From: a virus
Virus record (IMG/VR): IMGVR_UViG_3300050821_002380
Span: 1 to 55,564 of that record
Length of the DNA: 55,564 bases
Strand: one strand, 5' to 3'
The notes beneath the pieces are model-generated. The model did not search any database. It was not told the DNA's origin and saw only the letters and a program-made list of their open reading frames with translations. Below, piece after piece: positions 1-55,564 of this stretch. The translations under genes and the position numbers were made by a program. How positions within the stretch are numbered: position 1 is the stretch's first letter; each line of letters begins with the position of its first letter.

Positions 1-98
1 CCGAACTATCCAACCTCTGGCTATTACGCTTTCCAAGAGAACAACGCATTTTTGTTTGGCTTCCTCAACTCGAATCTGAACCAAGTGGGAGATGTAGC
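1..98. repeat. Left copy of 98-bp terminal direct repeat
   Basis: Bases 1-98 are identical to 55467-55564. The reading frame that leaves the right end continues in phase here, so the repeat marks a circle cut open for display. In assembled contigs a repeat of about this length is usually the k-mer overlap of a circular graph rather than a physical phage end. It lies inside a coding sequence, which argues against a dedicated packaging terminus. Confidence 0.95.
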
Positions 99-1041
99 AG
101 GCTCAACGCAAGTCGCTGCGCTGTGTCTCAACGGCTCGAATCCAGGTGCGACGTGCGGCACCGGAGGACTCAGCGCCATCATGCCGCAGATTGATACCGT
201 GCAAGCGATTTGCGGAACCTCTCCGTGCGGGAACGTTAAACCCTATGGCGAGCAATCAACGGACTGGGCCTACGGATTCGGCGAGTCAAACGATGCTGGC
301 GACAGTTCAACGGCAAACTCCAACTGCTCTGCCGTGGGCACGGGAAACAATCCGGCTGGCTACTGTGATAGCGCAACACCTTATTCGACAAGATTCTTTC
401 ACGGCGAAGTGAACTCGGTTGCAAACACGATTACGTGGGCAGCGGGGGTAACGCATAGTTTGCCGCCAAGTTTCTATTTGTCGTCCAAACCTGCGTGGAT
501 GGGAAGCGTGCCGTGGCCGGGAATCGGGCCGGACATTACAGGCGGAATCGCACCGAATGGTTACGCTTATGCTAATAGTGCTGAATACTGCTATGAGCAC
601 TACATGGGCGGAAGCGCGACAACGCCGGGAGTGGGAAGCCCTCTCGCATTCAATGCCAGCACTTGCTACCCGACTTCCGTGACGCCACCCCCTGTCCCCA
701 ACCCGGTCAGTATTATCGGGCTTACAAGTGCTCAACTTCCTACTGGTGGGACGCAGCAATTCACGGCGACTTGCCAAACGATGCCATGCCCCACGCTTTC
801 ATGGAAAACTACGATTGGAATCATCACGGGAAACGGACTATTGACCGCTCCAGCGAGCGCGGGCAGCGGAACGGTTTCGGTGGCGGACAGCACGAACACT
901 GCTACATTCCCTGTGACAGTTTTCGCGACGACAACGACCGCAAGTGGTGGACAGTGCCCATACACCGAAACATTCTCAGTACCACAGACGCGCACGATTA
1001 CTGTAAGTGGTTGCAACGGCACGACTTGTAGCTGCAAATGA
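1..1041 (+). CDS. Secreted beta-helix/Ig-like protein, C-terminal part (gene spans the junction)
   Basis: This is the 3' part of the gene that starts at 54177. 54177-55466 is exactly 430 codons, so base 1 is a codon start and the frame stays open to TGA at 1039-1041, giving a joined protein of about 776 residues. This part holds the end of a right-handed beta-helix-like region rich in Gly, Ser, Asn and Cys. An Ig-like (BIG2-type) domain follows from about base 680, with the typical 'LPTGGTQQFTATC' and 'GNGLLTAPASAGSG' patterns, and then a Cys-rich tail. It is probably a secreted adhesin or glycan-binding/depolymerising protein; no catalytic residues were identified. The next gene begins at 1038 with an ATGA overlap, so the genes are translationally coupled. 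Confidence 0.85.
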   Translation, partial: PNYPTSGYYAFQENNAFLFGFLNSNLNQVGDVAGSTQVAALCLNGSNPGATCGTGGLSAIMPQIDTVQAICGTSPCGNVKPYGEQSTDWAYGFGESNDAGDSSTANSNCSAVGTGNNPAGYCDSATPYSTRFFHGEVNSVANTITWAAGVTHSLPPSFYLSSKPAWMGSVPWPGIGPDITGGIAPNGYAYANSAEYCYEHYMGGSATTPGVGSPLAFNASTCYPTSVTPPPVPNPVSIIGLTSAQLPTGGTQQFTATCQTMPCPTLSWKTTIGIITGNGLLTAPASAGSGTVSVADSTNTATFPVTVFATTTTASGGQCPYTETFSVPQTRTITVSGCNGTTCSCK

Positions 1042-1217
1042 GCGAGAGTACCGTTACCCTCAACGTCCCTGCGGAGTACATGAAGGTGCTGCGCGAGCGG
1101 GCGGCATGGTATGAGGGGCACGATGTTAAGATAGGGGTCAATGATTTGATTCGACTGGCAATCGAGGAGCTTGTAAATAAACCGTTTCCACCAGCAGTGA
1201 GGGAGAAAAAACAGTGA
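1038..1217 (+). CDS. Small helical protein, possibly RHH-like (59 aa)
   Basis: The ATG at 1038 overlaps the preceding TGA (ATGA). The product begins MSESTVTLNVPAEYMKVL and contains 'GVNDLIRLAIEELV', a strand followed by two helices that loosely recalls ribbon-helix-helix proteins, and it ends in a Lys-rich tail. It overlaps the next GTG start at 1214 by four bases, so it belongs to the same transcript. Its function is unknown and the RHH reading is tentative. Confidence 0.6.
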   Translation: MSESTVTLNVPAEYMKVLRERAAWYEGHDVKIGVNDLIRLAIEELVNKPFPPAVREKKQ

Positions 1218-1450
1218 AGAACTTCTGCATGATTGTACTTAAGACGGCGGTGAACGCGATTCTGACCAACGCTGGATTGATGGCCATGTTCAGCGGGACG
1301 TTCAACTTCACCGAGGCTGGAATCATTGCGATGCTCAAGGCGACACTCGCCGTCGCCGCCGCTCGTGAGGTTGTCGTGTGGCTTCCTATTGTACTCAAGT
1401 GGAGCACGACTGACGCCGACCCCAGCATTATCAAGCCGCCAGCAGCGTAG
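1214..1450 (+). CDS. Small membrane protein, holin candidate (78 aa)
   Basis: GTG start, overlapping the previous stop. The protein has two hydrophobic stretches, about residues 5-27 and 38-62, with a short polar C-terminus, which is the size and layout of a class II holin. It lies among several membrane microproteins upstream of the SleB-type hydrolase at 4951. The role is inferred from topology and position only; no holin family signature was recognised. Confidence 0.55.
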   Translation: MKNFCMIVLKTAVNAILTNAGLMAMFSGTFNFTEAGIIAMLKATLAVAAAREVVVWLPIVLKWSTTDADPSIIKPPAA

Positions 1451-1460
1451 GAGTTTCCGT

Positions 1461-1874
1461 GTGCGTCCAGAGTCCAACGGTCTCACTAGCGACGAAATCG
1501 TTACCCTGCGGAATCTCGCGCACAGGCTTGAAACGGAGGTCGAAGTTCTCAAATCTCAGCGCATCTCAGACAAGGAAGCTCTCTCGGTAGCAAATCAGGT
1601 TCTTACGAAGTGGCAGGCGACGACAAACGAATGGCGGGCAACGGTAGAAGATTTGATGAATCGCTTCATGCAGAAGAAAGAAGCGGAAGCGTTGCTCGAT
1701 AAGGAATCTGTGCAAAGGGCTGCGTTGGGCGACCGCGTAAACGTGTTGGAGAAAAACAAAAGCCAGGACACTGGCAAGCACATGGCCGTGAGTACCGTTG
1801 CGGCGATAGCGGCGACGATTGCGAGTTTGTTGATAGCAGGAGCGGCATTACTGTTGCGCGTTTTCGGGAAATGA
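1461..1874 (+). CDS. Coiled-coil protein with C-terminal membrane anchor (137 aa)
   Basis: GTG start at 1461, chosen because GGAG at 1450-1453 lies seven bases upstream. Residues about 10-105 form a long charged coiled coil with heptad-like Leu/Ala spacing. Residues about 112-134 are one transmembrane helix (Ala/Ile/Leu rich), followed by RVFGK at the end. The layout is that of XhlA-like haemolysin/holin-associated proteins or of spanin-type proteins with reversed topology. Together with the gene at 1214 it may form a lysis pair. It could equally be a structural membrane protein. Confidence 0.6.
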   Translation: MRPESNGLTSDEIVTLRNLAHRLETEVEVLKSQRISDKEALSVANQVLTKWQATTNEWRATVEDLMNRFMQKKEAEALLDKESVQRAALGDRVNVLEKNKSQDTGKHMAVSTVAAIAATIASLLIAGAALLLRVFGK

Positions 1875-1898
1875 ATTGTTGACGTAGCCCGCAATCGG

Positions 1899-2093
1899 GT
1901 GTATGAACTTCCCGGTGAGTGGGCAAAGGAATTCACGCAAATCGCCGAGGATATGGGAATTACGATTGACGAAGATTGGATGGTCACTTGGTTCGCCAAC
2001 GCAATCATGGCTGGATATGACGAAGGAAGGCGGCAGTTTCCTCCGGCGCAGGCGGTAATAAATCAACCTCCGATTCAACCGACGATGCGATGA
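1899..2093 (+). CDS. Hypothetical acidic protein (64 aa)
   Basis: GTG start with no clear ribosome binding site; the frame is open back to a stop at 1872, so a non-standard upstream start is possible. The product has a helical 'EFTQIAEDMGITIDEDW' segment, then 'FANAIMAGYDEGRR', and a Pro/Gln-rich tail. I do not recognise a family. Confidence 0.5.
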   Translation: MYELPGEWAKEFTQIAEDMGITIDEDWMVTWFANAIMAGYDEGRRQFPPAQAVINQPPIQPTMR

Positions 2094-2112
2094 TTAAACT
2101 TTGAGGACTTCC

Positions 2113-2148
2113 ATGCAAACAAGACTAGAACGGCGCGGGTTGGCATGA
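2113..2148 (+). CDS. Possible leader micropeptide (11 aa)
   Basis: A GAGGA box at 2102-2106 precedes ATG 2113; the frame encodes MQTRLERRGLA and its TGA overlaps the ATG of the HNH gene at 2145. It would couple ribosomes into that gene. This is only a plausible translated micro-ORF, with no homology claim. Confidence 0.25.
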   Translation: MQTRLERRGLA

Positions 2149-2618
2149 ATCAACAGGAAGCACTGGCGTACGGGCGAGAGCTAAAGCGGATTCCGCTTAT
2201 TGACCGTATTTCTCTCGATGAAAAGACTGGGTGCTGGAACTGGAGAGGACCGCGAAACGCAAAGGGATATGGGAGAGTTTATTATACAGGAAAGAACCGA
2301 CAAGCTCATCGATTAGCAGCGCATCTGTGGCTCGGTTTTGACCTGGATTCCCCGCTCCAAGTTCTCCACAAATGCGATAACCCGGCGTGCTTTAAGCCCA
2401 AACACCTGTTTGTTGGCACAGCCCTTGATAATACTCAAGATATGATAGCGAAGGGCCGCATGAAGTGGCCTGCCAAGAAAGATGTTTGTGCCCACGGCCA
2501 CCCCTACGATGAGTCAAATACTTATTTTTGGAACGGTCGCAAGCTAGGTTGTAAGGAATGCCGCAGAACCAACGTGAGAAATTACCGAGGGAGATTGCAA
2601 TGCCGGATAGCAACCTGA
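2145..2618 (+). CDS. HNH endonuclease
   Basis: A 157-residue HNH (HNH_3-like) nuclease. It has CWNW near residue 30, GYGRVYY, an AHRLA helix, and the core HKCDNPACFKPKHLFVG at residues about 75-91, with H75 and the Cys/His ligands that bind metal. 'DNTQDMIAKGR' follows, as is usual in this family. The C-terminus carries a further CxH...CxxC zinc-like motif. Such genes are commonly mobile homing-type nucleases in phages. Its 3' end overlaps the next gene by 19 bases. Confidence 0.85.
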   Translation: MNQQEALAYGRELKRIPLIDRISLDEKTGCWNWRGPRNAKGYGRVYYTGKNRQAHRLAAHLWLGFDLDSPLQVLHKCDNPACFKPKHLFVGTALDNTQDMIAKGRMKWPAKKDVCAHGHPYDESNTYFWNGRKLGCKECRRTNVRNYRGRLQCRIAT

Positions 2619-3217
2619 ATCCTACGCGGCGCTCGTTTATCCAAATGGCTGGGAGTGGACTTATCATCGTGTCTGCGAGCGGATTTGCTCTGACTGCCTC
2701 TGGTTGCCCCACGATTGAGCAAGACGTGGAAAACTGGATTCCGATTGGCCTTGACGCGCTCAATAGCATTCAGACCTTGCTCGGTCCTCTCGTTTCTCCC
2801 GCAATCGCGCTTATCATCGCGCCGATTAAGACTGCCTTTGCCGACTTGCTCGCCGCGACAGAGCAATATGCAAACGACACGAATCCGGCAGACAAAGCAA
2901 CCACGCTGGCGAAGATTCAGACTTACCTGAACGACATCACCACAAACTTTCAGAACCTTTTCAATGCGCTTCCGGGTGGTGGAATTGTCGCACTGGCGCT
3001 GTCTCTTGCGAGTATCGTGCTCTCGACGATTGCCGGATTCTTGGGCGAACTTGCGCCTTCCGTCTCGATGCAGAAGCAGTTTATGATTAAGGGCAACGTC
3101 ATGCACATCACGCCAGTCAAGCGAACGAAGCGTAAATTCAAATCTGATTGGAATTCTCTGGCAAAAGCGAACAATCACCCTGAGATTGAAATGCACATCG
3201 GATTCTGGGAGTGGTGA
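2600..3217 (+). CDS. Tat-type lipoprotein, phage-encoded
   Basis: ATG 2600 is chosen because GAGGGA lies just upstream at 2587-2592; longer frames would bury the signal. The N-terminus has twin arginines (RRSFIQMAGSG), a hydrophobic core, then ALTASGC, a lipobox whose Cys would be acylated at about residue 36. The mature part is helical and ends with a hydrophobic segment (about residues 134-155) and a basic tail. The predicted route is folded export by Tat followed by lipid anchoring. Function unknown; superinfection exclusion or lysis support are possibilities. It overlaps the 3217 gene by one base. Confidence 0.7.
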   Translation: MPDSNLNPTRRSFIQMAGSGLIIVSASGFALTASGCPTIEQDVENWIPIGLDALNSIQTLLGPLVSPAIALIIAPIKTAFADLLAATEQYANDTNPADKATTLAKIQTYLNDITTNFQNLFNALPGGGIVALALSLASIVLSTIAGFLGELAPSVSMQKQFMIKGNVMHITPVKRTKRKFKSDWNSLAKANNHPEIEMHIGFWEW

Positions 3218-3969
3218 TGGCGCTCAAATACGGCAAGCTCGCCCCAAAATTCAATCCCAAGACGTTGCTGTTGAGCAAGTACCTTTTGCCGTCTGCGCTT
3301 CCGCCGCCGCCTGAGAAGCGAGCGTGGGAGTACGCCGTCCCCGATACGACTTGGGCGCAGTCGATGCTTGGCAACGACCAGGTAGGGGATTGCGTCATAG
3401 CCGCGATGCTGCACTACATCATGGCCGCGACTGCGAACACGGGGAAGCCCGTCACGTTCACCACCGACCAAGCGATTCAGATTTACAGCGCCATCACCGG
3501 ATACGTTCCCGGCGACCCGTCAACTGACAACGGAACGGCGTGGACTGACGCTCTGGAATTCTGGCAGACCAACGGAATCTTCGGGCACTATATTCTTGGC
3601 TGGGCGTCGATTCAATTTCAGAACCTCACTTCTCTGCGGCAAGGCGTAGACATCTTCGGGGCCACGCTCATCGGGACGGCGGTAACAGAGAGCATGGAGA
3701 ACCAATTTGGAGCGGGACAGCCGTGGAATCCGCCATTCTCTGGCGGCACGGTCGGCCTGCACGGTATCCCGATGCTCGGCTACGGCTCGCAAGGGCAGAC
3801 GGTGATTACCTGGGCGGCACGCGAGCAAGAGGATTTGACCGCGCCAAGCCTGCACGATGAGGCGTACGTGCCAGTGACCCAAGATTGGCTGGACTCAGCG
3901 ACCGGACTTGCGCCGAACACGCTTGACCTCGACACGCTGAACGCAGACCTGAAGCTGATTGCCGCATGA
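3217..3969 (+). CDS. Papain-like cysteine peptidase-fold protein
   Basis: ATG 3217 overlaps the previous stop (TGATG) and has a purine-rich site upstream. The 250-residue protein carries GNDQVGDCVIAAM with candidate nucleophile Cys59, and GLHGIPMLGYG with candidate His182. These match the Cys and His blocks of papain/C39-like peptidases. A third catalytic residue is less clear. It has no signal peptide, so it is probably cytoplasmic or virion-associated. The neighbours are a Tat lipoprotein and membrane microproteins. It may be an inactive or non-proteolytic member of the fold. Confidence 0.6.
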   Translation: MALKYGKLAPKFNPKTLLLSKYLLPSALPPPPEKRAWEYAVPDTTWAQSMLGNDQVGDCVIAAMLHYIMAATANTGKPVTFTTDQAIQIYSAITGYVPGDPSTDNGTAWTDALEFWQTNGIFGHYILGWASIQFQNLTSLRQGVDIFGATLIGTAVTESMENQFGAGQPWNPPFSGGTVGLHGIPMLGYGSQGQTVITWAAREQEDLTAPSLHDEAYVPVTQDWLDSATGLAPNTLDLDTLNADLKLIAA

Positions 3970-4055
3970 AATACATCCTTGTCATCCTCGCGGGAATCAT
4001 CATCATCGCTGCGTATGCGGCGGTTCGGAAGTATTTTTTCGACAGGGATTTCTAG
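3966..4055 (+). CDS. Single-span membrane micropeptide (29 aa)
   Basis: The ATG at 3966 overlaps the preceding TGA. The product is almost entirely one transmembrane helix (Ile/Leu/Ala) followed by a basic-aromatic tail. The size fits phage lysis-region micropeptides. Function unknown. Confidence 0.5.
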   Translation: MKYILVILAGIIIIAAYAAVRKYFFDRDF

Positions 4056-4112
4056 TTCAAAAGTGAACATCCCCTCATCTAACGAGAGGCGTAGAATTCG
4101 AGTGGAGGCAAA

Positions 4113-4337
4113 ATGCCAGGAGTCGTAGGATTTCTGATTAGCTTCCTGATTTTCGTTGTCGTGCTGGTGATTCTGTTCTTAATAATAAAATGGGGCGCGG
4201 CGCAGATTGGCATTCCGGTTGACGGCGCGTTGCTCCGAATCGTCTACCTCATCCTGTTCCTCATTCTCCTGCTAGTGTTCCTGAGCTACATGGGAATCTG
4301 GGGCAGTGCGGGTACGGGGATGTGGTGGCATCGGTGA
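4113..4337 (+). CDS. Two-span membrane protein, holin candidate (74 aa)
   Basis: GGAGG ends a few bases before ATG 4113. Two strongly hydrophobic segments, about residues 4-28 and 39-62, are joined by a short loop containing IPVDGALLR. Topology and its place before the endolysin gene make it the second holin candidate in this region. It overlaps the next gene by four bases if that gene starts at GTG 4334. Confidence 0.6.
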   Translation: MPGVVGFLISFLIFVVVLVILFLIIKWGAAQIGIPVDGALLRIVYLILFLILLLVFLSYMGIWGSAGTGMWWHR

Positions 4338-4873
4338 GCCGCGACAAAGAAGAACTCCATTTACTCCACGAAATCCGTGAGGAGCAGAAGCGCGACCATC
4401 GGCTCCTCGAAGAAATTCTTCACTTTGTAAAACCCAAGCCCGCAACTGGCTTTCAAATCACACAACAAGGAGATTCAAATATGTCAGCAGCTTCAGGCGT
4501 ACCGAGTGGTGGTTCATCGAATTTTACACAAGTCCCGACCCCGGCTGGTGGAGCACTACAGACGGGAAGCATTCCGGTTTGGTCTGCGGACGACCCGCAA
4601 GTTCAAGCGGCTCTGGCACCTTCAGCGGATGGCACATCTTGCGTAGTCTCTGTGCCCGCTGGCGACACTCAGGGCAGCGCGGCAGCAGGCGCACCGGGCA
4701 GCTTCAATCTGACGGTCAGCGGCACAGCATCGGACGGCACAGCAATCAGTTCTAGCGTCAACGTGCCGATTCTTGCCCCGACTCCTGTACCCGCAACTGG
4801 ATTTGACATCGAACAGCAAGCGGCTTCGGTCAAGTTCGGCAGCGCGCCAGCAGGATTCAAAGCGCGTCGGTAA
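4334..4873 (+). CDS. Ig-like fold protein with coiled-coil N-terminus; likely internal start
   Basis: GTG 4334 overlaps the previous stop (GTGA); GTG 4322 is an alternative. Residues about 3-35 form a charged coiled coil. A BIG-like beta domain follows ('WSADDPQVQAALAPSADG' ... 'GSFNLTVSGTASDGTAI'). The motif PATGFxIxQQ occurs twice, before and after the beta domain. An in-frame ATG at 4481 with a strong AAGGAG at 4467-4472 probably yields a second, shorter product of about 130 residues lacking the coiled coil. Likely a virion-surface or secreted structural protein; exact role unknown. Confidence 0.6.
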   Translation: MSRDKEELHLLHEIREEQKRDHRLLEEILHFVKPKPATGFQITQQGDSNMSAASGVPSGGSSNFTQVPTPAGGALQTGSIPVWSADDPQVQAALAPSADGTSCVVSVPAGDTQGSAAAGAPGSFNLTVSGTASDGTAISSSVNVPILAPTPVPATGFDIEQQAASVKFGSAPAGFKARR

Positions 4874-4950
4874 CAGATTCCCTTCACGGGATGAACTCAG
4901 GCGGGAAGTCGGCGCTGGGGACGGCGAAGGCTTCTCGCTGAAGTTTTGTC

Positions 4951-5352
4951 ATGCAACAATCCGACTGGGACATTTCGCTTCTGGCTTTGTGTGTCTGGCG
5001 CGAAGCGTCTGACCAGCCCGTAGCCATCAAGCAAATCATCGCCTGCACGATTCGCAACCGCGTCAACAAACCTGGCTGGTGGGGCAGGGACTGGACTTCA
5101 GTAATCTGTAAGCGGCTTCAATACTCCTCAATGACGGCGGCGGGCGACCCGAATCTTATCCGTTGGCCCCTACCTACCGACTCAAGCTGGCAAGCATCCA
5201 TGCAGGTCGCACAAGATTGCCACGATGGAACTATCATTGACCAATCAGGCGGGGCGACAAACTACTACGACATTTCGATGCCAGAGCCTCCCGCGTGGGC
5301 CGAGGGTATGACCTACATCACAACCGTTGGCGCGTTCCGGCTCTACAAGTAA
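4951..5352 (+). CDS. SleB-like cell-wall hydrolase (endolysin candidate)
   Basis: The 133-residue protein matches the Hydrolase_2/SleB family: 'LCVWREAS' with the expected catalytic Glu at about residue 18, 'TIRNRVNKPGWWG', and the late 'DGTIIDQSGGATNYYD' block. SleB enzymes are lytic transglycosylases that cut peptidoglycan. It has no signal peptide, so release through one of the nearby holin candidates is likely. The start has no obvious ribosome binding site. It is the last rightward gene before a roughly 350 bp regulatory gap. Confidence 0.8.
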   Translation: MQQSDWDISLLALCVWREASDQPVAIKQIIACTIRNRVNKPGWWGRDWTSVICKRLQYSSMTAAGDPNLIRWPLPTDSSWQASMQVAQDCHDGTIIDQSGGATNYYDISMPEPPAWAEGMTYITTVGAFRLYK

Positions 5353-5529
5353 CGGTTTGCCGATTTATTTTTCCTTCTCTTCTAGGTCTTAATTCCTCAA
5401 TTCAACTGCAAATCTTTAAGTCTTTTCTGGAACTTCCCATTCAATTCATCCACAGATTATGCACGCACGTTGCCAAACTTTGAGGCCGAAATATCCGTAA
5501 GTTACACGCCTGACGGCAGTTAAAAACCC

Positions 5530-5559
5530 TTGACCCACCTATTGTGGCGTTCCTGTAAT
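5530..5559 (+). promoter_or_regulatory. Sigma70-like promoter
   Basis: TTGACC (5530-5535), an 18-base spacer, then TGTAAT (5554-5559): five of six matches in each box. Transcription would start near 5566 and run into the RHH regulator and the early gene train. Confidence 0.55.
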
Positions 5560-5583
5560 CGGCCACAAGAGCGTCTATTAGTG

Positions 5584-5606
5584 GTGTATGCCGTGAAGCG
5601 ATACAC
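5584..5606. repeat. Inverted repeat GTGTAT...ATACAC
   Basis: Perfect 6-base arms separated by 11 bases, just downstream of the 5530 promoter. It may be a regulator binding site or a small hairpin in the leader. Confidence 0.4.
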
Positions 5607-5668
5607 AAGATGTTGTGGTTTTAGAGCCGGGAGCTGGAAATCTTCACTTTGGATGCAGATTTTTGTTG

Positions 5669-5684
5669 ACAAGGTATACTTTGT
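5669..5684. promoter_or_regulatory. Palindromic operator, probably for the RHH protein
   Basis: ACAAGGTATACTTTGT is a near-perfect palindrome centred on GTATAC, with one mismatched pair of arms positions. It overlaps TTGACA (5666-5671) and ends about 16 bases before the RHH start codon. Such placement is typical of autorepression by ribbon-helix-helix proteins. Confidence 0.55.
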
Positions 5685-5700
5685 TTGCGAGGATATGCAC

Positions 5701-5850
5701 ATGAAACGGAAGCCAACTGACTTTGCTTCTACCAGAATCCCTGTCGAGATTAAGGACAAGCTGGAGCGCATCGCGGAGCGCGAACGGCGTTCAGTGTCTC
5801 AACTTATCCGCATCGCAATCGAGCAGTACGTCCAGAAGGAGTCACGCTGA
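5701..5850 (+). CDS. Ribbon-helix-helix (CopG/Arc-type) regulator
   Basis: ATG 5701 is preferred over ATG 5695 because GAGG (5689-5692) is then eight bases upstream. The 49-residue product has a strand (TDFASTRIPVEI) and two helices (KDKLERIAERERR, SVSQLIRIAIEQYV), the standard RHH fold that binds DNA as a dimer. It is the first gene of the early train and sits directly behind a palindromic operator, so autoregulation is likely. Confidence 0.8.
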   Translation: MKRKPTDFASTRIPVEIKDKLERIAERERRSVSQLIRIAIEQYVQKESR

Positions 5851-6047
5851 TGGCTCATAAAAAGACAGTGCCGGGTTCCATCGAACACACGATTGCACTG
5901 AAAGAAAAACTGATTAAACGACTCACCAAAGAAATCGCGGAAGTCGAGGCCGCGACAGAGAAGGACGTGAACCGGATTCGCTTTCGCATCACAATGGCAC
6001 AAACTCTCTTGCATGCTCTCAAACGCGGAAAGGCGTCACGTCCATGA
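5850..6047 (+). CDS. Hypothetical coiled-coil basic protein (65 aa)
   Basis: ATG overlaps the previous TGA by one base. The product is a single basic helix/coiled coil (residues about 12-60) without Cys or membrane segments. Probably co-transcribed with the RHH gene. No family recognised. Confidence 0.55.
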   Translation: MAHKKTVPGSIEHTIALKEKLIKRLTKEIAEVEAATEKDVNRIRFRITMAQTLLHALKRGKASRP

Positions 6048-6208
6048 CTCAGGAGCGGAAGCACACGCCGAAGTATGGGCCGTGGCAAGTGGACGCGAAA
6101 GGTTCTGAACACTATTGCTGCGCGACACAGAAGCAGGCTTTGGCCGTTGCCGCTCGCTTGCTCCGCAGGTATCGCAGGGTTCTGATTTACTGGCGGGAGG
6201 AAAATTGA
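6044..6208 (+). CDS. Hypothetical small basic protein (54 aa)
   Basis: ATG 6044 overlaps the preceding stop by four bases. The product begins MTQERKHTPKYGPWQV and ends with a basic helix (AARLLRRYRRVLIYW). A mixed alpha/beta microprotein of unknown role. Confidence 0.55.
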   Translation: MTQERKHTPKYGPWQVDAKGSEHYCCATQKQALAVAARLLRRYRRVLIYWREEN

Positions 6209-6209
6209 C

Positions 6210-6479
6210 ATGGACGAAGACGCCTATCGTGAACACCTAGAGCGCGAGTTCCGATCAACGGACAATCCGATTACATCGCCCGTGCTGCACCGGACGCTCG
6301 ATGAAGAAGTGAACGCAGTCCGCCGGGAGTTTGCCGACGCGCTTCCATGTCCGAAATGCAAGGGTTCTGGCTGGCAGACATTCGATGGACTCATAGCGAA
6401 GTACGCGCACATTGCGGGATTCACGGCACCAAAGCGAATCATTTGCTCTTGCGCGGCGGGGATGGAGTTGAGGCCGTGA
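6210..6479 (+). CDS. Small zinc-ribbon protein (89 aa)
   Basis: ATG 6210 lies just after GGGAGG. The C-terminal half has CPKCKGSGW and later ICSCAAG, a DnaJ-like CxxCxGxG plus CxC arrangement likely to bind one zinc. The N-terminal half is acidic and helical. Overlaps the next GTG start by four bases. Confidence 0.65.
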   Translation: MDEDAYREHLEREFRSTDNPITSPVLHRTLDEEVNAVRREFADALPCPKCKGSGWQTFDGLIAKYAHIAGFTAPKRIICSCAAGMELRP

Positions 6480-6859
6480 ACATGAGGATGCGCCTGTTTA
6501 GGCTCTCAATGCCGCTCATCCGTGGAATATTCCTGGGAACGGTACTGCGGTGGATTTTTCGGCATGGGGAACTTCGGGAAGTGTGCTTGCAAGCGATTTT
6601 GGTTGTAGGCGCATCCTGCAACTGGCTGGCGATAAAGGCGAACGGTTTCAAGATGCCAGTTGCAGGAATTAATACGGACACGGTGACCCATTCTCTCATG
6701 ACGCCGGAAACGAAACATAAGTGGGCCTGTGATGTTTTGAATGTGGGAATTGGCAAAGCGTCTGTCGGCGACCTTTTAATATTTGCGAGTATGTTGCTGC
6801 GTTTTAACGATTTAGCGAGACATTTTGCGACCTTTCTATTTACACACGGATATTTGTAG
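6476..6859 (+). CDS. DUF5317-like membrane protein
   Basis: GTG 6476 overlaps the preceding stop; ATG 6482 and 6488 are alternatives. The 127-residue protein contains 'AIKANGFKMPVAG' and, after 'MTPETKHKWACDVLN', a 'ASVGDLLIFASMLL' segment. These match the NGGxMPV and S-x-GD-x-L blocks I associate with DUF5317 membrane proteins. Two or three membrane segments are likely. Function unknown; unusual among phage early genes and possibly host-derived. Confidence 0.6.
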   Translation: MNMRMRLFRLSMPLIRGIFLGTVLRWIFRHGELREVCLQAILVVGASCNWLAIKANGFKMPVAGINTDTVTHSLMTPETKHKWACDVLNVGIGKASVGDLLIFASMLLRFNDLARHFATFLFTHGYL

Positions 6860-6892
6860 CGACCCGGTCGTAGCTGAAAGCGAGGAGCGAGC

Positions 6893-7123
6893 ATGGCGAG
6901 AGGGCACGTCAACATCTACTGCATGGGGATTCCAGTCTGTTCCGTTTGCGTGCCTGCCGCATGGACACGCGAAGAAGTGGAGCAGGAAGTCAATCGTGCT
7001 TCACCCACCGGGATAGACAGTCCGTGGAAGATTTCGCCTGACGCTCTGTTCCGAACCGGAGAAACAAATCCGTGCCCGTGCGAAACCGATGCCGAGCGCA
7101 AGCACTATTTGATGAACTGCTGA
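6893..7123 (+). CDS. Hypothetical Cys-rich protein (76 aa)
   Basis: GAGGAGCG precedes ATG 6893. It contains 'IPVCSVCVPAAWTREEVEQEVN' and a C-terminal CPC...C set, suggesting a metal-binding fold with a Pro/Trp motif. No family assigned. Confidence 0.6.
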   Translation: MARGHVNIYCMGIPVCSVCVPAAWTREEVEQEVNRASPTGIDSPWKISPDALFRTGETNPCPCETDAERKHYLMNC

Positions 7124-7159
7124 TGGCCCTGCCCGCTCCAGAAGCGAAATGAGGCTGTA

Positions 7160-7426
7160 ATGCTATCAAAACGCGCCAGATACCACTACTCAGATGTTGC
7201 TCCGAGCGAATTGAAGCTAATTCGGGTAGGCCACTATCTATGGAAGCTCTACAAAGTCGCGCGAAATGGCATAGATGTCGGTGAAAGCGAGGCACTCTCG
7301 CAAGCATTGGAGACGGTCTGGGCAGTGAAGCGGAAGCTGCGAATCGAGTTGGCGGCTAAGCGGGCAGAGCGGTCTGCGGCGGTACGTGAGCATTTCAAGG
7401 TTTTGTGGCACGCCGGATTTGAGTAG
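7160..7426 (+). CDS. Hypothetical helical protein (88 aa)
   Basis: Basic, mainly helical product rich in Arg, Ala, Glu and Leu (residues about 40-80). ATG 7160 has GAGG upstream. No family recognised. Confidence 0.55.
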   Translation: MLSKRARYHYSDVAPSELKLIRVGHYLWKLYKVARNGIDVGESEALSQALETVWAVKRKLRIELAAKRAERSAAVREHFKVLWHAGFE

Positions 7427-7497
7427 CGCGGCAATCCATCTACCGTAGCGACATGGCGCTCGAAAGTTTACAGCAGTTAATTCAAAGGAGCAAAACG

Positions 7498-8013
7498 ATG
7501 AGCATAATCGCCAAGAAAAACAAGCGTGAGTTTTCACCGGCTCCAGAAGGATTGCATTCGGCAGTTTGCTGCGATGTCGTTGACTTGGGGATGCAGCAGT
7601 CTCCGTGGGGCGAAGCACACAAAGTTGAAATTCGCTGGCAACTTGAAGAGAAGGACCCCAAGAGCGACAGACCATATATGGTCGTGAGCCGTTACACGTT
7701 GAGCTTGCATGAGAAATCCCGATTGCGTCCGATGCTTGAGGCATGGCGAGGCCGCAAATTCAACAACGACGAATTGGATGGATTTGACCTTGAAGCTCTT
7801 GTCGGAGTGAATTGCCAGATTCAGGTTTGCCACAACATCAAGGACGATGGAGAAGTTTTCGCCAACGTGCAGGCAGTTGTGGGACCGGAGCGAAATAGCG
7901 TCAAGCTGCGCGTGAACCCCGATTACATCCGCGTGCAAGACCGCGACCAGCAACGCAACGCTGGACATCCTGAGACGGGTTACCAAGCTCAAGACGAAGA
8001 TACGCCTTTTTAG
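7498..8013 (+). CDS. Phage single-stranded DNA-binding-like protein
   Basis: ATG 7498 is chosen because AAGGAG (7485-7490) is seven bases upstream. The 171-residue protein has an OB-fold-like core of alternating strands ('SAVCCDVVDLG', 'HKVEIRWQLEEKD', 'MVVSRYTLSL', 'GVNCQIQVCHN') and ends in DEDTPF. That tail resembles the acidic DDDIPF tip by which bacterial SSBs recruit partner proteins. It precedes the RecB-type nuclease, a common recombination pairing. It could instead be an SSB-like annealing partner. Confidence 0.65.
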   Translation: MSIIAKKNKREFSPAPEGLHSAVCCDVVDLGMQQSPWGEAHKVEIRWQLEEKDPKSDRPYMVVSRYTLSLHEKSRLRPMLEAWRGRKFNNDELDGFDLEALVGVNCQIQVCHNIKDDGEVFANVQAVVGPERNSVKLRVNPDYIRVQDRDQQRNAGHPETGYQAQDEDTPF

Positions 8014-8038
8014 CGTCACCGGAGACGGGAGATGAAAA

Positions 8039-8902
8039 ATGGACGTAACAATCGACGCAAGAAAACAAACAAAGGCGGGGCGCTTCTACGAGATAGACAA
8101 GCAGAGCGTCTACCCGAGCGTTACGAACATTCTGGGAGTCCTCAACAAGCCGCTATTGGTGCCGTGGGCGGCAAAAGTGGAACGGGAAGCGTCACTGGAA
8201 GCGGCAGCAGACCTCTACCACGATTGTTACGGAACCCCGAAGCTCTCACGGGTTGCCTGGATTTCGACGATGCAAATGCGGATGGGCAAGGTGAAGGCTC
8301 ACAAGAAGATTTTGGAGAAAGCTGGTGACATCGGGAGTCAGGCTCACAATTTGATTGAGTGGACGATTAAGGCCATGCTCTGCCATGAGGCGGGACCGTC
8401 GCCAAGAATCAGCCCTAAAGCGGAATGGGCATTTGCTGCTTGGGAGCGATGGGCAAATTCAGTTTCTTTCAAGCCGATTCTAGTAGAGCAAGTTGTATAC
8501 AGTCGCACCTACGGATTCGCCGGGACGCTTGACCTGTTTGCTGAGATAAACGGCAAACCCACGGTCGTTGATTGGAAAACAGGAAAGGCAGTTTATGCGG
8601 AGTCGCATTTGCAGAACGCCGCCTATCGTCACGCGCTCCGCGAGATGGGCCACGGCGACCCGGAGCAAGGAATCATCGTTCGCTTGCCCAAACTAGAAAA
8701 TGACCCAGAGTTTGAGGCGGTGGTTGCCGACGATGAAACGACTTCCTTCCCGATATTCTTGCACGCTTTTGAGTTATGGCGCTGGGCAGAAGTCAAGGAA
8801 GCGGAGTACCAGAGCCGTAAAGAGCTTGCCAGTGCGAACAACAGTGGCGCAGATGGCAAGGGAACGGGGGATACGCCGGGAAACGTGTCCCCCGCAGTAT
8901 AG
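8039..8902 (+). CDS. RecB/Cas4-type PD-(D/E)XK nuclease
   Basis: ATG 8039 lies about ten bases after GGGAG. The 287-residue protein has the N-terminal 'YPSVTNILGVLNKP' motif. The nuclease core has E150, D165 (AGTLDLF), D178-x-K180 (VVDWKTGK) and Q192-x3-Y196. These are the standard metal and catalytic residues of RecB-like exonucleases. With the adjacent SSB-like gene it probably forms a phage recombination module. The C-terminus is a low-complexity Gly/Asn tail. Confidence 0.85.
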   Translation: MDVTIDARKQTKAGRFYEIDKQSVYPSVTNILGVLNKPLLVPWAAKVEREASLEAAADLYHDCYGTPKLSRVAWISTMQMRMGKVKAHKKILEKAGDIGSQAHNLIEWTIKAMLCHEAGPSPRISPKAEWAFAAWERWANSVSFKPILVEQVVYSRTYGFAGTLDLFAEINGKPTVVDWKTGKAVYAESHLQNAAYRHALREMGHGDPEQGIIVRLPKLENDPEFEAVVADDETTSFPIFLHAFELWRWAEVKEAEYQSRKELASANNSGADGKGTGDTPGNVSPAV

Positions 8903-9074
8903 CCGAAGTGCGCTCGTATTGACCCCTAGGTGGCAAGGAATTGATTTGGGGGCCTTTGAACTTTCGTCCTAGCAAGCTCAGGGGCCTCGCACTATGCCGC
9001 TAGCGGTAGCAGGGTAGTACCAGGTTAAGGATTAGTTACAAACGGAACTTCTAGCCGGATGCGAGGGGGATGAG
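8903..9074. other. Intergenic stretch with palindromic repeat
   Basis: No gene seen. It contains a copy of the dispersed CTAG-type repeat at 8997-9014 and imperfect inverted repeats around 8927-8982 (CCTAGG/CCTAG). A weak transcriptional pause or processing site is possible. Confidence 0.35.
8997..9014. repeat. Dispersed CTAG repeat, copy 1
   Basis: CCGCTAGCGGTAGCAGGG, sharing CCGCTAGCGGTAGC exactly with copy 4 at 12366. Intergenic; can fold as a small CCGCTAGCGG palindrome. Confidence 0.5.
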
Positions 9075-9179
9075 ATGAAGTTTCCAGAACAATATCGGGC
9101 GCAGTATCCAAAGCTGGAATCTTCCTTTGGAGACGATTACGGTCTATTTCTCGCGCCCGGCGCTGGCAGGGGAGCTTGA
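9075..9179 (+). CDS. Small protein starting MKFPEQYR, possibly truncated (34 aa)
   Basis: A GAGGGGG site lies seven bases before ATG 9075. The N-terminus 'MKFPEQYR' resembles a family of conserved phage proteins that are normally longer. Here the frame ends after 34 residues, while another frame stays open to TGA at 9212. Either a genuine micropeptide or a frameshifted remnant. Confidence 0.35.
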   Translation: MKFPEQYRAQYPKLESSFGDDYGLFLAPGAGRGA

Positions 9180-9209
9180 AGTTCGCTCCGTGGCTGAGGA
9201 GACGAACAA

Positions 9210-9404
9210 GTGACCAATCGTGAGCCAAGATATGTTGCATGGCGCGTGGTGCCGTGCGAGAAGCGCCAGAAGCCGATTATCTACCGACTTAAGAAAGATG
9301 CGGTTACGAGAGCGATTGAGATAGACGGGACAGCTAATTGGCTTGTCGAGGGCCTGACGAAAGAACGGCTCGCTGCGTTGCGGGCTGAGGAGATGAAAAA
9401 GTGA
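9210..9404 (+). CDS. Hypothetical protein (64 aa)
   Basis: GTG 9210 has GAGGAG upstream. Beta strands ('RYVAWRVVPC', 'PIIYRLKKDA') are followed by a helix ending at LRAEEMKK. Overlaps the next GTG by four bases. No family recognised. Confidence 0.55.
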   Translation: MTNREPRYVAWRVVPCEKRQKPIIYRLKKDAVTRAIEIDGTANWLVEGLTKERLAALRAEEMKK

Positions 9405-9709
9405 GCGACTGGGTTAAGGCGATTGGATTTCTTCTATTCGCTGGCTTTCTCGCCTTTGCGATTGAACGCGCCGTTGCTGCACTCATGGAGGATTCAGGAC
9501 GCATGAACAAGGAAAAAGAACTCACAGCCGCCCTCACCCGCGCACAGGAACGGCTGGAAGCGGTGAAGAAGCTGGCGGAAAAGTGGATGCACCGCGGCTG
9601 GCCGGATTCCGACCTCAGCGAGATTGGCATAGCCTGTAGGGAACAGGCCAAAGAGCTGCTCGCCGCTCTCGCCGACAGCCCGCAGGCACGGGAAAAGAAA
9701 GCGCCATGA
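9401..9709 (+). CDS. Membrane-anchored coiled-coil protein (102 aa)
   Basis: GTG 9401 overlaps the previous stop. One N-terminal transmembrane helix (residues about 5-28) is followed by a charged coiled coil to the end. The N-in/C-out layout resembles an inner-membrane spanin-like protein, but it lies in the early region, far from the endolysin. Function unknown. Confidence 0.55.
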   Translation: MSDWVKAIGFLLFAGFLAFAIERAVAALMEDSGRMNKEKELTAALTRAQERLEAVKKLAEKWMHRGWPDSDLSEIGIACREQAKELLAALADSPQAREKKAP

Positions 9710-9885
9710 GGTGTCATTCTCGCCGGATAGTTCGTGAATGGCTTGAATGCGGATTCGAGATTCGCTGCCGTTTGCCGATGTTTCATCCAGGCAACCACGA
9801 TTTTCAATATTGGTCGTGGAGTAGGGGCAAGTTTTGGGAATGGGTTTTTGCTAGTCTAGCCGACAAGCGAGGGAGAATTAGATGA
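9706..9885 (+). CDS. Hypothetical basic Trp-rich protein (59 aa)
   Basis: ATG 9706 overlaps the previous TGA. The product is rich in Arg, Trp and Phe (WSWSRGKFWEWVF). ATGA overlap with the next gene indicates coupling. No family recognised. Confidence 0.5.
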   Translation: MRCHSRRIVREWLECGFEIRCRLPMFHPGNHDFQYWSWSRGKFWEWVFASLADKRGRIR

Positions 9886-10112
9886 AATTTAAGAATGAAA
9901 CCTCTGGGGATGTTATCGAAGTTCCGCCTCCCCGTTTCGGCAAGTCGAGCATTATTCTCAACGGAGAAGTTTTGTTCTTGGTCGAGTATTCGGACAATCC
10001 TACGTACGTTCGCGTGCTCAACGGGCCATCGTTCTCTGAACCAGAGAGATTCGCTGAATGGGTGGTTTCACTGATTGCGCCCGATGAGCCGCATTGGGTT
10101 AGTGCTAACTGA
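9882..10112 (+). CDS. Hypothetical beta-rich protein (76 aa)
   Basis: ATG 9882 overlaps the preceding stop. The predicted structure is a small beta barrel-like fold (KFKNETSGDVIEVPPP..., VLFLVEYSD) followed by a helix. Its stop codon lies inside a dispersed CTAG-type repeat. Function unknown. Confidence 0.55.
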   Translation: MKFKNETSGDVIEVPPPRFGKSSIILNGEVLFLVEYSDNPTYVRVLNGPSFSEPERFAEWVVSLIAPDEPHWVSAN

Positions 10113-10114
10113 GG
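10098..10114. repeat. Dispersed CTAG repeat, copy 2
   Basis: GTTAGTGCTAACTGAGG. The first 12 bases form a perfect inverted repeat (GTTAG-TG-CTAAC) and the TGA is the stop of the 9882 gene. Confidence 0.5.
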
Positions 10115-10297
10115 CTCCAAATTCTCGTAATCAACAATTTCAGGTTGCTGTTCGAGAATCGGAAGCTGCGGCAGCGATTGGCCGACAGCCGCGAAGGGGA
10201 GAAAGGGCGGTGAGCGTTTGGGGCACCCCGGTAATCAGTAGAGCAACATTGCATCTATCGCCATCGACAATCCATGAGGCTGGAGCGAAGGAAAAAG

Positions 10298-10549
10298 ATG
10301 AAAGAGCCGACCTACATCGCACGTTGCAAGCACGGCAAGATTCTTTTGGCGATCGTCCACGACCAACACTTCAACCGACAAGATTCGCGTGACTTAGCAA
10401 AGGCGATGGAGCGCGGGCTAATCGTCGAACACGTCGAAGCACAAGTCGTCCGAAGGGAAGGCGTCTGGGGCTGCGACAAGTGCCGCAAGAGACCCAGAAC
10501 AAAGCCGAAAAAACCTCTTGACACGGACGCGCAGGGGATTTTACTATGA
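10298..10549 (+). CDS. Small zinc-finger protein (83 aa)
   Basis: ATG 10298 is preferred to 10274 because GGAG and AAGGA lie just upstream. 'ARCKHGKILLAIVHD' and 'GVWGCDKCRKRP' provide CxH and CxxC ligands for one zinc. The C-terminus is basic. A promoter-like sequence overlaps its 3' end. Confidence 0.55.
   Translation: MKEPTYIARCKHGKILLAIVHDQHFNRQDSRDLAKAMERGLIVEHVEAQVVRREGVWGCDKCRKRPRTKPKKPLDTDAQGILL
10518..10547 (+). promoter_or_regulatory. Sigma70-like promoter inside gene end
   Basis: TTGACA (10518-10523), an 18-base spacer, then TACTAT (10542-10547). The -35 box is perfect and the -10 has four of six matches. It would transcribe the weakly coding 10550-10930 stretch and the following genes. 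Confidence 0.5.
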
Positions 10550-10930
10550 GCGCAGGAAAAGTTTCGGGGGCATCGCTGCGTTTAGAACGTCTTCGCCGAT
10601 GCCTTTCGCACGGTGCTCCCAGAACATTTCCACAAAGGTCTCGGCGAATCTCATGCAACTTTGCGAGTCTAGTTCGTTCACTCTTGGCGCTTCACGCGCG
10701 AATGAACGGCTGCAATTTTTCTCCATCGCCCCAACTAAATCCAAGCTCTGCTGACGAGCAACTTGGTCCGCCGAGCGATGGCGAATATGTTTACTCCCCA
10801 CTGTCTGGGAGTGAAAGAGTGCAACAGGCAATAAGCACGGGGACTTGCTTGTGAGACTCAGAGACAGCGATTCAGGAAACTCACCCACCCCTCTCGGCGG
10901 GGAAAACGGAGATTGTTCGGAGGTTTGAAA
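10550..10930. other. Stretch without a confident gene
   Basis: About 380 bases behind the 10518 promoter. Three overlapping frames are open. One is rightward from ATG 10546 to 10854. One is rightward from 10518 to 10754. A leftward frame (10726 to 10544, 60 residues) has the most protein-like composition, including 'FAETFVEMFWEHRAKG'. None has both a good ribosome binding site and a recognisable domain. A decayed gene or a non-coding RNA are alternatives. Confidence 0.35.
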
Positions 10931-11269
10931 ATGGCAAGAAAGAAAGCCGTGGAAGTTACGCCGGACAGGATTATGCAAGTTTTGACGGGGGAATTTGCTG
11001 AGCCGGAGCAATGGCACTATCTCTCTTTTGCAGGAGATGTATTTCTTGGAGCTGCCATTGTGAAGGCTCACGGAATCGTGCACGCATCGCTTGTTTGCCA
11101 CGGATTGGGAATCAATCCCGGTGGGCAAGTTCTTGGTGCTCCAATTCCAGATGACAAACTGCCAGCGAAACAATATCTCAACCGATTGCTCACGCGGGAA
11201 GATATTCAAGAGTTTTGGCCGGACGCGAAAACGATTCGAGAGTGGGATGAAGAGGAGCGCGTTTCGTGA
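10931..11269 (+). CDS. Hypothetical protein (112 aa)
   Basis: ATG 10931 follows CGGAGGT by eight bases, a strong site; upstream starts lack one. A compact alpha/beta protein with 'GDVFLGAAIVKAHGIVHAS' and an acidic C-terminus (EEER). Overlaps the next gene by four bases. No family recognised. Confidence 0.7.
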   Translation: MARKKAVEVTPDRIMQVLTGEFAEPEQWHYLSFAGDVFLGAAIVKAHGIVHASLVCHGLGINPGGQVLGAPIPDDKLPAKQYLNRLLTREDIQEFWPDAKTIREWDEEERVS

Positions 11270-11565
11270 GCTTCACAGGCACAAGATTCTCGGTGAGCGA
11301 CGGCCAGATTCAAAAGTGGCGATACACATATCCTGCCGTCGATGTGCAACAGGAATTAAAACTGATGGCAGAATGGCTCAATGCGCGACCGAAAAAACGT
11401 TACAGAAATTGGCAGGCATTTATTACGAACTGGCTCAAGAAAGAACAAAGAATAGCTGTGGACCGCAAGCGTGATGCACTGGTAGGCCGTGGCCCGGAAG
11501 CGGACGGGAAGATGCGACCTGAAGTTTTAGCAAGAATCCAAAAACGGAGAGGAGTTACGGGGTAA
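11266..11565 (+). CDS. Replisome-organiser C-terminal-like domain (99 aa)
   Basis: GTG 11266 overlaps the previous stop. 'WRYTYPAVDVQQELKLMAEW' and 'WQAFITNWLKKEQ' resemble the C-terminal domain of phage DnaD/GpO-type replication initiators. That domain usually follows a DNA-binding N-terminus, which is absent here. It may load host helicase or act with an unseen partner; alternatively it is an unrelated small DNA-binding protein. Confidence 0.5.
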   Translation: MSFTGTRFSVSDGQIQKWRYTYPAVDVQQELKLMAEWLNARPKKRYRNWQAFITNWLKKEQRIAVDRKRDALVGRGPEADGKMRPEVLARIQKRRGVTG

Positions 11566-11957
11566 TGGAAAACATCACGGTACAGAAGGCTGAGTTGCTG
11601 GCTGCACTGCAAAAGAATCGAGAGGGCCATCGCAAGATTTTCGAGGAAGCGTTGGACGGCTACCACAAAGAGGCAGTCAGGGTACTGGAAGGGCAACTGG
11701 CGCTCGCAAAGGCAAATAAGAAGGTCAACGCGCACATTATGATTTCGCGGCCCAGCGACCAGACGAAAGACTACGACCGCGCGATTCTCATGGTGGAGAT
11801 GTCAGTCGGCGACACCATCACTCTAAGCGAAATGGATTTCGCCAACTACGTGATGGACGATTGGAGCTGGAAAGACCAATTCCTAACAAGCAACCGTGCG
11901 TATTCTCAGACGGCGGCATTTATGGCAGACGGCGGAGACCTGGGCCGAGGCCGCTAG
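11565..11957 (+). CDS. Conserved phage hypothetical protein (130 aa)
   Basis: ATG 11565 overlaps the previous TAA by one base. Coiled helix 'ELLAALQKNREGHRKIFEEA', then 'DQTKDYDRAILMVEMSVGD' and 'DFANYVMDDWSWKDQF'. This pattern recurs in hypothetical proteins of many tailed phages. Role unknown; early region context. Confidence 0.7.
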   Translation: MENITVQKAELLAALQKNREGHRKIFEEALDGYHKEAVRVLEGQLALAKANKKVNAHIMISRPSDQTKDYDRAILMVEMSVGDTITLSEMDFANYVMDDWSWKDQFLTSNRAYSQTAAFMADGGDLGRGR

Positions 11958-11969
11958 TGCTAACTGAGT
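11951..11969. repeat. Dispersed CTAG repeat, copy 3
   Basis: CCGCTAGTGCTAACTGAGT; it contains the TAG stop of the 11565 gene and shares TAGTGCTAACTGAG with copy 2. Confidence 0.5.
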
Positions 11970-12026
11970 ATTAAAGTACTTGGGTGGTAGTTACTGAGAG
12001 CGGGTGATGGCAACGAGGAGGAAGTG

Positions 12027-12404
12027 ATGAGACTTAGCGATGCGATTGCGGTGGGAAGGACGCTAGTGAGTAGGTGTGTCGCTGGGGGTTCAACGTCGTA
12101 CAGGGCAAAGCCGGGCGACGGATGCGTATTAGATATGGCGGCGTTGGCGGTCGGGCTGAGGTATTGGAAAGACGTAGGCGAAGTATGGCCGTGGGTTCTC
12201 GATCCCGACCCCGCAAATCCAACCGGCGATTATCGGGAAGCTATCTACTCCAGATTTGATTGCGAAGTAATGGGCGAAAAGTCTTTGACGCTCGACCAAC
12301 TCATCGACTGGATACGCAGCGTTGAGCCGAACGAAGCGGAAGAGCCGCCGCAAGCACAGAGCGTGCCGCTAGCGGTAGCTGAGGGTGCACATGTCGAACG
12401 GTAG
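12027..12404 (+). CDS. Hypothetical protein (125 aa)
   Basis: GAGGAGG lies just upstream of ATG 12027. N-terminal 'LSDAIAVGRTLVSRCVAGG' and 'CVLDMAALAVGLRYWKDVGEVWPWVLDP' suggest a small helical domain; the tail is acidic and Pro-rich. Its 3' end contains dispersed repeat copy 4 as coding sequence. No family recognised. Confidence 0.6.
   Translation: MRLSDAIAVGRTLVSRCVAGGSTSYRAKPGDGCVLDMAALAVGLRYWKDVGEVWPWVLDPDPANPTGDYREAIYSRFDCEVMGEKSLTLDQLIDWIRSVEPNEAEEPPQAQSVPLAVAEGAHVER
12366..12385. repeat. Dispersed CTAG repeat, copy 4
   Basis: CCGCTAGCGGTAGCTGAGGG, inside the 3' end of the 12027 gene. Its final GAGGG serves as the ribosome binding site of the gene at 12391. Confidence 0.5.
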
Positions 12405-12567
12405 TTTGAAAAAGAAAACCTGCGATAGTCGCCAACTCGAATTGCAAGTCGAGGAAGTCAAGCATCCGACTCCGAAGGAACTGCAACGGGAAGCGCGGGT
12501 AGGCGTGACCGAATCTCTGCGAGAACGTAATCGGAAGTGGGCGGCGTGGAAGGGAGACGGGAAATGA
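12391..12567 (+). CDS. Hypothetical charged protein (58 aa)
   Basis: ATG 12391 lies five bases after GAGGG supplied by the repeat. The product is highly charged and helical (LELQVEEVKHPTPKELQREA). Overlaps the end of the previous gene by 14 bases. No family recognised. Confidence 0.55.
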   Translation: MSNGSLKKKTCDSRQLELQVEEVKHPTPKELQREARVGVTESLRERNRKWAAWKGDGK

Positions 12568-12848
12568 ACGATGGGCCGTGGATTCCGGTGAGGATTGCGA
12601 GCGTAGCGAATGCCCGATCTCACCCTACCGGGGACCCTGACATTTTGGGATGGATGAAGATAGTCGGCGCGGTCATTCGCGTGCAATTGCTGGAACGTTC
12701 CTTTGCTGAAGAGTGCCGCAAGCAGGTTCGTCCGCTTACTGGGTGCGAGTCTGAACACTTTTGGCGAGTGCATCCAGACGATTGTGGAGTTTTTGGACAA
12801 GATACCAAGAGGGTAATCGTTTGCGAGCACATGATTGAGGCTGACTGA
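12564..12848 (+). CDS. Hypothetical protein (94 aa)
   Basis: ATG 12564 overlaps the previous TGA. 'GPWIPVRIASVANARSHPTG' and 'GAVIRVQLLER' suggest a small beta-rich fold with scattered Cys and His. No family recognised. Confidence 0.6.
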   Translation: MNDGPWIPVRIASVANARSHPTGDPDILGWMKIVGAVIRVQLLERSFAEECRKQVRPLTGCESEHFWRVHPDDCGVFGQDTKRVIVCEHMIEAD

Positions 12849-13214
12849 ATGCCCAAGCTAGCCGTCGAAGCAACACGCCTCGCCTACGAGACCGGGCGAT
12901 TCAAGGACGCGAAGAAACGAAGCTGGCTTGGATTCCTACCTGATTCACCGGAGGTGCTGCATGATTTTTTATTCGGACTGGATAAATCCGAGCGAAGGGC
13001 AGAAATCATGCTTCGCGATGAAAATCGTTGTGTTCTCTGCGGAAGGCCAGATGCAGGTCAGCTGGAATTGCGACATGATAACCATGCCCACGGCTGCAAG
13101 TGCGATTGCGCTGTGGTTTTATCCATGCGATGCGGATGGGACTGTCACAGAAAAATAGACCATGTGCATCCGAGGCTTGGCACGATACCGGGAGTCAAAG
13201 GAATTGAACGATGA
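12849..13214 (+). CDS. HNH-like zinc nuclease (121 aa)
   Basis: ATG directly follows the previous TGA. 'MLRDENRCVLCGRPDAG' gives CxxC at 61-64, 'LELRHDNHAHGCKCDC' supplies His76 and further ligands, and 'CGWDCHRKIDHVHPRLG' closes the zinc site. This is the ββα-metal layout of HNH nucleases with a degenerate central motif. Likely DNA or RNA nuclease; activity is not certain. Confidence 0.65.
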   Translation: MPKLAVEATRLAYETGRFKDAKKRSWLGFLPDSPEVLHDFLFGLDKSERRAEIMLRDENRCVLCGRPDAGQLELRHDNHAHGCKCDCAVVLSMRCGWDCHRKIDHVHPRLGTIPGVKGIER

Positions 13215-13411
13215 CGAAAGAGCAAAAGGCACTTCGCATCTATGACTTGCTGCGCGAAGCGCACAAGAGCGTGAAGCGAATCTGGAAGGAATTTCCAGAG
13301 ATAGCAAGTGATGGGCACGGTCATGATGCGCAATGGGAAATGGCGGTGGATGCTGCGGACAACACGCTCTATCTCGCGGAAGCATTCTTTGTGAATCAGG
13401 TGAAGCCGTGA
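13211..13411 (+). CDS. Hypothetical helical protein (66 aa)
   Basis: ATG overlaps the previous stop by four bases. An all-helical microprotein, overlapping the RusA gene by four bases. No family recognised. Confidence 0.55.
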   Translation: MTKEQKALRIYDLLREAHKSVKRIWKEFPEIASDGHGHDAQWEMAVDAADNTLYLAEAFFVNQVKP

Positions 13412-13779
13412 AGCTGGTGATTCCAAGAGTGACGCCAAGTGGGAACGAGATGCGAAGAAAGTACCGGAACCCGCACGTCTACCAGCAACTTCGCGGCGAG
13501 TGGGAAACGGAACTCTTCGTGGCGTTCGACTCGATGGAGTCATACCAAAATCAAAAGACAAAGGCCAAATGCAGAGAGCGACTTCGAGTTGCCGTCACGC
13601 GATTCGGAAAGAAGTTGTTGGACAGAGACAATCTGTACTCGGGCGTTAAAGCTCCTCTCGATGCGATGGCGAGACTTGGAATCATCCGCGGCGATTCTGA
13701 GGACGACATCGAGCTAATCGTGAAGCAAGAGTTGAGCAAGGAACCGCACACAGAAATAGAAATTGAGGCGCGATCGTGA
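13408..13779 (+). CDS. rusA: RusA-like Holliday junction resolvase
   Basis: GTG 13408 overlaps the previous stop (GTGA). The 123-residue protein has the RusA core 'LDRDNLYSGVKAPLDAM' with acidic residues D72, D74 and D85 and K81, followed by 'LGIIRGDSEDDIEL' with D96. These are the metal-binding and catalytic positions of RusA family resolvases, which cut four-way junctions as dimers. It probably resolves recombination or replication intermediates together with the SSB-like and RecB-type proteins. Confidence 0.85.
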   Translation: MKLVIPRVTPSGNEMRRKYRNPHVYQQLRGEWETELFVAFDSMESYQNQKTKAKCRERLRVAVTRFGKKLLDRDNLYSGVKAPLDAMARLGIIRGDSEDDIELIVKQELSKEPHTEIEIEARS

Positions 13780-13973
13780 TACGCAAGTACACGTTTGAAC
13801 AATGGTACGACTCATGTACTCCTCTCGTCGAAAGGACTCTAGCCATGCAGCAAGACAGCCGTGTGCGTGTGAGGCGGGCAGACTTGCGATTTCTGTGGAA
13901 ACTGGCGAAATGGTTTGTGCTCGTGGTGCTGCTGGGGATTGCACTGGCGTATCTGTTTGGGTGCGGAGCATGA
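13776..13973 (+). CDS. C-terminally anchored membrane protein (65 aa)
   Basis: GTG 13776 overlaps the RusA stop. A cytoplasmic helical part is followed by one transmembrane helix at about residues 44-62, ending FGCGA. Overlaps the next gene by four bases. Function unknown. Confidence 0.55.
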   Translation: MIRKYTFEQWYDSCTPLVERTLAMQQDSRVRVRRADLRFLWKLAKWFVLVVLLGIALAYLFGCGA

Positions 13974-14128
13974 GCACGGCAACGGTGGACAGTGTGCCAT
14001 TATCAAAGGCGGTGCTCTGCGAGTCTTGCAAGCAAATCACTCCTGCCACAAACGGCCACTGCCCGATGTGCGGCTCGACGGCGCTGGTGAATCTGGCGAG
14101 GATCTTGGAGCGCGATTCCCAAAAATAA
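13970..14128 (+). CDS. Zinc-ribbon microprotein (52 aa)
   Basis: ATG 13970 overlaps the previous TGA. 'CESCKQITPATNGHCPMCGS' has two CxxC pairs, a classic zinc ribbon, then a helix. Function unknown; possibly a nucleic-acid or polymerase-binding adaptor. Confidence 0.65.
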   Translation: MSTATVDSVPLSKAVLCESCKQITPATNGHCPMCGSTALVNLARILERDSQK

Positions 14129-14131
14129 CAG

Positions 14132-14160
14132 TTGACAAACCTTCTGGGCTGTGGGACATT
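14132..14160 (+). promoter_or_regulatory. Putative promoter TTGACA-N17-GACATT
   Basis: Perfect -35 at 14132-14137 and GACATT at 14155-14160, followed by GGGCA. The -10 is weak by host standards but resembles that at 21060, so it may be a phage-specific promoter class. It lies in the short gap before 14213. Confidence 0.4.
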
Positions 14161-14212
14161 GGGCATGTCAGCGAGAGGCCACTCTCAAACCTAAGCTGAT
14201 TCGGAGGCAATC

Positions 14213-14443
14213 GTGAAAGTTGAAACGTATCAAATGCAAGCGGCGAACGGCAAGTCAATCCGCAAGGCTACGCGCGTCGTGTTCGATGACGGCGAAGCAG
14301 TAAACTTCACTGAGCTTATTCGCTCGAAAAAGGATGCCGTCAATCAAGCTATCGTTGTGCGCAGATTCATCGATTGCACGCCATTTCCTTTGTCCCACGT
14401 CATCGTCGAAAAGGAGACGGGATATGCAAAGCGAAATGGCTAA
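14213..14443 (+). CDS. Hypothetical protein (76 aa)
   Basis: GTG 14213 lies after CGGAGG. Beta-rich start 'VETYQMQAANGKSIRKATRV' and 'AVNQAIVVRRFIDC'. No family recognised. Overlaps the next gene by 20 bases. Confidence 0.55.
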   Translation: MKVETYQMQAANGKSIRKATRVVFDDGEAVNFTELIRSKKDAVNQAIVVRRFIDCTPFPLSHVIVEKETGYAKRNG

Positions 14444-14666
14444 GATGATTGGCGTAAACAAGGCCGCGCATGGTCGAAAATGGAAAATGGCCGAATGGAT
14501 GGAACCTTTCCGTCCGTATTTTTGCAATACGGGCGGGAATTCCATTGAGGAAATGGCGAATGCCAATACTAGTCCAGAAGTCAATCTTCCGCTCTCCACG
14601 CTCGAAGCATGCGTGAAGTCGCAGATAATTTTACTGAGCCGCCTACATAACAAAGGAAAAATATAA
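14424..14666 (+). CDS. Hypothetical protein (80 aa)
   Basis: ATG 14424 follows AAAGGAG by eight bases; the upstream ATG has no such site. Basic N-terminal half, then 'GGNSIEEMANANTSPEVNLP'. It shares its last base with the next start. No family recognised. Confidence 0.5.
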   Translation: MQSEMAKMIGVNKAAHGRKWKMAEWMEPFRPYFCNTGGNSIEEMANANTSPEVNLPLSTLEACVKSQIILLSRLHNKGKI

Positions 14667-14920
14667 TGACTCCCTCTTGTCCCGAGGACGCTACCTATGA
14701 GGGTGGCATCGAGAGAGGACGCGAATTGTCGCAGCCTGAAATTAAGGAATTGCAAAAGCATTTGAAGTGGGCACTGAAAGCACTTGCTCCTCACGTGCTC
14801 AATGACGAAACGGATTTCACTACGGTGGTGTGCAGGCTTTGCGGTGGTAAGGGTATGTATTCGGACATCGTGGCGCATACGCCAGAGTGTCGCTACGGAC
14901 AGGCGTTTAGCTTTTTGTGA
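14666..14920 (+). CDS. Zinc-binding protein (84 aa), possible frameshift site at its end
   Basis: ATG 14666 overlaps the previous TAA. A helical middle is followed by 'VVCRLCGGKGMYSDIVAHTPEC', a CxxC plus HxxxC zinc module. The frame ends TTT TTG TGA at 14912-14920. The +1 frame continues with another zinc-type segment (see the 14919 entry). Confidence 0.6.
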   Translation: MTPSCPEDATYEGGIERGRELSQPEIKELQKHLKWALKALAPHVLNDETDFTTVVCRLCGGKGMYSDIVAHTPECRYGQAFSFL

Positions 14921-14996
14921 ATGGCGGTGTCCTCTTTGTGGTGCTAGCGCAGAGTGGGAAGACGATAACTACGAAAAACACGAACAGGAGGATTGA
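14919..14996 (+). other. Possible +1 frameshift extension with CxxC motif
   Basis: In the +1 frame after the 14918 TGA the sequence encodes 'EWRCPLCGASAEWEDD' and an acidic-His tail ending at TGA 14994. It looks protein-like, and there is no good start nearby except ATGs at 14784 or 14802 in the overlapping frame. Either programmed +1 shifting at TTT TTG TGA, an overlapping gene, or a sequencing indel. Confidence 0.3.
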
Positions 14997-15193
14997 TGAA
15001 ATTCCCGACAACGATTTACGTTTCTCGCGACACCAACTCGAACGATGATGAGGAAAACTTGCTTGCTTGGACAGACGTAAAATCTGCCGACGTGGGGCGC
15101 ATCGCAATCTACAGTCTTGAAAGCGTTGTAGAGAAGCGCGAGGTGGTGGAACTCAGACGAGAGCGCACAAAAAATTGGTTCAAGGCTGACTGA
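14996..15193 (+). CDS. Hypothetical protein (65 aa)
   Basis: AGGAGG (14986-14991) supports ATG 14996. Strand-rich protein ('TTIYVSRDTNSNDDEENLLAW') with a charged C-terminus. No family recognised. Confidence 0.55.
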   Translation: MKFPTTIYVSRDTNSNDDEENLLAWTDVKSADVGRIAIYSLESVVEKREVVELRRERTKNWFKAD

Positions 15194-15247
15194 CCTCTGC
15201 GTGATGCACTTCGGCGTCATGCCGAGCGTGAGGGGGAGGCCCCTTTC

Positions 15248-15292
15248 ATGGCAGATACGAAAAGTCTGCCGCTAATTTTCGAGGGAGGGTGA
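15248..15292 (+). CDS. Possible micropeptide (14 aa)
   Basis: GGGGGAGG lies nine bases before ATG 15248; the frame gives MADTKSLPLIFEGG and stops two bases before the next ATG at 15294. It may act as a leader peptide. Speculative. Confidence 0.2.
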   Translation: MADTKSLPLIFEGG

Positions 15293-15293
15293 C

Positions 15294-15461
15294 ATGGACA
15301 AGTGGTATGTAGGGAAAGACACGACGGAGGGAAGGCTAGTGCAGCTTTTTCAAAGCTCTTGGAGCGAGGAACGCACTCGATCTGAAAGTGGGTACGAGCA
15401 AGTGTTCGGACCGTTCGATACGAAAGCGGAAGCGCAGGAAATTCTGGAAGCGGAAAGTTAG
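15294..15461 (+). CDS. Hypothetical protein (55 aa)
   Basis: GAGGGAGG precedes ATG 15294. The product reads as a small alpha/beta domain ('WYVGKDTTEGRLVQLFQ' ... 'GPFDTKAEAQEILEAE'), reminiscent of SPOR-like repeats. Function unknown. Confidence 0.55.
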   Translation: MDKWYVGKDTTEGRLVQLFQSSWSEERTRSESGYEQVFGPFDTKAEAQEILEAES

Positions 15462-15522
15462 TGGGACTTTGGAGGTGCGAGGCGGGCCACCGCAAAACTT
15501 ACTCGCAAACTGGAGATAAGCG

Positions 15523-16428
15523 ATGCCAAAGATTAAGTACCGGGATTTTAACTTCCGCGTAGGTACGCTTTCGATGATTGCGAAGGCGAACGAAATTATC
15601 GCTGAATATGCCGCGCAGGGGTTTGACCTCACGCTTCGTCAGCTCTACTACCAATTTGTTTCGCGCGACCTTATTCCCAACACACAGAAGGATTACAAGA
15701 ATTTGGGCAGCATCGTGAATGATGCGCGGTTAGCAGGGCTGATCGATTGGGACACCATCGTTGACCGCACGCGCGAAGTTCGCACGCTTTCGCATTTCGA
15801 TTCACCATCAGACATCGTTGAGGCTTGCTCAAAACAGTTCAACATCGACCGATGGGAGGGCCAACCCTATCGTCCCGAAGTCTGGATTGAGAAAGACGCC
15901 CTTGTGGGAGTTTTCGAGCGCGTTTGCCACGAGTTGGATGTTCCGCTTTTGTCATGCCGTGGCTATACGTCCCAATCCGAAATGTGGGGCGCTGCACAAC
16001 GGATGATTGGCTACTCGCGCAAAAAGCAAAAGCCGATTGTGTTTCACTTCGGAGACCATGACCCAAGCGGCAAGGATATGAGCCGCGATATCGTTGACCG
16101 TCTTGAATTGTTCACGCGCGGTAACCTTGAATTTGAACGTCTTGCCCTTAACATGAATCAAGTGGAAGAATATGGCCCGCCTCCGAACCCAGCGAAGATT
16201 ACGGATTCTCGTGCAAGCGCATACATCGCGGAATTCGGAGGCGAAAGTTGGGAGCTTGACGCACTGGAGCCTTCCGTACTAGAAGCGTTGGTGCGCGACT
16301 CGATTGAGCGCATTGTGGACAGCAAGAAAATGTTAGCAGCTTCCAGCAAGCAAGCGAAACACCGTGAGACGCTCGCGCTTATCTCTGAGCGTTTCGAGGA
16401 AGTGGAAGAATTCTTGGCCTCCGCGTAG
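15523..16428 (+). CDS. Top6A/Spo11-like TOPRIM protein
   Basis: The 301-residue protein has an N-terminal winged-helix-like segment (LTLRQLYYQFVSRD, about residues 37-50). A TOPRIM core follows: 'PEVWIEKDALVGVFE' with Glu123, and 'FHFGDHDPSGKDMSRDI' with D178, D180 and S182. The arrangement follows the TOPRIM half of topoisomerase VI A subunits and phage relatives, which bind Mg2+ for DNA cleavage or strand passage. No B subunit is visible, so its action on DNA is unclear. A primase-like or nuclease function are alternatives. Well-formed ribosome binding region (GGAG) before ATG. Confidence 0.7.
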   Translation: MPKIKYRDFNFRVGTLSMIAKANEIIAEYAAQGFDLTLRQLYYQFVSRDLIPNTQKDYKNLGSIVNDARLAGLIDWDTIVDRTREVRTLSHFDSPSDIVEACSKQFNIDRWEGQPYRPEVWIEKDALVGVFERVCHELDVPLLSCRGYTSQSEMWGAAQRMIGYSRKKQKPIVFHFGDHDPSGKDMSRDIVDRLELFTRGNLEFERLALNMNQVEEYGPPPNPAKITDSRASAYIAEFGGESWELDALEPSVLEALVRDSIERIVDSKKMLAASSKQAKHRETLALISERFEEVEEFLASA

Positions 16429-16509
16429 ATGCCTCCAGCATCTTGCGTTGCGTTGTGGGGAAGCCCACTTGGGCGGGGGACGTTACATCCCGCCAGACTT
16501 TGAGGAGCG

Positions 16510-16926
16510 ATGCGAATCAGTTACGCTGAAGATGAGGATTTCGCTGGGCAGTTCTTCCTATGGCAAGCTAACTGTGAACGCTCTCTGCGCGGTAGGCAGG
16601 GGCAGGCGGAGCTTCGAGAGCTACGTGAAGCGTTGCTCGCGCTTCCTGAGAAGCGGTTGATTTTCGGTAAGCTGGAAGATGAACAAGGCGGGGTCTGTGC
16701 CGTGGGCGCATACGCCAAGCGTAAGGGCATTGATTTGTCGAAGTGTGATGTTGATGATGAAACCGACCATGTTGGTATCAAAGCTGGAATGCCGCGCCTT
16801 GTCGCATGGAAAGTGGTTGAGATGAATGACGTGGAGTTTGAGAATTTAACGCCAGAAGAACGCTACGCTAAGATGTTAGCTTGGGTGGAATCTAAACTCA
16901 CGCAAATCACCACTAGCGATAGCTGA
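16510..16926 (+). CDS. Conserved phage hypothetical protein (138 aa)
   Basis: GAGGAG precedes ATG 16510. 'FFLWQANCERSLRGRQGQAELRELREALL' and 'CAVGAYAKRKGIDLSKCD' followed by 'PRLVAWKVVEMNDVEFENLTPEERYAKMLAWVE' recur, as I recall, in small phage proteins of unknown role. Its stop lies in dispersed repeat copy 5. Confidence 0.7.
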   Translation: MRISYAEDEDFAGQFFLWQANCERSLRGRQGQAELRELREALLALPEKRLIFGKLEDEQGGVCAVGAYAKRKGIDLSKCDVDDETDHVGIKAGMPRLVAWKVVEMNDVEFENLTPEERYAKMLAWVESKLTQITTSDS

Positions 16927-16927
16927 G
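16913..16927. repeat. Dispersed CTAG repeat, copy 5
   Basis: CTAGCGATAGCTGAG, overlapping the TGA stop of the 16510 gene; flanking CCACT and AGTGG could pair to form a stem. Confidence 0.45.
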
Positions 16928-16971
16928 TGGTAACGGTAACGGAATTAGTTACAAATCTGAGGAGAAAACTT

Positions 16972-17139
16972 ATGAGCGAATCCTGGTGGAAGCGTCAGAG
17001 CAAGCAGAACGTGAAAAGATTGGCAGAGCTGCGCGTGGAGGACAGGAAGCGGGACGAAGTGAACGAAGTGGCTGACGAGATTAAGCGCAATCGAGCTTGG
17101 TGGGCGGCGCGGGCGGCTGCGGTGGACGTGCGGCGATGA
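16972..17139 (+). CDS. Hypothetical basic helical protein (55 aa)
   Basis: GAGGAG before ATG 16972 decides the start. One long basic helix with several Trp (SWWKRQSKQNVKRLAELR ... RAWWAARAAAVDVRR). Possibly nucleic-acid binding. Overlaps the next gene by four bases. Confidence 0.55.
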   Translation: MSESWWKRQSKQNVKRLAELRVEDRKRDEVNEVADEIKRNRAWWAARAAAVDVRR

Positions 17140-17357
17140 GCAAGCGAGTGGACAGGAGTGAGGCCGTCGAAGCATTGCAGCATAGTCCCACGTCCGATTT
17201 CTCATTAGGGGATGTAGTGAGGTTGAAAAGCGGCGGTCCCGCAATGACAGTTCAGGGATTTGACCAATTTACGTGTAGCTGCGTGTGGTTCAACGGGAGT
17301 ATTTTGAAAGAGGATTCGTTTCTTGCTGAGATGCTAGAGCGGGCAACTTCTCGCTAG
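17136..17357 (+). CDS. DUF2158 (YodC-like) protein
   Basis: ATG 17136 overlaps the previous TGA. 'FSLGDVVRLKSGGPAMTVQGF' followed by 'CSCVWFNG' and 'EDSFLAEML' is the DUF2158 signature, a small beta-barrel domain found in bacteria and phages. Function unknown. Confidence 0.8.
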   Translation: MSKRVDRSEAVEALQHSPTSDFSLGDVVRLKSGGPAMTVQGFDQFTCSCVWFNGSILKEDSFLAEMLERATSR

Positions 17358-17372
17358 GCGCTAGCTGAGGGG
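17352..17372. repeat. Dispersed CTAG repeat, copy 6
   Basis: The core CTAGGCGCTAGCTGAGGGG spans the end of the DUF2158 gene; its GAGGGG acts as the ribosome binding site of the 17380 gene, as in copy 4. Confidence 0.45.
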
Positions 17373-17379
17373 ACGCAAG

Positions 17380-17535
17380 TTGAAAGCTGTGTCAAAGAAG
17401 GAGCTTTTCCGTTCTCAACTCCTCGCTCATCTTGCATCTATCGAGAAGCTGTTGCGACGCATGGCGAACTCGCTCGATCTGGCAAACCGCACGAGGCCAG
17501 AGAGCGAATGGACACGCAAGCGGAAAACGCAATAG
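17380..17535 (+). CDS. Hypothetical basic helical protein (51 aa)
   Basis: TTG 17380 lies six bases after GAGGGG. A basic helical product ('LFRSQLLAHLASIEKLLRRM'). Last substantial rightward gene before the convergent terminator zone. Confidence 0.45.
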   Translation: MKAVSKKELFRSQLLAHLASIEKLLRRMANSLDLANRTRPESEWTRKRKTQ

Positions 17536-17543
17536 AATCGAAT

Positions 17544-17603
17544 ATGAGCAACGAACTGCTCCGCAGATACCTACACCACTACCCCACCCCCAAACCACGC
17601 TAG
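17544..17603 (+). CDS. Possible micropeptide (19 aa)
   Basis: ATG 17544 opens a 19-codon frame (MSNELLRRYLHHYPTPKPR) just before the terminator hairpins. No clear ribosome binding site. Speculative. Confidence 0.2.
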   Translation: MSNELLRRYLHHYPTPKPR

Positions 17604-17657
17604 AAAGTTAACAAGTATTAGGAATTTGGCCTATCTGCGGGGGATCCCAAACGCAAA

Positions 17658-17686
17658 ACGCGCCTACCCTGTGGGAGTAAGCGCGT
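17658..17686. terminator. Convergent terminator hairpin 1
   Basis: ACGCGC (17658-17663) pairs with GCGCGT (17681-17686), with TAC/GTA pairing further in. First of three hairpins between the rightward early genes and the leftward operon. No long U tract, so termination may be Rho-assisted. Confidence 0.5.
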
Positions 17687-17692
17687 CCGCGT

Positions 17693-17715
17693 GCCATGAA
17701 ACCCGGTTCCATGGC
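17693..17715. terminator. Convergent terminator hairpin 2
   Basis: A near-perfect 23-base palindrome: GCCATG pairs with CATGGC and AACC with GGTT. Works on either strand. Confidence 0.5.
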
Positions 17716-17717
17716 AA

Positions 17718-17747
17718 CCCCGCCCGAATCGGGAGAAACTGGCGGGG
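17718..17747. terminator. Convergent terminator hairpin 3
   Basis: CCCCGCC (17718-17724) pairs with GGCGGGG (17741-17747), with an inner CCCGA/TCGGG alternative. It ends eight bases before the stop of the leftward LPD29 gene. Confidence 0.5.
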
Positions 17748-17754
17748 AACTCGG

Positions 17755-18600
17755 TTACAGACTCAACTCGCGTTCTAGTTCGCGGAAGTGTCTGGTAAAG
17801 TTTTGGTCCGCGTTCGGAAACCATCCGTCTTTCAATTCAGGTAGAGGGTATCCGTAATGTCTGCTGATACGCTCTGCGATGGCTTGCATAGCGGCTGTGG
17901 ATAAAGTGCGATTCAGGTGGACGTAATCGGCTCCGAAGTGAACTTTGATTGCCCCAGAGCACGGCGCGGGATTGTCAAACTCAGGTTGTACGCCGCGACT
18001 GCCGACAGTTCCAGAGGACTGCCCATAGGCAGCGGACCCATCGGGGAGCAACCAAGAGGAGACGTGAAATTTCAGGTCAATCATGCCGTCGAAGCCAGCG
18101 CCACCGAACGGTTCGGTCAATTCACGCACTTGCTTTTCGGTTGGGCCGTCTGTCCAAGACACGTCAACAGATGCTCCCATGCTGTACGAGCTGGAGCGTA
18201 CGGAAAACTTAGCGGCAGGAAACTTCTTTGCGAGCAAGTCTCGAATGAGTTTCGCGGTACGCGCAACGTCCACGTAATCACCTTGTTGCAAGGTCTTTAC
18301 GGCGTCTTGCTTGCGCGATTCGCGGGCTTTTTGGCGGTAGTCGTGGTGAGCATCGAGCGAGGCGAAAAATTCGGCAATCTTAGCCTCTGCCTCTTCGCGC
18401 GTGCGGTACACGTAGTTGAACGCATGATGCGCTGCGGTGCCACGGTAGGCGACCACTTGCCAGGCGTAATTCTGACGTGGCGAGCGAACGCGCGGCTCGA
18501 AAATGTAGGTGACTCCTAACCCGGTAGGATGCTCGCGTTTCTCTGCATTTTCAGGAATCCAGCGAGCGGTGAGGCGATTCTGTTTCGTGATTAGACGCAT
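17755..18600 (-). CDS. LPD29-domain protein
   Basis: The 281-residue protein carries, at about residues 108-190, the Large Polyvalent protein-associated Domain 29 pattern: 'TAKLIRDLLAKKFPAAKFSV', 'SYSMGASVDVSWTDGPT' and 'GFDGMIDL'. LPD domains occur in phage and plasmid polyvalent proteins that are thought to protect incoming DNA or manipulate the host. The N-terminal 100 residues are basic and helical. Last gene of the leftward operon. Confidence 0.75.
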   Translation of the reverse strand: MRLITKQNRLTARWIPENAEKREHPTGLGVTYIFEPRVRSPRQNYAWQVVAYRGTAAHHAFNYVYRTREEAEAKIAEFFASLDAHHDYRQKARESRKQDAVKTLQQGDYVDVARTAKLIRDLLAKKFPAAKFSVRSSSYSMGASVDVSWTDGPTEKQVRELTEPFGGAGFDGMIDLKFHVSSWLLPDGSAAYGQSSGTVGSRGVQPEFDNPAPCSGAIKVHFGADYVHLNRTLSTAAMQAIAERISRHYGYPLPELKDGWFPNADQNFTRHFRELERELSL

Positions 18601-18621
18601 AAGTTCTCCCGATTCTGCGCG

Positions 18622-18819
18622 TTAGGTGCGCGTCCCTAGTTTACGGCAACCCCTACAAACTCTTTGATAGCGGTCAAGCGTGCGATGACCGGGTATCAGA
18701 TGCGACCAGTCGGCCTTGCAGCGCGGGCACTGGTGCCAGCAGGCTTCGCCCTCGCACGGTTTATCGCTGGGCCTGAAAGCGGCCTTGCGGGTGACGACGT
18801 GTGAGAATTTAGCTGGCAT
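18622..18819 (-). CDS. Zinc-ribbon protein (65 aa)
   Basis: 'CEGEACWHQCPRCKADWSH' and 'RVCRGCRKLG' give two Cys pairs suitable for one or two zinc ions. Basic overall, possibly nucleic-acid binding. Same leftward operon. Confidence 0.6.
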   Translation of the reverse strand: MPAKFSHVVTRKAAFRPSDKPCEGEACWHQCPRCKADWSHLIPGHRTLDRYQRVCRGCRKLGTRT

Positions 18820-18834
18820 GTGGAATAATTGCCT

Positions 18835-19167
18835 CTAGCTCTCCCAGGGTACTGGATAGCCACCGTTGACCGGAAAATGTTCATCAATCCAATCTTGGGC
18901 CATATCGAGCACGGCAAACTCCCCGCCGATTCTATGGTTTCCGTGCATTACACCGTAGCGGGAGACGCCTAGACGAACTAGCCTCGGCCGTGAGAACAGA
19001 ATCACTATGTTTCGGCCGTCGCGCTGGCGAACATCATAGCCCTCAGCTAGCAACACGCTCGCCACGTCAGTGTCCACAGTTCCAGTTTTTTGCGCGACCC
19101 ACTCTGCGAGGGCTGAGCCATCCGCTCGGTAGGTTTCCGCGATTGCGAGGATTTCATTGGTGTTCAT
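18835..19167 (-). CDS. Hypothetical protein (110 aa)
   Basis: The start at 19167 is chosen because GGAGG lies eight bases upstream on the minus strand; the frame extends to 19182. Helical N-terminus ('NEILAIAETYRADGSALAEW'), then a 'VASVLLAEGYDVRQRDGRNIVI' alpha/beta part. No family recognised. Confidence 0.6.
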   Translation of the reverse strand: MNTNEILAIAETYRADGSALAEWVAQKTGTVDTDVASVLLAEGYDVRQRDGRNIVILFSRPRLVRLGVSRYGVMHGNHRIGGEFAVLDMAQDWIDEHFPVNGGYPVPWES

Positions 19168-19209
19168 GTGTGTTGCCTCCATAGTCTCCCGATTTATGTT
19201 GAAGTTAGA

Positions 19210-19866
19210 CTAAGATGCTGCTAGAATCTCTGTTTCGAGCAGGTTCAAGGCTTCGCGTAAGTTGTTGCGAGCATTACGCATAATCTGTGCGAAATTCGGA
19301 GCTTGCGCGTTTGTTTCGGACGACCAGACGCGACACAAAAACTCGCTGGCCGCGCCATTCATGCCGTACGATGAAAACTCGCACGTCATACAGCGAGACA
19401 GAAAGCGCGGCTCTAATCGTTCGGTTGCGTTGCAAGTGAATACGAACACAGTATTTGGCGGAAACGCAGTTGCGTCGAGACGTGAAAGCAGCGAGAGCTG
19501 CGCGGCAGATGACATACAATCCGCTTCATCCACCAGCACGACATGAAACCGTTTACCGGCCATTGGAACGTAGTGGCAGAAATCGACTGTGCGTTTGACC
19601 GTTTCTACGTTGCAGTCTTGCGAAGGAATATGATGCAGTTCCCCAGCGATTGCTTCGCACAGCGCAAGAGCCATTGTCGTTTTACCTGTTCCTGGAGGCC
19701 CGATAAACAGGAACGCAGACGGTCTAGGATTACGTGCAAATGCGGTTAAGATGCGCTTCACTTTCTCAAGGCCAACGAAATCAGCAATTTGGCGTGGCTG
19801 ATACTTGGAAGCAAGCGATTGCGGAAACGGCATCGAACTTTGCTGCGAAGCGAATAGCGTGCTCAT
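19210..19866 (-). CDS. Clamp-loader-like AAA+ ATPase
   Basis: The 218-residue protein has Walker A GPPGTGKT (about 56-63), Walker B VVLVDEAD (about 109-116), a sensor-1 'FTCN' and the S-R-C motif (157-159) typical of RFC/DnaX clamp-loader subunits. It is shorter than complete clamp loaders and lacks most of the collar domain. It overlaps the ArdC-N gene by four bases. No clamp or polymerase is visible in the window, so it may act on the host clamp or on another DNA-remodelling step. Confidence 0.8.
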   Translation of the reverse strand: MSTLFASQQSSMPFPQSLASKYQPRQIADFVGLEKVKRILTAFARNPRPSAFLFIGPPGTGKTTMALALCEAIAGELHHIPSQDCNVETVKRTVDFCHYVPMAGKRFHVVLVDEADCMSSAAQLSLLSRLDATAFPPNTVFVFTCNATERLEPRFLSRCMTCEFSSYGMNGAASEFLCRVWSSETNAQAPNFAQIMRNARNNLREALNLLETEILAAS

Positions 19867-20237
19867 GATTGTACCTCACCACCCGCAAACGGCACGTTTT
19901 CATCGGTAGCGTCTAGTTCAGGCGCAAGGGCTTCGGTCTGCGAGACATGGAACACGGTAGTAGACCACGGGCGACGATAGGCGGACTCTTCGCCTGTCTT
20001 TTTGTCTTGCTTTTTGCAAGTGACGAAAGTTACGACCTTTATGCCGTGCTCGCCTTTGCGTACTTGGCGTCCCAGCGCAAGCCAAGCATTGTAGGTGAAC
20101 ACATTCTCACGCGGTCGTATGTCCAGTGCGGCGATTCCTTTTTCGATGAATCCATTGATGATTGGCCCGTAATTCATTACGCTCTGAAACGTGGTAGCGC
20201 GTGTCAGCGCCTCTTGCTGCAACTCTTTTGCTTTCAT
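19863..20237 (-). CDS. ArdC N-terminal (ssDNA-binding) domain protein
   Basis: The 124-residue protein matches the ArdC N-terminal domain: 'IINGFIEKGIAALDIRPRENVFTYNAWLALGRQVRKGEHGIKV'-type pattern, with the core 'TYNAWLALGRQVRKGEHG' at about residues 48-65. In ArdC this domain binds ssDNA and precedes an antirestriction metalloprotease, which is absent here. First sizeable gene of the leftward operon, with GGGAG upstream of the start. It may protect or present ssDNA to the AAA+ protein. Confidence 0.75.
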   Translation of the reverse strand: MKAKELQQEALTRATTFQSVMNYGPIINGFIEKGIAALDIRPRENVFTYNAWLALGRQVRKGEHGIKVVTFVTCKKQDKKTGEESAYRRPWSTTVFHVSQTEALAPELDATDENVPFAGGEVQS

Positions 20238-20305
20238 TGGATTCTCCCGATTCCAAGATTTGACTACGATAGTTCGATGCTGCTAACACTGAGAGTCGAA
20301 GTACC

Positions 20306-20419
20306 CTAAAAAGAAACACCAAACTTCTCACAGACAAACTCAAATGCCACTACTCCGCAGACAGCCAATACCACAGCTACCAGCGTCGTGCATGTTGCGA
20401 ATACCACTGTCATTAGCAT
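20306..20419 (-). CDS. Membrane micropeptide (37 aa)
   Basis: Leftward frame from ATG 20419 (ATG 20425 also possible) with AAGGAG about eight bases upstream on the minus strand. The product is one hydrophobic helix (VVFATCTTLVAVVLAVCGVV) with a short polar tail. It is the first gene after the leftward promoter at 20442-20471. Confidence 0.5.
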   Translation of the reverse strand: MLMTVVFATCTTLVAVVLAVCGVVAFEFVCEKFGVSF

Positions 20420-20441
20420 TGGCATGTCTCCTTACTTGGGC

Positions 20442-20471
20442 ATCCTATCAAGTTGGGCATAAGACTGTCAA
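20442..20471 (-). promoter_or_regulatory. Leftward promoter for the LPD29/AAA+/ArdC-N operon
   Basis: Read on the minus strand: TTGACA (20471-20466), an 18-base spacer, then TAGGAT (20447-20442). The -35 is perfect and the -10 matches four of six. Confidence 0.55.
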
Positions 20472-20892
20472 GAACTATCGTATGCCTGTTTTCAATAACT
20501 TAGGAATGGTACTGTACTGTAAGGAAAACCTTACGTGTCTGTTCTGACACAGTTTTCGATGGAGAGGTATACGCACTGGAGTGTTTTCCTTGCACTAAGT
20601 TGGTTAGGGGTACGCTCTCTTTTACGCTCGCGCAGGCTTAATTCTGACGAAATCCCGTCATTCTCTCACCTAAGTCTAGTTACATGTTGCACTTACGTCA
20701 AACTTGACTCATAATGGATATTATCAGACATCGGCTCTCATGTAATTGACACGTAAAGACTTACAATCTTCTGCCAATCTTGACCGCATCTTAGCGCGAG
20801 TTTACCGATCTTTGCGGAGGGCTCGAGCACGTTCGCTCTGTTTCGTGTCTCCGATTGACACACTCTGAAGCTAACTTATTCATTCTGTTGGA
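20472..20892. other. Divergent control region, left part
   Basis: No gene seen. It holds palindromes at 20519-20534 (GTAAGG-AAAA-CCTTAC), 20535-20550 (GTGTC/GACAC), 20697-20708 (GTCAA-AC-TTGAC) and 20711-20724 (ATAAT/ATTAT). TTGAC-type -35 boxes occur on both strands. A leftward TTGACG-N17-TAGACT candidate reads 20701 to 20673. The density of dyads suggests operators for one or more regulators. Confidence 0.5.
20519..20534. repeat. Perfect inverted repeat GTAAGG-AAAA-CCTTAC
   Basis: Six-base perfect arms with an AAAA centre, 48 bases upstream of the leftward -35 box. Candidate operator. Confidence 0.45.
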
Positions 20893-20898
20893 TATAAT
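20893..20898 (+). promoter_or_regulatory. Consensus -10 box of a rightward promoter
   Basis: A perfect TATAAT (20893-20898) with TTG upstream; there is no clear -35 at the usual distance, though TTGACA occurs at 20855-20860. Transcription would begin near 20905 and give a leader of about 215 bases before ATG 21121. Confidence 0.5.
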
Positions 20899-20927
20899 TC
20901 TTGGGCACCCCATCAGTGAAAGTGCGA

Positions 20928-20951
20928 GCACCCCCTCGAAAGGACGGGTGC
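20928..20951 (+). other. Stem-loop in the long leader of the 21121 gene
   Basis: GCACCCCCT pairs with AGG and GGGTGC around a CGAA tetraloop with a two-base bulge. It lies about 25 bases after the expected transcription start. A further CTGA...TCAG stem follows at about 20965-20982. Could be a regulatory or stabilising RNA structure. Confidence 0.4.
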
Positions 20952-21059
20952 GGGCGGAAACTCTCTGACGAGGCCTTCTCAGAATCCTGTGGCAGATTAT
21001 GCCCAACTAACAGTCCAGCAGATATTCTCCTTCCGGTGCACACTCCAGCGAGAATCCTC

Positions 21060-21088
21060 TTGACAATCTTACTTTCCGGTGAGACACT
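21060..21088 (+). promoter_or_regulatory. Putative promoter TTGACA-N17-GACACT
   Basis: Perfect -35 (21060-21065) and GACACT (21083-21088) followed by TTGGCA. It shares its spacing and -10-like sequence with 14132-14160. It lies 33 bases before ATG 21121. Confidence 0.4.
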
Positions 21089-21120
21089 TTGGCAGTCACA
21101 CTCGAAAGAGGGGTACACTC

Positions 21121-21315
21121 ATGGTAAAAGGAACGAGGGAAGTGAAGTATGTATGCAGCCAGTGCAGGGCGGAGGACAATCCGGTATTTTTCGAGAACGA
21201 GCCGACGTTGCCGGCGATTTCCTGTCACAAGTGCCATGCAGGTATGAAGCTTGCTATGGAGGAGATTCTGCGGACGCGAACGGGGATGTTTCCCTACCAG
21301 ACGGGCAAGAAGTAG
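21121..21315 (+). CDS. Zinc-ribbon protein (64 aa)
   Basis: GAGGGG precedes ATG 21121. 'VKYVCSQCRAEDNPVFF' and 'ISCHKCHAGMKL' give a four-Cys zinc ribbon. First gene of the short rightward block after the control region; probably a DNA- or protein-binding adaptor. Confidence 0.7.
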   Translation: MVKGTREVKYVCSQCRAEDNPVFFENEPTLPAISCHKCHAGMKLAMEEILRTRTGMFPYQTGKK

Positions 21316-21318
21316 GCT

Positions 21319-21738
21319 GTGCGGCGGGTTGTACAGGTTGGGGGGTGTACCTGCGAGAGGTGTGGGTACAGTTGGGTGTCGAAGTCGGGGACTCCGGTGC
21401 GGTGTGCGAAGTGCAAGAGTCCGTACTGGGACAGACCGAGGAAGGAGGGTAGGGATGTCAAGAGGCAAACCGAGGTATCAAAGACGCCTGCTCGGAATTA
21501 TCGGAAACGGGTTCGACCGTCAAAAGGTTCTGAACAATCGCATAGTATCCAACCTGCTGGAGATGCTGGAAGAACTGATGCGGAAGCACCACAAGAACCT
21601 GCTCCGGGCGATTCGGGAGGAAGTGAGGAAGCCAGTCACTCGCCGAAGAATACAAAAAGCGTTCGGACGTGTGCTCACGGGACTCCCAAAGGGCACGCCT
21701 GCTGGCGCTGTCAAGGGATAGCGAAGGTGGAACCGTGA
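21319..21738 (+). CDS. Double zinc-ribbon protein with linker (139 aa)
   Basis: GTG 21319 follows the previous stop closely. The N-terminus 'CTCERCGYSWVSKSGTPVRC' with AKC and 'YWDRPRK' is a zinc ribbon widespread in phage and bacterial regulators. A long disordered, charged linker follows. The C-terminus 'CAHGTPKGHACWRCQGIA' is a second Cys/His site. A DNA-binding regulatory role is plausible. Confidence 0.7.
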   Translation: MRRVVQVGGCTCERCGYSWVSKSGTPVRCAKCKSPYWDRPRKEGRDVKRQTEVSKTPARNYRKRVRPSKGSEQSHSIQPAGDAGRTDAEAPQEPAPGDSGGSEEASHSPKNTKSVRTCAHGTPKGHACWRCQGIAKVEP

Positions 21739-21791
21739 AACCTGACCTCATCACCGTCTATAAGGAGAAGAATGCAAACACTCATAAGTGA
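21735..21791 (+). CDS. Possible micropeptide starting MKPDLITVYK (18 aa)
   Basis: GTG 21735 overlaps the previous stop; the 18-codon frame overlaps the start of the next gene. Its MKPDLITVYK resembles the start (MRNELITVYE) of the 22351 gene, so it may be a truncated duplicate. Confidence 0.3.
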   Translation: MKPDLITVYKEKNANTHK

Positions 21792-22350
21792 TTATCGCCG
21801 TCTCTGTCCAGTTGTTTTGCCATACGCAGCGCGTCAGAAGTACATGCACAGTTTCAATTTGGCGAATCCGAAGATGGCCGATGGCTTCGAGGATTACCTT
21901 GAGCCTGTCATTGCCCTCTGCGCTTCCGCTGGTGCGGTCAAGGGTATGGCGCACATGACCGTGGATGAGAAAATCGTCGAAGCTGGAATGTCGCAGCGCC
22001 GTCCTAAACCGCACGTAGATGGCTGCTATGTCCCCGCAATTGGCAATTGGAATCACAGTGGCTGGACGCATTACTGTAATAACATCTCGGCGAAAGCGGT
22101 TGGCAGAATGCCTGTCATAGTCGCGTCCAGCTTTTCTGGTTGTCGAGCGTGGCGCGGTCATTTTGAAGCCAGCCCTGCCAGTGATGGCGACCTCAGTGAC
22201 TTGCTGCCGCAACTCGGAGATGGGGAAGTCTTGCCAGCGAACGTCGGCTATTTATTGTCGGCGGATTGTGTCCACGAGTCAATGATTTTGGAGAGGTCAA
22301 CCGCACGCACATTTCTGAGGATTGCGCTGCCCGTTGAATTTGATTTCTAA
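21772..22350 (+). CDS. Putative 2OG-Fe(II) dioxygenase-like protein
   Basis: ATG 21772 follows AAGGAG. The 192-residue protein has 'KPHVDGCYVP' (HxD, about residue 80), then 'VGYLLSADCVHESM' with a second His near residue 168, and 'RTFLRIALP' with Arg residues about 11-15 after it. H-x-D...H plus a distal Arg is the iron and 2-oxoglutarate binding layout of the double-stranded beta-helix oxygenases. The spacing of about 89 residues fits. It precedes a glycosyltransferase gene. The family is inferred from motif spacing alone, so cupin-like alternatives remain. Confidence 0.45.
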   Translation: MQTLISDYRRLCPVVLPYAARQKYMHSFNLANPKMADGFEDYLEPVIALCASAGAVKGMAHMTVDEKIVEAGMSQRRPKPHVDGCYVPAIGNWNHSGWTHYCNNISAKAVGRMPVIVASSFSGCRAWRGHFEASPASDGDLSDLLPQLGDGEVLPANVGYLLSADCVHESMILERSTARTFLRIALPVEFDF

Positions 22351-22506
22351 ATGCGAAACGAACTGATTACCGTCTACGAAGTTTGGCGAGGAACCTTCTA
22401 CGAGCGGTTCTGCTACGACGGGTGTGGGCGGAAGGTGGTGCTCGAAGCGCGGGAGATGGAGAGCAATCCTTACGTGCTGGTTGAGGAGTTGGTGCTCGAT
22501 GGATGA
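22351..22506 (+). CDS. Hypothetical protein (51 aa)
   Basis: ATG follows the preceding TAA directly. Starts MRNELITVYEVWRGTFYERFCY, then an acidic helix. Overlaps the glycosyltransferase start by eight bases. Function unknown. Confidence 0.5.
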   Translation: MRNELITVYEVWRGTFYERFCYDGCGRKVVLEAREMESNPYVLVEELVLDG

Positions 22507-23131
22507 GGAAGCTGTTCGCAAAATCAGCGAAGTCTCGACTGCGGCCTTCAAAGAACTCTTCGCCAAATTGCCAAAGCGCGTGGATGTGTTTCTCCGTGAT
22601 TACGCTCCGACGCCGTTGCGGGCGAAAATAGCAGAGGTTACTCGATACGCTTGGAACACGCACCCATTCGCCAATCTTATCGTCATCGGTCCACGCAATC
22701 CTGAGAAGTACCACATCGAAGCAAAGCAAATCGCCGAGGAATTGGCACACACGCCTATCTACGTTGTTAGCGACAACGATGTTCTGCCCATCGGAAAAGA
22801 TTTCCTTTCAAGGGGGGTAGCGATTCTCGAAGCGCATCCCGATTACGGAATCTTGAGCGCGACTTCCATCAGTGACGGCCACTACCCGGCGAGAGTGCTT
22901 GATTCAGCGGCAGAAGTCGAGCAGATGCACTCAGTCGGTGGAATCGTTTTTGTTCGCAAGGGGATACTGACTGAATTTAACGATTGCCGACCCGATGAAG
23001 TGGACGATGTGATTTGTTCGGAGATGAATCGCAAGGGCTACAGGACGGGGGTTATGCCATCGGTCAGGTTTAATCACCTCGGTTGCGGCTATTCTATCTA
23101 CCAGCGGTTTGCAGAGAAAGGAACGCCATGA
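22499..23131 (+). CDS. Glycosyltransferase (GT-A, family 2-like)
   Basis: ATG 22499 overlaps the previous stop. The 210-residue protein has 'NLIVIGPRNPEKYHIEAKQIAEEL' and 'TPIYVVSDNDVLPIGKDFL', where D93-x-D95 is the metal- and nucleotide-sugar-binding DxD motif, then 'GGIVFVRKGIL' and 'EVDDVICSEMNRKGYRTGV'. GT-A enzymes add sugars to glycans or proteins. It is transcribed rightward, towards the leftward glycan cassette, and probably works with it. Confidence 0.7.
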   Translation: MDEEAVRKISEVSTAAFKELFAKLPKRVDVFLRDYAPTPLRAKIAEVTRYAWNTHPFANLIVIGPRNPEKYHIEAKQIAEELAHTPIYVVSDNDVLPIGKDFLSRGVAILEAHPDYGILSATSISDGHYPARVLDSAAEVEQMHSVGGIVFVRKGILTEFNDCRPDEVDDVICSEMNRKGYRTGVMPSVRFNHLGCGYSIYQRFAEKGTP

Positions 23132-23268
23132 AAACACGCGAGGCAAGGCGCGGCGAAAACTGTAAAGTGTGCAAGGGAAGATTTCACCGCAGGGAAAGAA
23201 TAGCCGTTCTCGGTACTAAGACGATTCACTTGCTGTGCGTAGATGTTCAATCAACGCCAAACGCCTAG
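23128..23268 (+). CDS. Zinc-binding microprotein (46 aa)
   Basis: ATG 23128 overlaps the previous stop by four bases. 'GENCKVCKGRFHRRERIAVLG' and 'IHLLCVD' give CxxC, His and Cys ligands. Its last 53 bases overlap the 3' end of the convergent glycosyltransferase at 23216, which is unusual. Confidence 0.5.
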   Translation: MKTREARRGENCKVCKGRFHRRERIAVLGTKTIHLLCVDVQSTPNA

Positions 23269-23836
23269 CATCCTTCCAGTCGAGCGCGTCGTTCTTCTGG
23301 TGCCTTTCGATGTAATGGTAGAGAACTTCATCTAGGTGGTGCTCCGTCTTTACAATCCCCAGGTTCCGTATCTCCATCGCCCAGCGCCAGTCCTCGCCGA
23401 TTCCTCCGCTCATCGGAGCCTGTAGCGCCAAGTCTCTCCGCATCACGCTTGCGATGTGGGAGATGTCCCTGTAGAATCCGTTTGCATCTTGATACCAGTG
23501 CCCGTATTTGAGTGAATGGTGAGCAACCGGAAGTTTCGTCCAGTTGCGGTAAATTTGGCAGTCGAATGAAACTTGGTCCACTCCATCCAGTAGCGGCAGA
23601 ACCTTAGCAACGAAGTCAATGGTAATTAAATCGTCATCATCTAACATGGAGATGTAATCGGATTTCGCTTCTCTCCGCATCACTTCCCGATTCTCTCCGA
23701 GCGACATGGCAGGGTTAAACTGCCGAATCTTTACCTCGACAGGTGTGTTATGAATCTGCGGCTTGAGGATTTCGAGGAGTTGCCAGAGAAAGCGAATCCG
23801 CGACGGCTGACTCAGGATAAGCAGGTCCCACGTCAT
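23216..23836 (-). CDS. Family 2-like glycosyltransferase
   Basis: The 206-residue protein has 'MTWDLLILSQPSRIRFLWQL' at the start and 'SDYISMLDDDDLI' with D66-D69 as the nucleotide-sugar DxD site, followed by 'GGIGEDWRWAMEIRNLG', typical of GT2 acceptor-side motifs. First-read gene of the leftward cassette by position but the last transcribed. It overlaps the FkbM gene by four bases, so one operon is likely. Confidence 0.8.
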   Translation of the reverse strand: MTWDLLILSQPSRIRFLWQLLEILKPQIHNTPVEVKIRQFNPAMSLGENREVMRREAKSDYISMLDDDDLITIDFVAKVLPLLDGVDQVSFDCQIYRNWTKLPVAHHSLKYGHWYQDANGFYRDISHIASVMRRDLALQAPMSGGIGEDWRWAMEIRNLGIVKTEHHLDEVLYHYIERHQKNDALDWKDARRLALIEHLRTASESS

Positions 23837-24456
23837 TTCAGTGCGAGCACAGTGTCCCAGTGCCCTAAACTTTTCGCTGGGCCAATCGGAATCAGTGGGT
23901 GTTGGATGATGCGATATGCCCCTAGCGGGCCGTCGAATAACCGGGCGAAATAGTTATCATCCCATTTTCTGCGATTGATGAAGTCGTGGAATTCTACTGA
24001 GATTTGTTTGGCGACTGGCCCCGGCCAGTTCTCAAGAATTCCGAATTCGCTTCCCTCGCAGTCCAATTTTACAAGGTCAAAACAGTCCCACTGCAAGTAG
24101 GCAATCAAATCATCGAATTTGGTGTTCGGAACCTGTGCGGCCTTCGTTGGGTCGTTCACTCCCCAACCGTAGCTATACTCTGCTCCAGCGATGTAGCTGC
24201 CGTCTCCTTCTCCCTGCCAGGTGACGGTAGACTCTCCTCGATGCGTCAAGGCTCGCTTGAAAAATTGTATTCGTTCGTCGTCGGGAGGAACCGTTGCCGG
24301 GTCAGGCTCAAATGCCACGATTCTGCCTTTTGGCCGCAATTCCAGAATCTCTTTGCAGAATAAAAAGTCCCTGCACCCCACATCTAGCACCAGTGGCGCT
24401 TCCGGTAACAAATCCACGTCAATCGTGTGCTCGCCAGCAATCTTACGCAGTTGCAT
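23833..24456 (-). CDS. FkbM-family methyltransferase
   Basis: The 207-residue protein shows SAM-binding motif I 'LVLDVGCRDFLF' (about 22-33), 'RIVAFEPDP' and the FkbM hallmark 'DLVKLDCEGSEFGILEN'. FkbM enzymes O-methylate sugars or polyketides. Between glycosyltransferases it probably methylates a glycan. Four- to fourteen-base overlaps with both neighbours indicate an operon. Confidence 0.8.
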   Translation of the reverse strand: MQLRKIAGEHTIDVDLLPEAPLVLDVGCRDFLFCKEILELRPKGRIVAFEPDPATVPPDDERIQFFKRALTHRGESTVTWQGEGDGSYIAGAEYSYGWGVNDPTKAAQVPNTKFDDLIAYLQWDCFDLVKLDCEGSEFGILENWPGPVAKQISVEFHDFINRRKWDDNYFARLFDGPLGAYRIIQHPLIPIGPAKSLGHWDTVLALK

Positions 24457-25033
24457 GAACGTCCTTTCCTTCGATGATGATTAGGCGGTCGTCCGGCAGC
24501 ACATTCGTTCTCAACTCAACCGTGCGATGCTTGTACGCCAAAGCGTTATGGATTTCTTCTCCCGGCAGCACGTCCTCGATGACGTACACGCCAGTCGGAG
24601 ACAAAAACGGTGCCAGAATCTTCACGCTCAATGCTTGGTCCTCCGAGCGATGAGAAGCATCGTCCACGATGAAGTCGATTCCGGGTCCTATCCATTCCGC
24701 CGCTCGCCGCAGCGATTGCTCGTTCGACTGGTCGCACAGCATCGAGCGGATGTTGCCCGTATTCACTAGCGTCCTGGCGTCGTAGTCGAGGCCGAATATC
24801 TGCGCCTCTGGAAACGTCTCTTGCCACATGAACAGTCCGCATCCGGCAACCTGCTCAGGGTGAAATAACCCCTTCGGTCCAAGTCCGATTTCGACAATCT
24901 TGTTGATAGGCCGGTCTTTCAAGACTTCCATGTAGGTACCCAGATAGTCGTGCGTGTAGGGATTCCACGGGCACAGGAAGCGCGAAGTTTTCCAGCGCAG
25001 ACAGATTTCTGGGAATTCAGCGAGGCGGTTCAT
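24443..25033 (-). CDS. SAM-dependent methyltransferase (class I)
   Basis: The 196-residue protein has 'KIVEIGLGPKGLF' (motif I), 'AQIFGLDYDARTL' and 'IDFIVDDASHRSEDQALSV', then 'GVYVIEDVLPGEEI', a class I fold close to TylF/Methyltransf_24 sugar O-methyltransferases. It starts just one base from the end of the next gene upstream. Second methyltransferase of the cassette. Confidence 0.75.
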   Translation of the reverse strand: MNRLAEFPEICLRWKTSRFLCPWNPYTHDYLGTYMEVLKDRPINKIVEIGLGPKGLFHPEQVAGCGLFMWQETFPEAQIFGLDYDARTLVNTGNIRSMLCDQSNEQSLRRAAEWIGPGIDFIVDDASHRSEDQALSVKILAPFLSPTGVYVIEDVLPGEEIHNALAYKHRTVELRTNVLPDDRLIIIEGKDVHATA

Positions 25034-25034
25034 G

Positions 25035-25742
25035 TCATGCGCCTACGTTCACGAGGATTGTGTTTTCCGCTGGCGGCGGATAGGAAAAGAATTCAGGGCA
25101 CGGTGTCAATGTGATTCCGAGCCTGTGAGCTATTACTGATAAGGAACTTTGGTCATGTCTGTGGCCCCTGACACTCGGCGGGCCACAGTGCCCCATTCTT
25201 GACGGGTCTTGCTGCCAGTGCTCAGGACAATCGAGATTTGACCACGGCCCGCAGAAAGCTCTGGTGTTGGCAAGCCTAAAATACTCCGAGAGCAATTCAT
25301 TGCCGACAGACGAGTGCAGATTCATTCCAAATGTCGTGGCGACTGCATGGGGAATTTTATTTCTCTCGCGAGCTTCTTCCAATGGCACGCCGGGGAACAA
25401 ATCTTCATAGGCCGCATCGCAAGTCCATTCGGAATTGAACCACCCATTCAATGGCACGAACGCACCTTCACGCTCAATCTTTTCCCAAAGGGGTTCCATT
25501 GAACGAATCGCTACCACCGAAGAATCAGCCCAGAGGAGCAAATCGTGGTCCTTTGACGCCTCACGAAGACTGAATGCTTTGAAGCCGTAGGCCACGTCGG
25601 AGTGCTTGGGCCAATCTTTCGGCAACGGGTCTTGCCATGAAACGAAATCGCAGTTGCCGTATTTGGCGACCGAGTTTCGCAGTGTGTTCGTGCCGCGCTG
25701 GTAGATGGAGCCAGTACCGACATTTACGACCGCGCGGCGCAT
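25035..25742 (-). CDS. Glycosyltransferase-like protein
   Basis: The 235-residue protein has 'DLLLWADSSVVAIRSMEPLW', a WADS acidic motif like those in GT8/DUF616-type capsular and LPS glycosyltransferases, and a late Cys/His-rich 'CPEHWQQDPSRMGHC'. The exact family is unsure. It overlaps its upstream neighbour by 19 bases. Confidence 0.6.
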   Translation of the reverse strand: MRRAVVNVGTGSIYQRGTNTLRNSVAKYGNCDFVSWQDPLPKDWPKHSDVAYGFKAFSLREASKDHDLLLWADSSVVAIRSMEPLWEKIEREGAFVPLNGWFNSEWTCDAAYEDLFPGVPLEEARERNKIPHAVATTFGMNLHSSVGNELLSEYFRLANTRAFCGPWSNLDCPEHWQQDPSRMGHCGPPSVRGHRHDQSSLSVIAHRLGITLTPCPEFFSYPPPAENTILVNVGA

Positions 25743-26434
25743 CGGGCAATCTCCTGTCGCAGCTTCTCAGCGTCCGCGAGTCTTTCAGGAAGCCGCTCGC
25801 GGTATCGCTGCGTGTTGTTATCCTTGCGATTTCTCATTTCGTTTTCGCGGTACGTTTCGTCCTTCTCGGCTTTAGACCACAACCAGTGACAGTGTTCCGT
25901 CAAAATGGGCAGTAGTTTCTTTCTCCCAATCATATCCGCGATGTCTTGGACATGGGCATCGCAAAAATCGCTTGTGTAGCCGTCAGGAGTGAACTGTCCG
26001 AGAACCTCTGTCCATCGACGTGAAATGAATGGAAGGGTCGCAAAGTTCTTTCCGTTCGGACTTCCATCATCCCCGTAGCAGCACAGGATTTTATCAGGGC
26101 ACTTGGCGTAGGCTTGCTCAACAATTTCGTCCCACCTGTAAGTTCTAAAAATTACGTCGTCCGCGCAGAGCATGAAAATATCTCCCGTTGCGCGTGGGAG
26201 CATCTGATTCCACAGATTCGAGAATGTAACGCGCGGCCCACGTACCACTTTCAGTTTCACTTCGCTCATCTCGACCTTAGTAGGCAACAGAATGGCCTGT
26301 TGGTCATAAGAATCATCGTCGTCTGAAACATAGAAAAGAATTTCAACCCTATTGGTCGCGGTTTCGAGCGCGGACCAAACCATTTTCGAGAATCTTTCGG
26401 GTCGCTTGCGGGTGGGACACAGGAGCGAAATCAA
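25724..26434 (-). CDS. Family 2 glycosyltransferase
   Basis: The 236-residue protein begins 'MISLLCPTRKRPERFSKMV', the usual GT2 N-terminus, with 'EILFYVSDDDDSYD' and 'GDIFMLCADDVIFRT', where D92-D93 form the metal site. It is the clearest glycosyltransferase of the cassette and its first. Overlaps the following gene (26431) by four bases. Confidence 0.85.
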   Translation of the reverse strand: MISLLCPTRKRPERFSKMVWSALETATNRVEILFYVSDDDDSYDQQAILLPTKVEMSEVKLKVVRGPRVTFSNLWNQMLPRATGDIFMLCADDVIFRTYRWDEIVEQAYAKCPDKILCCYGDDGSPNGKNFATLPFISRRWTEVLGQFTPDGYTSDFCDAHVQDIADMIGRKKLLPILTEHCHWLWSKAEKDETYRENEMRNRKDNNTQRYRERLPERLADAEKLRQEIARCAARS

Positions 26435-26724
26435 TTGGTTTCTTCCTCATCCGCTTCCGGCTCAATGAAGGTCATGTCATCCCCGTCTTTCGTGTGGAAG
26501 TGGCAAGTTTTTTCCGGGTCAATCGGCCGCTCATCGTCATCATCTTTCACGTCGCGGAAGATTTCGCAGACTTTGTAGCCATCCGTTTTTCGTTCGTAAA
26601 AATGGTAGCAATTCTTGCAGCGGGCATCGCCTTCCGCTTCGCGGTAATCCACTTCATCGTTGTCGAACTTGTAGGGTCTGGCGTCCAGCAAGCGCAGGTA
26701 GGAGTAGAAGCTAACGAGGCTCAT
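26431..26724 (-). CDS. Cys-rich acidic small protein (97 aa)
   Basis: The start at 26724 is chosen because AGAGGA lies just upstream on the minus strand. 'ARCKNCYHFYER' and later 'VCEIF' and 'KTCHFH' supply four Cys and a His for a metal site. Acidic C-terminus. It could be a small iron-sulphur or zinc protein. No family assigned. Confidence 0.55.
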   Translation of the reverse strand: MSLVSFYSYLRLLDARPYKFDNDEVDYREAEGDARCKNCYHFYERKTDGYKVCEIFRDVKDDDDERPIDPEKTCHFHTKDGDDMTFIEPEADEEETN

Positions 26725-26857
26725 CGTTTTCCTCTGTGCGGTAGCACTGGCCCTCTTTTCCGCAGCGTTCGCACTTCGCATTCGCTACCACGGCAACCAA
26801 TTTCTCGGACTTATTCGCGTAAAAACAGGCGGTACAGAGCGTGATGAGTTTCTTCAT
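26711..26857 (-). CDS. Zinc-binding microprotein (48 aa)
   Basis: Leftward ATG 26857, overlapping the Tat-signal gene by four bases and the 26431 gene by 14. 'LCTACFYANKSEKLV' and 'AKCERCGKEGQCY' give two CxxC pairs plus a Cys. Function unknown. Confidence 0.55.
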   Translation of the reverse strand: MKKLITLCTACFYANKSEKLVAVVANAKCERCGKEGQCYRTEENDEPR

Positions 26858-27123
26858 GTCGTGATGTCGTCCGGTATATCAAATATCGGTGTACGATAGA
26901 TTGGCAGCGGAAGCTGAAGAGTCCAATTCTCGCGCATCTGCCCCTCAATAGCCTTGATATGTAAAGCGCACGCTTCCTCGAAAGTGGAGGGTCGCCAAAG
27001 ATTACTGCCCATGTCGAAGATGACGCGATGGGGGTCAAACAGTTTTGCTTCATTGATGGCAAGCTGGACAGCGACCGGAGATACGGCAAGAAACGAAAGA
27101 AACTTTCTTCTGTCTAGGTTCAC
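26854..27123 (-). CDS. Protein with Tat-like signal (89 aa)
   Basis: The N-terminus 'MNLDRRKFLSFLAVSPVAVQLA' carries a twin-arginine motif (RRKFLS) and a hydrophobic core. The rest is a short acidic-amphipathic sequence ending DIPDDITT. It overlaps both neighbours. The second Tat-type product in the genome. Role unknown. Confidence 0.6.
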   Translation of the reverse strand: MNLDRRKFLSFLAVSPVAVQLAINEAKLFDPHRVIFDMGSNLWRPSTFEEACALHIKAIEGQMRENWTLQLPLPIYRTPIFDIPDDITT

Positions 27124-27545
27124 GACACTTCCACCTTCCCGCCAGCAGCCAACATCTCAGCGATGCGGTCTACCAAAGGCTCAGACGGTTCAACTTCTGC
27201 CGCAGCTTCCACAGGGATGCGTCGCGTCTTGCCGTGCTCGATGCCGCAGCAAAAACAGTACACATCGGTCGGGTCGCCATAGGATTCACAATCCAAGCAT
27301 TTCTTCGCCTGAATCAGTTTCGTTCCGTCGCGCCTGCAAAAAGTATCCGTTGGACGTTGCGGCTGATTGCACTTCGGGCAGATGGAAGAACCTGTCTGGA
27401 TTTCTACCTGCACACTGCCGGGTTGCGTCTGTGCTGCCGCTTGTGCGATGAGCTTCTGAGTTTTGACGTGGCAGCGGCAACGGCATTCGGGGTCAGCGCA
27501 CGCCGCATGTTGATTGGTTACACAAGATTCCGAAAAACCGGGCAT
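27120..27545 (-). CDS. Multi-zinc-ribbon protein (141 aa)
   Basis: N-terminal 'CVTNQHAACADPECRCRCH' is a Cys/His cluster seen in phage and actinobacterial small proteins. Then 'SICPKCNQPQRPTDTFCRRDG' and 'KKCLDCESYGDPTDVYCFCC' give two zinc ribbons. Ser/Gln-rich linkers. Possibly an RNA polymerase- or DNA-binding regulator. Same leftward operon. Confidence 0.65.
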   Translation of the reverse strand: MPGFSESCVTNQHAACADPECRCRCHVKTQKLIAQAAAQTQPGSVQVEIQTGSSICPKCNQPQRPTDTFCRRDGTKLIQAKKCLDCESYGDPTDVYCFCCGIEHGKTRRIPVEAAAEVEPSEPLVDRIAEMLAAGGKVEVS

Positions 27546-27853
27546 CAGGCGTCCTCAAATGACAGTGGCAAGAATTTCCATTCTTTCCTCAGACTCCAAA
27601 TATAAATCAATCCTCCTTCTTCCATCGGAATTCGAGTTATAAAGCCCAACCACAGGGAAGTTTCTCTGCCGCACCTATTGACGGATAAATAATTCCTACT
27701 AAATTGTACCCCCAACAGAGGCGTCTGCATCAATAACGTCCATCCCAGAGCGTCCCAATAAATCCGCATGGAGAACGCGATGAAAATTATTTTCCTATGC
27801 GGGTACTTAGGAATCCACGGCATGGGATTCCCTTTCGGCAACTTTCCGGCCAT
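27545..27853 (-). CDS. Hypothetical protein (102 aa)
   Basis: An aromatic-rich protein ('MRIYWDALGWTLLMQTP', 'RNYLSVNRCGRETSLWLGF'), no transmembrane prediction strong enough to claim. The start at 27853 lies inside the 27807 gene, which it overlaps by 47 bases in another frame. No family recognised. Confidence 0.6.
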   Translation of the reverse strand: MAGKLPKGNPMPWIPKYPHRKIIFIAFSMRIYWDALGWTLLMQTPLLGVQFSRNYLSVNRCGRETSLWLGFITRIPMEEGGLIYIWSLRKEWKFLPLSFEDA

Positions 27854-28004
27854 GCCATCTCACACGCGCGGCGAAGCGGGCCTTCAGTCTATTTGCGGCG
27901 CTTTTCTTCGGAGAGGAAACTCTGCCGCCCTTCGCGGCTCGGCAAGAGAGGCACGGAGTTTTCCGTTTGTGTAGAGGGCAAAAGTCTTTTTGTTCGTCGC
28001 TCAC
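27807..28004 (-). CDS. Basic zinc-type protein (65 aa), leaderless candidate
   Basis: GTG 28004 has no ribosome binding site but lies about nine bases after the leftward -10 box (28013-28018), so the message may be leaderless. 'DFCPLHKRKTPCLSCRAAKGG' carries C, H and CxxC ligands, followed by a strongly basic helix, fitting a small nucleic-acid-binding protein. First gene of the leftward accessory operon. Confidence 0.5.
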   Translation of the reverse strand: MSDEQKDFCPLHKRKTPCLSCRAAKGGRVSSPKKSAANRLKARFAARVRWHGRKVAERESHAVDS

Positions 28005-28012
28005 GGTTCGAG

Positions 28013-28064
28013 AACATACCATGCCCAACTCTTTGTTGCAAGCCCAACTATTTTCATGTATCTT
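28013..28064. promoter_or_regulatory. Bidirectional promoter sharing one palindromic -35
   Basis: TTGCAA at 28036-28041 is its own reverse complement. Leftward, 17 bases separate it from TATGTT (28018-28013). Rightward, 17 bases separate it from TATCTT (28059-28064). Each -10 matches four of six. The start codons GTG 28004 and GTG 28071 lie just downstream of the respective -10 boxes. Confidence 0.45.
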
Positions 28065-28070
28065 CGCGCC

Positions 28071-28535
28071 GTGAGGAAGATTAAGCCGAATCCCGCAGAC
28101 CCAGATTGGAAATTTCCTTTCGCCTCTCGTGAGCGCATCGCGGAACTCGAACACTACTTCTCCACTTTCCACGAACGCAAAAAGCAATGGGGATTCCAGA
28201 AGCCGAAAGAAGTTCTCGACCCGAATCGTAAGAACAAACTTCCGTGGGAATCCGTTCCGCCTCACCGCAGAGAATACGCGCAGCAACTTTTCGACGGCTA
28301 CATGGAGAAACTTCGCAAGCAGGGCAGACCGATTACGCAAGGATTGATAAATTCCCGCCGTGCTTTGGCAACGCTGTTTGCTCGCACGACTCCCAGAAAA
28401 ATTTTCTACGGCTATTTGAACTACAAGAACCGAAAAACGTTGTGGCTCGCCTATCAGGACTTTGTGAATCAGCAACAGAGAGCCGAATTTGTGAAGATGC
28501 AAGGGCCGAACGAGCATAAGGTGATTCCGCTGTGA
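28071..28535 (+). CDS. Hypothetical basic protein (154 aa), start of late region
   Basis: GTG 28071 is favoured by the promoter at 28059-28064 (leaderless); ATG 28056 is the in-frame alternative. A basic helical protein with 'FASRERIAELEHYFSTFHERKKQWGFQKP' and 'GLINSRRALATLFARTTPRKIF'. Its position three genes upstream of the large terminase makes it a candidate for a packaging accessory or small terminase, unproven. Confidence 0.5.
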   Translation: MRKIKPNPADPDWKFPFASRERIAELEHYFSTFHERKKQWGFQKPKEVLDPNRKNKLPWESVPPHRREYAQQLFDGYMEKLRKQGRPITQGLINSRRALATLFARTTPRKIFYGYLNYKNRKTLWLAYQDFVNQQQRAEFVKMQGPNEHKVIPL

Positions 28536-28783
28536 ATATTCCTGAGTGCTACAACGCAAAAGAGAAGTCCTGTCCTCGCTCGGACACTTTTGTAGAGCGC
28601 GAGAAAGAAATCGATGGCAAGATTTATTTTGTTGTGCGGTGTCGAACCTGCCAAGCTGTCAACATCTGGCCTGCGGACACGACTGATGCCGCTGGCCGCT
28701 ACGAAGCCTTCCTACGCAAGAAAGCGCAAGCATCCGAGGCAGAACGGGAACGCGAGCGCCGCAAGGTTTATTCCTTCACTTAG
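28532..28783 (+). CDS. Zinc-ribbon-containing protein (83 aa)
   Basis: GTG 28532 overlaps the previous TGA. 'FVVRCRTCQAVNIWP' plus an upstream Cys pair suggests a zinc ribbon, followed by a charged helical tail. No family assigned. Confidence 0.55.
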   Translation: MNIPECYNAKEKSCPRSDTFVEREKEIDGKIYFVVRCRTCQAVNIWPADTTDAAGRYEAFLRKKAQASEAERERERRKVYSFT

Positions 28784-28792
28784 GAGAATCGA

Positions 28793-29263
28793 ATGCCAAT
28801 GTCCGCAGAGGCTCGCGCAGCCGCAAGCCAGCGCATGAAAGACCGCCACGCCGCAAAACGAAATGGCAGCGAACCTTCCCCGCAAGACATACTCATCCCG
28901 CCACTTGAGCCGCCCGTAGCTGTCAGGCCCAACGGAGTCTTTGGCATCCACATTGACGTGAACTGGGAACGCCTTCCCATGCAGGAAGCTCGCCTTGCCT
29001 ACGCGGAACTCAAAGCGCAATTCGAGAAAGCTGGATATATTCTAAATTCACGCTCTGGAACGGAACAGCCTTCCTACGTGTGCTTCATTTGCAAGAAAGC
29101 TCATGCGGGACTTCCTGCCTTCCGCGACTTCGCGGGATGGAAAGACCCTGTAACGAACCTCATCGTTCCCGTGGGTATCTGCGGAACGATTTGCTACGAG
29201 AAGTACAATCGAAAGCTATTCGAGAAGCGCCGCGATGAGAATCAGCGGACGCAAGAACGGTGA
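28793..29263 (+). CDS. Hypothetical protein, small-terminase position (156 aa)
   Basis: AGGAG precedes ATG 28793. Begins 'MPMSAEARAAASQRMKDRHA', a helical DNA-binding-like start, and has 'VCFICKKAHAGLPAF' and 'CGTICYEKYN' as a metal site. It overlaps the large terminase gene by four bases. Small terminase function is inferred only from position. Confidence 0.5.
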   Translation: MPMSAEARAAASQRMKDRHAAKRNGSEPSPQDILIPPLEPPVAVRPNGVFGIHIDVNWERLPMQEARLAYAELKAQFEKAGYILNSRSGTEQPSYVCFICKKAHAGLPAFRDFAGWKDPVTNLIVPVGICGTICYEKYNRKLFEKRRDENQRTQER

Positions 29264-31053
29264 ACTGGCTCGACAAAGCCGAAATCCTTCTGTCGCATCT
29301 TCCGGTGAAGATGTTGAACTCGAACCGGATGGTGCCCTTCGTATGGAATCCAAATCAGAAAGTTCGCTGGAAGAAAATCAGAGCACAGTGGGAAGCTGAC
29401 AAGAAAATTCGCATTCTCGACCTCAAAAGTAGGCGTGTCGGAGTTTCTGCACAGACCGACGCTCTTGCGTGGGCGATGGGACTTGCCTTCCCTTTGATGA
29501 ACATGAAGATTGTGGCGCACTTGACGCCAAGCGCGGAAGAATTGTTTCGCGTGCCGCGCGACCTTTCGATGGCCTTTCCCTCTTTCCCGAAAGACGACAT
29601 TCAGAGCAAGAGAATTTTCTTTAGGCACCAGACGGGTGATAGTCACATCACCCTTGCGACTGCCGGAACGCCAGCGGCGGGACGCGGCGGCACTCTTTCG
29701 CTACTTCATCTCAGCGAGGCGGCGTATTTCCCGTCTGACGATTCTTTCACGGCGATGATTAGTTCCGTGAGCAAGGGCGAAGGCAGCGCCATCATCATCG
29801 AATCGACAGCAAACGGCGTGGAAGGGCCAGGAGAAGCATTTTACGATTACTGGCAAGACGCTGTAGCTGGCAAGAATGGATACATTCCCTGTTTTCTAGG
29901 ATGGCTCTCAGACCCTACTTGCGTCAGACCTCCCCTAGAAGCCGATGACGCTCCGCAAGGCGACCTTGAAAAAGAACTGATGGCAAAGCCGTTCAATGCG
30001 AACAAAGCACAAATCGCATGGATGCGAAGGACTCTCGCAGACGATTGCCGAAACCTTGAATTCAAGTTCCTCCAAGATTTTGCTCACTGTGCAGAAGTTG
30101 CGTTCCAGGTGTCCGGTTCTCCAGCTTTTGCGAGAGATGAACTTTCCTACGCCGCACGATGTGTTCGCAAGCCCGACTCTCACGGCAAGTTTATTCGAGA
30201 CGATGCGGGACGCGGGAAGTTTGTGCAGGATGAAAAAGGGCCGTGGCACATCTGGAAAAGGCCGTTTGTAGAAAGCGGCAAGACGGACGGACTCACTTAC
30301 TACATCGGTGCGGACGCTGCGCTTGGCGACCAAGAAGGTGACTTTGCGGCTGCCGTGATTCTCTGCGGGGAAACGGGCGAAATCGCAGCTAGATTCACAG
30401 AGCGTGTTGCTCCCGAAACTCTGGCAGACCAGCTTGATATGGCGGGCCGCTGGTACAACACGGCGATGGTGAATATCGAACTCACAGGAAACTTGGGGCG
30501 CTGGGCACAAATTAAGTTGAGGGACGTTTTCCGCTACCCGCAATACAAGATTTACCATGACAAGCGGAAGGACGACAAACCGCGCGGCAAGAGTAGGGGA
30601 ATTTCGTTGGGATTTGAAATGTCGCAAGCTACGCGCCGTCTCATCATCGACGCGACTCGCTCCATGCTGAGAATGGGAATCCGCAACGAACCCGGCGCAC
30701 TCATTGTGAACGATACGATGTTCTCTCAGCAGATGTCGGTCTGCACGATCAAAGAATGGCGCTGGGACGTGGAACGCGGGCACGACGATTGCCTCGTTGC
30801 GGGAATGATTGCATGTTTGACCCGCGAGCAGTATCCTCCCACCCGATTACGGTTTGCGCCGAAGCTGACGGGCCAGCCGACACTACAGGAACGTCTCGCT
30901 GAAATGGGAATGAATGTGCGGCCTCCCGGCGATGAGACACTGAAAAAAGAAATGAACCAGATGATGCGTAGTTCGGCGCATCGCAGGCAGTTGGTAGAAA
31001 TGGGACTTGCGAAACCGGGACTCAATACGAGCAAGAAGCTGATTCAGGTATAG
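29260..31053 (+). CDS. terL: Large terminase subunit
   Basis: The GTG at 29260 overlaps the previous TGA. The 597-residue protein has an N-terminal ATPase with a Walker A-like 'KSRRVGVSAQT' (56-66) and Walker B 'LLHLSEAAYF' (149-158). The C-motif 'ESTANG' follows. The C-terminal RNase H-like nuclease has 'YYIGADAALGDQEGD' (D near 350), 'VNIELTGNLG' and the final 'GHDDCLVAGM' (about 508-514). It pumps DNA into the prohead and cuts concatemers. It marks the start of the head-morphogenesis block. Confidence 0.9.
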   Translation: MNWLDKAEILLSHLPVKMLNSNRMVPFVWNPNQKVRWKKIRAQWEADKKIRILDLKSRRVGVSAQTDALAWAMGLAFPLMNMKIVAHLTPSAEELFRVPRDLSMAFPSFPKDDIQSKRIFFRHQTGDSHITLATAGTPAAGRGGTLSLLHLSEAAYFPSDDSFTAMISSVSKGEGSAIIIESTANGVEGPGEAFYDYWQDAVAGKNGYIPCFLGWLSDPTCVRPPLEADDAPQGDLEKELMAKPFNANKAQIAWMRRTLADDCRNLEFKFLQDFAHCAEVAFQVSGSPAFARDELSYAARCVRKPDSHGKFIRDDAGRGKFVQDEKGPWHIWKRPFVESGKTDGLTYYIGADAALGDQEGDFAAAVILCGETGEIAARFTERVAPETLADQLDMAGRWYNTAMVNIELTGNLGRWAQIKLRDVFRYPQYKIYHDKRKDDKPRGKSRGISLGFEMSQATRRLIIDATRSMLRMGIRNEPGALIVNDTMFSQQMSVCTIKEWRWDVERGHDDCLVAGMIACLTREQYPPTRLRFAPKLTGQPTLQERLAEMGMNVRPPGDETLKKEMNQMMRSSAHRRQLVEMGLAKPGLNTSKKLIQV

Positions 31054-31061
31054 GAGCGCAG

Positions 31062-31502
31062 ATGCCACAGAGCGTGGATGACCGAATCGTAAAGCTCAAC
31101 GAGAACTTGCGCTACCTCACGCGTGTCGTGTCGGCGCTGTGCAAGAACAATCAGGGCGAACTCCGCGTTCCCTACGAGATGATTGACTGTCCCGGCGATG
31201 CAACGCAGATTCAATTTCTGCGCGACCGCAAGAGCCAAGAACTCATCATCCGCACGGCAAAAGAAAACGAACTGCCGCTCAAAACATTCGCGGTGACGCC
31301 GGAAAACACCACGCCTCAATCCGTAACTGCCGCCGCTCCGCAACCTGACGCGCAAGGGGAATTGCCTCTCACGCCAAAGACGCATGGGAATGTGCTGGAC
31401 AGTCCCAACTTAGAAGCCTTACACTCCAAACTCAAACAGCGGGAAGTGGTGCGATTGCTGAACGATGAATTGAAAGCGAATCGGAGAACGCAAACGCAGT
31501 GA
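31062..31502 (+). CDS. Hypothetical protein between terminase and portal (146 aa)
   Basis: ATG 31062. Contains 'LNENLRYLTRVVSALCKNNQG', a helical segment, then Pro/Gln-rich low-complexity sequence and a basic C-terminal helix. Possibly a head-assembly accessory. No family recognised. Confidence 0.55.
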   Translation: MPQSVDDRIVKLNENLRYLTRVVSALCKNNQGELRVPYEMIDCPGDATQIQFLRDRKSQELIIRTAKENELPLKTFAVTPENTTPQSVTAAAPQPDAQGELPLTPKTHGNVLDSPNLEALHSKLKQREVVRLLNDELKANRRTQTQ

Positions 31503-31786
31503 CCGACGATACGATCTACGCGAAGATGTGGGCGCAATTCGCTCACGAAGTCAAAGAGAGCGAGTCGAGAGCCTTTGCTAACTTGCGAGAGAACTTCGCG
31601 CTCCACGCCGCAGAACTCGTCCCCGACATTATGACCAACAAGGATTTAACCGATTCCGTGGAATGGTGTCAGTCGCACGTCAAGGTAGACCAAGCCGAGG
31701 GAAAGTCAGACCCGCTACAGATAATTTCGGATTGGATGAACGGCATAACGGAACTTTCGCGCATTCCGATGGAGAAAATTAGCTGA
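31499..31786 (+). CDS. Hypothetical helical protein (95 aa)
   Basis: GTG 31499 overlaps the previous stop by four bases; all-helical, acidic. Its last base is the first of the portal ATG. No family recognised. Confidence 0.55.
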   Translation: MTDDTIYAKMWAQFAHEVKESESRAFANLRENFALHAAELVPDIMTNKDLTDSVEWCQSHVKVDQAEGKSDPLQIISDWMNGITELSRIPMEKIS

Positions 31787-33522
31787 TGTCTGCTGCGCCA
31801 TTTCTTGTCACGGATTCCAAGACGCAGCAACAGCCATCGGTCGCCGCAGCCGACAAAAAAATCTCCCGCCAGATTGACCTCCTCGAAAGAATCTCCCGCG
31901 AAGAACGCGACCGTTGCAACGGCTCCAATGCTACGCAAGACATGCGTGAGTTTTTCACCCTCGAATACGCTCCTACCTCAACCGCGCTTTCCTTTCGTCC
32001 CCGCGTAATTCTCCCTGAGCTTCAGTATCTCGCGATGAGTGAGGCAACCGACCTCACAAACGACTCGCCTAAGTTTTACGTGAGCGTAAACGGCAAGCGA
32101 GATGAGCCGCGAGAAAAAGCGATGGAGTCTGCGTGGCGTGCTGGATGTTTCAACAACCGAATCTTCGATGCTGTGCTATGGTCGCAATTCTCGAATCCTT
32201 CTTGGCTGCAAGTCGGTTTCAACTCCGATGCGCGTGAAGGCAAAGGTTCGGTATGGCTCTCCTCGCGCGAGCCTGACACGGTAGACCCCGACCCGCGAGC
32301 CTCGGACGATAGAACGTGGTCATTCGTCAAGACGGACGACTGGTACTACCTCGACGAAATCCGGCGCATGTACCCGGAAAAAGGGCAACTCGTTCGCGCT
32401 GGCGGCGGTTACGACCAACCCTACGAAGAAACGGAAGGCAGCCGAGCGGGACTTGGATGGGAATTGCCGGAAGGCTCGCTTCGCATTGACCCGCCAGATG
32501 GATTTGAGAACTCGCATCAAGGCGCAAGGCTTCGCGTTCGTAGGCTATGGATTAAAGATTACGCGAAAGAAGCGGTCAGGGAACTTGCTGGCAACGTCAC
32601 CGCGCAAGGCATGGATTTGGTCGTTGAGCCAATTCTGAAGTACAAGTATCCGGGCGGCAGATTCATCACCGAATGCAACGGCATCATTCTTGCCGATGGC
32701 CCGAACTTCGTTCCTCGACTGCCGGAAGAAAACTTTGGCAGCTTTCCGGTCTGTCGATTGCAGTCCTTTCCCACGCTCAATCGCATGTACGGGCCGCCTC
32801 CGGTTCGCTACGGACGTTCGAGCCAAGAGAATGCGGAAATGATGTACCGCCAGTTGATTGAGAACATGATTCGCACCAACAATGCTCAATACTGGATTCC
32901 GAAAGAATCGGAAATCGACATTGACGCCTTCGGTGGCCTACCTGGGGAAGTTCAAGTCTATTCCGGCGATAAACCCCCCACCCTGACTTGGCCTTCCCCG
33001 ATTCCTCAGCACATGACGCAGATTCCAGACCTGCTGCTGGCAAAGGTGCAACGCTATCAGGGCTTCACCCAAGAGAGGCAAGGGCAGGCAGGACAGGGAA
33101 ACATTTCACCCGATCTGTTCGATGCCGCCGTGTTCCAGTCGCAGACATTGAATCGCATGAAGGCTCGCTTTCTCTCAGAGACGATTGGCCGTGTCGCGCA
33201 ACTGACTTTCTACATGATGGCGCGATTCAAGAATATCGAAGACCAGTACAAACCGTCTTTCAGCAAGAGTCGGCCAGCCTGTGTATGGACTCCGCTGCCG
33301 CATGATGCTGTATGCGAATTGCAGTTGGACGATGCGAGCGTGCAAGCACTTTCCACCAATGCGCTGCAAAAGATTGCGATGGCGCTGGCGAAGACTCCGG
33401 CTGCGCTTGGGTTGAAAGATTTGTACGATATTTTGCGGATGCCGAATGCAGACGAGTTGGCCGACGCCGCGACCAAACAGCAAGAGCTTGCAGCTGTGGC
33501 TCGCACGAAGAGGCCCCGCTAG
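31786..33522 (+). CDS. Portal protein
   Basis: ATG 31786 overlaps the previous TGA. The 578-residue protein has the podovirus portal pattern: helical N-terminus 'DKKISRQIDLLERISREERDR', 'RVILPELQYLAMSEATDLTNDSPKFYV', a central beta-rich wing, and the late helical 'QSQTLNRMKARFLSETIGRVAQLTFYMMARF'. It forms the dodecameric vertex gate for DNA. Position after the terminase supports the call. Family closeness to P22 or T7 type was not resolved. Confidence 0.85.
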   Translation: MSAAPFLVTDSKTQQQPSVAAADKKISRQIDLLERISREERDRCNGSNATQDMREFFTLEYAPTSTALSFRPRVILPELQYLAMSEATDLTNDSPKFYVSVNGKRDEPREKAMESAWRAGCFNNRIFDAVLWSQFSNPSWLQVGFNSDAREGKGSVWLSSREPDTVDPDPRASDDRTWSFVKTDDWYYLDEIRRMYPEKGQLVRAGGGYDQPYEETEGSRAGLGWELPEGSLRIDPPDGFENSHQGARLRVRRLWIKDYAKEAVRELAGNVTAQGMDLVVEPILKYKYPGGRFITECNGIILADGPNFVPRLPEENFGSFPVCRLQSFPTLNRMYGPPPVRYGRSSQENAEMMYRQLIENMIRTNNAQYWIPKESEIDIDAFGGLPGEVQVYSGDKPPTLTWPSPIPQHMTQIPDLLLAKVQRYQGFTQERQGQAGQGNISPDLFDAAVFQSQTLNRMKARFLSETIGRVAQLTFYMMARFKNIEDQYKPSFSKSRPACVWTPLPHDAVCELQLDDASVQALSTNALQKIAMALAKTPAALGLKDLYDILRMPNADELADAATKQQELAAVARTKRPR

Positions 33523-33698
33523 TGGCAACTTCCCGCATTCCGATAATTCTTCCCGCTCTCAGGAGTGCATCCACCGTTCGTTGCTCGCGTTGTCACCGCA
33601 GGACGCGCGGCAAATTATTCCAATGTGTCTCCGTTCGTATCTGCGAGACGTGCAAGAATGATTTAGGAGAGGCATACCCGTGTCGGCGAGTGCGATGA
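33522..33698 (+). CDS. Zinc-ribbon microprotein (58 aa)
   Basis: GTG 33522 overlaps the portal stop. 'VRCSRCHRRTRGKLFQCVSV' and 'ICETCKND' provide four Cys ligands. Overlaps the HTH gene start by 19 bases. Function unknown. Confidence 0.55.
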   Translation: MATSRIPIILPALRSASTVRCSRCHRRTRGKLFQCVSVRICETCKNDLGEAYPCRRVR

Positions 33699-33850
33699 AT
33701 CCGATTGGCACGCGACTCGCGGCGCAATATTTTGGCCGCACGACTCGATTGATTCGGATGTGGTGCAGGGACGGAACTTTGCTTTCAATCGGATGTCGAA
33801 TCGTAAGACGACCTAAAGGCCAGTGGGAAATTTATCTGCCGTTGAATTAG
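33680..33850 (+). CDS. MerR/excisionase-type HTH protein (56 aa)
   Basis: AGGAGAGG (33665-33672) supports GTG 33680. 'RLAAQYFGRTTRLIRMWCRDG' is a winged helix-turn-helix of the excisionase/HTH_17 type, ending in 'GQWEIYLPLN'. It may regulate the late or basic-peptide genes that follow, or bind DNA during packaging. Confidence 0.6.
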   Translation: MSASAMNPIGTRLAAQYFGRTTRLIRMWCRDGTLLSIGCRIVRRPKGQWEIYLPLN

Positions 33851-34031
33851 GATTTCCCTTACTCAATTCATCCCAGAAAAATAGCACAGCAGTTGCCAAA
33901 CTCTCTGTGGAAAAATAGTCCGTTCCTACGCCAATCGAGCCATCTTTTCTCTTGACACGTTTTTGGGTAAAGCGGAAAAAACGGAAAGTACCCCCTTGAT
34001 TTCCTTCCTGTAACAACCCACTCTCCCAACC
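33851..34031. other. Intergenic region with TTGACA
   Basis: No gene seen. TTGACA at 33952-33957 has no good -10 at the usual spacing. A TTTTCCACA-like site (DnaA box with one mismatch, minus strand) lies around 33898-33906. Might hold a regulated late promoter. Confidence 0.3.
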
Positions 34032-34250
34032 GTGGTGCAGAAATTTGAATTGCTCCTTCTCCGCGAAGTTGAGAATCCTGATTACAACGGAAAAGTTTGG
34101 GCAGTACAGATTGCTGTGAATCAGAAACCGTCACCTGTTTTCTTTGACCTCGAAAAGAATCGCCGCGAAATGGGCGAAGACGCTTGGATGCGGCACTTGC
34201 AAGCGAATGCAGAAGCCCTGCTGAGTGAACGCGGCTCGATGCAAGTCTGA
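34032..34250 (+). CDS. Hypothetical protein (72 aa)
   Basis: GTG 34032 (GTG 34035 next). A beta-hairpin followed by 'FFDLEKNRREMGEDAWMRHLQ' helix. Upstream of the arginine-rich peptides. No family recognised. Confidence 0.55.
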   Translation: MVQKFELLLLREVENPDYNGKVWAVQIAVNQKPSPVFFDLEKNRREMGEDAWMRHLQANAEALLSERGSMQV

Positions 34251-34259
34251 GGAGGATTT

Positions 34260-34295
34260 ATGCGACGTGGACGCCGCCGTATGCGCCGCAAGTAA
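34260..34295 (+). CDS. Arginine-rich micropeptide 1 (11 aa)
   Basis: GGAGG (34251-34255) lies four bases before ATG 34260; the frame encodes MRRGRRRMRRK and stops. Eight of eleven residues are basic. With the similar peptide at 34377 it shares CGACGTGGACG and CGCAAGTAA, so the two look like duplicates. It resembles the small DNA-condensing J proteins of microviruses; a regulatory leader peptide is the alternative. Confidence 0.45.
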   Translation: MRRGRRRMRRK

Positions 34296-34316
34296 CGCCA
34301 AGTTCGCAGATGTTCA

Positions 34317-34360
34317 CTCCTAGCGGCCTCTCCCTTTTGTTTTGGGGGATGCTAGGGGAG
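34317..34360 (+). other. Stem-loop upstream of micropeptide 2
   Basis: CTCCTAGC (34317-34324) pairs with GCTAGGGGAG (34351-34360) with a two-base bulge; an inner CTCTCCC/GGGGGA stem is possible. It ends just before the AAGGAGG of the next micropeptide and could control its translation or act as an attenuator. Confidence 0.4.
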
Positions 34361-34376
34361 AAAGGAGGCCGAAATT

Positions 34377-34421
34377 ATGGCACGACGTGGACGGAAACAC
34401 GGCCGACGCGGCCGCAAGTAA
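34377..34421 (+). CDS. Arginine-rich micropeptide 2 (14 aa)
   Basis: AAGGAGG lies about eight bases before ATG 34377, a strong site. The frame encodes MARRGRKHGRRGRK, eight of fourteen Arg/Lys plus one His. A paralogue of the 34260 peptide, with the same ending. Confidence 0.45.
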   Translation: MARRGRKHGRRGRK

Positions 34422-34467
34422 CTCAGACCTGTCAGGGCGTGAAGGCTGAGTAACAAGAATCGGCTGG

Positions 34468-34485
34468 GGGCAGGGGAACCTGCCC
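34468..34485 (+). terminator. Stable hairpin with GGAA tetraloop
   Basis: GGGCAGG pairs perfectly with CCTGCCC around a GGAA (GNRA) loop. No U tract follows, so this is a terminator-like or protective structure between the micropeptides and the 34505 gene. Confidence 0.4.
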
Positions 34486-34504
34486 TTAGCACTTTGAGGT
34501 AGAA

Positions 34505-34690
34505 ATGGCAGAGCGATTGAATATCCGGCAAATTGACGAAAACAGGGAAATCGTCCGAGACAACGCTTTGGATGATTCCACGCAACCCGCCGTCGCTGAT
34601 TGTGACGCGGATTGGCCGGATGCGGTGTATCGCACGATGCCGAAGGATTACGTTGGGTTTTTGCCTCCCAACGCGAGAGGAAAACGCTGA
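34505..34690 (+). CDS. Hypothetical acidic protein (61 aa)
   Basis: GAGG before ATG 34505. Acidic, with 'RQIDENREIVRDNALDDSTQP' and a Pro-rich end. Overlaps the next gene by one base. No family recognised. Confidence 0.55.
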   Translation: MAERLNIRQIDENREIVRDNALDDSTQPAVADCDADWPDAVYRTMPKDYVGFLPPNARGKR

Positions 34691-34872
34691 TGGCGAAGGA
34701 CCGAGCATTCGACACGATGGACACGAGCTGGACAACCCAGCCGGAAAAAGGTTCTGCGGAAGGGCCGATTGACTACGGCAAGGCAGCAAACTCGCCTGAG
34801 CCTCCCGACCCGATGGGCGTGATGCCCGATATGCCTCCGGCTCCGCGCGTAGGTCCGGTAGGAAAGGACTAA
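34690..34872 (+). CDS. Hypothetical Pro-rich protein (60 aa)
   Basis: ATG 34690 overlaps the previous TGA. Disordered, with 'GVMPDMPPAPRVGPVG' repeats of Pro. Probably a minor head or assembly factor. No family recognised. Confidence 0.5.
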   Translation: MAKDRAFDTMDTSWTTQPEKGSAEGPIDYGKAANSPEPPDPMGVMPDMPPAPRVGPVGKD

Positions 34873-34873
34873 G

Positions 34874-35257
34874 TTGGGCGCACCTTCTGGCGGACTAGGT
34901 TCCATCATAGCGAGCGCCTTATCCGGCAAGACCGGGGCGAACGCTGGGACAGGTTTGGCTCAACAGTCCGCTGAATTGCAAGGCGCAGACCCGACGATGA
35001 TTGCCCGCCAGTTGGACAGGGTGGGAGACGTACTGGCAAGACTGTTCACGATGACGTGGCAAACGATGCCCAATGTCGCCAATCAAATCTCGGCCACGAT
35101 GAAAGCCCTCACAAAGGCTCAGAAAGAAATTGGGCAGGCCGCGCAAGTTTCGGAAGTGGTAGGACAGCAGCCGAACATGCAACCTGCTCCACCCATTTCA
35201 AATTCAGCAGCGCAACCCGCAGTGCCACAACCTCAGCCTGATATGTCTGGGGCATAG
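34874..35257 (+). CDS. Hypothetical Gln/Ala-rich head-region protein (127 aa)
   Basis: TTG 34874 has AGGA upstream. 'GGLGSIIASALSGKTGANAG' start, a helical middle ('MIARQLDRVGDVLARLF'), and a Pro/Gln tail. Located between portal and scaffold. Possibly a minor capsid or internal protein. Confidence 0.5.
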   Translation: MGAPSGGLGSIIASALSGKTGANAGTGLAQQSAELQGADPTMIARQLDRVGDVLARLFTMTWQTMPNVANQISATMKALTKAQKEIGQAAQVSEVVGQQPNMQPAPPISNSAAQPAVPQPQPDMSGA

Positions 35258-35268
35258 GAGAACCGCAG

Positions 35269-36090
35269 ATGGCAGGAATAGATTTCAGCAAGATTTTGGC
35301 GGACAAGGAAACCTACAAAGACGATTTGACCTTGCGCTTCAAGGATGCTGACGGCTCCGAGCGCGAAGTGCCGCTTGGGGATTTTCGCTCTCTGACCTCG
35401 CGTGAACAAAAGGAACTGTCCGACCGCATCGCTGACGCGCAAGCAAGAGAAACGGAAGCCTCGAAGCGTTTCGAGTCTGCCGACAATCTCGGCAAGCAAG
35501 CCGCAAAAGTTTTGGCTGACATCGAAGAACTAAAAAAGAACACGCGCACTGCCGCTCCGGGCGAAGACCCATTCAATGACCCGTGGCTCGCTCCCGTGAA
35601 AGAAGCCCTCAGCAAGCGCGATGCGGAAATCGCGGACCTCAAAAAACTTGTCGCCAGCGGGCAAGCCACCTTACAGCAAGCGGCGCAAATCTTCCTCAAG
35701 AATAACTGGAAGTCCGAATACAACTCGCTCAACTTCGGCAACACCTCGAAGAAACCAACCCGCGATGAACTGGTGAAGTATGCCGCCACAAACAAACTCA
35801 CGGATGAAGATGGCATTCCCTCGATCTCTCGCGCGTGGGAAGAAATGAGCCGCGCCGACCGGGAAGAGGCAACCAAGAAAGAAGCCTACGAACGTGGTCT
35901 GGAAGCGGGACGCATCGCTGCCGCAGCCAATCGCGTGACTCAACCGGGCGTACCGGGAAGCGGCGGGCCAGCAGCGCCAGTCAAGACCAATCCGGGCGAA
36001 TTGCCCGACCTTTTCACAGAAGGAATGAAAGACCCGGAGATTCGCGGACTGCTACAGCAGCTTGCCGAAGCCGGGATTCCGATGTCGTAG
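35269..36090 (+). CDS. Scaffold-type protein
   Basis: The 273-residue protein is strongly charged and helical over most of its length ('REQKELSDRIADAQARETEASKR'), with Gly/Pro linkers late and an 'ELPDLFTEGMKDPEIRGLLQQL' C-terminus. Such composition, and its place just before the capsid gene, are typical of phage scaffold proteins that template the prohead and leave. The homing-type HNH gene separates it from the capsid gene. Confidence 0.65.
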   Translation: MAGIDFSKILADKETYKDDLTLRFKDADGSEREVPLGDFRSLTSREQKELSDRIADAQARETEASKRFESADNLGKQAAKVLADIEELKKNTRTAAPGEDPFNDPWLAPVKEALSKRDAEIADLKKLVASGQATLQQAAQIFLKNNWKSEYNSLNFGNTSKKPTRDELVKYAATNKLTDEDGIPSISRAWEEMSRADREEATKKEAYERGLEAGRIAAAANRVTQPGVPGSGGPAAPVKTNPGELPDLFTEGMKDPEIRGLLQQLAEAGIPMS

Positions 36091-36113
36091 TAAAATTGGC
36101 GTCGGAGGTTTCG

Positions 36114-36665
36114 ATGCCACACAAAGACCCAGCGGTACGGAAGGCGTTTAATAGGATTTGGTACGAAAAGAACAAAGTGAGAATTCTAGCGCGCATGAAG
36201 GAACGCAAAGACGAAATCAATGTGGTGAAACGTGCTCGCTACCAAACAAATAAGGTAGTGATTCTTGCCAAGATGAGAGCGTATCAGGAAAAGAACAAGA
36301 ACCGAGTCGCTGCATGGCAGAAAAAAGGCTCCGCTAAGTATCGAATTAAGATGCGCGATGCAATTTTGCAGGCTTATGGAAATAAATGTCAGTGCTGCGG
36401 CGAGACGGAGAAGGACTTTTTGACTCTGGACCATGTCGGCGGGTGGGGAGCGCGTCATCGCAGAGAAGAAGGATGGAAGGCTCGCGGCCATAGTCTCTAC
36501 AAACGAATCATCGAAGCAGATTTTCCGAAAGACAAGTTTCGTTTGCTTTGTATGAACTGTAATTTTGCCATTCGTCTTGGCGGAACATGCCCGCACGAAT
36601 CGGAAAGATTACAGGCTAGGATGTACGAGGAAAATTTCGAATGTGCCCGCGAAGCTGCGGGGTAG
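36114..36665 (+). CDS. HNH homing-type endonuclease
   Basis: CGGAGG precedes ATG 36114. The 183-residue protein has a basic N-terminal half of two related helices (KNKVRILARMKERKDE / TNKVVILAKMRAYQEKN). A zinc HNH follows: 'GNKCQCCGETEKDFLTLDHV' (C92, C95, D106-H107), 'LLCMNCNFAIRLGGTCPH' (C146, C149). Homing endonucleases cut alleles lacking them and spread. It sits between scaffold and capsid genes as a free-standing insertion, probably without harming either. Confidence 0.85.
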   Translation: MPHKDPAVRKAFNRIWYEKNKVRILARMKERKDEINVVKRARYQTNKVVILAKMRAYQEKNKNRVAAWQKKGSAKYRIKMRDAILQAYGNKCQCCGETEKDFLTLDHVGGWGARHRREEGWKARGHSLYKRIIEADFPKDKFRLLCMNCNFAIRLGGTCPHESERLQARMYEENFECAREAAG

Positions 36666-36681
36666 CTTGAGGAGACGATAG

Positions 36682-37683
36682 ATGGCCTTCACAACTGGGC
36701 TCGGAATCAACCAGCCAAGTGCGACGTTAGTAAATACTTTAAACGCTATTGCCCCTAAATTAATTTTCCCTCGCCTCGGCGACCTCGTGTTCAATCCGTC
36801 GCCGACGTTTTCCTTCCTGAACCAATACGCGAAGAAGTACAATGCGGGGCAGGAAATCGTCTATCCGCTCATCACCTCGAAGATTACGACTCGCGGTTCC
36901 TACTGGGGCGACCAGCTTCTCTCGACCAGCACGATTGACGCGGTGCAGCCCGCAGACCAAATCTGGCGCGGCTACTACACCGCTATTTCGCTGCCTGTCT
37001 TCGACATTGTGACTGGGCGTGGCGGACCTGCTGGCCTCGACCTCGTGCGTGTGCAGACTCAGCTTGGAGCGGCTTCCATGCTGGACATGCTCGCTGAGGC
37101 AGTGGCCGGAAATGCGCCGTTCAACTCCTCAACCGATCTCGACAGCATCAATGCGTGGGTCTTGCAGACCACCAACACCATCGCGGGCATCAACCGCACC
37201 ACCACAACCGCATGGCAGCCCGCAGCGAATGCCGTCATCGCGGGGCATTTGTCCTCGACCAAGCTCCTGCCAGCATATTTCTCGGTCGTGCAGGGTTACG
37301 ATGAGCCGAACCTGCTGATTCTGAATAACACCGACTTCGCAAACTTCGAGTTGCAGTTCACGCAGACCAACACAGTCGGTGCGACCAACATCATCCGCGC
37401 GGATAACAATTACTCCGACACCGCGCCGATTCAGACTGCGCTCCGTTACCACATGCGGTTTAAGAACGCAGTGGTGCTTGCGGACCAGCACTTCCCGGCA
37501 GGAACGGGCTATCTGCTCAACACGAAGTACATCTGGATGATTTACAACATGGGCAGTTACTTCCGGCAGACTCCGTGGATTATGCCGTCGAACCAAGATG
37601 TCATCACGAGCAGAATGCATCTGATTTGCCAGCTTGGATGCGACAGGCCCCTTATGCAAGTTAGCCTCACATCCATCACGTAA
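36682..37683 (+). CDS. Major capsid protein (HK97-like)
   Basis: GAGGAG precedes ATG 36682. The 333-residue protein has the patterns expected of an HK97-fold coat: an N-terminal arm (MAFTTGLGINQPSATLV), 'TRGSYWGDQLLSTSTIDAVQP' and 'IWRGYYTAISLPVFD', a spine-helix-like 'LVRVQTQLGAASMLDMLAEAVAG', and later beta-rich P-domain segments. Position after scaffold supports this. Sequence family was not identified, so the fold is inferred. Confidence 0.8.
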   Translation: MAFTTGLGINQPSATLVNTLNAIAPKLIFPRLGDLVFNPSPTFSFLNQYAKKYNAGQEIVYPLITSKITTRGSYWGDQLLSTSTIDAVQPADQIWRGYYTAISLPVFDIVTGRGGPAGLDLVRVQTQLGAASMLDMLAEAVAGNAPFNSSTDLDSINAWVLQTTNTIAGINRTTTTAWQPAANAVIAGHLSSTKLLPAYFSVVQGYDEPNLLILNNTDFANFELQFTQTNTVGATNIIRADNNYSDTAPIQTALRYHMRFKNAVVLADQHFPAGTGYLLNTKYIWMIYNMGSYFRQTPWIMPSNQDVITSRMHLICQLGCDRPLMQVSLTSIT

Positions 37684-37705
37684 AGAACTCAGGAGAGAAC
37701 TAGAC

Positions 37706-38173
37706 ATGTCATTCAACGTAGGACTTGGAAGGGTTTTTCCGGGGTTCGGAGTCAGCGTATCGCAAGCTGCCTACACGCAGAATGGTATCGCTCTGTCTGC
37801 TGGGGCGAACACCGTCACCATCCCGGCGACGGGAACGATTCTCGGCACTACCGTAGGGAGAATCCTCGTCAAGATTTACGGCGCGGCTGGCACGTCTCCC
37901 GTGTTCGACTCCATTGTCATCACCGCATCGGACGGGACAAATACCGTGCTTGTCGGTTCCGACAACCCGCCCGCCACGTTCGCACTCAGCTCGACGCGAT
38001 GGTACGAGAAGTTTTTCGACTACATCGTGGACATGGTTTCCGGCTCAACAGGTTCAGGCGGCGCGGTCGGCCAGCTTATCAATGGTGGTGCGACTTCATT
38101 CACCTTGACCATCACACTCGGCGGAACATCGGAAACTGGGCTGTGCGACATCGAAATTAAGCCGCTAGTCTAA
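37706..38173 (+). CDS. Beta-rich capsid-associated protein (155 aa)
   Basis: CAGGAG precedes ATG 37706. The sequence is repetitive and beta-rich ('VTIPATGTILGTTVGRILVK', 'TSFTLTITLGGTSETGLCDIEI'), with little charge. Right after the capsid gene and before a terminator, it is probably a decoration or spike protein of the head. Confidence 0.5.
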   Translation: MSFNVGLGRVFPGFGVSVSQAAYTQNGIALSAGANTVTIPATGTILGTTVGRILVKIYGAAGTSPVFDSIVITASDGTNTVLVGSDNPPATFALSSTRWYEKFFDYIVDMVSGSTGSGGAVGQLINGGATSFTLTITLGGTSETGLCDIEIKPLV

Positions 38174-38196
38174 GGGCAAACGAAGCTGTCAGAAGC

Positions 38197-38246
38197 AAGG
38201 CTGGGCATGGGCTCCTCTGCGGTTGCCCGGTCCAGCCTTCTTTTTT
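38197..38246 (+). terminator. Rho-independent terminator
   Basis: AAGGCTGG (38197-38204) pairs with CCAGCCTT (38232-38239), with an inner GGGCA/TGCCC pairing, followed by CTTTTTT (38240-38246). A strong intrinsic terminator after the capsid genes. It would reduce transcription into the tail block. Confidence 0.85.
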
Positions 38247-38259
38247 AGGAGCGCACCAA

Positions 38260-38505
38260 ATGCCTCAAGAAAAAGATAATTCAGAGCGTTATCGGAACTT
38301 TTCTAACGCACAAGTTCTGTCCGACACGGACCGAATCATGTTGAGGGCTGATAATGACAATCCAAGAAACTATTATGTACAATTTCCAAGAGCGGCCAAC
38401 GAAAGAAACCAAGACCGCATTAAAAAATATGCTCGTTCCGTAGCTGATCGAGAAATGATGCGAGTGTCCAAAAGAAAATCAAGGTCTAGTGGCAGGAGAA
38501 GATAA
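38260..38505 (+). CDS. Basic protein with Arg/Lys-rich tail (81 aa)
   Basis: AGGAG before ATG 38260. The body is charged and helical; the last 12 residues (KRKSRSSGRRR) are very basic, resembling DNA-binding tails. Starts 14 bases after the terminator. Possibly a virion DNA-binding protein. Confidence 0.5.
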   Translation: MPQEKDNSERYRNFSNAQVLSDTDRIMLRADNDNPRNYYVQFPRAANERNQDRIKKYARSVADREMMRVSKRKSRSSGRRR

Positions 38506-39762
38506 GTGGCCGTAATCGGTGGGCAATATGTCGCGGTCGCCGGAGACGTGATTATCGGCGCTCGTGAATTGATTCCCGACATGCCGAACACGTTAGGAGC
38601 GGCACCTGCGTCTGTTGGTGTTGTTACTTCCGTTGGTTCTACGTTACCAAATGGTACGTATGCCGCCATCGTGACCCAGCTCAATTTTTGGGGGGAAACG
38701 CTCTATCAGGGCGAGACTTTGAATCTGTCGGTAGGACCGAATCAAGGCATCGAAGTTTTCTCCACCCTTCTGCCCGGAGCGGATAAGATTCGCTGCTACT
38801 TGACGTTAGTAGGCGGTGCGGCTGGCTCCGAGTGTCAGTTTGTCGAATCTACGACCTCGCCGTTTATCATCTCCGCGCCGCCGATTCTTGCCGGAAATCC
38901 TCCAACGCGCAACACCGCATGGAATCCCGATACCGATGGCGGATTCGCTTCCTGCTCGGCGCTCTATCGCTGGCTGAATGCGGGTCTCAAACTCATCTCT
39001 CGCGGGACAGGTGGATTGCTGGATTACGCGGGAGTCGGCTCGACTATCGGTCAGCCTCTCTATCAGGTACCAGGACAGTGGGTAGAACTCACATCCGTTT
39101 GGTATGACGGATACTGGATACTTGGCGGCGACAGGGCGCAATTTTTCCGTCGCAACGCCATCACTTCTTCTGTGCTTTCGTCTTGCTCGATGTCGGTTGT
39201 GGACAGCAGAAACATTCTGGAAGTTTTTCCGCAGCCCGCGCGTACCGGCTCGTTCACCGTTCTCGCATCTCCGATGTTGTCCACCGACACCATTGCAAAT
39301 CTTGTGGATGCCAGTGGATTTCTGCTTCCGTTCGGATTCATGCAAGTAGACCAAGAAATCATGGCCTATGTGGGGCCGAACGGAAACCAAATGACGGGCT
39401 TGATTCGCGGACTCGGCGGGTCAACTGCCGTGGCTCACGCGACTGCTGCTCCTGTCTATGAACTGAATATCTTCTGGAGCGGCAAAAGACAGTTTGCGCC
39501 GACGTTTCAATCAGGAAATGCCGCGAGTGCCCTGCCGATTCCGAATGGCTGGGATGAACTTCTGATTCAATACGTCGCTGGCCGTGCAAAGCTCGTGGAG
39601 CACGATACGCAGAGTTTCGATTCGTTCAACAAGGAAATGGAAAAAGCAGTGAAGGGCTGGGCGCTGACGAATGCAGGCGTTGCGAAACGCAGGCAAGTCG
39701 GCGGCGGAACGGGAATCAGAACCTACTGGCCTGACGCAGCGGGTGGATGGATTTTGGACTGA
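38506..39762 (+). CDS. Head-tail connector/adaptor-like protein
   Basis: GTG 38506 follows the previous TAA. The 418-residue protein has a beta-rich N-terminal part ('GTYAAIVTQLNFWGETLYQGETL') and a C-terminal helical connector-like segment 'ELLIQYVAGRAKLVEHDTQSF', typical of podovirus neck proteins. It probably seals or extends the portal ring. Assigned mainly by position and the C-terminal pattern. Confidence 0.55.
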   Translation: MAVIGGQYVAVAGDVIIGARELIPDMPNTLGAAPASVGVVTSVGSTLPNGTYAAIVTQLNFWGETLYQGETLNLSVGPNQGIEVFSTLLPGADKIRCYLTLVGGAAGSECQFVESTTSPFIISAPPILAGNPPTRNTAWNPDTDGGFASCSALYRWLNAGLKLISRGTGGLLDYAGVGSTIGQPLYQVPGQWVELTSVWYDGYWILGGDRAQFFRRNAITSSVLSSCSMSVVDSRNILEVFPQPARTGSFTVLASPMLSTDTIANLVDASGFLLPFGFMQVDQEIMAYVGPNGNQMTGLIRGLGGSTAVAHATAAPVYELNIFWSGKRQFAPTFQSGNAASALPIPNGWDELLIQYVAGRAKLVEHDTQSFDSFNKEMEKAVKGWALTNAGVAKRRQVGGGTGIRTYWPDAAGGWILD

Positions 39763-40790
39763 TGGCATACAAGCCTGAATCAACGTCTCCGTTCGTGCGC
39801 GGAATTGTCGCTTCCTCGCAGCCTTTGGCGCAGCCCAAAGGTTCGGTGCCGCGTGCCTCGAACATGCTGCTGACTTCACGCGGTGCGATGAACGTGTGCG
39901 ACGGTTCGGCCATCGTTGAGTTTTACAAAGGCGCGATTCAAACCAATCGTGGCCGCTTCATGGCTGTGACTTTGTTCACGCCGACCGGAGTTTCGCCGTA
40001 CTACATGGCTTTGCAACGAACGGCTCCGACTGAGTTTCCGCTCGGCCCACCGCTACATCTCACTGGCTCCGCAGAGGGAACTTACGGAACTCTACCAAGC
40101 GGAACTTACTACTACAAAGTCACGGCGCTTGACGGTGTGGGTGGGGAAACGACTGCCTCAAATGAAGTGGCTGTGCCTATCACGCTCGGCCAGAACGCCA
40201 TGCTGACATGGAATGTGGTGCCGAATGCGTGGGGATACAACGTCTACAGAGGCACGGCTCCGGGTGGGGAGTCTCTAATCACTGGCACTGGCCTTCCCGT
40301 GCCTCAGCCTGCTCCGCTTACGCCTACCGTCACGTTTATCGACACAGGAGAAGCGACTGCGCCCGCTGGCGTGTCCATCGTGAGGATTGCCGTGGATGGA
40401 CCTTTGCCGTTTCCTCAAAACATATTTCGCTTCGCGGTTGTGACGTTGACGGCCCCAACGAACATCGGCGGGGCCACCACGGTTGTCATTGCCGGAAATA
40501 GCAACTCGCTGCTGAACGGGACTTTTGGTATTTATCATCCCCCGGCAGGGATGTCTTCCACTTTTACGATGTTGGTTGCCTTCAGTACGCCTTCAGGGAC
40601 GACAGGCACAGGCGGAACGGCAACTATTGCTCTTGGCCCTCCCACGGCGGATACGACGATTCAGACGGCCTTGTTTCAGTTTCCACAGGGCACTGACCCT
40701 GTGACGTACACAAACGCCAATATCGTCGCTCTGTTCCCTGCTTCACCCGCTGTGTTTGGCACGATTCCTTCTGGCGGGGAGGGTGGCTAA
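39762..40790 (+). CDS. Tail hub protein, N-terminal part (P22 gp10-like) with FnIII-like domain
   Basis: ATG 39762 overlaps the previous stop. The start 'MAYKPESTSPFVRGIVASSQPLAQPKGSVPRASN' and 'CDGSAIVEF' are like the N-terminus of P22 gp10-type tail hub proteins. A fibronectin-III-like module follows ('GTYYYKVTALDGVGGETTAS', 'AWGYNVYRGTAPGG'). The frame ends at 40790, where the C-terminal hub part begins in another frame (TAATG). Together the two would make one hub in which the usual single protein is split. Confidence 0.65.
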   Translation: MAYKPESTSPFVRGIVASSQPLAQPKGSVPRASNMLLTSRGAMNVCDGSAIVEFYKGAIQTNRGRFMAVTLFTPTGVSPYYMALQRTAPTEFPLGPPLHLTGSAEGTYGTLPSGTYYYKVTALDGVGGETTASNEVAVPITLGQNAMLTWNVVPNAWGYNVYRGTAPGGESLITGTGLPVPQPAPLTPTVTFIDTGEATAPAGVSIVRIAVDGPLPFPQNIFRFAVVTLTAPTNIGGATTVVIAGNSNSLLNGTFGIYHPPAGMSSTFTMLVAFSTPSGTTGTGGTATIALGPPTADTTIQTALFQFPQGTDPVTYTNANIVALFPASPAVFGTIPSGGEGG

Positions 40791-42937
40791 TGTCGAGCGG
40801 CCTTCTTGCCATCTCACCCAGTACGGGACCTTTCGGGACTGTAACCATCGGCAGCCCGCAGTCCCTTACTTTCACTTTGTCCGCGACCGTGGTTGGCGTG
40901 GCGGTTCAATCCATTGTTCTGAGTGACACCGTAAATTTCTCGATGGTTCCCCCTGTGAATCTTCCGTGGTTTGTTTCGACGGAAGGAAACGTATACGACA
41001 AAAACAACAATCAGATTCCTGGCACCATCAAAGTCACGTTCCAGCCGCAGACGGTAGCAAGCTACGCGGCGACGGTCACGTTCATTCATTCGGGAGCAAA
41101 CAGCCCCGTTGAACTTGACCTCACCGGGATGGGAGTAGAACCTACCCCGGTCGTACCGACGCCTTCGGGGTATCAAGGCCAGCAAAACTCTACACCGAAC
41201 GGTGGAATCTCAGGGCTTGTCTCCTATCTGCCACAGTTTTTGCAATTTACGAACAGGCTCGTGATTGCGCTGGGAAATGGCTTTCCTCCGCAGCTATTTT
41301 CGGACTCGACGGGCACTCCCACAAATCCGGCACAGATTCTTACAATCACTGGCGTGTCGGTGGATGCCTATGGAGTCGTCACCGTTACATTTTCAGGTCT
41401 AAATCCCGCTCAAATCGGCTCAAACTTCGTTCTAGCAGGAATTACCAATCCACTTTACGACGGAGTTTTTGTCGCCATCACTGCAAGCTCTGGAAGCATC
41501 ACAGTCTACAACCCCGCTGCGATTGGGCAGGCTCCATCTTCAGGTGGAACGGCAACCGTCACCACGATTCCAATTTTCAGCACGTTCGTTCCTGCTTATC
41601 CTGAGTGGATAGCGGATGAAGCCTACGCAGCCAACACAGTCATTCAGCCCGCGACACAGCCAAGTCCAAGCATTTATCTCACGGCAGTTCAAGGCGGAAC
41701 TTCTGGCGCAGCGGAACCTCACTGGTCTGGCCTCAAAATGGGGCAGGAAATTTCCGATGGTTCGATTATCTGGCAAGTCTCAGGACTGTTGAACTCAGCC
41801 GCTCCCCCGCCACCCGGCGCCGCTCATATTGCTGTCTACGGCGCTGCGCTGTGGGTGTTCAACACCTCACCGTCGAACACGTCTTCAGGACTTGACGGCC
41901 CTTGCTCTCTGCGACAGTCAAGCATCAACAACCCAAATTCTTGGAATCCCATCAACCAAGCGTTCATCGACAAAGACGATGGTGCGGAAGGCATGGGACT
42001 CGGTTCATTTACCATCACGGCGCAGGGCATTCCACCGGAAGGCTCCCTTGTCGCTTTCAAGAACTTCGTTCCGTACCAGATAGTCGGCGTTTTCGGTGCG
42101 TCAAACTTCGGCATTCAGAGAGTCGTCTCTAATATGGGCTGTCTCGCTCCGCGCTCGATTCTGTTCGTGCCGGGATTCGGCCTTTGCCGCTACACGCATC
42201 TTGGCTACGCGGTGTTTGACGGTGTGGCAGACCACGTAATCAGCGAGCAAATCAGACCGTACATTTTCCGGCAGGACGACGCCATTTTCGAGGATATTAC
42301 CGTCATTGACCCAACCTACGCAGCGGCGTCTTGGGCTGCGCTGACAGCAAATCCCCCGATGTACTGCGCCTTTGTTCCCATCGGAACAAACACAAATGGT
42401 CAACTCACAAGAGCTTTTTGTTATGACATGGTGATGAAGGCGTGGGCCGTTGTGGACTTGCCTTTCTCCATCGGTTGCGCCGCACAAACTGCTTCGCTTG
42501 TGTCCAACCCGTTAACCGTTCTCGGCGGCTATCTGGATGGCTGCATTCAACGCTGGCAGGCAAACGACACACTCTGGTACACGGGCGGCGCACAGCAAAT
42601 CTCCGTGGCATGGAGTTTCAGGACGCCGACGCTCGCCTCGAAGGATGCGGACCAAAGGCTTTACGCTCGCAGGGTGGTGATTCGCGGAAACAATACCAAT
42701 GTTACGGCCCCGGTGACGGTGACGCCATACACATCGGGTGTTGCTCTTTCTCCTGCCGTGAAGCAAATGCCTGCCGCTGGCGCTGATTTCAACCTGTTCG
42801 CGGATGTGGCGGACGGCGGATTTACGGGAGTCAGATTCGATGCAACGGTGAGTGGTGCAGGACAGTGCGAAATTGATGGAATCGACTGGCACACGGAAAG
42901 TCGGGCGGTGGGCGTACCCAATGTTGGGGTTTGCTAG
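40790..42937 (+). CDS. Tail hub protein, C-terminal part (P22 gp10-like)
   Basis: ATG 40790 overlaps the previous TAA. The 715-residue protein starts with an Ig-like domain, then shows hub motifs 'AALWVFNTSPSNTSSGLDGP', 'NPNSWNPINQAFIDKDDGAEG', 'LVAFKNFVPYQIVGVFGASNF', 'NMGCLAPRSILFVPGFGLCR', 'THLGYAVFDGVADHVISEQI' and 'IRPYIFR'. These match the beta-propeller of gp10-like hubs that plug the tail nozzle. It has no separate ribosome binding site apart from coupling with the preceding gene. Confidence 0.75.
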   Translation: MSSGLLAISPSTGPFGTVTIGSPQSLTFTLSATVVGVAVQSIVLSDTVNFSMVPPVNLPWFVSTEGNVYDKNNNQIPGTIKVTFQPQTVASYAATVTFIHSGANSPVELDLTGMGVEPTPVVPTPSGYQGQQNSTPNGGISGLVSYLPQFLQFTNRLVIALGNGFPPQLFSDSTGTPTNPAQILTITGVSVDAYGVVTVTFSGLNPAQIGSNFVLAGITNPLYDGVFVAITASSGSITVYNPAAIGQAPSSGGTATVTTIPIFSTFVPAYPEWIADEAYAANTVIQPATQPSPSIYLTAVQGGTSGAAEPHWSGLKMGQEISDGSIIWQVSGLLNSAAPPPPGAAHIAVYGAALWVFNTSPSNTSSGLDGPCSLRQSSINNPNSWNPINQAFIDKDDGAEGMGLGSFTITAQGIPPEGSLVAFKNFVPYQIVGVFGASNFGIQRVVSNMGCLAPRSILFVPGFGLCRYTHLGYAVFDGVADHVISEQIRPYIFRQDDAIFEDITVIDPTYAAASWAALTANPPMYCAFVPIGTNTNGQLTRAFCYDMVMKAWAVVDLPFSIGCAAQTASLVSNPLTVLGGYLDGCIQRWQANDTLWYTGGAQQISVAWSFRTPTLASKDADQRLYARRVVIRGNNTNVTAPVTVTPYTSGVALSPAVKQMPAAGADFNLFADVADGGFTGVRFDATVSGAGQCEIDGIDWHTESRAVGVPNVGVC

Positions 42938-43366
42938 ATGGTAACAATACGCAATCTTCGCGCTGAAGAAAAGCTGCCGTCACACTTTCGCACGGGTTAC
43001 GAGAACATGCCCGTCATGCCTGATTGGTGCTGGCTCGCGGAGGAAAATGGCAAGGCATTGGGTGCCCTGCTTGCCGCTCCCGCGCACGGAGTTCTGTTCT
43101 TGATGCGGCTCTATACGATTGATGGCGCTCCAACGGAAGTGACAACTTCGCTTTTGTTGCAGTGTCTTTCGGATGCGGACAAGCGTGGCTATCAGGGATT
43201 TCTGACCTACGTGAATCCGCAGCGCGAAGCGGAAGGCAAGCTGATGATGATTGCAGAGTTGTGGGGCGGATTCCAGGCCCCTGAAGTGCAAGTTGCCATC
43301 GCTGGCCCGACTGTGCGTGGTGCGTGGAAGAAGATTCCTCGCAAGCGAATCTTGGAGATGTTCTAA
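42938..43366 (+). CDS. GNAT-like acetyltransferase (142 aa)
   Basis: ATG 42938 directly follows the hub stop. The layout is short: a beta strand 'WCWLAEENGKALGALLAAPAHG', a helix 'EVTTSLLLQCLSDADKRGYQG' and 'FLTYVNPQREAEGKLMMIAEL', as in GNAT domains in which acetyl-CoA binds near the middle. The Q/RxxGxG/A motif is degenerate. Such proteins recur in phage tail modules and are of unknown substrate. Confidence 0.55.
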   Translation: MVTIRNLRAEEKLPSHFRTGYENMPVMPDWCWLAEENGKALGALLAAPAHGVLFLMRLYTIDGAPTEVTTSLLLQCLSDADKRGYQGFLTYVNPQREAEGKLMMIAELWGGFQAPEVQVAIAGPTVRGAWKKIPRKRILEMF

Positions 43367-43821
43367 TGCCGTTTCTTGCAGCCATTCCTGCATGGGTAGC
43401 CACACTCGGCTCCGTAGCAGGGGCGGGTATCAGTGGCGTCGAGGCATTGTCGCAAGGTGGCGGCAAAGACCCTACGGGCCAAGCCCAAATTGCCGCCGCA
43501 AAAACCGCTGCCGCACAGCCCACGGCTATCGGCCCAACACAGGCGCAGTTGGCGGGAGCAATCAGTCCGCAATCGAGCAACATTTTGGAGGAAACTTCTG
43601 GCCTTGCAAATCAGGATTATGTTGCTAGTATTGCTCAGATTATTGCAGGCACCGCAGGCACGCCCGGTTCGTCTGGTTCCGCTAATTCCGTGGTACGGCA
43701 GCTATTCGGATTAGGTGGGCCGACGCCAAACTTCACGCCAGTCGGAACAACGGAGACAACGTCTCCTCCCGGTCCGACAAATTTCTCAGATTTCGCGTAT
43801 TCACTGGTGAACAATTCATGA
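43366..43821 (+). CDS. Putative internal virion protein 1 (151 aa)
   Basis: ATG 43366 overlaps the previous TAA. Small hydrophobic N-terminus, then Ala/Gly/Gln-rich sequence ('GQAQIAAAKTAAAQP'), and a Ser/Thr/Pro tail. With the next genes it is likely an internal core or ejection protein of a podovirus, called from position and composition. Confidence 0.5.
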   Translation: MPFLAAIPAWVATLGSVAGAGISGVEALSQGGGKDPTGQAQIAAAKTAAAQPTAIGPTQAQLAGAISPQSSNILEETSGLANQDYVASIAQIIAGTAGTPGSSGSANSVVRQLFGLGGPTPNFTPVGTTETTSPPGPTNFSDFAYSLVNNS

Positions 43822-44456
43822 GCGACCTTCTAGCAAGTGTGGGAAACTTCTTCGGCTCTGGCGCTGGCAAGGGATTGGAGACTCTTGCTGGATTGGGGAC
43901 CGCTGGAGCCGGACTTCTCGGCAACATCAGCGCGGAGCAACAGGCTCAGAAGGAAGAAAACTTTCTCACGGGACAGCAGAATCAAATCGCCGCGCTCACG
44001 CCGCAGAAACTTTCACAAATGGCAACGTCTGCCGCTGCGCCCCTCGATGCCGGACTCGTGCAAGCAGTTGAGAATCAGGTGGGTGGCAATCTTGCCAGTC
44101 AAGGTCTAGCGCAGTCTCCCGGCATCGCGGCAGCGTCAGAGTCTCAGGCTCTCGCGCCTTACGAACAAACAAACATCAACACGGCCTTGAATGCAATCCT
44201 GACAAAACTTGGATTGCCGTCACAGATTGCAGGAACGGCGCTTGCGGGGATGCCGAAACCGACAAATCTCTCGCCACTACTCGCGCTTTTGATGAAGGGC
44301 GGAAGTTCGGGTGGCACGCAACCAAGCCCAAGTTTGACGGGGGGCGGTGAACAAGACTTTCTTAATCTCTTGTTTCCTCCGACCGGAAGTGGTTCGGATG
44401 CGGGGGCAACACAAGGCGATTTCGACAATCTGAATTTTGATTTGGTACCAGTATAA
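43818..44456 (+). CDS. Putative internal virion protein 2 (212 aa)
   Basis: ATG 43818 overlaps the previous TGA. Gly-rich membrane-like N-terminus ('GLETLAGLGTAGAGLLG'), a Gln-rich coiled part ('QKEENFLTGQQNQIAALTPQ'), and a low-complexity C-terminus. Fits ejection proteins that insert into the host membrane. Confidence 0.5.
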   Translation: MSDLLASVGNFFGSGAGKGLETLAGLGTAGAGLLGNISAEQQAQKEENFLTGQQNQIAALTPQKLSQMATSAAAPLDAGLVQAVENQVGGNLASQGLAQSPGIAAASESQALAPYEQTNINTALNAILTKLGLPSQIAGTALAGMPKPTNLSPLLALLMKGGSSGGTQPSPSLTGGGEQDFLNLLFPPTGSGSDAGATQGDFDNLNFDLVPV

Positions 44457-44458
44457 AT

Positions 44459-45595
44459 ATGGGCGCACTCGGCAGAGCACTCGGAAATTTCGGTTCGCAA
44501 GTTGGCGAAGGCTATGACATTTCGCAACAGTGGAAGCGCCAGTCTTCGGAACTCGCTATGCAACAGGCGAGACAGAAGCTCGCTGAGTTGATGGCCCCCC
44601 TTCAGCTGGCCGAATTGCAGCAACGCATCGCGTCTCAAAAACAGAGCCAAGAACTCGCGCCGTGGATTGAGTATTCAGAGAAAAAGCCTGACGGCTCAAT
44701 TGAAAAAGGACTCTACAACCAACTCACAAAAGAGCGCAGGCCTTACGCGACGGATTCTCCCGGCATTGCCAAGTACACAGGGATGCGCGTCAGTGAAGAT
44801 GGAAAACTCTATGGCATAAATTCCATCACGGGAAAGGAAGAACAGATTCCCGGCTCAGAGGGAACTGAATTCCCCGTTACTGGTAGCAACCAGCGGCCTC
44901 AGATTACTTCGGGGCCACCGATCAAAGGTGAGTTGATTGGCAAGCCGAAAGGGACGTTTTGGAAGTCCATCGTAGACGGCGCTGGAAACACGATAGGCTA
45001 TACGCAAACTGGCGCTCCTACGCCTCACGTTGGCGCTGGCGGGGCCGCAGCCGTTAGCCCTCAACAGCTAGATGCCCTCGTTCAAGGTATCGCCGCTGGC
45101 ACGGCCAGAATGCCAACAGGAAAGCTCGCGGCTCAAGTATTGTCTCGCGCGGCGCAGATGGGCGTGACGTTGCCAAACGTGAACGCGGCTTCGATTCTGA
45201 ATCCACTCGCGCGAAATCTCTACAACGTGCAGTCCATGTTGCCCGCAGCGCAGCGGGCGGCAGCGAATCCTGAGTCACCGCAAAATAGCATGGCTCTGGT
45301 AAGCATCGCCGATAAGCTCGAAGGGGGAAGCGGTCAGAAGCAAGCACTCATGGCGGCTGGAAAGCCTTTCACTTTATTCGGCACATCTTTTGGAACGGCA
45401 GGGAAGGGAACTCTTTCACCGCAAGAGGCGCAGTCTCTTTTACAGTTAATCCAATCACGGGTGAGCGGTGACATTCAGCAACTCAATGACACGTATCGGC
45501 AGCTTGGGATGACCCCACCACCGCCGCTTGCGAATGCGCCGAATACCAACACGACCGTGCCGCCACCTCCACCGGGATACGTGATTCAACCCTAA
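44459..45595 (+). CDS. Putative internal virion protein 3 (378 aa)
   Basis: ATG 44459. Coiled N-terminus ('MQQARQKLAELMAPLQLAELQQRI'), a beta-rich middle and a helical C-terminus, then Pro-rich sequence. Overlaps the next start. Part of the same internal-protein group. Confidence 0.5.
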   Translation: MGALGRALGNFGSQVGEGYDISQQWKRQSSELAMQQARQKLAELMAPLQLAELQQRIASQKQSQELAPWIEYSEKKPDGSIEKGLYNQLTKERRPYATDSPGIAKYTGMRVSEDGKLYGINSITGKEEQIPGSEGTEFPVTGSNQRPQITSGPPIKGELIGKPKGTFWKSIVDGAGNTIGYTQTGAPTPHVGAGGAAAVSPQQLDALVQGIAAGTARMPTGKLAAQVLSRAAQMGVTLPNVNAASILNPLARNLYNVQSMLPAAQRAAANPESPQNSMALVSIADKLEGGSGQKQALMAAGKPFTLFGTSFGTAGKGTLSPQEAQSLLQLIQSRVSGDIQQLNDTYRQLGMTPPPPLANAPNTNTTVPPPPPGYVIQP

Positions 45596-47559
45596 TGCCT
45601 GACACGCTCACAATCGCGCTCAATCCACAGACAGGCAAGAAGGTTGCTTGGAACGGTAAGGCATGGGTGCCCTATACCGAACCTGCGCCTCCATCCGCAA
45701 CCAATCGTTTCCTCACCAGCGCAGAAGGCTTGCCCGAAGGCACCACAGGTTCGCAAGTTCTCTCTGCGACGAAAGATGAATTGGCGCACCCGGGGAGAAC
45801 GCTTTACGAGGCGACGAAGAATGCCGCTAAAGGTGTGGCCCTGCCTTACGCCGGATATTCAGATGCAAATGCCATCGCTGACGCACGATTCAGGCAGCCG
45901 GGAATTGGCAATAAGGTTCAAGGTGAACTCGAAACCATTGAGAATTTCATTCCGTACATAGGTCATGGGATGGTCAAGGCCACAGAGCAATTCGGTGGTG
46001 GTGACTATGCCGGTGGCTTTGGAACGATGGTCCCGGTCGCTCTACAGGCCGCGCTTGGCGCTAAAGGCGTACCTGAGATTCCAGAAGCTTATGCAGCCAA
46101 TTTGCAAAAGTTCTACCGCCTCTGGACAGAAACGGGTAAAACTTTTCAAGAAGCATATCGGCAGAGGTATACAAAATCGGTCGAGGATTACAAAACCGAA
46201 CTCACTCAAGCGAAGGCTGACCATGCACAGAAAGTTGCCGAAGTTGGTCGCGATAACGCTCAGCTCCAAAACGAATATCAGCTAGCGGTACAGAAAGCCA
46301 AAAGCGACCACGCGCAGCGCCTATCGGAAGCGCGGCAAACTTATCAGGCAAAAGTTGACAGGTTCAACAATCAAACTCAAGAGTTCGTTAGCGGTCAAGC
46401 GAACGCAAAAGAGAAGTTCGATTTTGAGCATCAGCAAGGCCCGACATTTGAGCGCACGGCGGCGATGGCTAAAAAGTTGGGCGAAAATGATTTGCCCAAG
46501 ACCTTCAAGAGTGCGAAGGAAGGCACGGATGCTCAATGGAACGCTTTTCGTGTCGCGCTCGGCGACCGTCAAGTTCCGCAAGCGCCAATCTACGAAGCCA
46601 TCACGAACGCAGAGGACAATATCCTCGCAGGCTCGCATGAAAAGATTGCACTGTTCCGAGACATCCTGAAAGACGCCGAAGATGGCAACCCGCTTTCAGG
46701 CGCATCGGTGTTTCGCGGCGCGGGACGGGAGGGGCGTGGCGGGGGAATTAAAATTGACGAAGCCACACTCGCGCCAGCGGCGAAGCAGAGATTCCTTGCA
46801 AGCCTGTCCGAAGAGGACAGGGCGCTGGTTATGGGACAGGGCGCAGAGCCAGTCACAAGCGTTCCTTTCGATGAAGCACGCCGCACCTACACGGCGCTCA
46901 ATCGCGCAGAACAACGCGCACTCAATTCCGGTCACGGTGAAGTCGCTCGCGCCATTAAGTCCGTAAAGGACGTGGCAGATAATCAGATTACGGGCGTCGT
47001 CCCTGACAATCTGAAACCACGACTTGACGCGCTGAAGCAGAACTACTCCCAATACGCACGCGACTGGTACAGCAATAAGAGTCCCATTAAGAAACTGATG
47101 AACGCTCCGAATGACCAAGCGCGAATAAATCTAGTTTCAGGGCCGAACGCGGAAGAATTGGTTCGCGCGATGGACAGGTACAAGGCGTATGGCGCCGACC
47201 CCGAGATTGCGAACAGAATCCGCAGTCTCAAGCAGCAAGTGGACAGCATGAAAGTTTCGCGTAAAAAACCACCTGAAGAAATAACACAAGCGGAAGTTGA
47301 TTTGAGAAAGCTGCCCGAAGCGCCGACGTTGAAACCGGAACCGGAATTCAAACCTCCGACACCTCCGCAGCCATATGACCCCTACCGCGAGCGAATGGAG
47401 ACATTGTTTGACTTGTTCCAAGCGGCGGCGAATCCGAAGTCTACGATTCGAGATATTCCAGTTGGTTACCGAATGAAGCTCCTTGCATTTCGCAGACTGT
47501 ACGCGAAAATGCTCGCCGATGAAGCCCGCAGACGATTTATCGCAGAGGATAGACGATGA
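45595..47559 (+). CDS. Large internal virion/ejection protein (654 aa)
   Basis: ATG 45595 overlaps the previous TAA. After a short N-terminal domain ('NPQTGKKVAWNGKAWVPYTE') residues about 180-300 form a very long charged coiled coil ('YKTELTQAKADHAQKVAEVG', 'ARQTYQAKVDRFNNQTQ'). Helical domains and a Pro/Glu-rich C-terminal part follow. This is the largest internal protein and the best candidate for a DNA-ejection tube or core component. No peptidoglycan-cutting motif was recognised. Confidence 0.55.
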   Translation: MPDTLTIALNPQTGKKVAWNGKAWVPYTEPAPPSATNRFLTSAEGLPEGTTGSQVLSATKDELAHPGRTLYEATKNAAKGVALPYAGYSDANAIADARFRQPGIGNKVQGELETIENFIPYIGHGMVKATEQFGGGDYAGGFGTMVPVALQAALGAKGVPEIPEAYAANLQKFYRLWTETGKTFQEAYRQRYTKSVEDYKTELTQAKADHAQKVAEVGRDNAQLQNEYQLAVQKAKSDHAQRLSEARQTYQAKVDRFNNQTQEFVSGQANAKEKFDFEHQQGPTFERTAAMAKKLGENDLPKTFKSAKEGTDAQWNAFRVALGDRQVPQAPIYEAITNAEDNILAGSHEKIALFRDILKDAEDGNPLSGASVFRGAGREGRGGGIKIDEATLAPAAKQRFLASLSEEDRALVMGQGAEPVTSVPFDEARRTYTALNRAEQRALNSGHGEVARAIKSVKDVADNQITGVVPDNLKPRLDALKQNYSQYARDWYSNKSPIKKLMNAPNDQARINLVSGPNAEELVRAMDRYKAYGADPEIANRIRSLKQQVDSMKVSRKKPPEEITQAEVDLRKLPEAPTLKPEPEFKPPTPPQPYDPYRERMETLFDLFQAAANPKSTIRDIPVGYRMKLLAFRRLYAKMLADEARRRFIAEDRR

Positions 47560-47726
47560 GCCGCCGCGATTTGGTGTCGCAAAAGATTTCTAAACTTCGG
47601 TCTGAAAATGTACCGGAACGACAGGCTGTAGCCGAAGCACTTTCCATGAAAAGGGCTGGACGTTTGAGGCAGGGCGGAAAATATGTGCGAGTGAAGAAGC
47701 GTAAATCTTCGAGGAGGAAATCGTGA
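47556..47726 (+). CDS. Basic small protein (56 aa)
   Basis: ATG 47556 overlaps the previous TGA. It ends 'KYVRVKKRKSSRRKS', a Lys/Arg-rich tail, after a helical body. Possibly DNA-condensing or a virion peptide. Same transcript as the neighbours. Confidence 0.5.
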   Translation: MSRRDLVSQKISKLRSENVPERQAVAEALSMKRAGRLRQGGKYVRVKKRKSSRRKS

Positions 47727-47854
47727 AGCAAGACATGCGTGACCGTATGGACGAAGGGGAAGGGATGGCCGTCAAGGAAGCCATGATGCGCGGCAGCAAG
47801 CGCAAGGGCAAGCGCGGCGGGAAGCGGAAATCCAAGCGCAGCGGGAGGTACTAG
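47723..47854 (+). CDS. Lys/Arg-rich small protein (43 aa)
   Basis: GAGGAGG (47711-47717) lies five bases before GTG 47723. The last 20 residues (SKRKGKRGGKRKSKRSGRY) are almost entirely Lys, Arg, Gly and Ser, like a histone tail or protamine. The stop directly abuts the next ATG. Confidence 0.5.
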   Translation: MKQDMRDRMDEGEGMAVKEAMMRGSKRKGKRGGKRKSKRSGRY

Positions 47855-50800
47855 ATGCCAAAGAAGTGGATTCTCGCATTTCTGTTTCTGCTCGGCGGCT
47901 ATCCAGCTTTCGCGCAGCAGCCGATTACGACTGGCGGAAGCTCCTGCTCTCCGGCCACGAACTGTGCCGTCTACAGCGTGCAGGTAGACTCAGGTTCCGC
48001 TGGGTTTAGCGTGCAGGGAACGTGGACGGGCACGTTGAATTTTGAGGTTTCTGCCGACAACACGAACTTCGTAGCAGTGAGTTCGTTTCCACCAAACAGC
48101 ACAACTGGCGTCTCTACATCTGCCGCGAATGGAACATGGACGGCTTCCGTATCAGGAATGCTCACGTTTCGTGTTCGCGCATCGTCGGGATTCACGGGAA
48201 CGGCTACCGTCACTACCCAAATAAGCAGGGCGACCGCTGTAGCATCGCTTATCGGTGGGGGTGGAGGCGGCGGCTCCGGCCTCACCGGAACGCTCACCAG
48301 CCCGCAAGTGCCGTACGCAACAGGAGCGCACACGCTGGGAGATTCCGCGTTCGCGTACTATCCCACCGGCGGTGACCCGTCTACGCTGTGCGGGAGCGGG
48401 CAACCCTGCTGGCAGGTGGTGCATTCTGGCGAGGGAACGCTATCGTTTTGGCCGGATGGATTGAGCATCGTAAATGCGGCCGACGACGAATTTTCGTTCA
48501 CTTTGTTTGACAACGGGTTTGAGGAGGTCAATTTAGGGGCTTCCGCTACAGTTTCCAGGCTGGCGGGGGCCGCATTAACATTAGGAGCGAATGGGTCTGC
48601 GGGCGGTTCATTGCAATTGTCCGACGCCACCTCCGGCTCTTCCACCCTGAGCGTATCGGGAAGCACGCTGCTGGTGAACGGCTCTGCCGTGCCGACGACT
48701 GCGACGGGCGTGCTGGGTGAACCTGCTATTTATTCAAGCACGACTGCGTTGATGCCCTCATTGTGGGTCACCTATGCGAGTGCGTACACCGGCGCAGATG
48801 TGTGCGCGCGGATAGAAGCCGCCATTACCGCTATCGCTTCCGTTGGCGGGCAGGTTTTTGCCGATTTCCCCGAGGCTACCTACACCTGCGCGGGAGGATT
48901 CACGGTTACCGCTGGAATTCATGTTTCCATAGCTCCCATGACGCTCGTGGTAGGCGCCACCGTGAACGTATATTCCGTTGGGCGACTGACAGGAGCGGGA
49001 GGGGCTTCTACTTCCGCAATCGCCACGATCATTAAGGCGGGAACCAATCTGAATGCGCCAGTGATTAAGGCGGAAGATTCTGGTGGGTCGTCTTCCTTCT
49101 GGCACGAAGCAGAGATTTCATGGTTGAGAGTCGATGGTAACGCCTCAAATCAGTCGGCGGCTGCAAGCTGCCTGCTGGTGAATCAACCGGGCGAAGCTGG
49201 CTCCATCAACAACATCGTGGTCACCAACTGCGGCTCTTACGGCATCGAGGACGACGGAATCAACAGCGGCTCAACTGGCTGGAATAACCTCACCGTGCAG
49301 AACGGCACGGCTGGCGGCGGATTTTATTTCAACGCAGCGGTTGACGGCGTAAGCATGAACACCGTCCATGTCGATGCGTGCGTTGGACCCGCCGTGACAA
49401 TGAAGGCAGGCTCAGGAAGATTCTCGCTCAACGTGAACGGCTTCCAAGTGGAAGGCGGAAGTGTAACAGGTGCAGCGCCGGAAGTTTTCTTGATTGACGA
49501 AACAACGAGCGAAGGTTATCTCTCTGGCGGCAACATCAACGTGTCCAGTGTCGTGAGTGGTGTGGATTTTATCGAGCGCGTGAACGGTTCTGCCGGTAAC
49601 TTGCCCAGCATTAACTTCTGGGGCCGTGTCAACACGGGCGGCGACTACACGAATTTCTTCCACGACAATGTGAACAGCTATGTCGTGCCCGTCACGAGCG
49701 TTGCGTCGTCTCTGAATGAAGTATGGAATTACCATTTGAATTTCAGTGCAGCATCGCAGGGTGCGATTGCGCTACAACCGGGAACGATGACTCTCGCCAA
49801 CGGCGCGAATAATAACGTCGTTGTCAAGAACTCAGGGGGAGCTTCAAGCGGATATGCAAGCTCGCACGTCTTAGTATCCGGGCCAACGGGAGCCTTCAAT
49901 ATCACGGGCCTAGTAGGTGGTGTCGATTTCACAACAGGCAGCGTGGATGGGCATTTGCTCGTGATTGAGAATCCGACTACCCAAGTGATGACACTCTCGA
50001 ACTTAAACACAGGTTCGACGGCGGGCAATCGAATTCTTACAGGTACGGGTGCTGATTATGCGGTAGCCGCCGGTGCTTCTGCGATTTTGATGTATAACGT
50101 CGCCAACACTGAGTGGGATTTAATACTTGGGCCTGCGGGGGCGACTGGTGCGACTGGTGCTACCGGACCTACCGGATCCACTGGCGCAACTGGTGCTACA
50201 GGGGCGACCGGCGCTACGGGTGCAACAGGCGCGACTGGCGCTACTGGTCCCACTGGCAGCAACGGCACAAATGGAAGTAATGGCGCAACAGGTGCGACCG
50301 GTCCCACCGGCGCGACTGGCAGCACGGGCGCAAACGGCGGAGGTATCGTTACCTATTCAGGACTTCCGGTTGTGAGTGCAACCGCTTATGTTCCTTTAGG
50401 CGGAGATACTGTCGGTTCAACCACAGAAGCGAACGTGCAAATGGGCGCACCGTCCGCGTCACCTATCTCCAATTTGACGGTCGTATCAAGCGCCGTCCCC
50501 GGCACGGGAAACACGCTAGTTATCACTCTACGAGACAATGCAGCGTCGCAAGCACTTACTTGTACGATTACAGCGGCAGCGACTTCATGCACCGATTTCA
50601 CCCACAGTTTCACACCAGCGCAAGGAGATTTGCTGGACTGGCAGATTACTCCTACAGGTACCGTTGTTATCACCCCGAATATCCAAATCGCTGCGAGTTG
50701 GTCTACGCCTAGTACGGGAGCGGTCACAGACCTTGTGGCGGCTTGCCAGTCAACCATTGGAGCGGGCAACGGAAGTGCATACCCTCTAGCGCCATATATC

Positions 50801-51112
50801 GGTAACTCGACTAGCAACTCTTGCAATTCGGGTGGTACTACGACCATCGAAATGCCGATGACGCACACCTGTACAGCGCAAAATCTATATGTGGTGGCAG
50901 GAGTAGCAAGTTCTTCCTCGGGCACGACAGTCAAACTTTACGTTAACGGCTCCGCTACCGCTTTGGTAGCGGCGATTGGAACTGCAACAACTGGAAATGA
51001 CACCACGCATACTGTGTCGATTACGGCTGGGCAGACTTACTCGATTCGAGCTATTCCGGGTCAAGCAACTGACACACTTAGCACTGTTCACGCCGCATTT
51101 CAATGCAGATGA
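47855..51112 (+). CDS. Secreted collagen-like fibre/beta-helix protein (1085 aa)
   Basis: ATG 47855 follows the previous TAG. The N-terminus [20 protein letters not shown] is a Sec signal peptide with an AFA-Q cleavage site. Next are an Ig-like stretch, a pectate-lyase-like beta-helix from about residues 310-640, then Gly-X-Thr/Asn collagen-like triplets at 759-829. The C-terminal domain (830-1085) is beta-rich with Cys pairs, like trimerising heads of bacterial collagen-like surface proteins. It is placed with tail genes, but a signal peptide means export to the periplasm or outside before lysis, not cytoplasmic tail assembly. A secreted glycan-degrading or adhesion fibre fits. The catalytic site is not identified. 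Confidence 0.75.
50129..50343 (+). repeat. Collagen-like Gly-X-Y repeat (about 71 residues)
   Basis: Tandem 9-base units coding GAT, GPT, GST and GSN triplets (ggt gcg act type). They code Thr at most Y positions, the residue glycosylated in Bacillus BclA-type collagen proteins. A beta-helix precedes them. Confidence 0.9.
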
Positions 51113-51423
51113 CCTCCAACCTCCAACTCGCCCGCACGCTTTCCTTCGGAGACGATGAAGGAATCTCGGACGCTGAGATACTGGCGGCAGCGGAAGAATT
51201 CGTGCCGCGCTCGCCGCGCGAGCAACTGACTCAGTACGACCGCGCTGTTCTTCTGGCAGCGATTGAACTCGTGGTGAGACGCAAGCGATGGACGATGAAA
51301 GTGCTCGCCGACGAGATGGGCTATACGGCGAAGTCATTGAGTAATTGGAGGCGGAAGCAAGGTCTGACTTACAGCACGGCGGGACGTGTGTGGGTGATGC
51401 TCGAAGCGATTTACGCGAAGTGA
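51109..51423 (+). CDS. HTH DNA-binding protein in the fibre operon (104 aa)
   Basis: ATG 51109 overlaps the previous TGA (ATGA); ATG 51103 is in frame. An acidic helical first half is followed by an XRE-like helix-turn-helix: '[20 protein letters not shown]' at about residues 61-80. A regulator between two secreted fibre genes is unusual. It may autoregulate this operon or a host gene. Confidence 0.65.
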
Positions 51424-51430
51424 GGATGCG

Positions 51431-51783
51431 ATGAAGAAAGTTCTATTTGTGATTTTCGTTCTGGCGCTGGCTCTTGGGATGCGGAATGTGATGTGGTCGA
51501 TGGCGGCGGAAGCGCAGCAAGGACCGAATCCGGTGCAGCCGCGTGTCATGCCTACGCTGCTAGCGGCAGACGCGAAAGCTCTTGCTCCGCTGGCCGTGCA
51601 ATATCAGGCACTCGAAGCGCGAAGGGTTCAACTCGGCGCGGACTATAAAGCATTCTATGACAAATTTGACCCGCTCGAGATGCAGGCATTGCTCAATGCG
51701 AAAGCGGACTATCGGCAGTATGCGATTGACCCGGCAGTGGGCACTAAAATCGTTCCCCGGCAGAGCGTGCCGCAGAATCGGTA

Positions 51784-51784
<1 letters not shown>
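51431..51784 (+). CDS. Secreted small helical protein (117 aa)
   Basis: GAGG upstream of ATG 51431. Signal peptide-like N-terminus ([19 protein letters not shown]) with a likely A-E-A|Q cleavage near residue 29. The mature part is a helical hairpin ('[20 protein letters not shown]', '[15 protein letters not shown]'). An inner-membrane spanin-like or periplasmic chaperone role is possible. Its last base is the first of the next ATG. Confidence 0.5.
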
Positions 51785-54176
<2,392 letters not shown>

Positions 54177-54177
<1 letters not shown>

Positions 54178-55564
54178 TGAAGCGACTCTCTTGGCTCTTG
54201 CTTTTCCTCTTCGCAATTCCCGTTCACGCTCAATATCCGTGGAGTGGCATTCTCAGCGCATCGCGGGCGCTTGATTGGTCAACTGCTGGCATCCCCGGAG
54301 GCATTCCTGTAGGCACGCAGTCTGGGTCAACCATCACTTCCACGGGCAGCGACCAGACTTCTGCTATTCAGACCGCCATCAATACGTGCTCTGCGGCAGG
54401 GTCGGTCGGCAACGAGAAGTTCGTCCAACTGGCAGCGGGAACTTTCACGATCAATGGCGTGCTGCAAGTAAAGAACTTCTGCTACTTGAACGGCGCAGGC
54501 GGAAACCAGACCATTTTCAGCATCCACAGCACCGCTGGAACTTCCGTCATTCAACTCGGCACGGCAACGTCTGCCAGTGGGCCAAACATCTCTGGCGACG
54601 TTTCGATTACCAGCGGCACGGCGGCAGGCTCATCGAGCATCGTTGTTTCAAGCGCCTCTGGCGTTGTGGCAGGCACAACTTATCTGCGAATCAGCGAATT
54701 GAACGATTCGAGCTTCGTTTCCATTCAAGGCGACTTCGGCACATGCAATTTCTGCGATGGAGGATTCGGCTACAACGGAACGCGGGTCAGGAACCAGATT
54801 TCTCTCGTTACGAACGTCTCAGGGACGACACTGACGATTTCGCCGCCCTTGATGCTTGGCTACACGCATACGCCTCTGGCGACTCCGTTCACGATGACGG
54901 CGCAATATGCCGGGGTCGAGAACCTGCAAATCTATTCCAACAATACCGGGGCAGGCGACAACATCCACATGGGGATGTGTGCCTACTGCTTCGTCTCTGG
55001 CGTCGAGGGCAATTACACCGATGGCGACCATGTAACGACCGACTTCGCCTATCATGGCATGATTGTCAACAGCTACTTCTCGAACGCGCAGCTTCACACA
55101 TCAGGAACCTACGATTCCTGCATCGCCATCCGCAATTCTACGACTTACACGCTGGTACAAAACAACATCCTCGAAAGATTGCACCTGTCCGTTGTCGCGG
55201 AGTGGGGCGGCGGGGGAAACGTCATCAGCTATAACTATCTGTTCGGCAACTTTGACAATTACTCCTACAACTTCATGTCGAGCGACCTCAACACGCACGG
55301 CGCGCACCCGCAGTTGAATCTCTATGAGGGGAATATCGGGGCTGCTTTGAACTTCGATAGCGGATGGGGTAGCGGCAGCGACCTGACGACATTTCGCAAC
55401 TGGTCAAAAGGAACGACGCTATTGTGCAATCCGCAGACGGTTGGCCGCGCTGTGGTGGTGTGCTCGCCGAACTATCCAACCTCTGGCTATTACGCTTTCC
55501 AAGAGAACAACGCATTTTTGTTTGGCTTCCTCAACTCGAATCTGAACCAAGTGGGAGATGTAGC
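54177..55564 (+). CDS. Secreted beta-helix protein, N-terminal part (continues at base 1)
   Basis: ATG 54177 shares its A with the preceding TAA. Signal peptide MKRLSWLLLFLFAIPVHA with A|Q cleavage. Then a pectate-lyase-like right-handed beta-helix beginning about residue 60 ('SDQTSAIQTAINTC', 'VQLAAGTFTINGVLQVKNFC') with regular 'N-x-I' stacks such as 'YTLVQNNILERLHLSVVAEW' and 'NVISYNYLFGNFDNYSYN'. The frame has no stop before the window end and continues at base 1. A secreted glycan-binding or depolymerase-type protein is likely; no catalytic triad was assigned. Confidence 0.85.
55467..55564. repeat. Right copy of 98-bp terminal direct repeat
   Basis: Exact copy of bases 1-98. Removing it gives a circle of 55,466 bp. 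Whether the virion DNA is circularly permuted (headful) or has fixed ends cannot be told from this. Confidence 0.95.

Follow-up and report, generated by a model that had tools for sequence, protein, structure and literature searches.

The window analysed here is an entire virus record of 55,564 nt, and it contains two very small, strongly basic genes on its plus strand. Micro-gene A (34260-34295, +; codons ATG CGA CGT GGA CGC CGC CGT ATG CGC CGC AAG TAA) encodes the 11-aa peptide MRRGRRRMRRK, of charge +8, and the sequence 5' of it is TGAGGAGGATTT, in which the Shine-Dalgarno (SD) motif GAGGAGG lies just upstream of the start. Micro-gene B (34377-34421, +; codons ATG GCA CGA CGT GGA CGG AAA CAC GGC CGA CGC GGC CGC AAG TAA) encodes the 14-aa peptide MARRGRKHGRRGRK, also of charge +8, and is preceded by GAAAGGAGGCCGAAATT, with AAAGGAGG as the ribosome-binding stretch. 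The two genes share the DNA (G)CGACGTGGACG close to their starts and CCGCAAGTAA at their stops. Between them is a stem-loop (34317-34361), and a hairpin with a GGAA loop of the GNRA type is located 3' of B (34462-34490, +), 5' of the ribosome-binding site of the next ORF; the fold z-score for 34422-34510 was -2.9. The original prediction had described two tiny frames with strong ribosome binding sites, the shared DNA, and both hairpins, and each of these was present. In relatives, a G/C-rich hairpin also occupies the place of the 34462-34490 hairpin and is possibly another translational element.

The two frames had been placed between portal and scaffold genes. The portal assignment was upheld by a weak match of the gene at 31786-33522 (+), the upstream anchor of the locus, to the SU10 portal family (Pfam PF23899, SU10_portal; E value 5e-6, below the curated cut-off), while the ORF termed scaffold had no family match and is so called only from its location before the major head protein (PHROG 9953). 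Other genes of the window identified by profile were a terminase (PHROG 2) and an adaptor (weak match). Three further small ORFs of 61, 60, and 127 aa separate B from the scaffold ORF, the first of which (34505-34690, +) is kept in close relatives and has no family; the small ORFs neighbouring the micropeptides are acidic or of mixed charge. In the interval between the scaffold and the major head protein, an ORF at 35835-36665 (+) with the HNH-like motif CQCC..LDHVGG..C..CNF probably encodes a homing-type endonuclease; its listed start overlaps the scaffold frame, and the true start is likely near 36113. The region resembles that of phage SU10 and Kuravirus in the weak matches of portal and adaptor to SU10 families and in the terminase-portal-scaffold-capsid gene order, but in SU10, from which the nearest named portal family comes, a single gene of 78 aa separates portal from scaffold and leaves no room for basic micro-ORFs.

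Across both strands of the window, A and B are the sole SD-led ORFs of 9-30 codons whose net charge per residue reaches 0.4; under a first-order Markov null (charge threshold 0.5), 0.025 such ORFs were expected per 55.6-kb window. Chance ORFs are numerous in the window, and the length of A and B is unremarkable when taken alone. Relatives were found by portal searches of IMG/VR, with the close set having 54-60% portal identity. Both genes, each led by an SD, were found at the same place in almost every close relative that covers the post-portal stretch (about two dozen), with A orthologs of 15-28 aa (e.g., MARKKGRGSMNTKQAGRHPGSRKAGRY, MAKKRSSGKMKNTRMAKRGVRY, and MRKHSRRGRRRGMRY) and B orthologs of 12-21 aa (e.g., MARRRGRHSKRK, MAKRRGRHAKRK, MARHRGRKAKRR, MARRKGRHSKRHGRK, and MIDNDFVVKNRRRRARHSKRK); three micro-ORFs occur in a row in L026 and L027. 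The distant set comprised 80 further loci whose portals are less similar. Flanks were usable for 68 of these, and the 1.4 kb after their portals contained 170 basic SD-led micro-ORFs on the coding strand versus 4 on the reverse strand. In about 65 phages of this distant kind, 1-4 basic micropeptides of 11-48 aa are encoded there (e.g., MARRKRHSKRK, MARRHRKEKKRK, MASRGGRRSTRRRRTAARK, and MKMTSKIARMTHKVDRRVGKKRK). The positional counterpart of B in L044, L045, and L048 is 42-47 aa long and ends in ..RHGRKSSRH, ..RKHSRKSSRK, or ..MSRHSSRK, and acidic stretches are present in the longer members in L045 and L048. Genes resembling A and B are found at the same spot in about 90 related uncultured phages.

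No micropeptides were found at this place in L095 and L129. In the close relative L005, the portal is followed by an ORF (7710-10314) for a secreted, adhesin-like product of 781 aa, and the 34-kb record has no micropeptide locus, either through a rearrangement of the head module or because the record is a fragment. In view of these loci the peptides are not strictly required at this place. Among cultured phages, neither a portal tblastn search of 50,697 phage records nor a peptide tblastn search returned a match. CRP-7, ctuNt529, and HelliStehle were reached through terminase matches at about 24-29%, and ctMlz233 and 45A6 through capsid matches; the stretches fetched for these five showed no such micro-ORFs downstream of the portal or in the surroundings of the matched head gene. 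A portal scan of genome contigs yielded no match that would link the phages to a prophage or host. A PHROG profile scan of the longer micropeptides gave no convincing family (best E value 0.34), such lengths giving little power, a PDB search with the A-family profile gave no match, and no report of such peptides was found in open-licence papers.

Codon-level comparison of the orthologs indicated selection on the encoded peptides. For B, 352 of 532 codon differences were synonymous (13 distinct 13-codon sequences), versus 44 of 601 and 30 of 602 in the other two frames (5-7%), and changes at the three codon positions numbered 230/150/492, the third position changing most. For A, the corresponding fractions were 294 of 473 versus 18 of 485 and 39 of 464. 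These counts are pairwise and so not independent, but the frames differ strongly. In relatives, synonymous Arg codons replace one another freely, the C-terminus of the peptide is conserved, and Arg, Lys, and His interchange freely with the charge kept (MARRRGRHSKRK, MAKRRGRHAKRK, MARHRGRKAKRR, and MARHKVRKSRRK), which identifies charge as the conserved property. A proposed check had been that both frames and their Arg content are conserved in related phages; the frames are kept, and the Arg content is not, Arg being replaced by Lys or His. On the basis of same-locus conservation, codon-level selection, and the dedicated RNA element described below, A and B are almost certainly real protein genes of the translated type, in line with the original prediction.

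The two genes had also been described as duplicated. The A and B peptides of relatives differ from each other, with A ending in ..GRY and B in ..HSKRK, so they are not simply recent copies, and a recent duplication of A from B was rejected as unsupported given these distinct C-termini; what stands of the claim is that the C-terminus of A in the window is B-like. The 11-mer common to A and B may reflect convergence of Arg codons or local conversion.

A conserved RNA element (34317-34379, +) precedes B and ends at its start codon. It consists of stem P1 (CUCCUAGC:GCUAGGGG), an inner hairpin P2, and the 5' internal loop GGCCUC. All close relatives have a hairpin between A and B that ends at the SD of B, with the layout P1 (e.g., UCCGGG/CCCGGA), 5' loop GGUCUC/GGACUC, P2, 3' loop UG, P1', a short linker, and GGAGAC/GGAGUC. 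The internal-loop strand (34325-34330, +) is predicted to pair with GAGGCC (34365-34370, +), a part of AGGAGGCC in the SD region of B, for which the window contains the 7-nt complement CGGCCTC. The loop:SD pairs are GGCCUC:GAGGCC in the window and GUCUC:GAGAC or GACUC:GAGUC in relatives, and this pairing was chosen unprompted by RNAalifold on the first alignment. In the structure so named, 96% of cells were paired, 9 pairs had changes on both sides, and 42 double-change cells were observed versus 12.5 in shuffles; the covariation score was 0.451 versus 0.164 in shuffles and 0.01-0.10 when the partners were slid. P1 was 98% paired, with double changes in five of its six pairs. In the loop:SD helix, one strongly varying pair occurs as UA, AU, or, in the window, CG. 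On the portal tree these states do not form one clade (GA-UC is found in L002 and L003, apart from the L016-L041 group, and GC-GC only in the window), which implies at least two compensatory changes. The CUC:GAG core is invariant and uninformative alone, as an SD is expected there anyway. The longest loop:SD complement per sequence was 6.0 nt versus 4.8 nt in other genes, a modest excess, and the single-sequence fold of the hairpin was not unusually stable (z about -1). The case for loop:SD pairing is one of covariation, which in the pseudoknot concerns one strongly varying pair.

A covariance model, R1, was built from 17 relatives with the window left out, and it found window positions 34317-34379 with an E value of 3.7e-7, the next best match being at 0.09. 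This second match (44744-44813, +) ends at an ATG in the tail module and is probably due to chance. R1 matched 19 of 19 close-clade loci covering the place, most of them R1's own sequences, and gave one strong match per genome (12 records), always at this place; no copy was found upstream of A or A orthologs. A pattern scan of IMG/VR added one more contig, L070, in which the element precedes MAKGKHHGVRRSRKSHRK. Rfam gave no window match at the gathering score, and at E values up to 5 there were none or weak matches at chance level. In L012, L013, and L024, about 450-520 nt separate A and B and the hairpin remains directly before B, so the element belongs to B. The inserts in L012 (8850-9293, -) and L024 (8268-8645, -) contain ORFs of 125-147 aa with the motif CxxC..HGHHYRGY..CxxCH, putative HNH-type homing endonucleases, and similar sequence recurs elsewhere between genes in L011, L014, and L019. 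A terminator function of the stem-loop was rejected, as it has no U-run, and no terminator-like site was found in the A-B interval. Judged from these comparisons, the stem-loop between A and B is not incidental, being a conserved element predicted to pair with the SD of B. It has no Rfam family and is a new finding here, and it very probably acts on the translation of B.

Comparable hairpins were found in distant relatives. In one distant clade, an SRGGRR-type peptide is preceded by a hairpin whose constant loop, CCUUCGC, is complementary to GCGAAGG overlapping the SD (34 of 34 ORFs). The stems of this clade covary (GGAGACG:CGUCUCC, GUCAGGGA:UCCCUGAC, GUGAGCGA:UCGCUCAC, and GGAGAGU:ACUCUCC), with 10 double-change cells versus 2.1. 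Both loop and SD are invariant, and it is this invariance that points to their pairing. In L134 and L151, loop:SD complements (GUUUGCUC:GAGCAAAC and UUUUGCUC:GAGCAAAA) occur in an R1-like layout. A loop:SD hairpin thus appears to be a recurring design, for which distant relatives use other sequences. In L049 (8044-8150), L089, L090, L091, and L140 of the distant clade, a second small basic ORF of 34-42 aa (..KDYGKPGKFLRTMRAK..) was noted after the first basic peptide and before the SRGGRR one.

The reading preferred here, to which we give about an even chance, is that the peptides are polycationic nucleic-acid-binding products of the head-gene cluster and that the output of B is limited by a pseudoknot that sequesters its SD. 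A and B would belong to a family of polycationic micropeptides whose genes, 1-4 in succession, separate portal from scaffold in a sizeable group of uncultured tailed phages, and which are produced alongside the head-assembly proteins. The peptides most likely bind nucleic acid through their charge, and such binding is, somewhat more probably than otherwise, their function. From the location among head genes we infer a role in DNA packaging: the probable target would be phage DNA during or around packaging, with the peptides as counter-ions or condensing agents. Their presence in virions is a lesser prospect, short of even. Pairing of the internal loop of the hairpin with the SD of B would form a pseudoknot that hides the ribosome-binding site and lowers the yield of B. 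Once the DNA is saturated, excess free peptide could stabilise the RNA fold, as in the case of T4 gp32, and such autoregulation of B is offered tentatively, by analogy. In well-studied tailed phages, small cations neutralise the packaged DNA and dedicated peptides are not known to do so, which counts against a packaging role.

Several known systems bear on this reading. In T4, a pseudoknot nucleates gp32 binding upstream of the ribosome-binding site. Like T4 gene 32, where a phage mRNA pseudoknot controls the translation of a nucleic-acid-binding protein (PMC3014915, PMC535899), the present locus combines a predicted mRNA pseudoknot with a product predicted to bind nucleic acid; here, in contrast, the SD itself is inside the predicted pairing, and the sequences are unrelated. 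Of the features of a translational-operator pseudoknot, a covarying stem and compensatory loop:SD change, the latter in the single strongly varying pair, were both observed. The original prediction had likened the peptides to microvirus J proteins. The J protein of phiX174 is described as binding DNA, coating the RF form and guiding the genome that is packaged (PMC13386984), and A and B (11 and 14 aa, +8 each) are similarly very small, polycationic, and neighbours of capsid genes. Microviruses, however, are ssDNA viruses with one such peptide, whereas the present genome has a dsDNA tailed-phage gene set (terminase, portal, and head protein), and it and its relatives have 1-4 peptides of 11-48 aa in a row and an RNA element predicted to pair with the SD. 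By analogy, A and B may work like small basic viral DNA-binding peptides without being members of the J family, given the other virus class. Short Arg-dense peptides that condense the genomes of DNA viruses include baculovirus P6.9 and adenovirus mu. These are similarly protamine-like, but they belong to eukaryotic viruses, and mu is cut from a precursor while A and B are separate ORFs. It is plausible that the peptides condense or enter packaged DNA in a J-like manner, an idea that would fit the conserved polycation, the head-gene cluster, and the Lys/Arg interchange.

Alternatively, the peptides may be regulators of the arginine-rich-motif type, of lambda N-like size and charge, that bind a specific phage RNA such as the hairpin before B and control late translation or transcription. 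Their size and charge match arginine-rich RNA-binding peptides, the gene adjoins a structured and conserved RNA whose internal loop is asymmetric, and different peptide lineages have different hairpins. The element, however, occurs once per genome, where a global antiterminator would need other sites, and none was found before A or its orthologs; moreover, drift of the peptide sequence with the charge kept suits non-specific binding better, and this explanation is considered unlikely. A role as head-assembly cofactors, in which the peptides would be short basic linkers that attach to an acidic partner (the scaffold, the portal, or the inside of the capsid) and nucleic-acid binding would not be their main activity, would agree with the constant portal-scaffold location, the acidic or mixed charge of the nearby small ORFs, and the acidic stretches in L045 and L048; very low sequence constraint apart from charge and the occurrence of several different basic peptides in a row make it unlikely. 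Arginine-sensing or other leader peptides, in which the speed of Arg-codon translation controls downstream genes and the peptide itself is unused, had been put forward with some reason, as the frames are very short, Arg-dense, led by a strong SD, and followed by stem-loops. This reading is now very improbable: the free replacement of Arg by Lys or His argues against arginine sensing, amino acids are under purifying selection with a conserved C-terminus and free synonymous change among Arg codons, no terminator-type attenuator was found in the A-B interval, the downstream genes are structural head genes, and B counterparts reach 42-47 aa. An amino-acid attenuation leader was likewise rejected, as no run of codons for one amino acid is kept in relatives and the A-B interval has no terminator-like site, nor do biosynthetic or transport genes follow. 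An origin of A and B as chance ORFs of GC-rich DNA, which the unremarkable length would allow, is refuted almost beyond doubt by the Markov null, the conservation across phages, and the codon-level selection.

The length limits of gene callers exclude genes of 11-20 codons, so that annotation and PHROGs alike seem to lack a conserved family that scores of phages encode. The RNA element before B, small and with clear covariation, is a candidate translational switch for a 14-codon gene and a convenient model of an SD-sequestering pseudoknot. On the preferred reading of head-cluster nucleic-acid-binding peptides, tailed phages may make protamine-like peptides, and if these bind packaged DNA, the view that tailed-phage genomes are neutralised by small cations only needs an exception. 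The fullest form of this reading, that sets of protamine-like micropeptides are packaged with or condense dsDNA and are dosed by a self-sensing SD-pseudoknot in widespread uncultured tailed phages, is doubtful at present; if true, it would represent an unrecognised nucleoprotein strategy of tailed phages together with new families of regulatory RNA.
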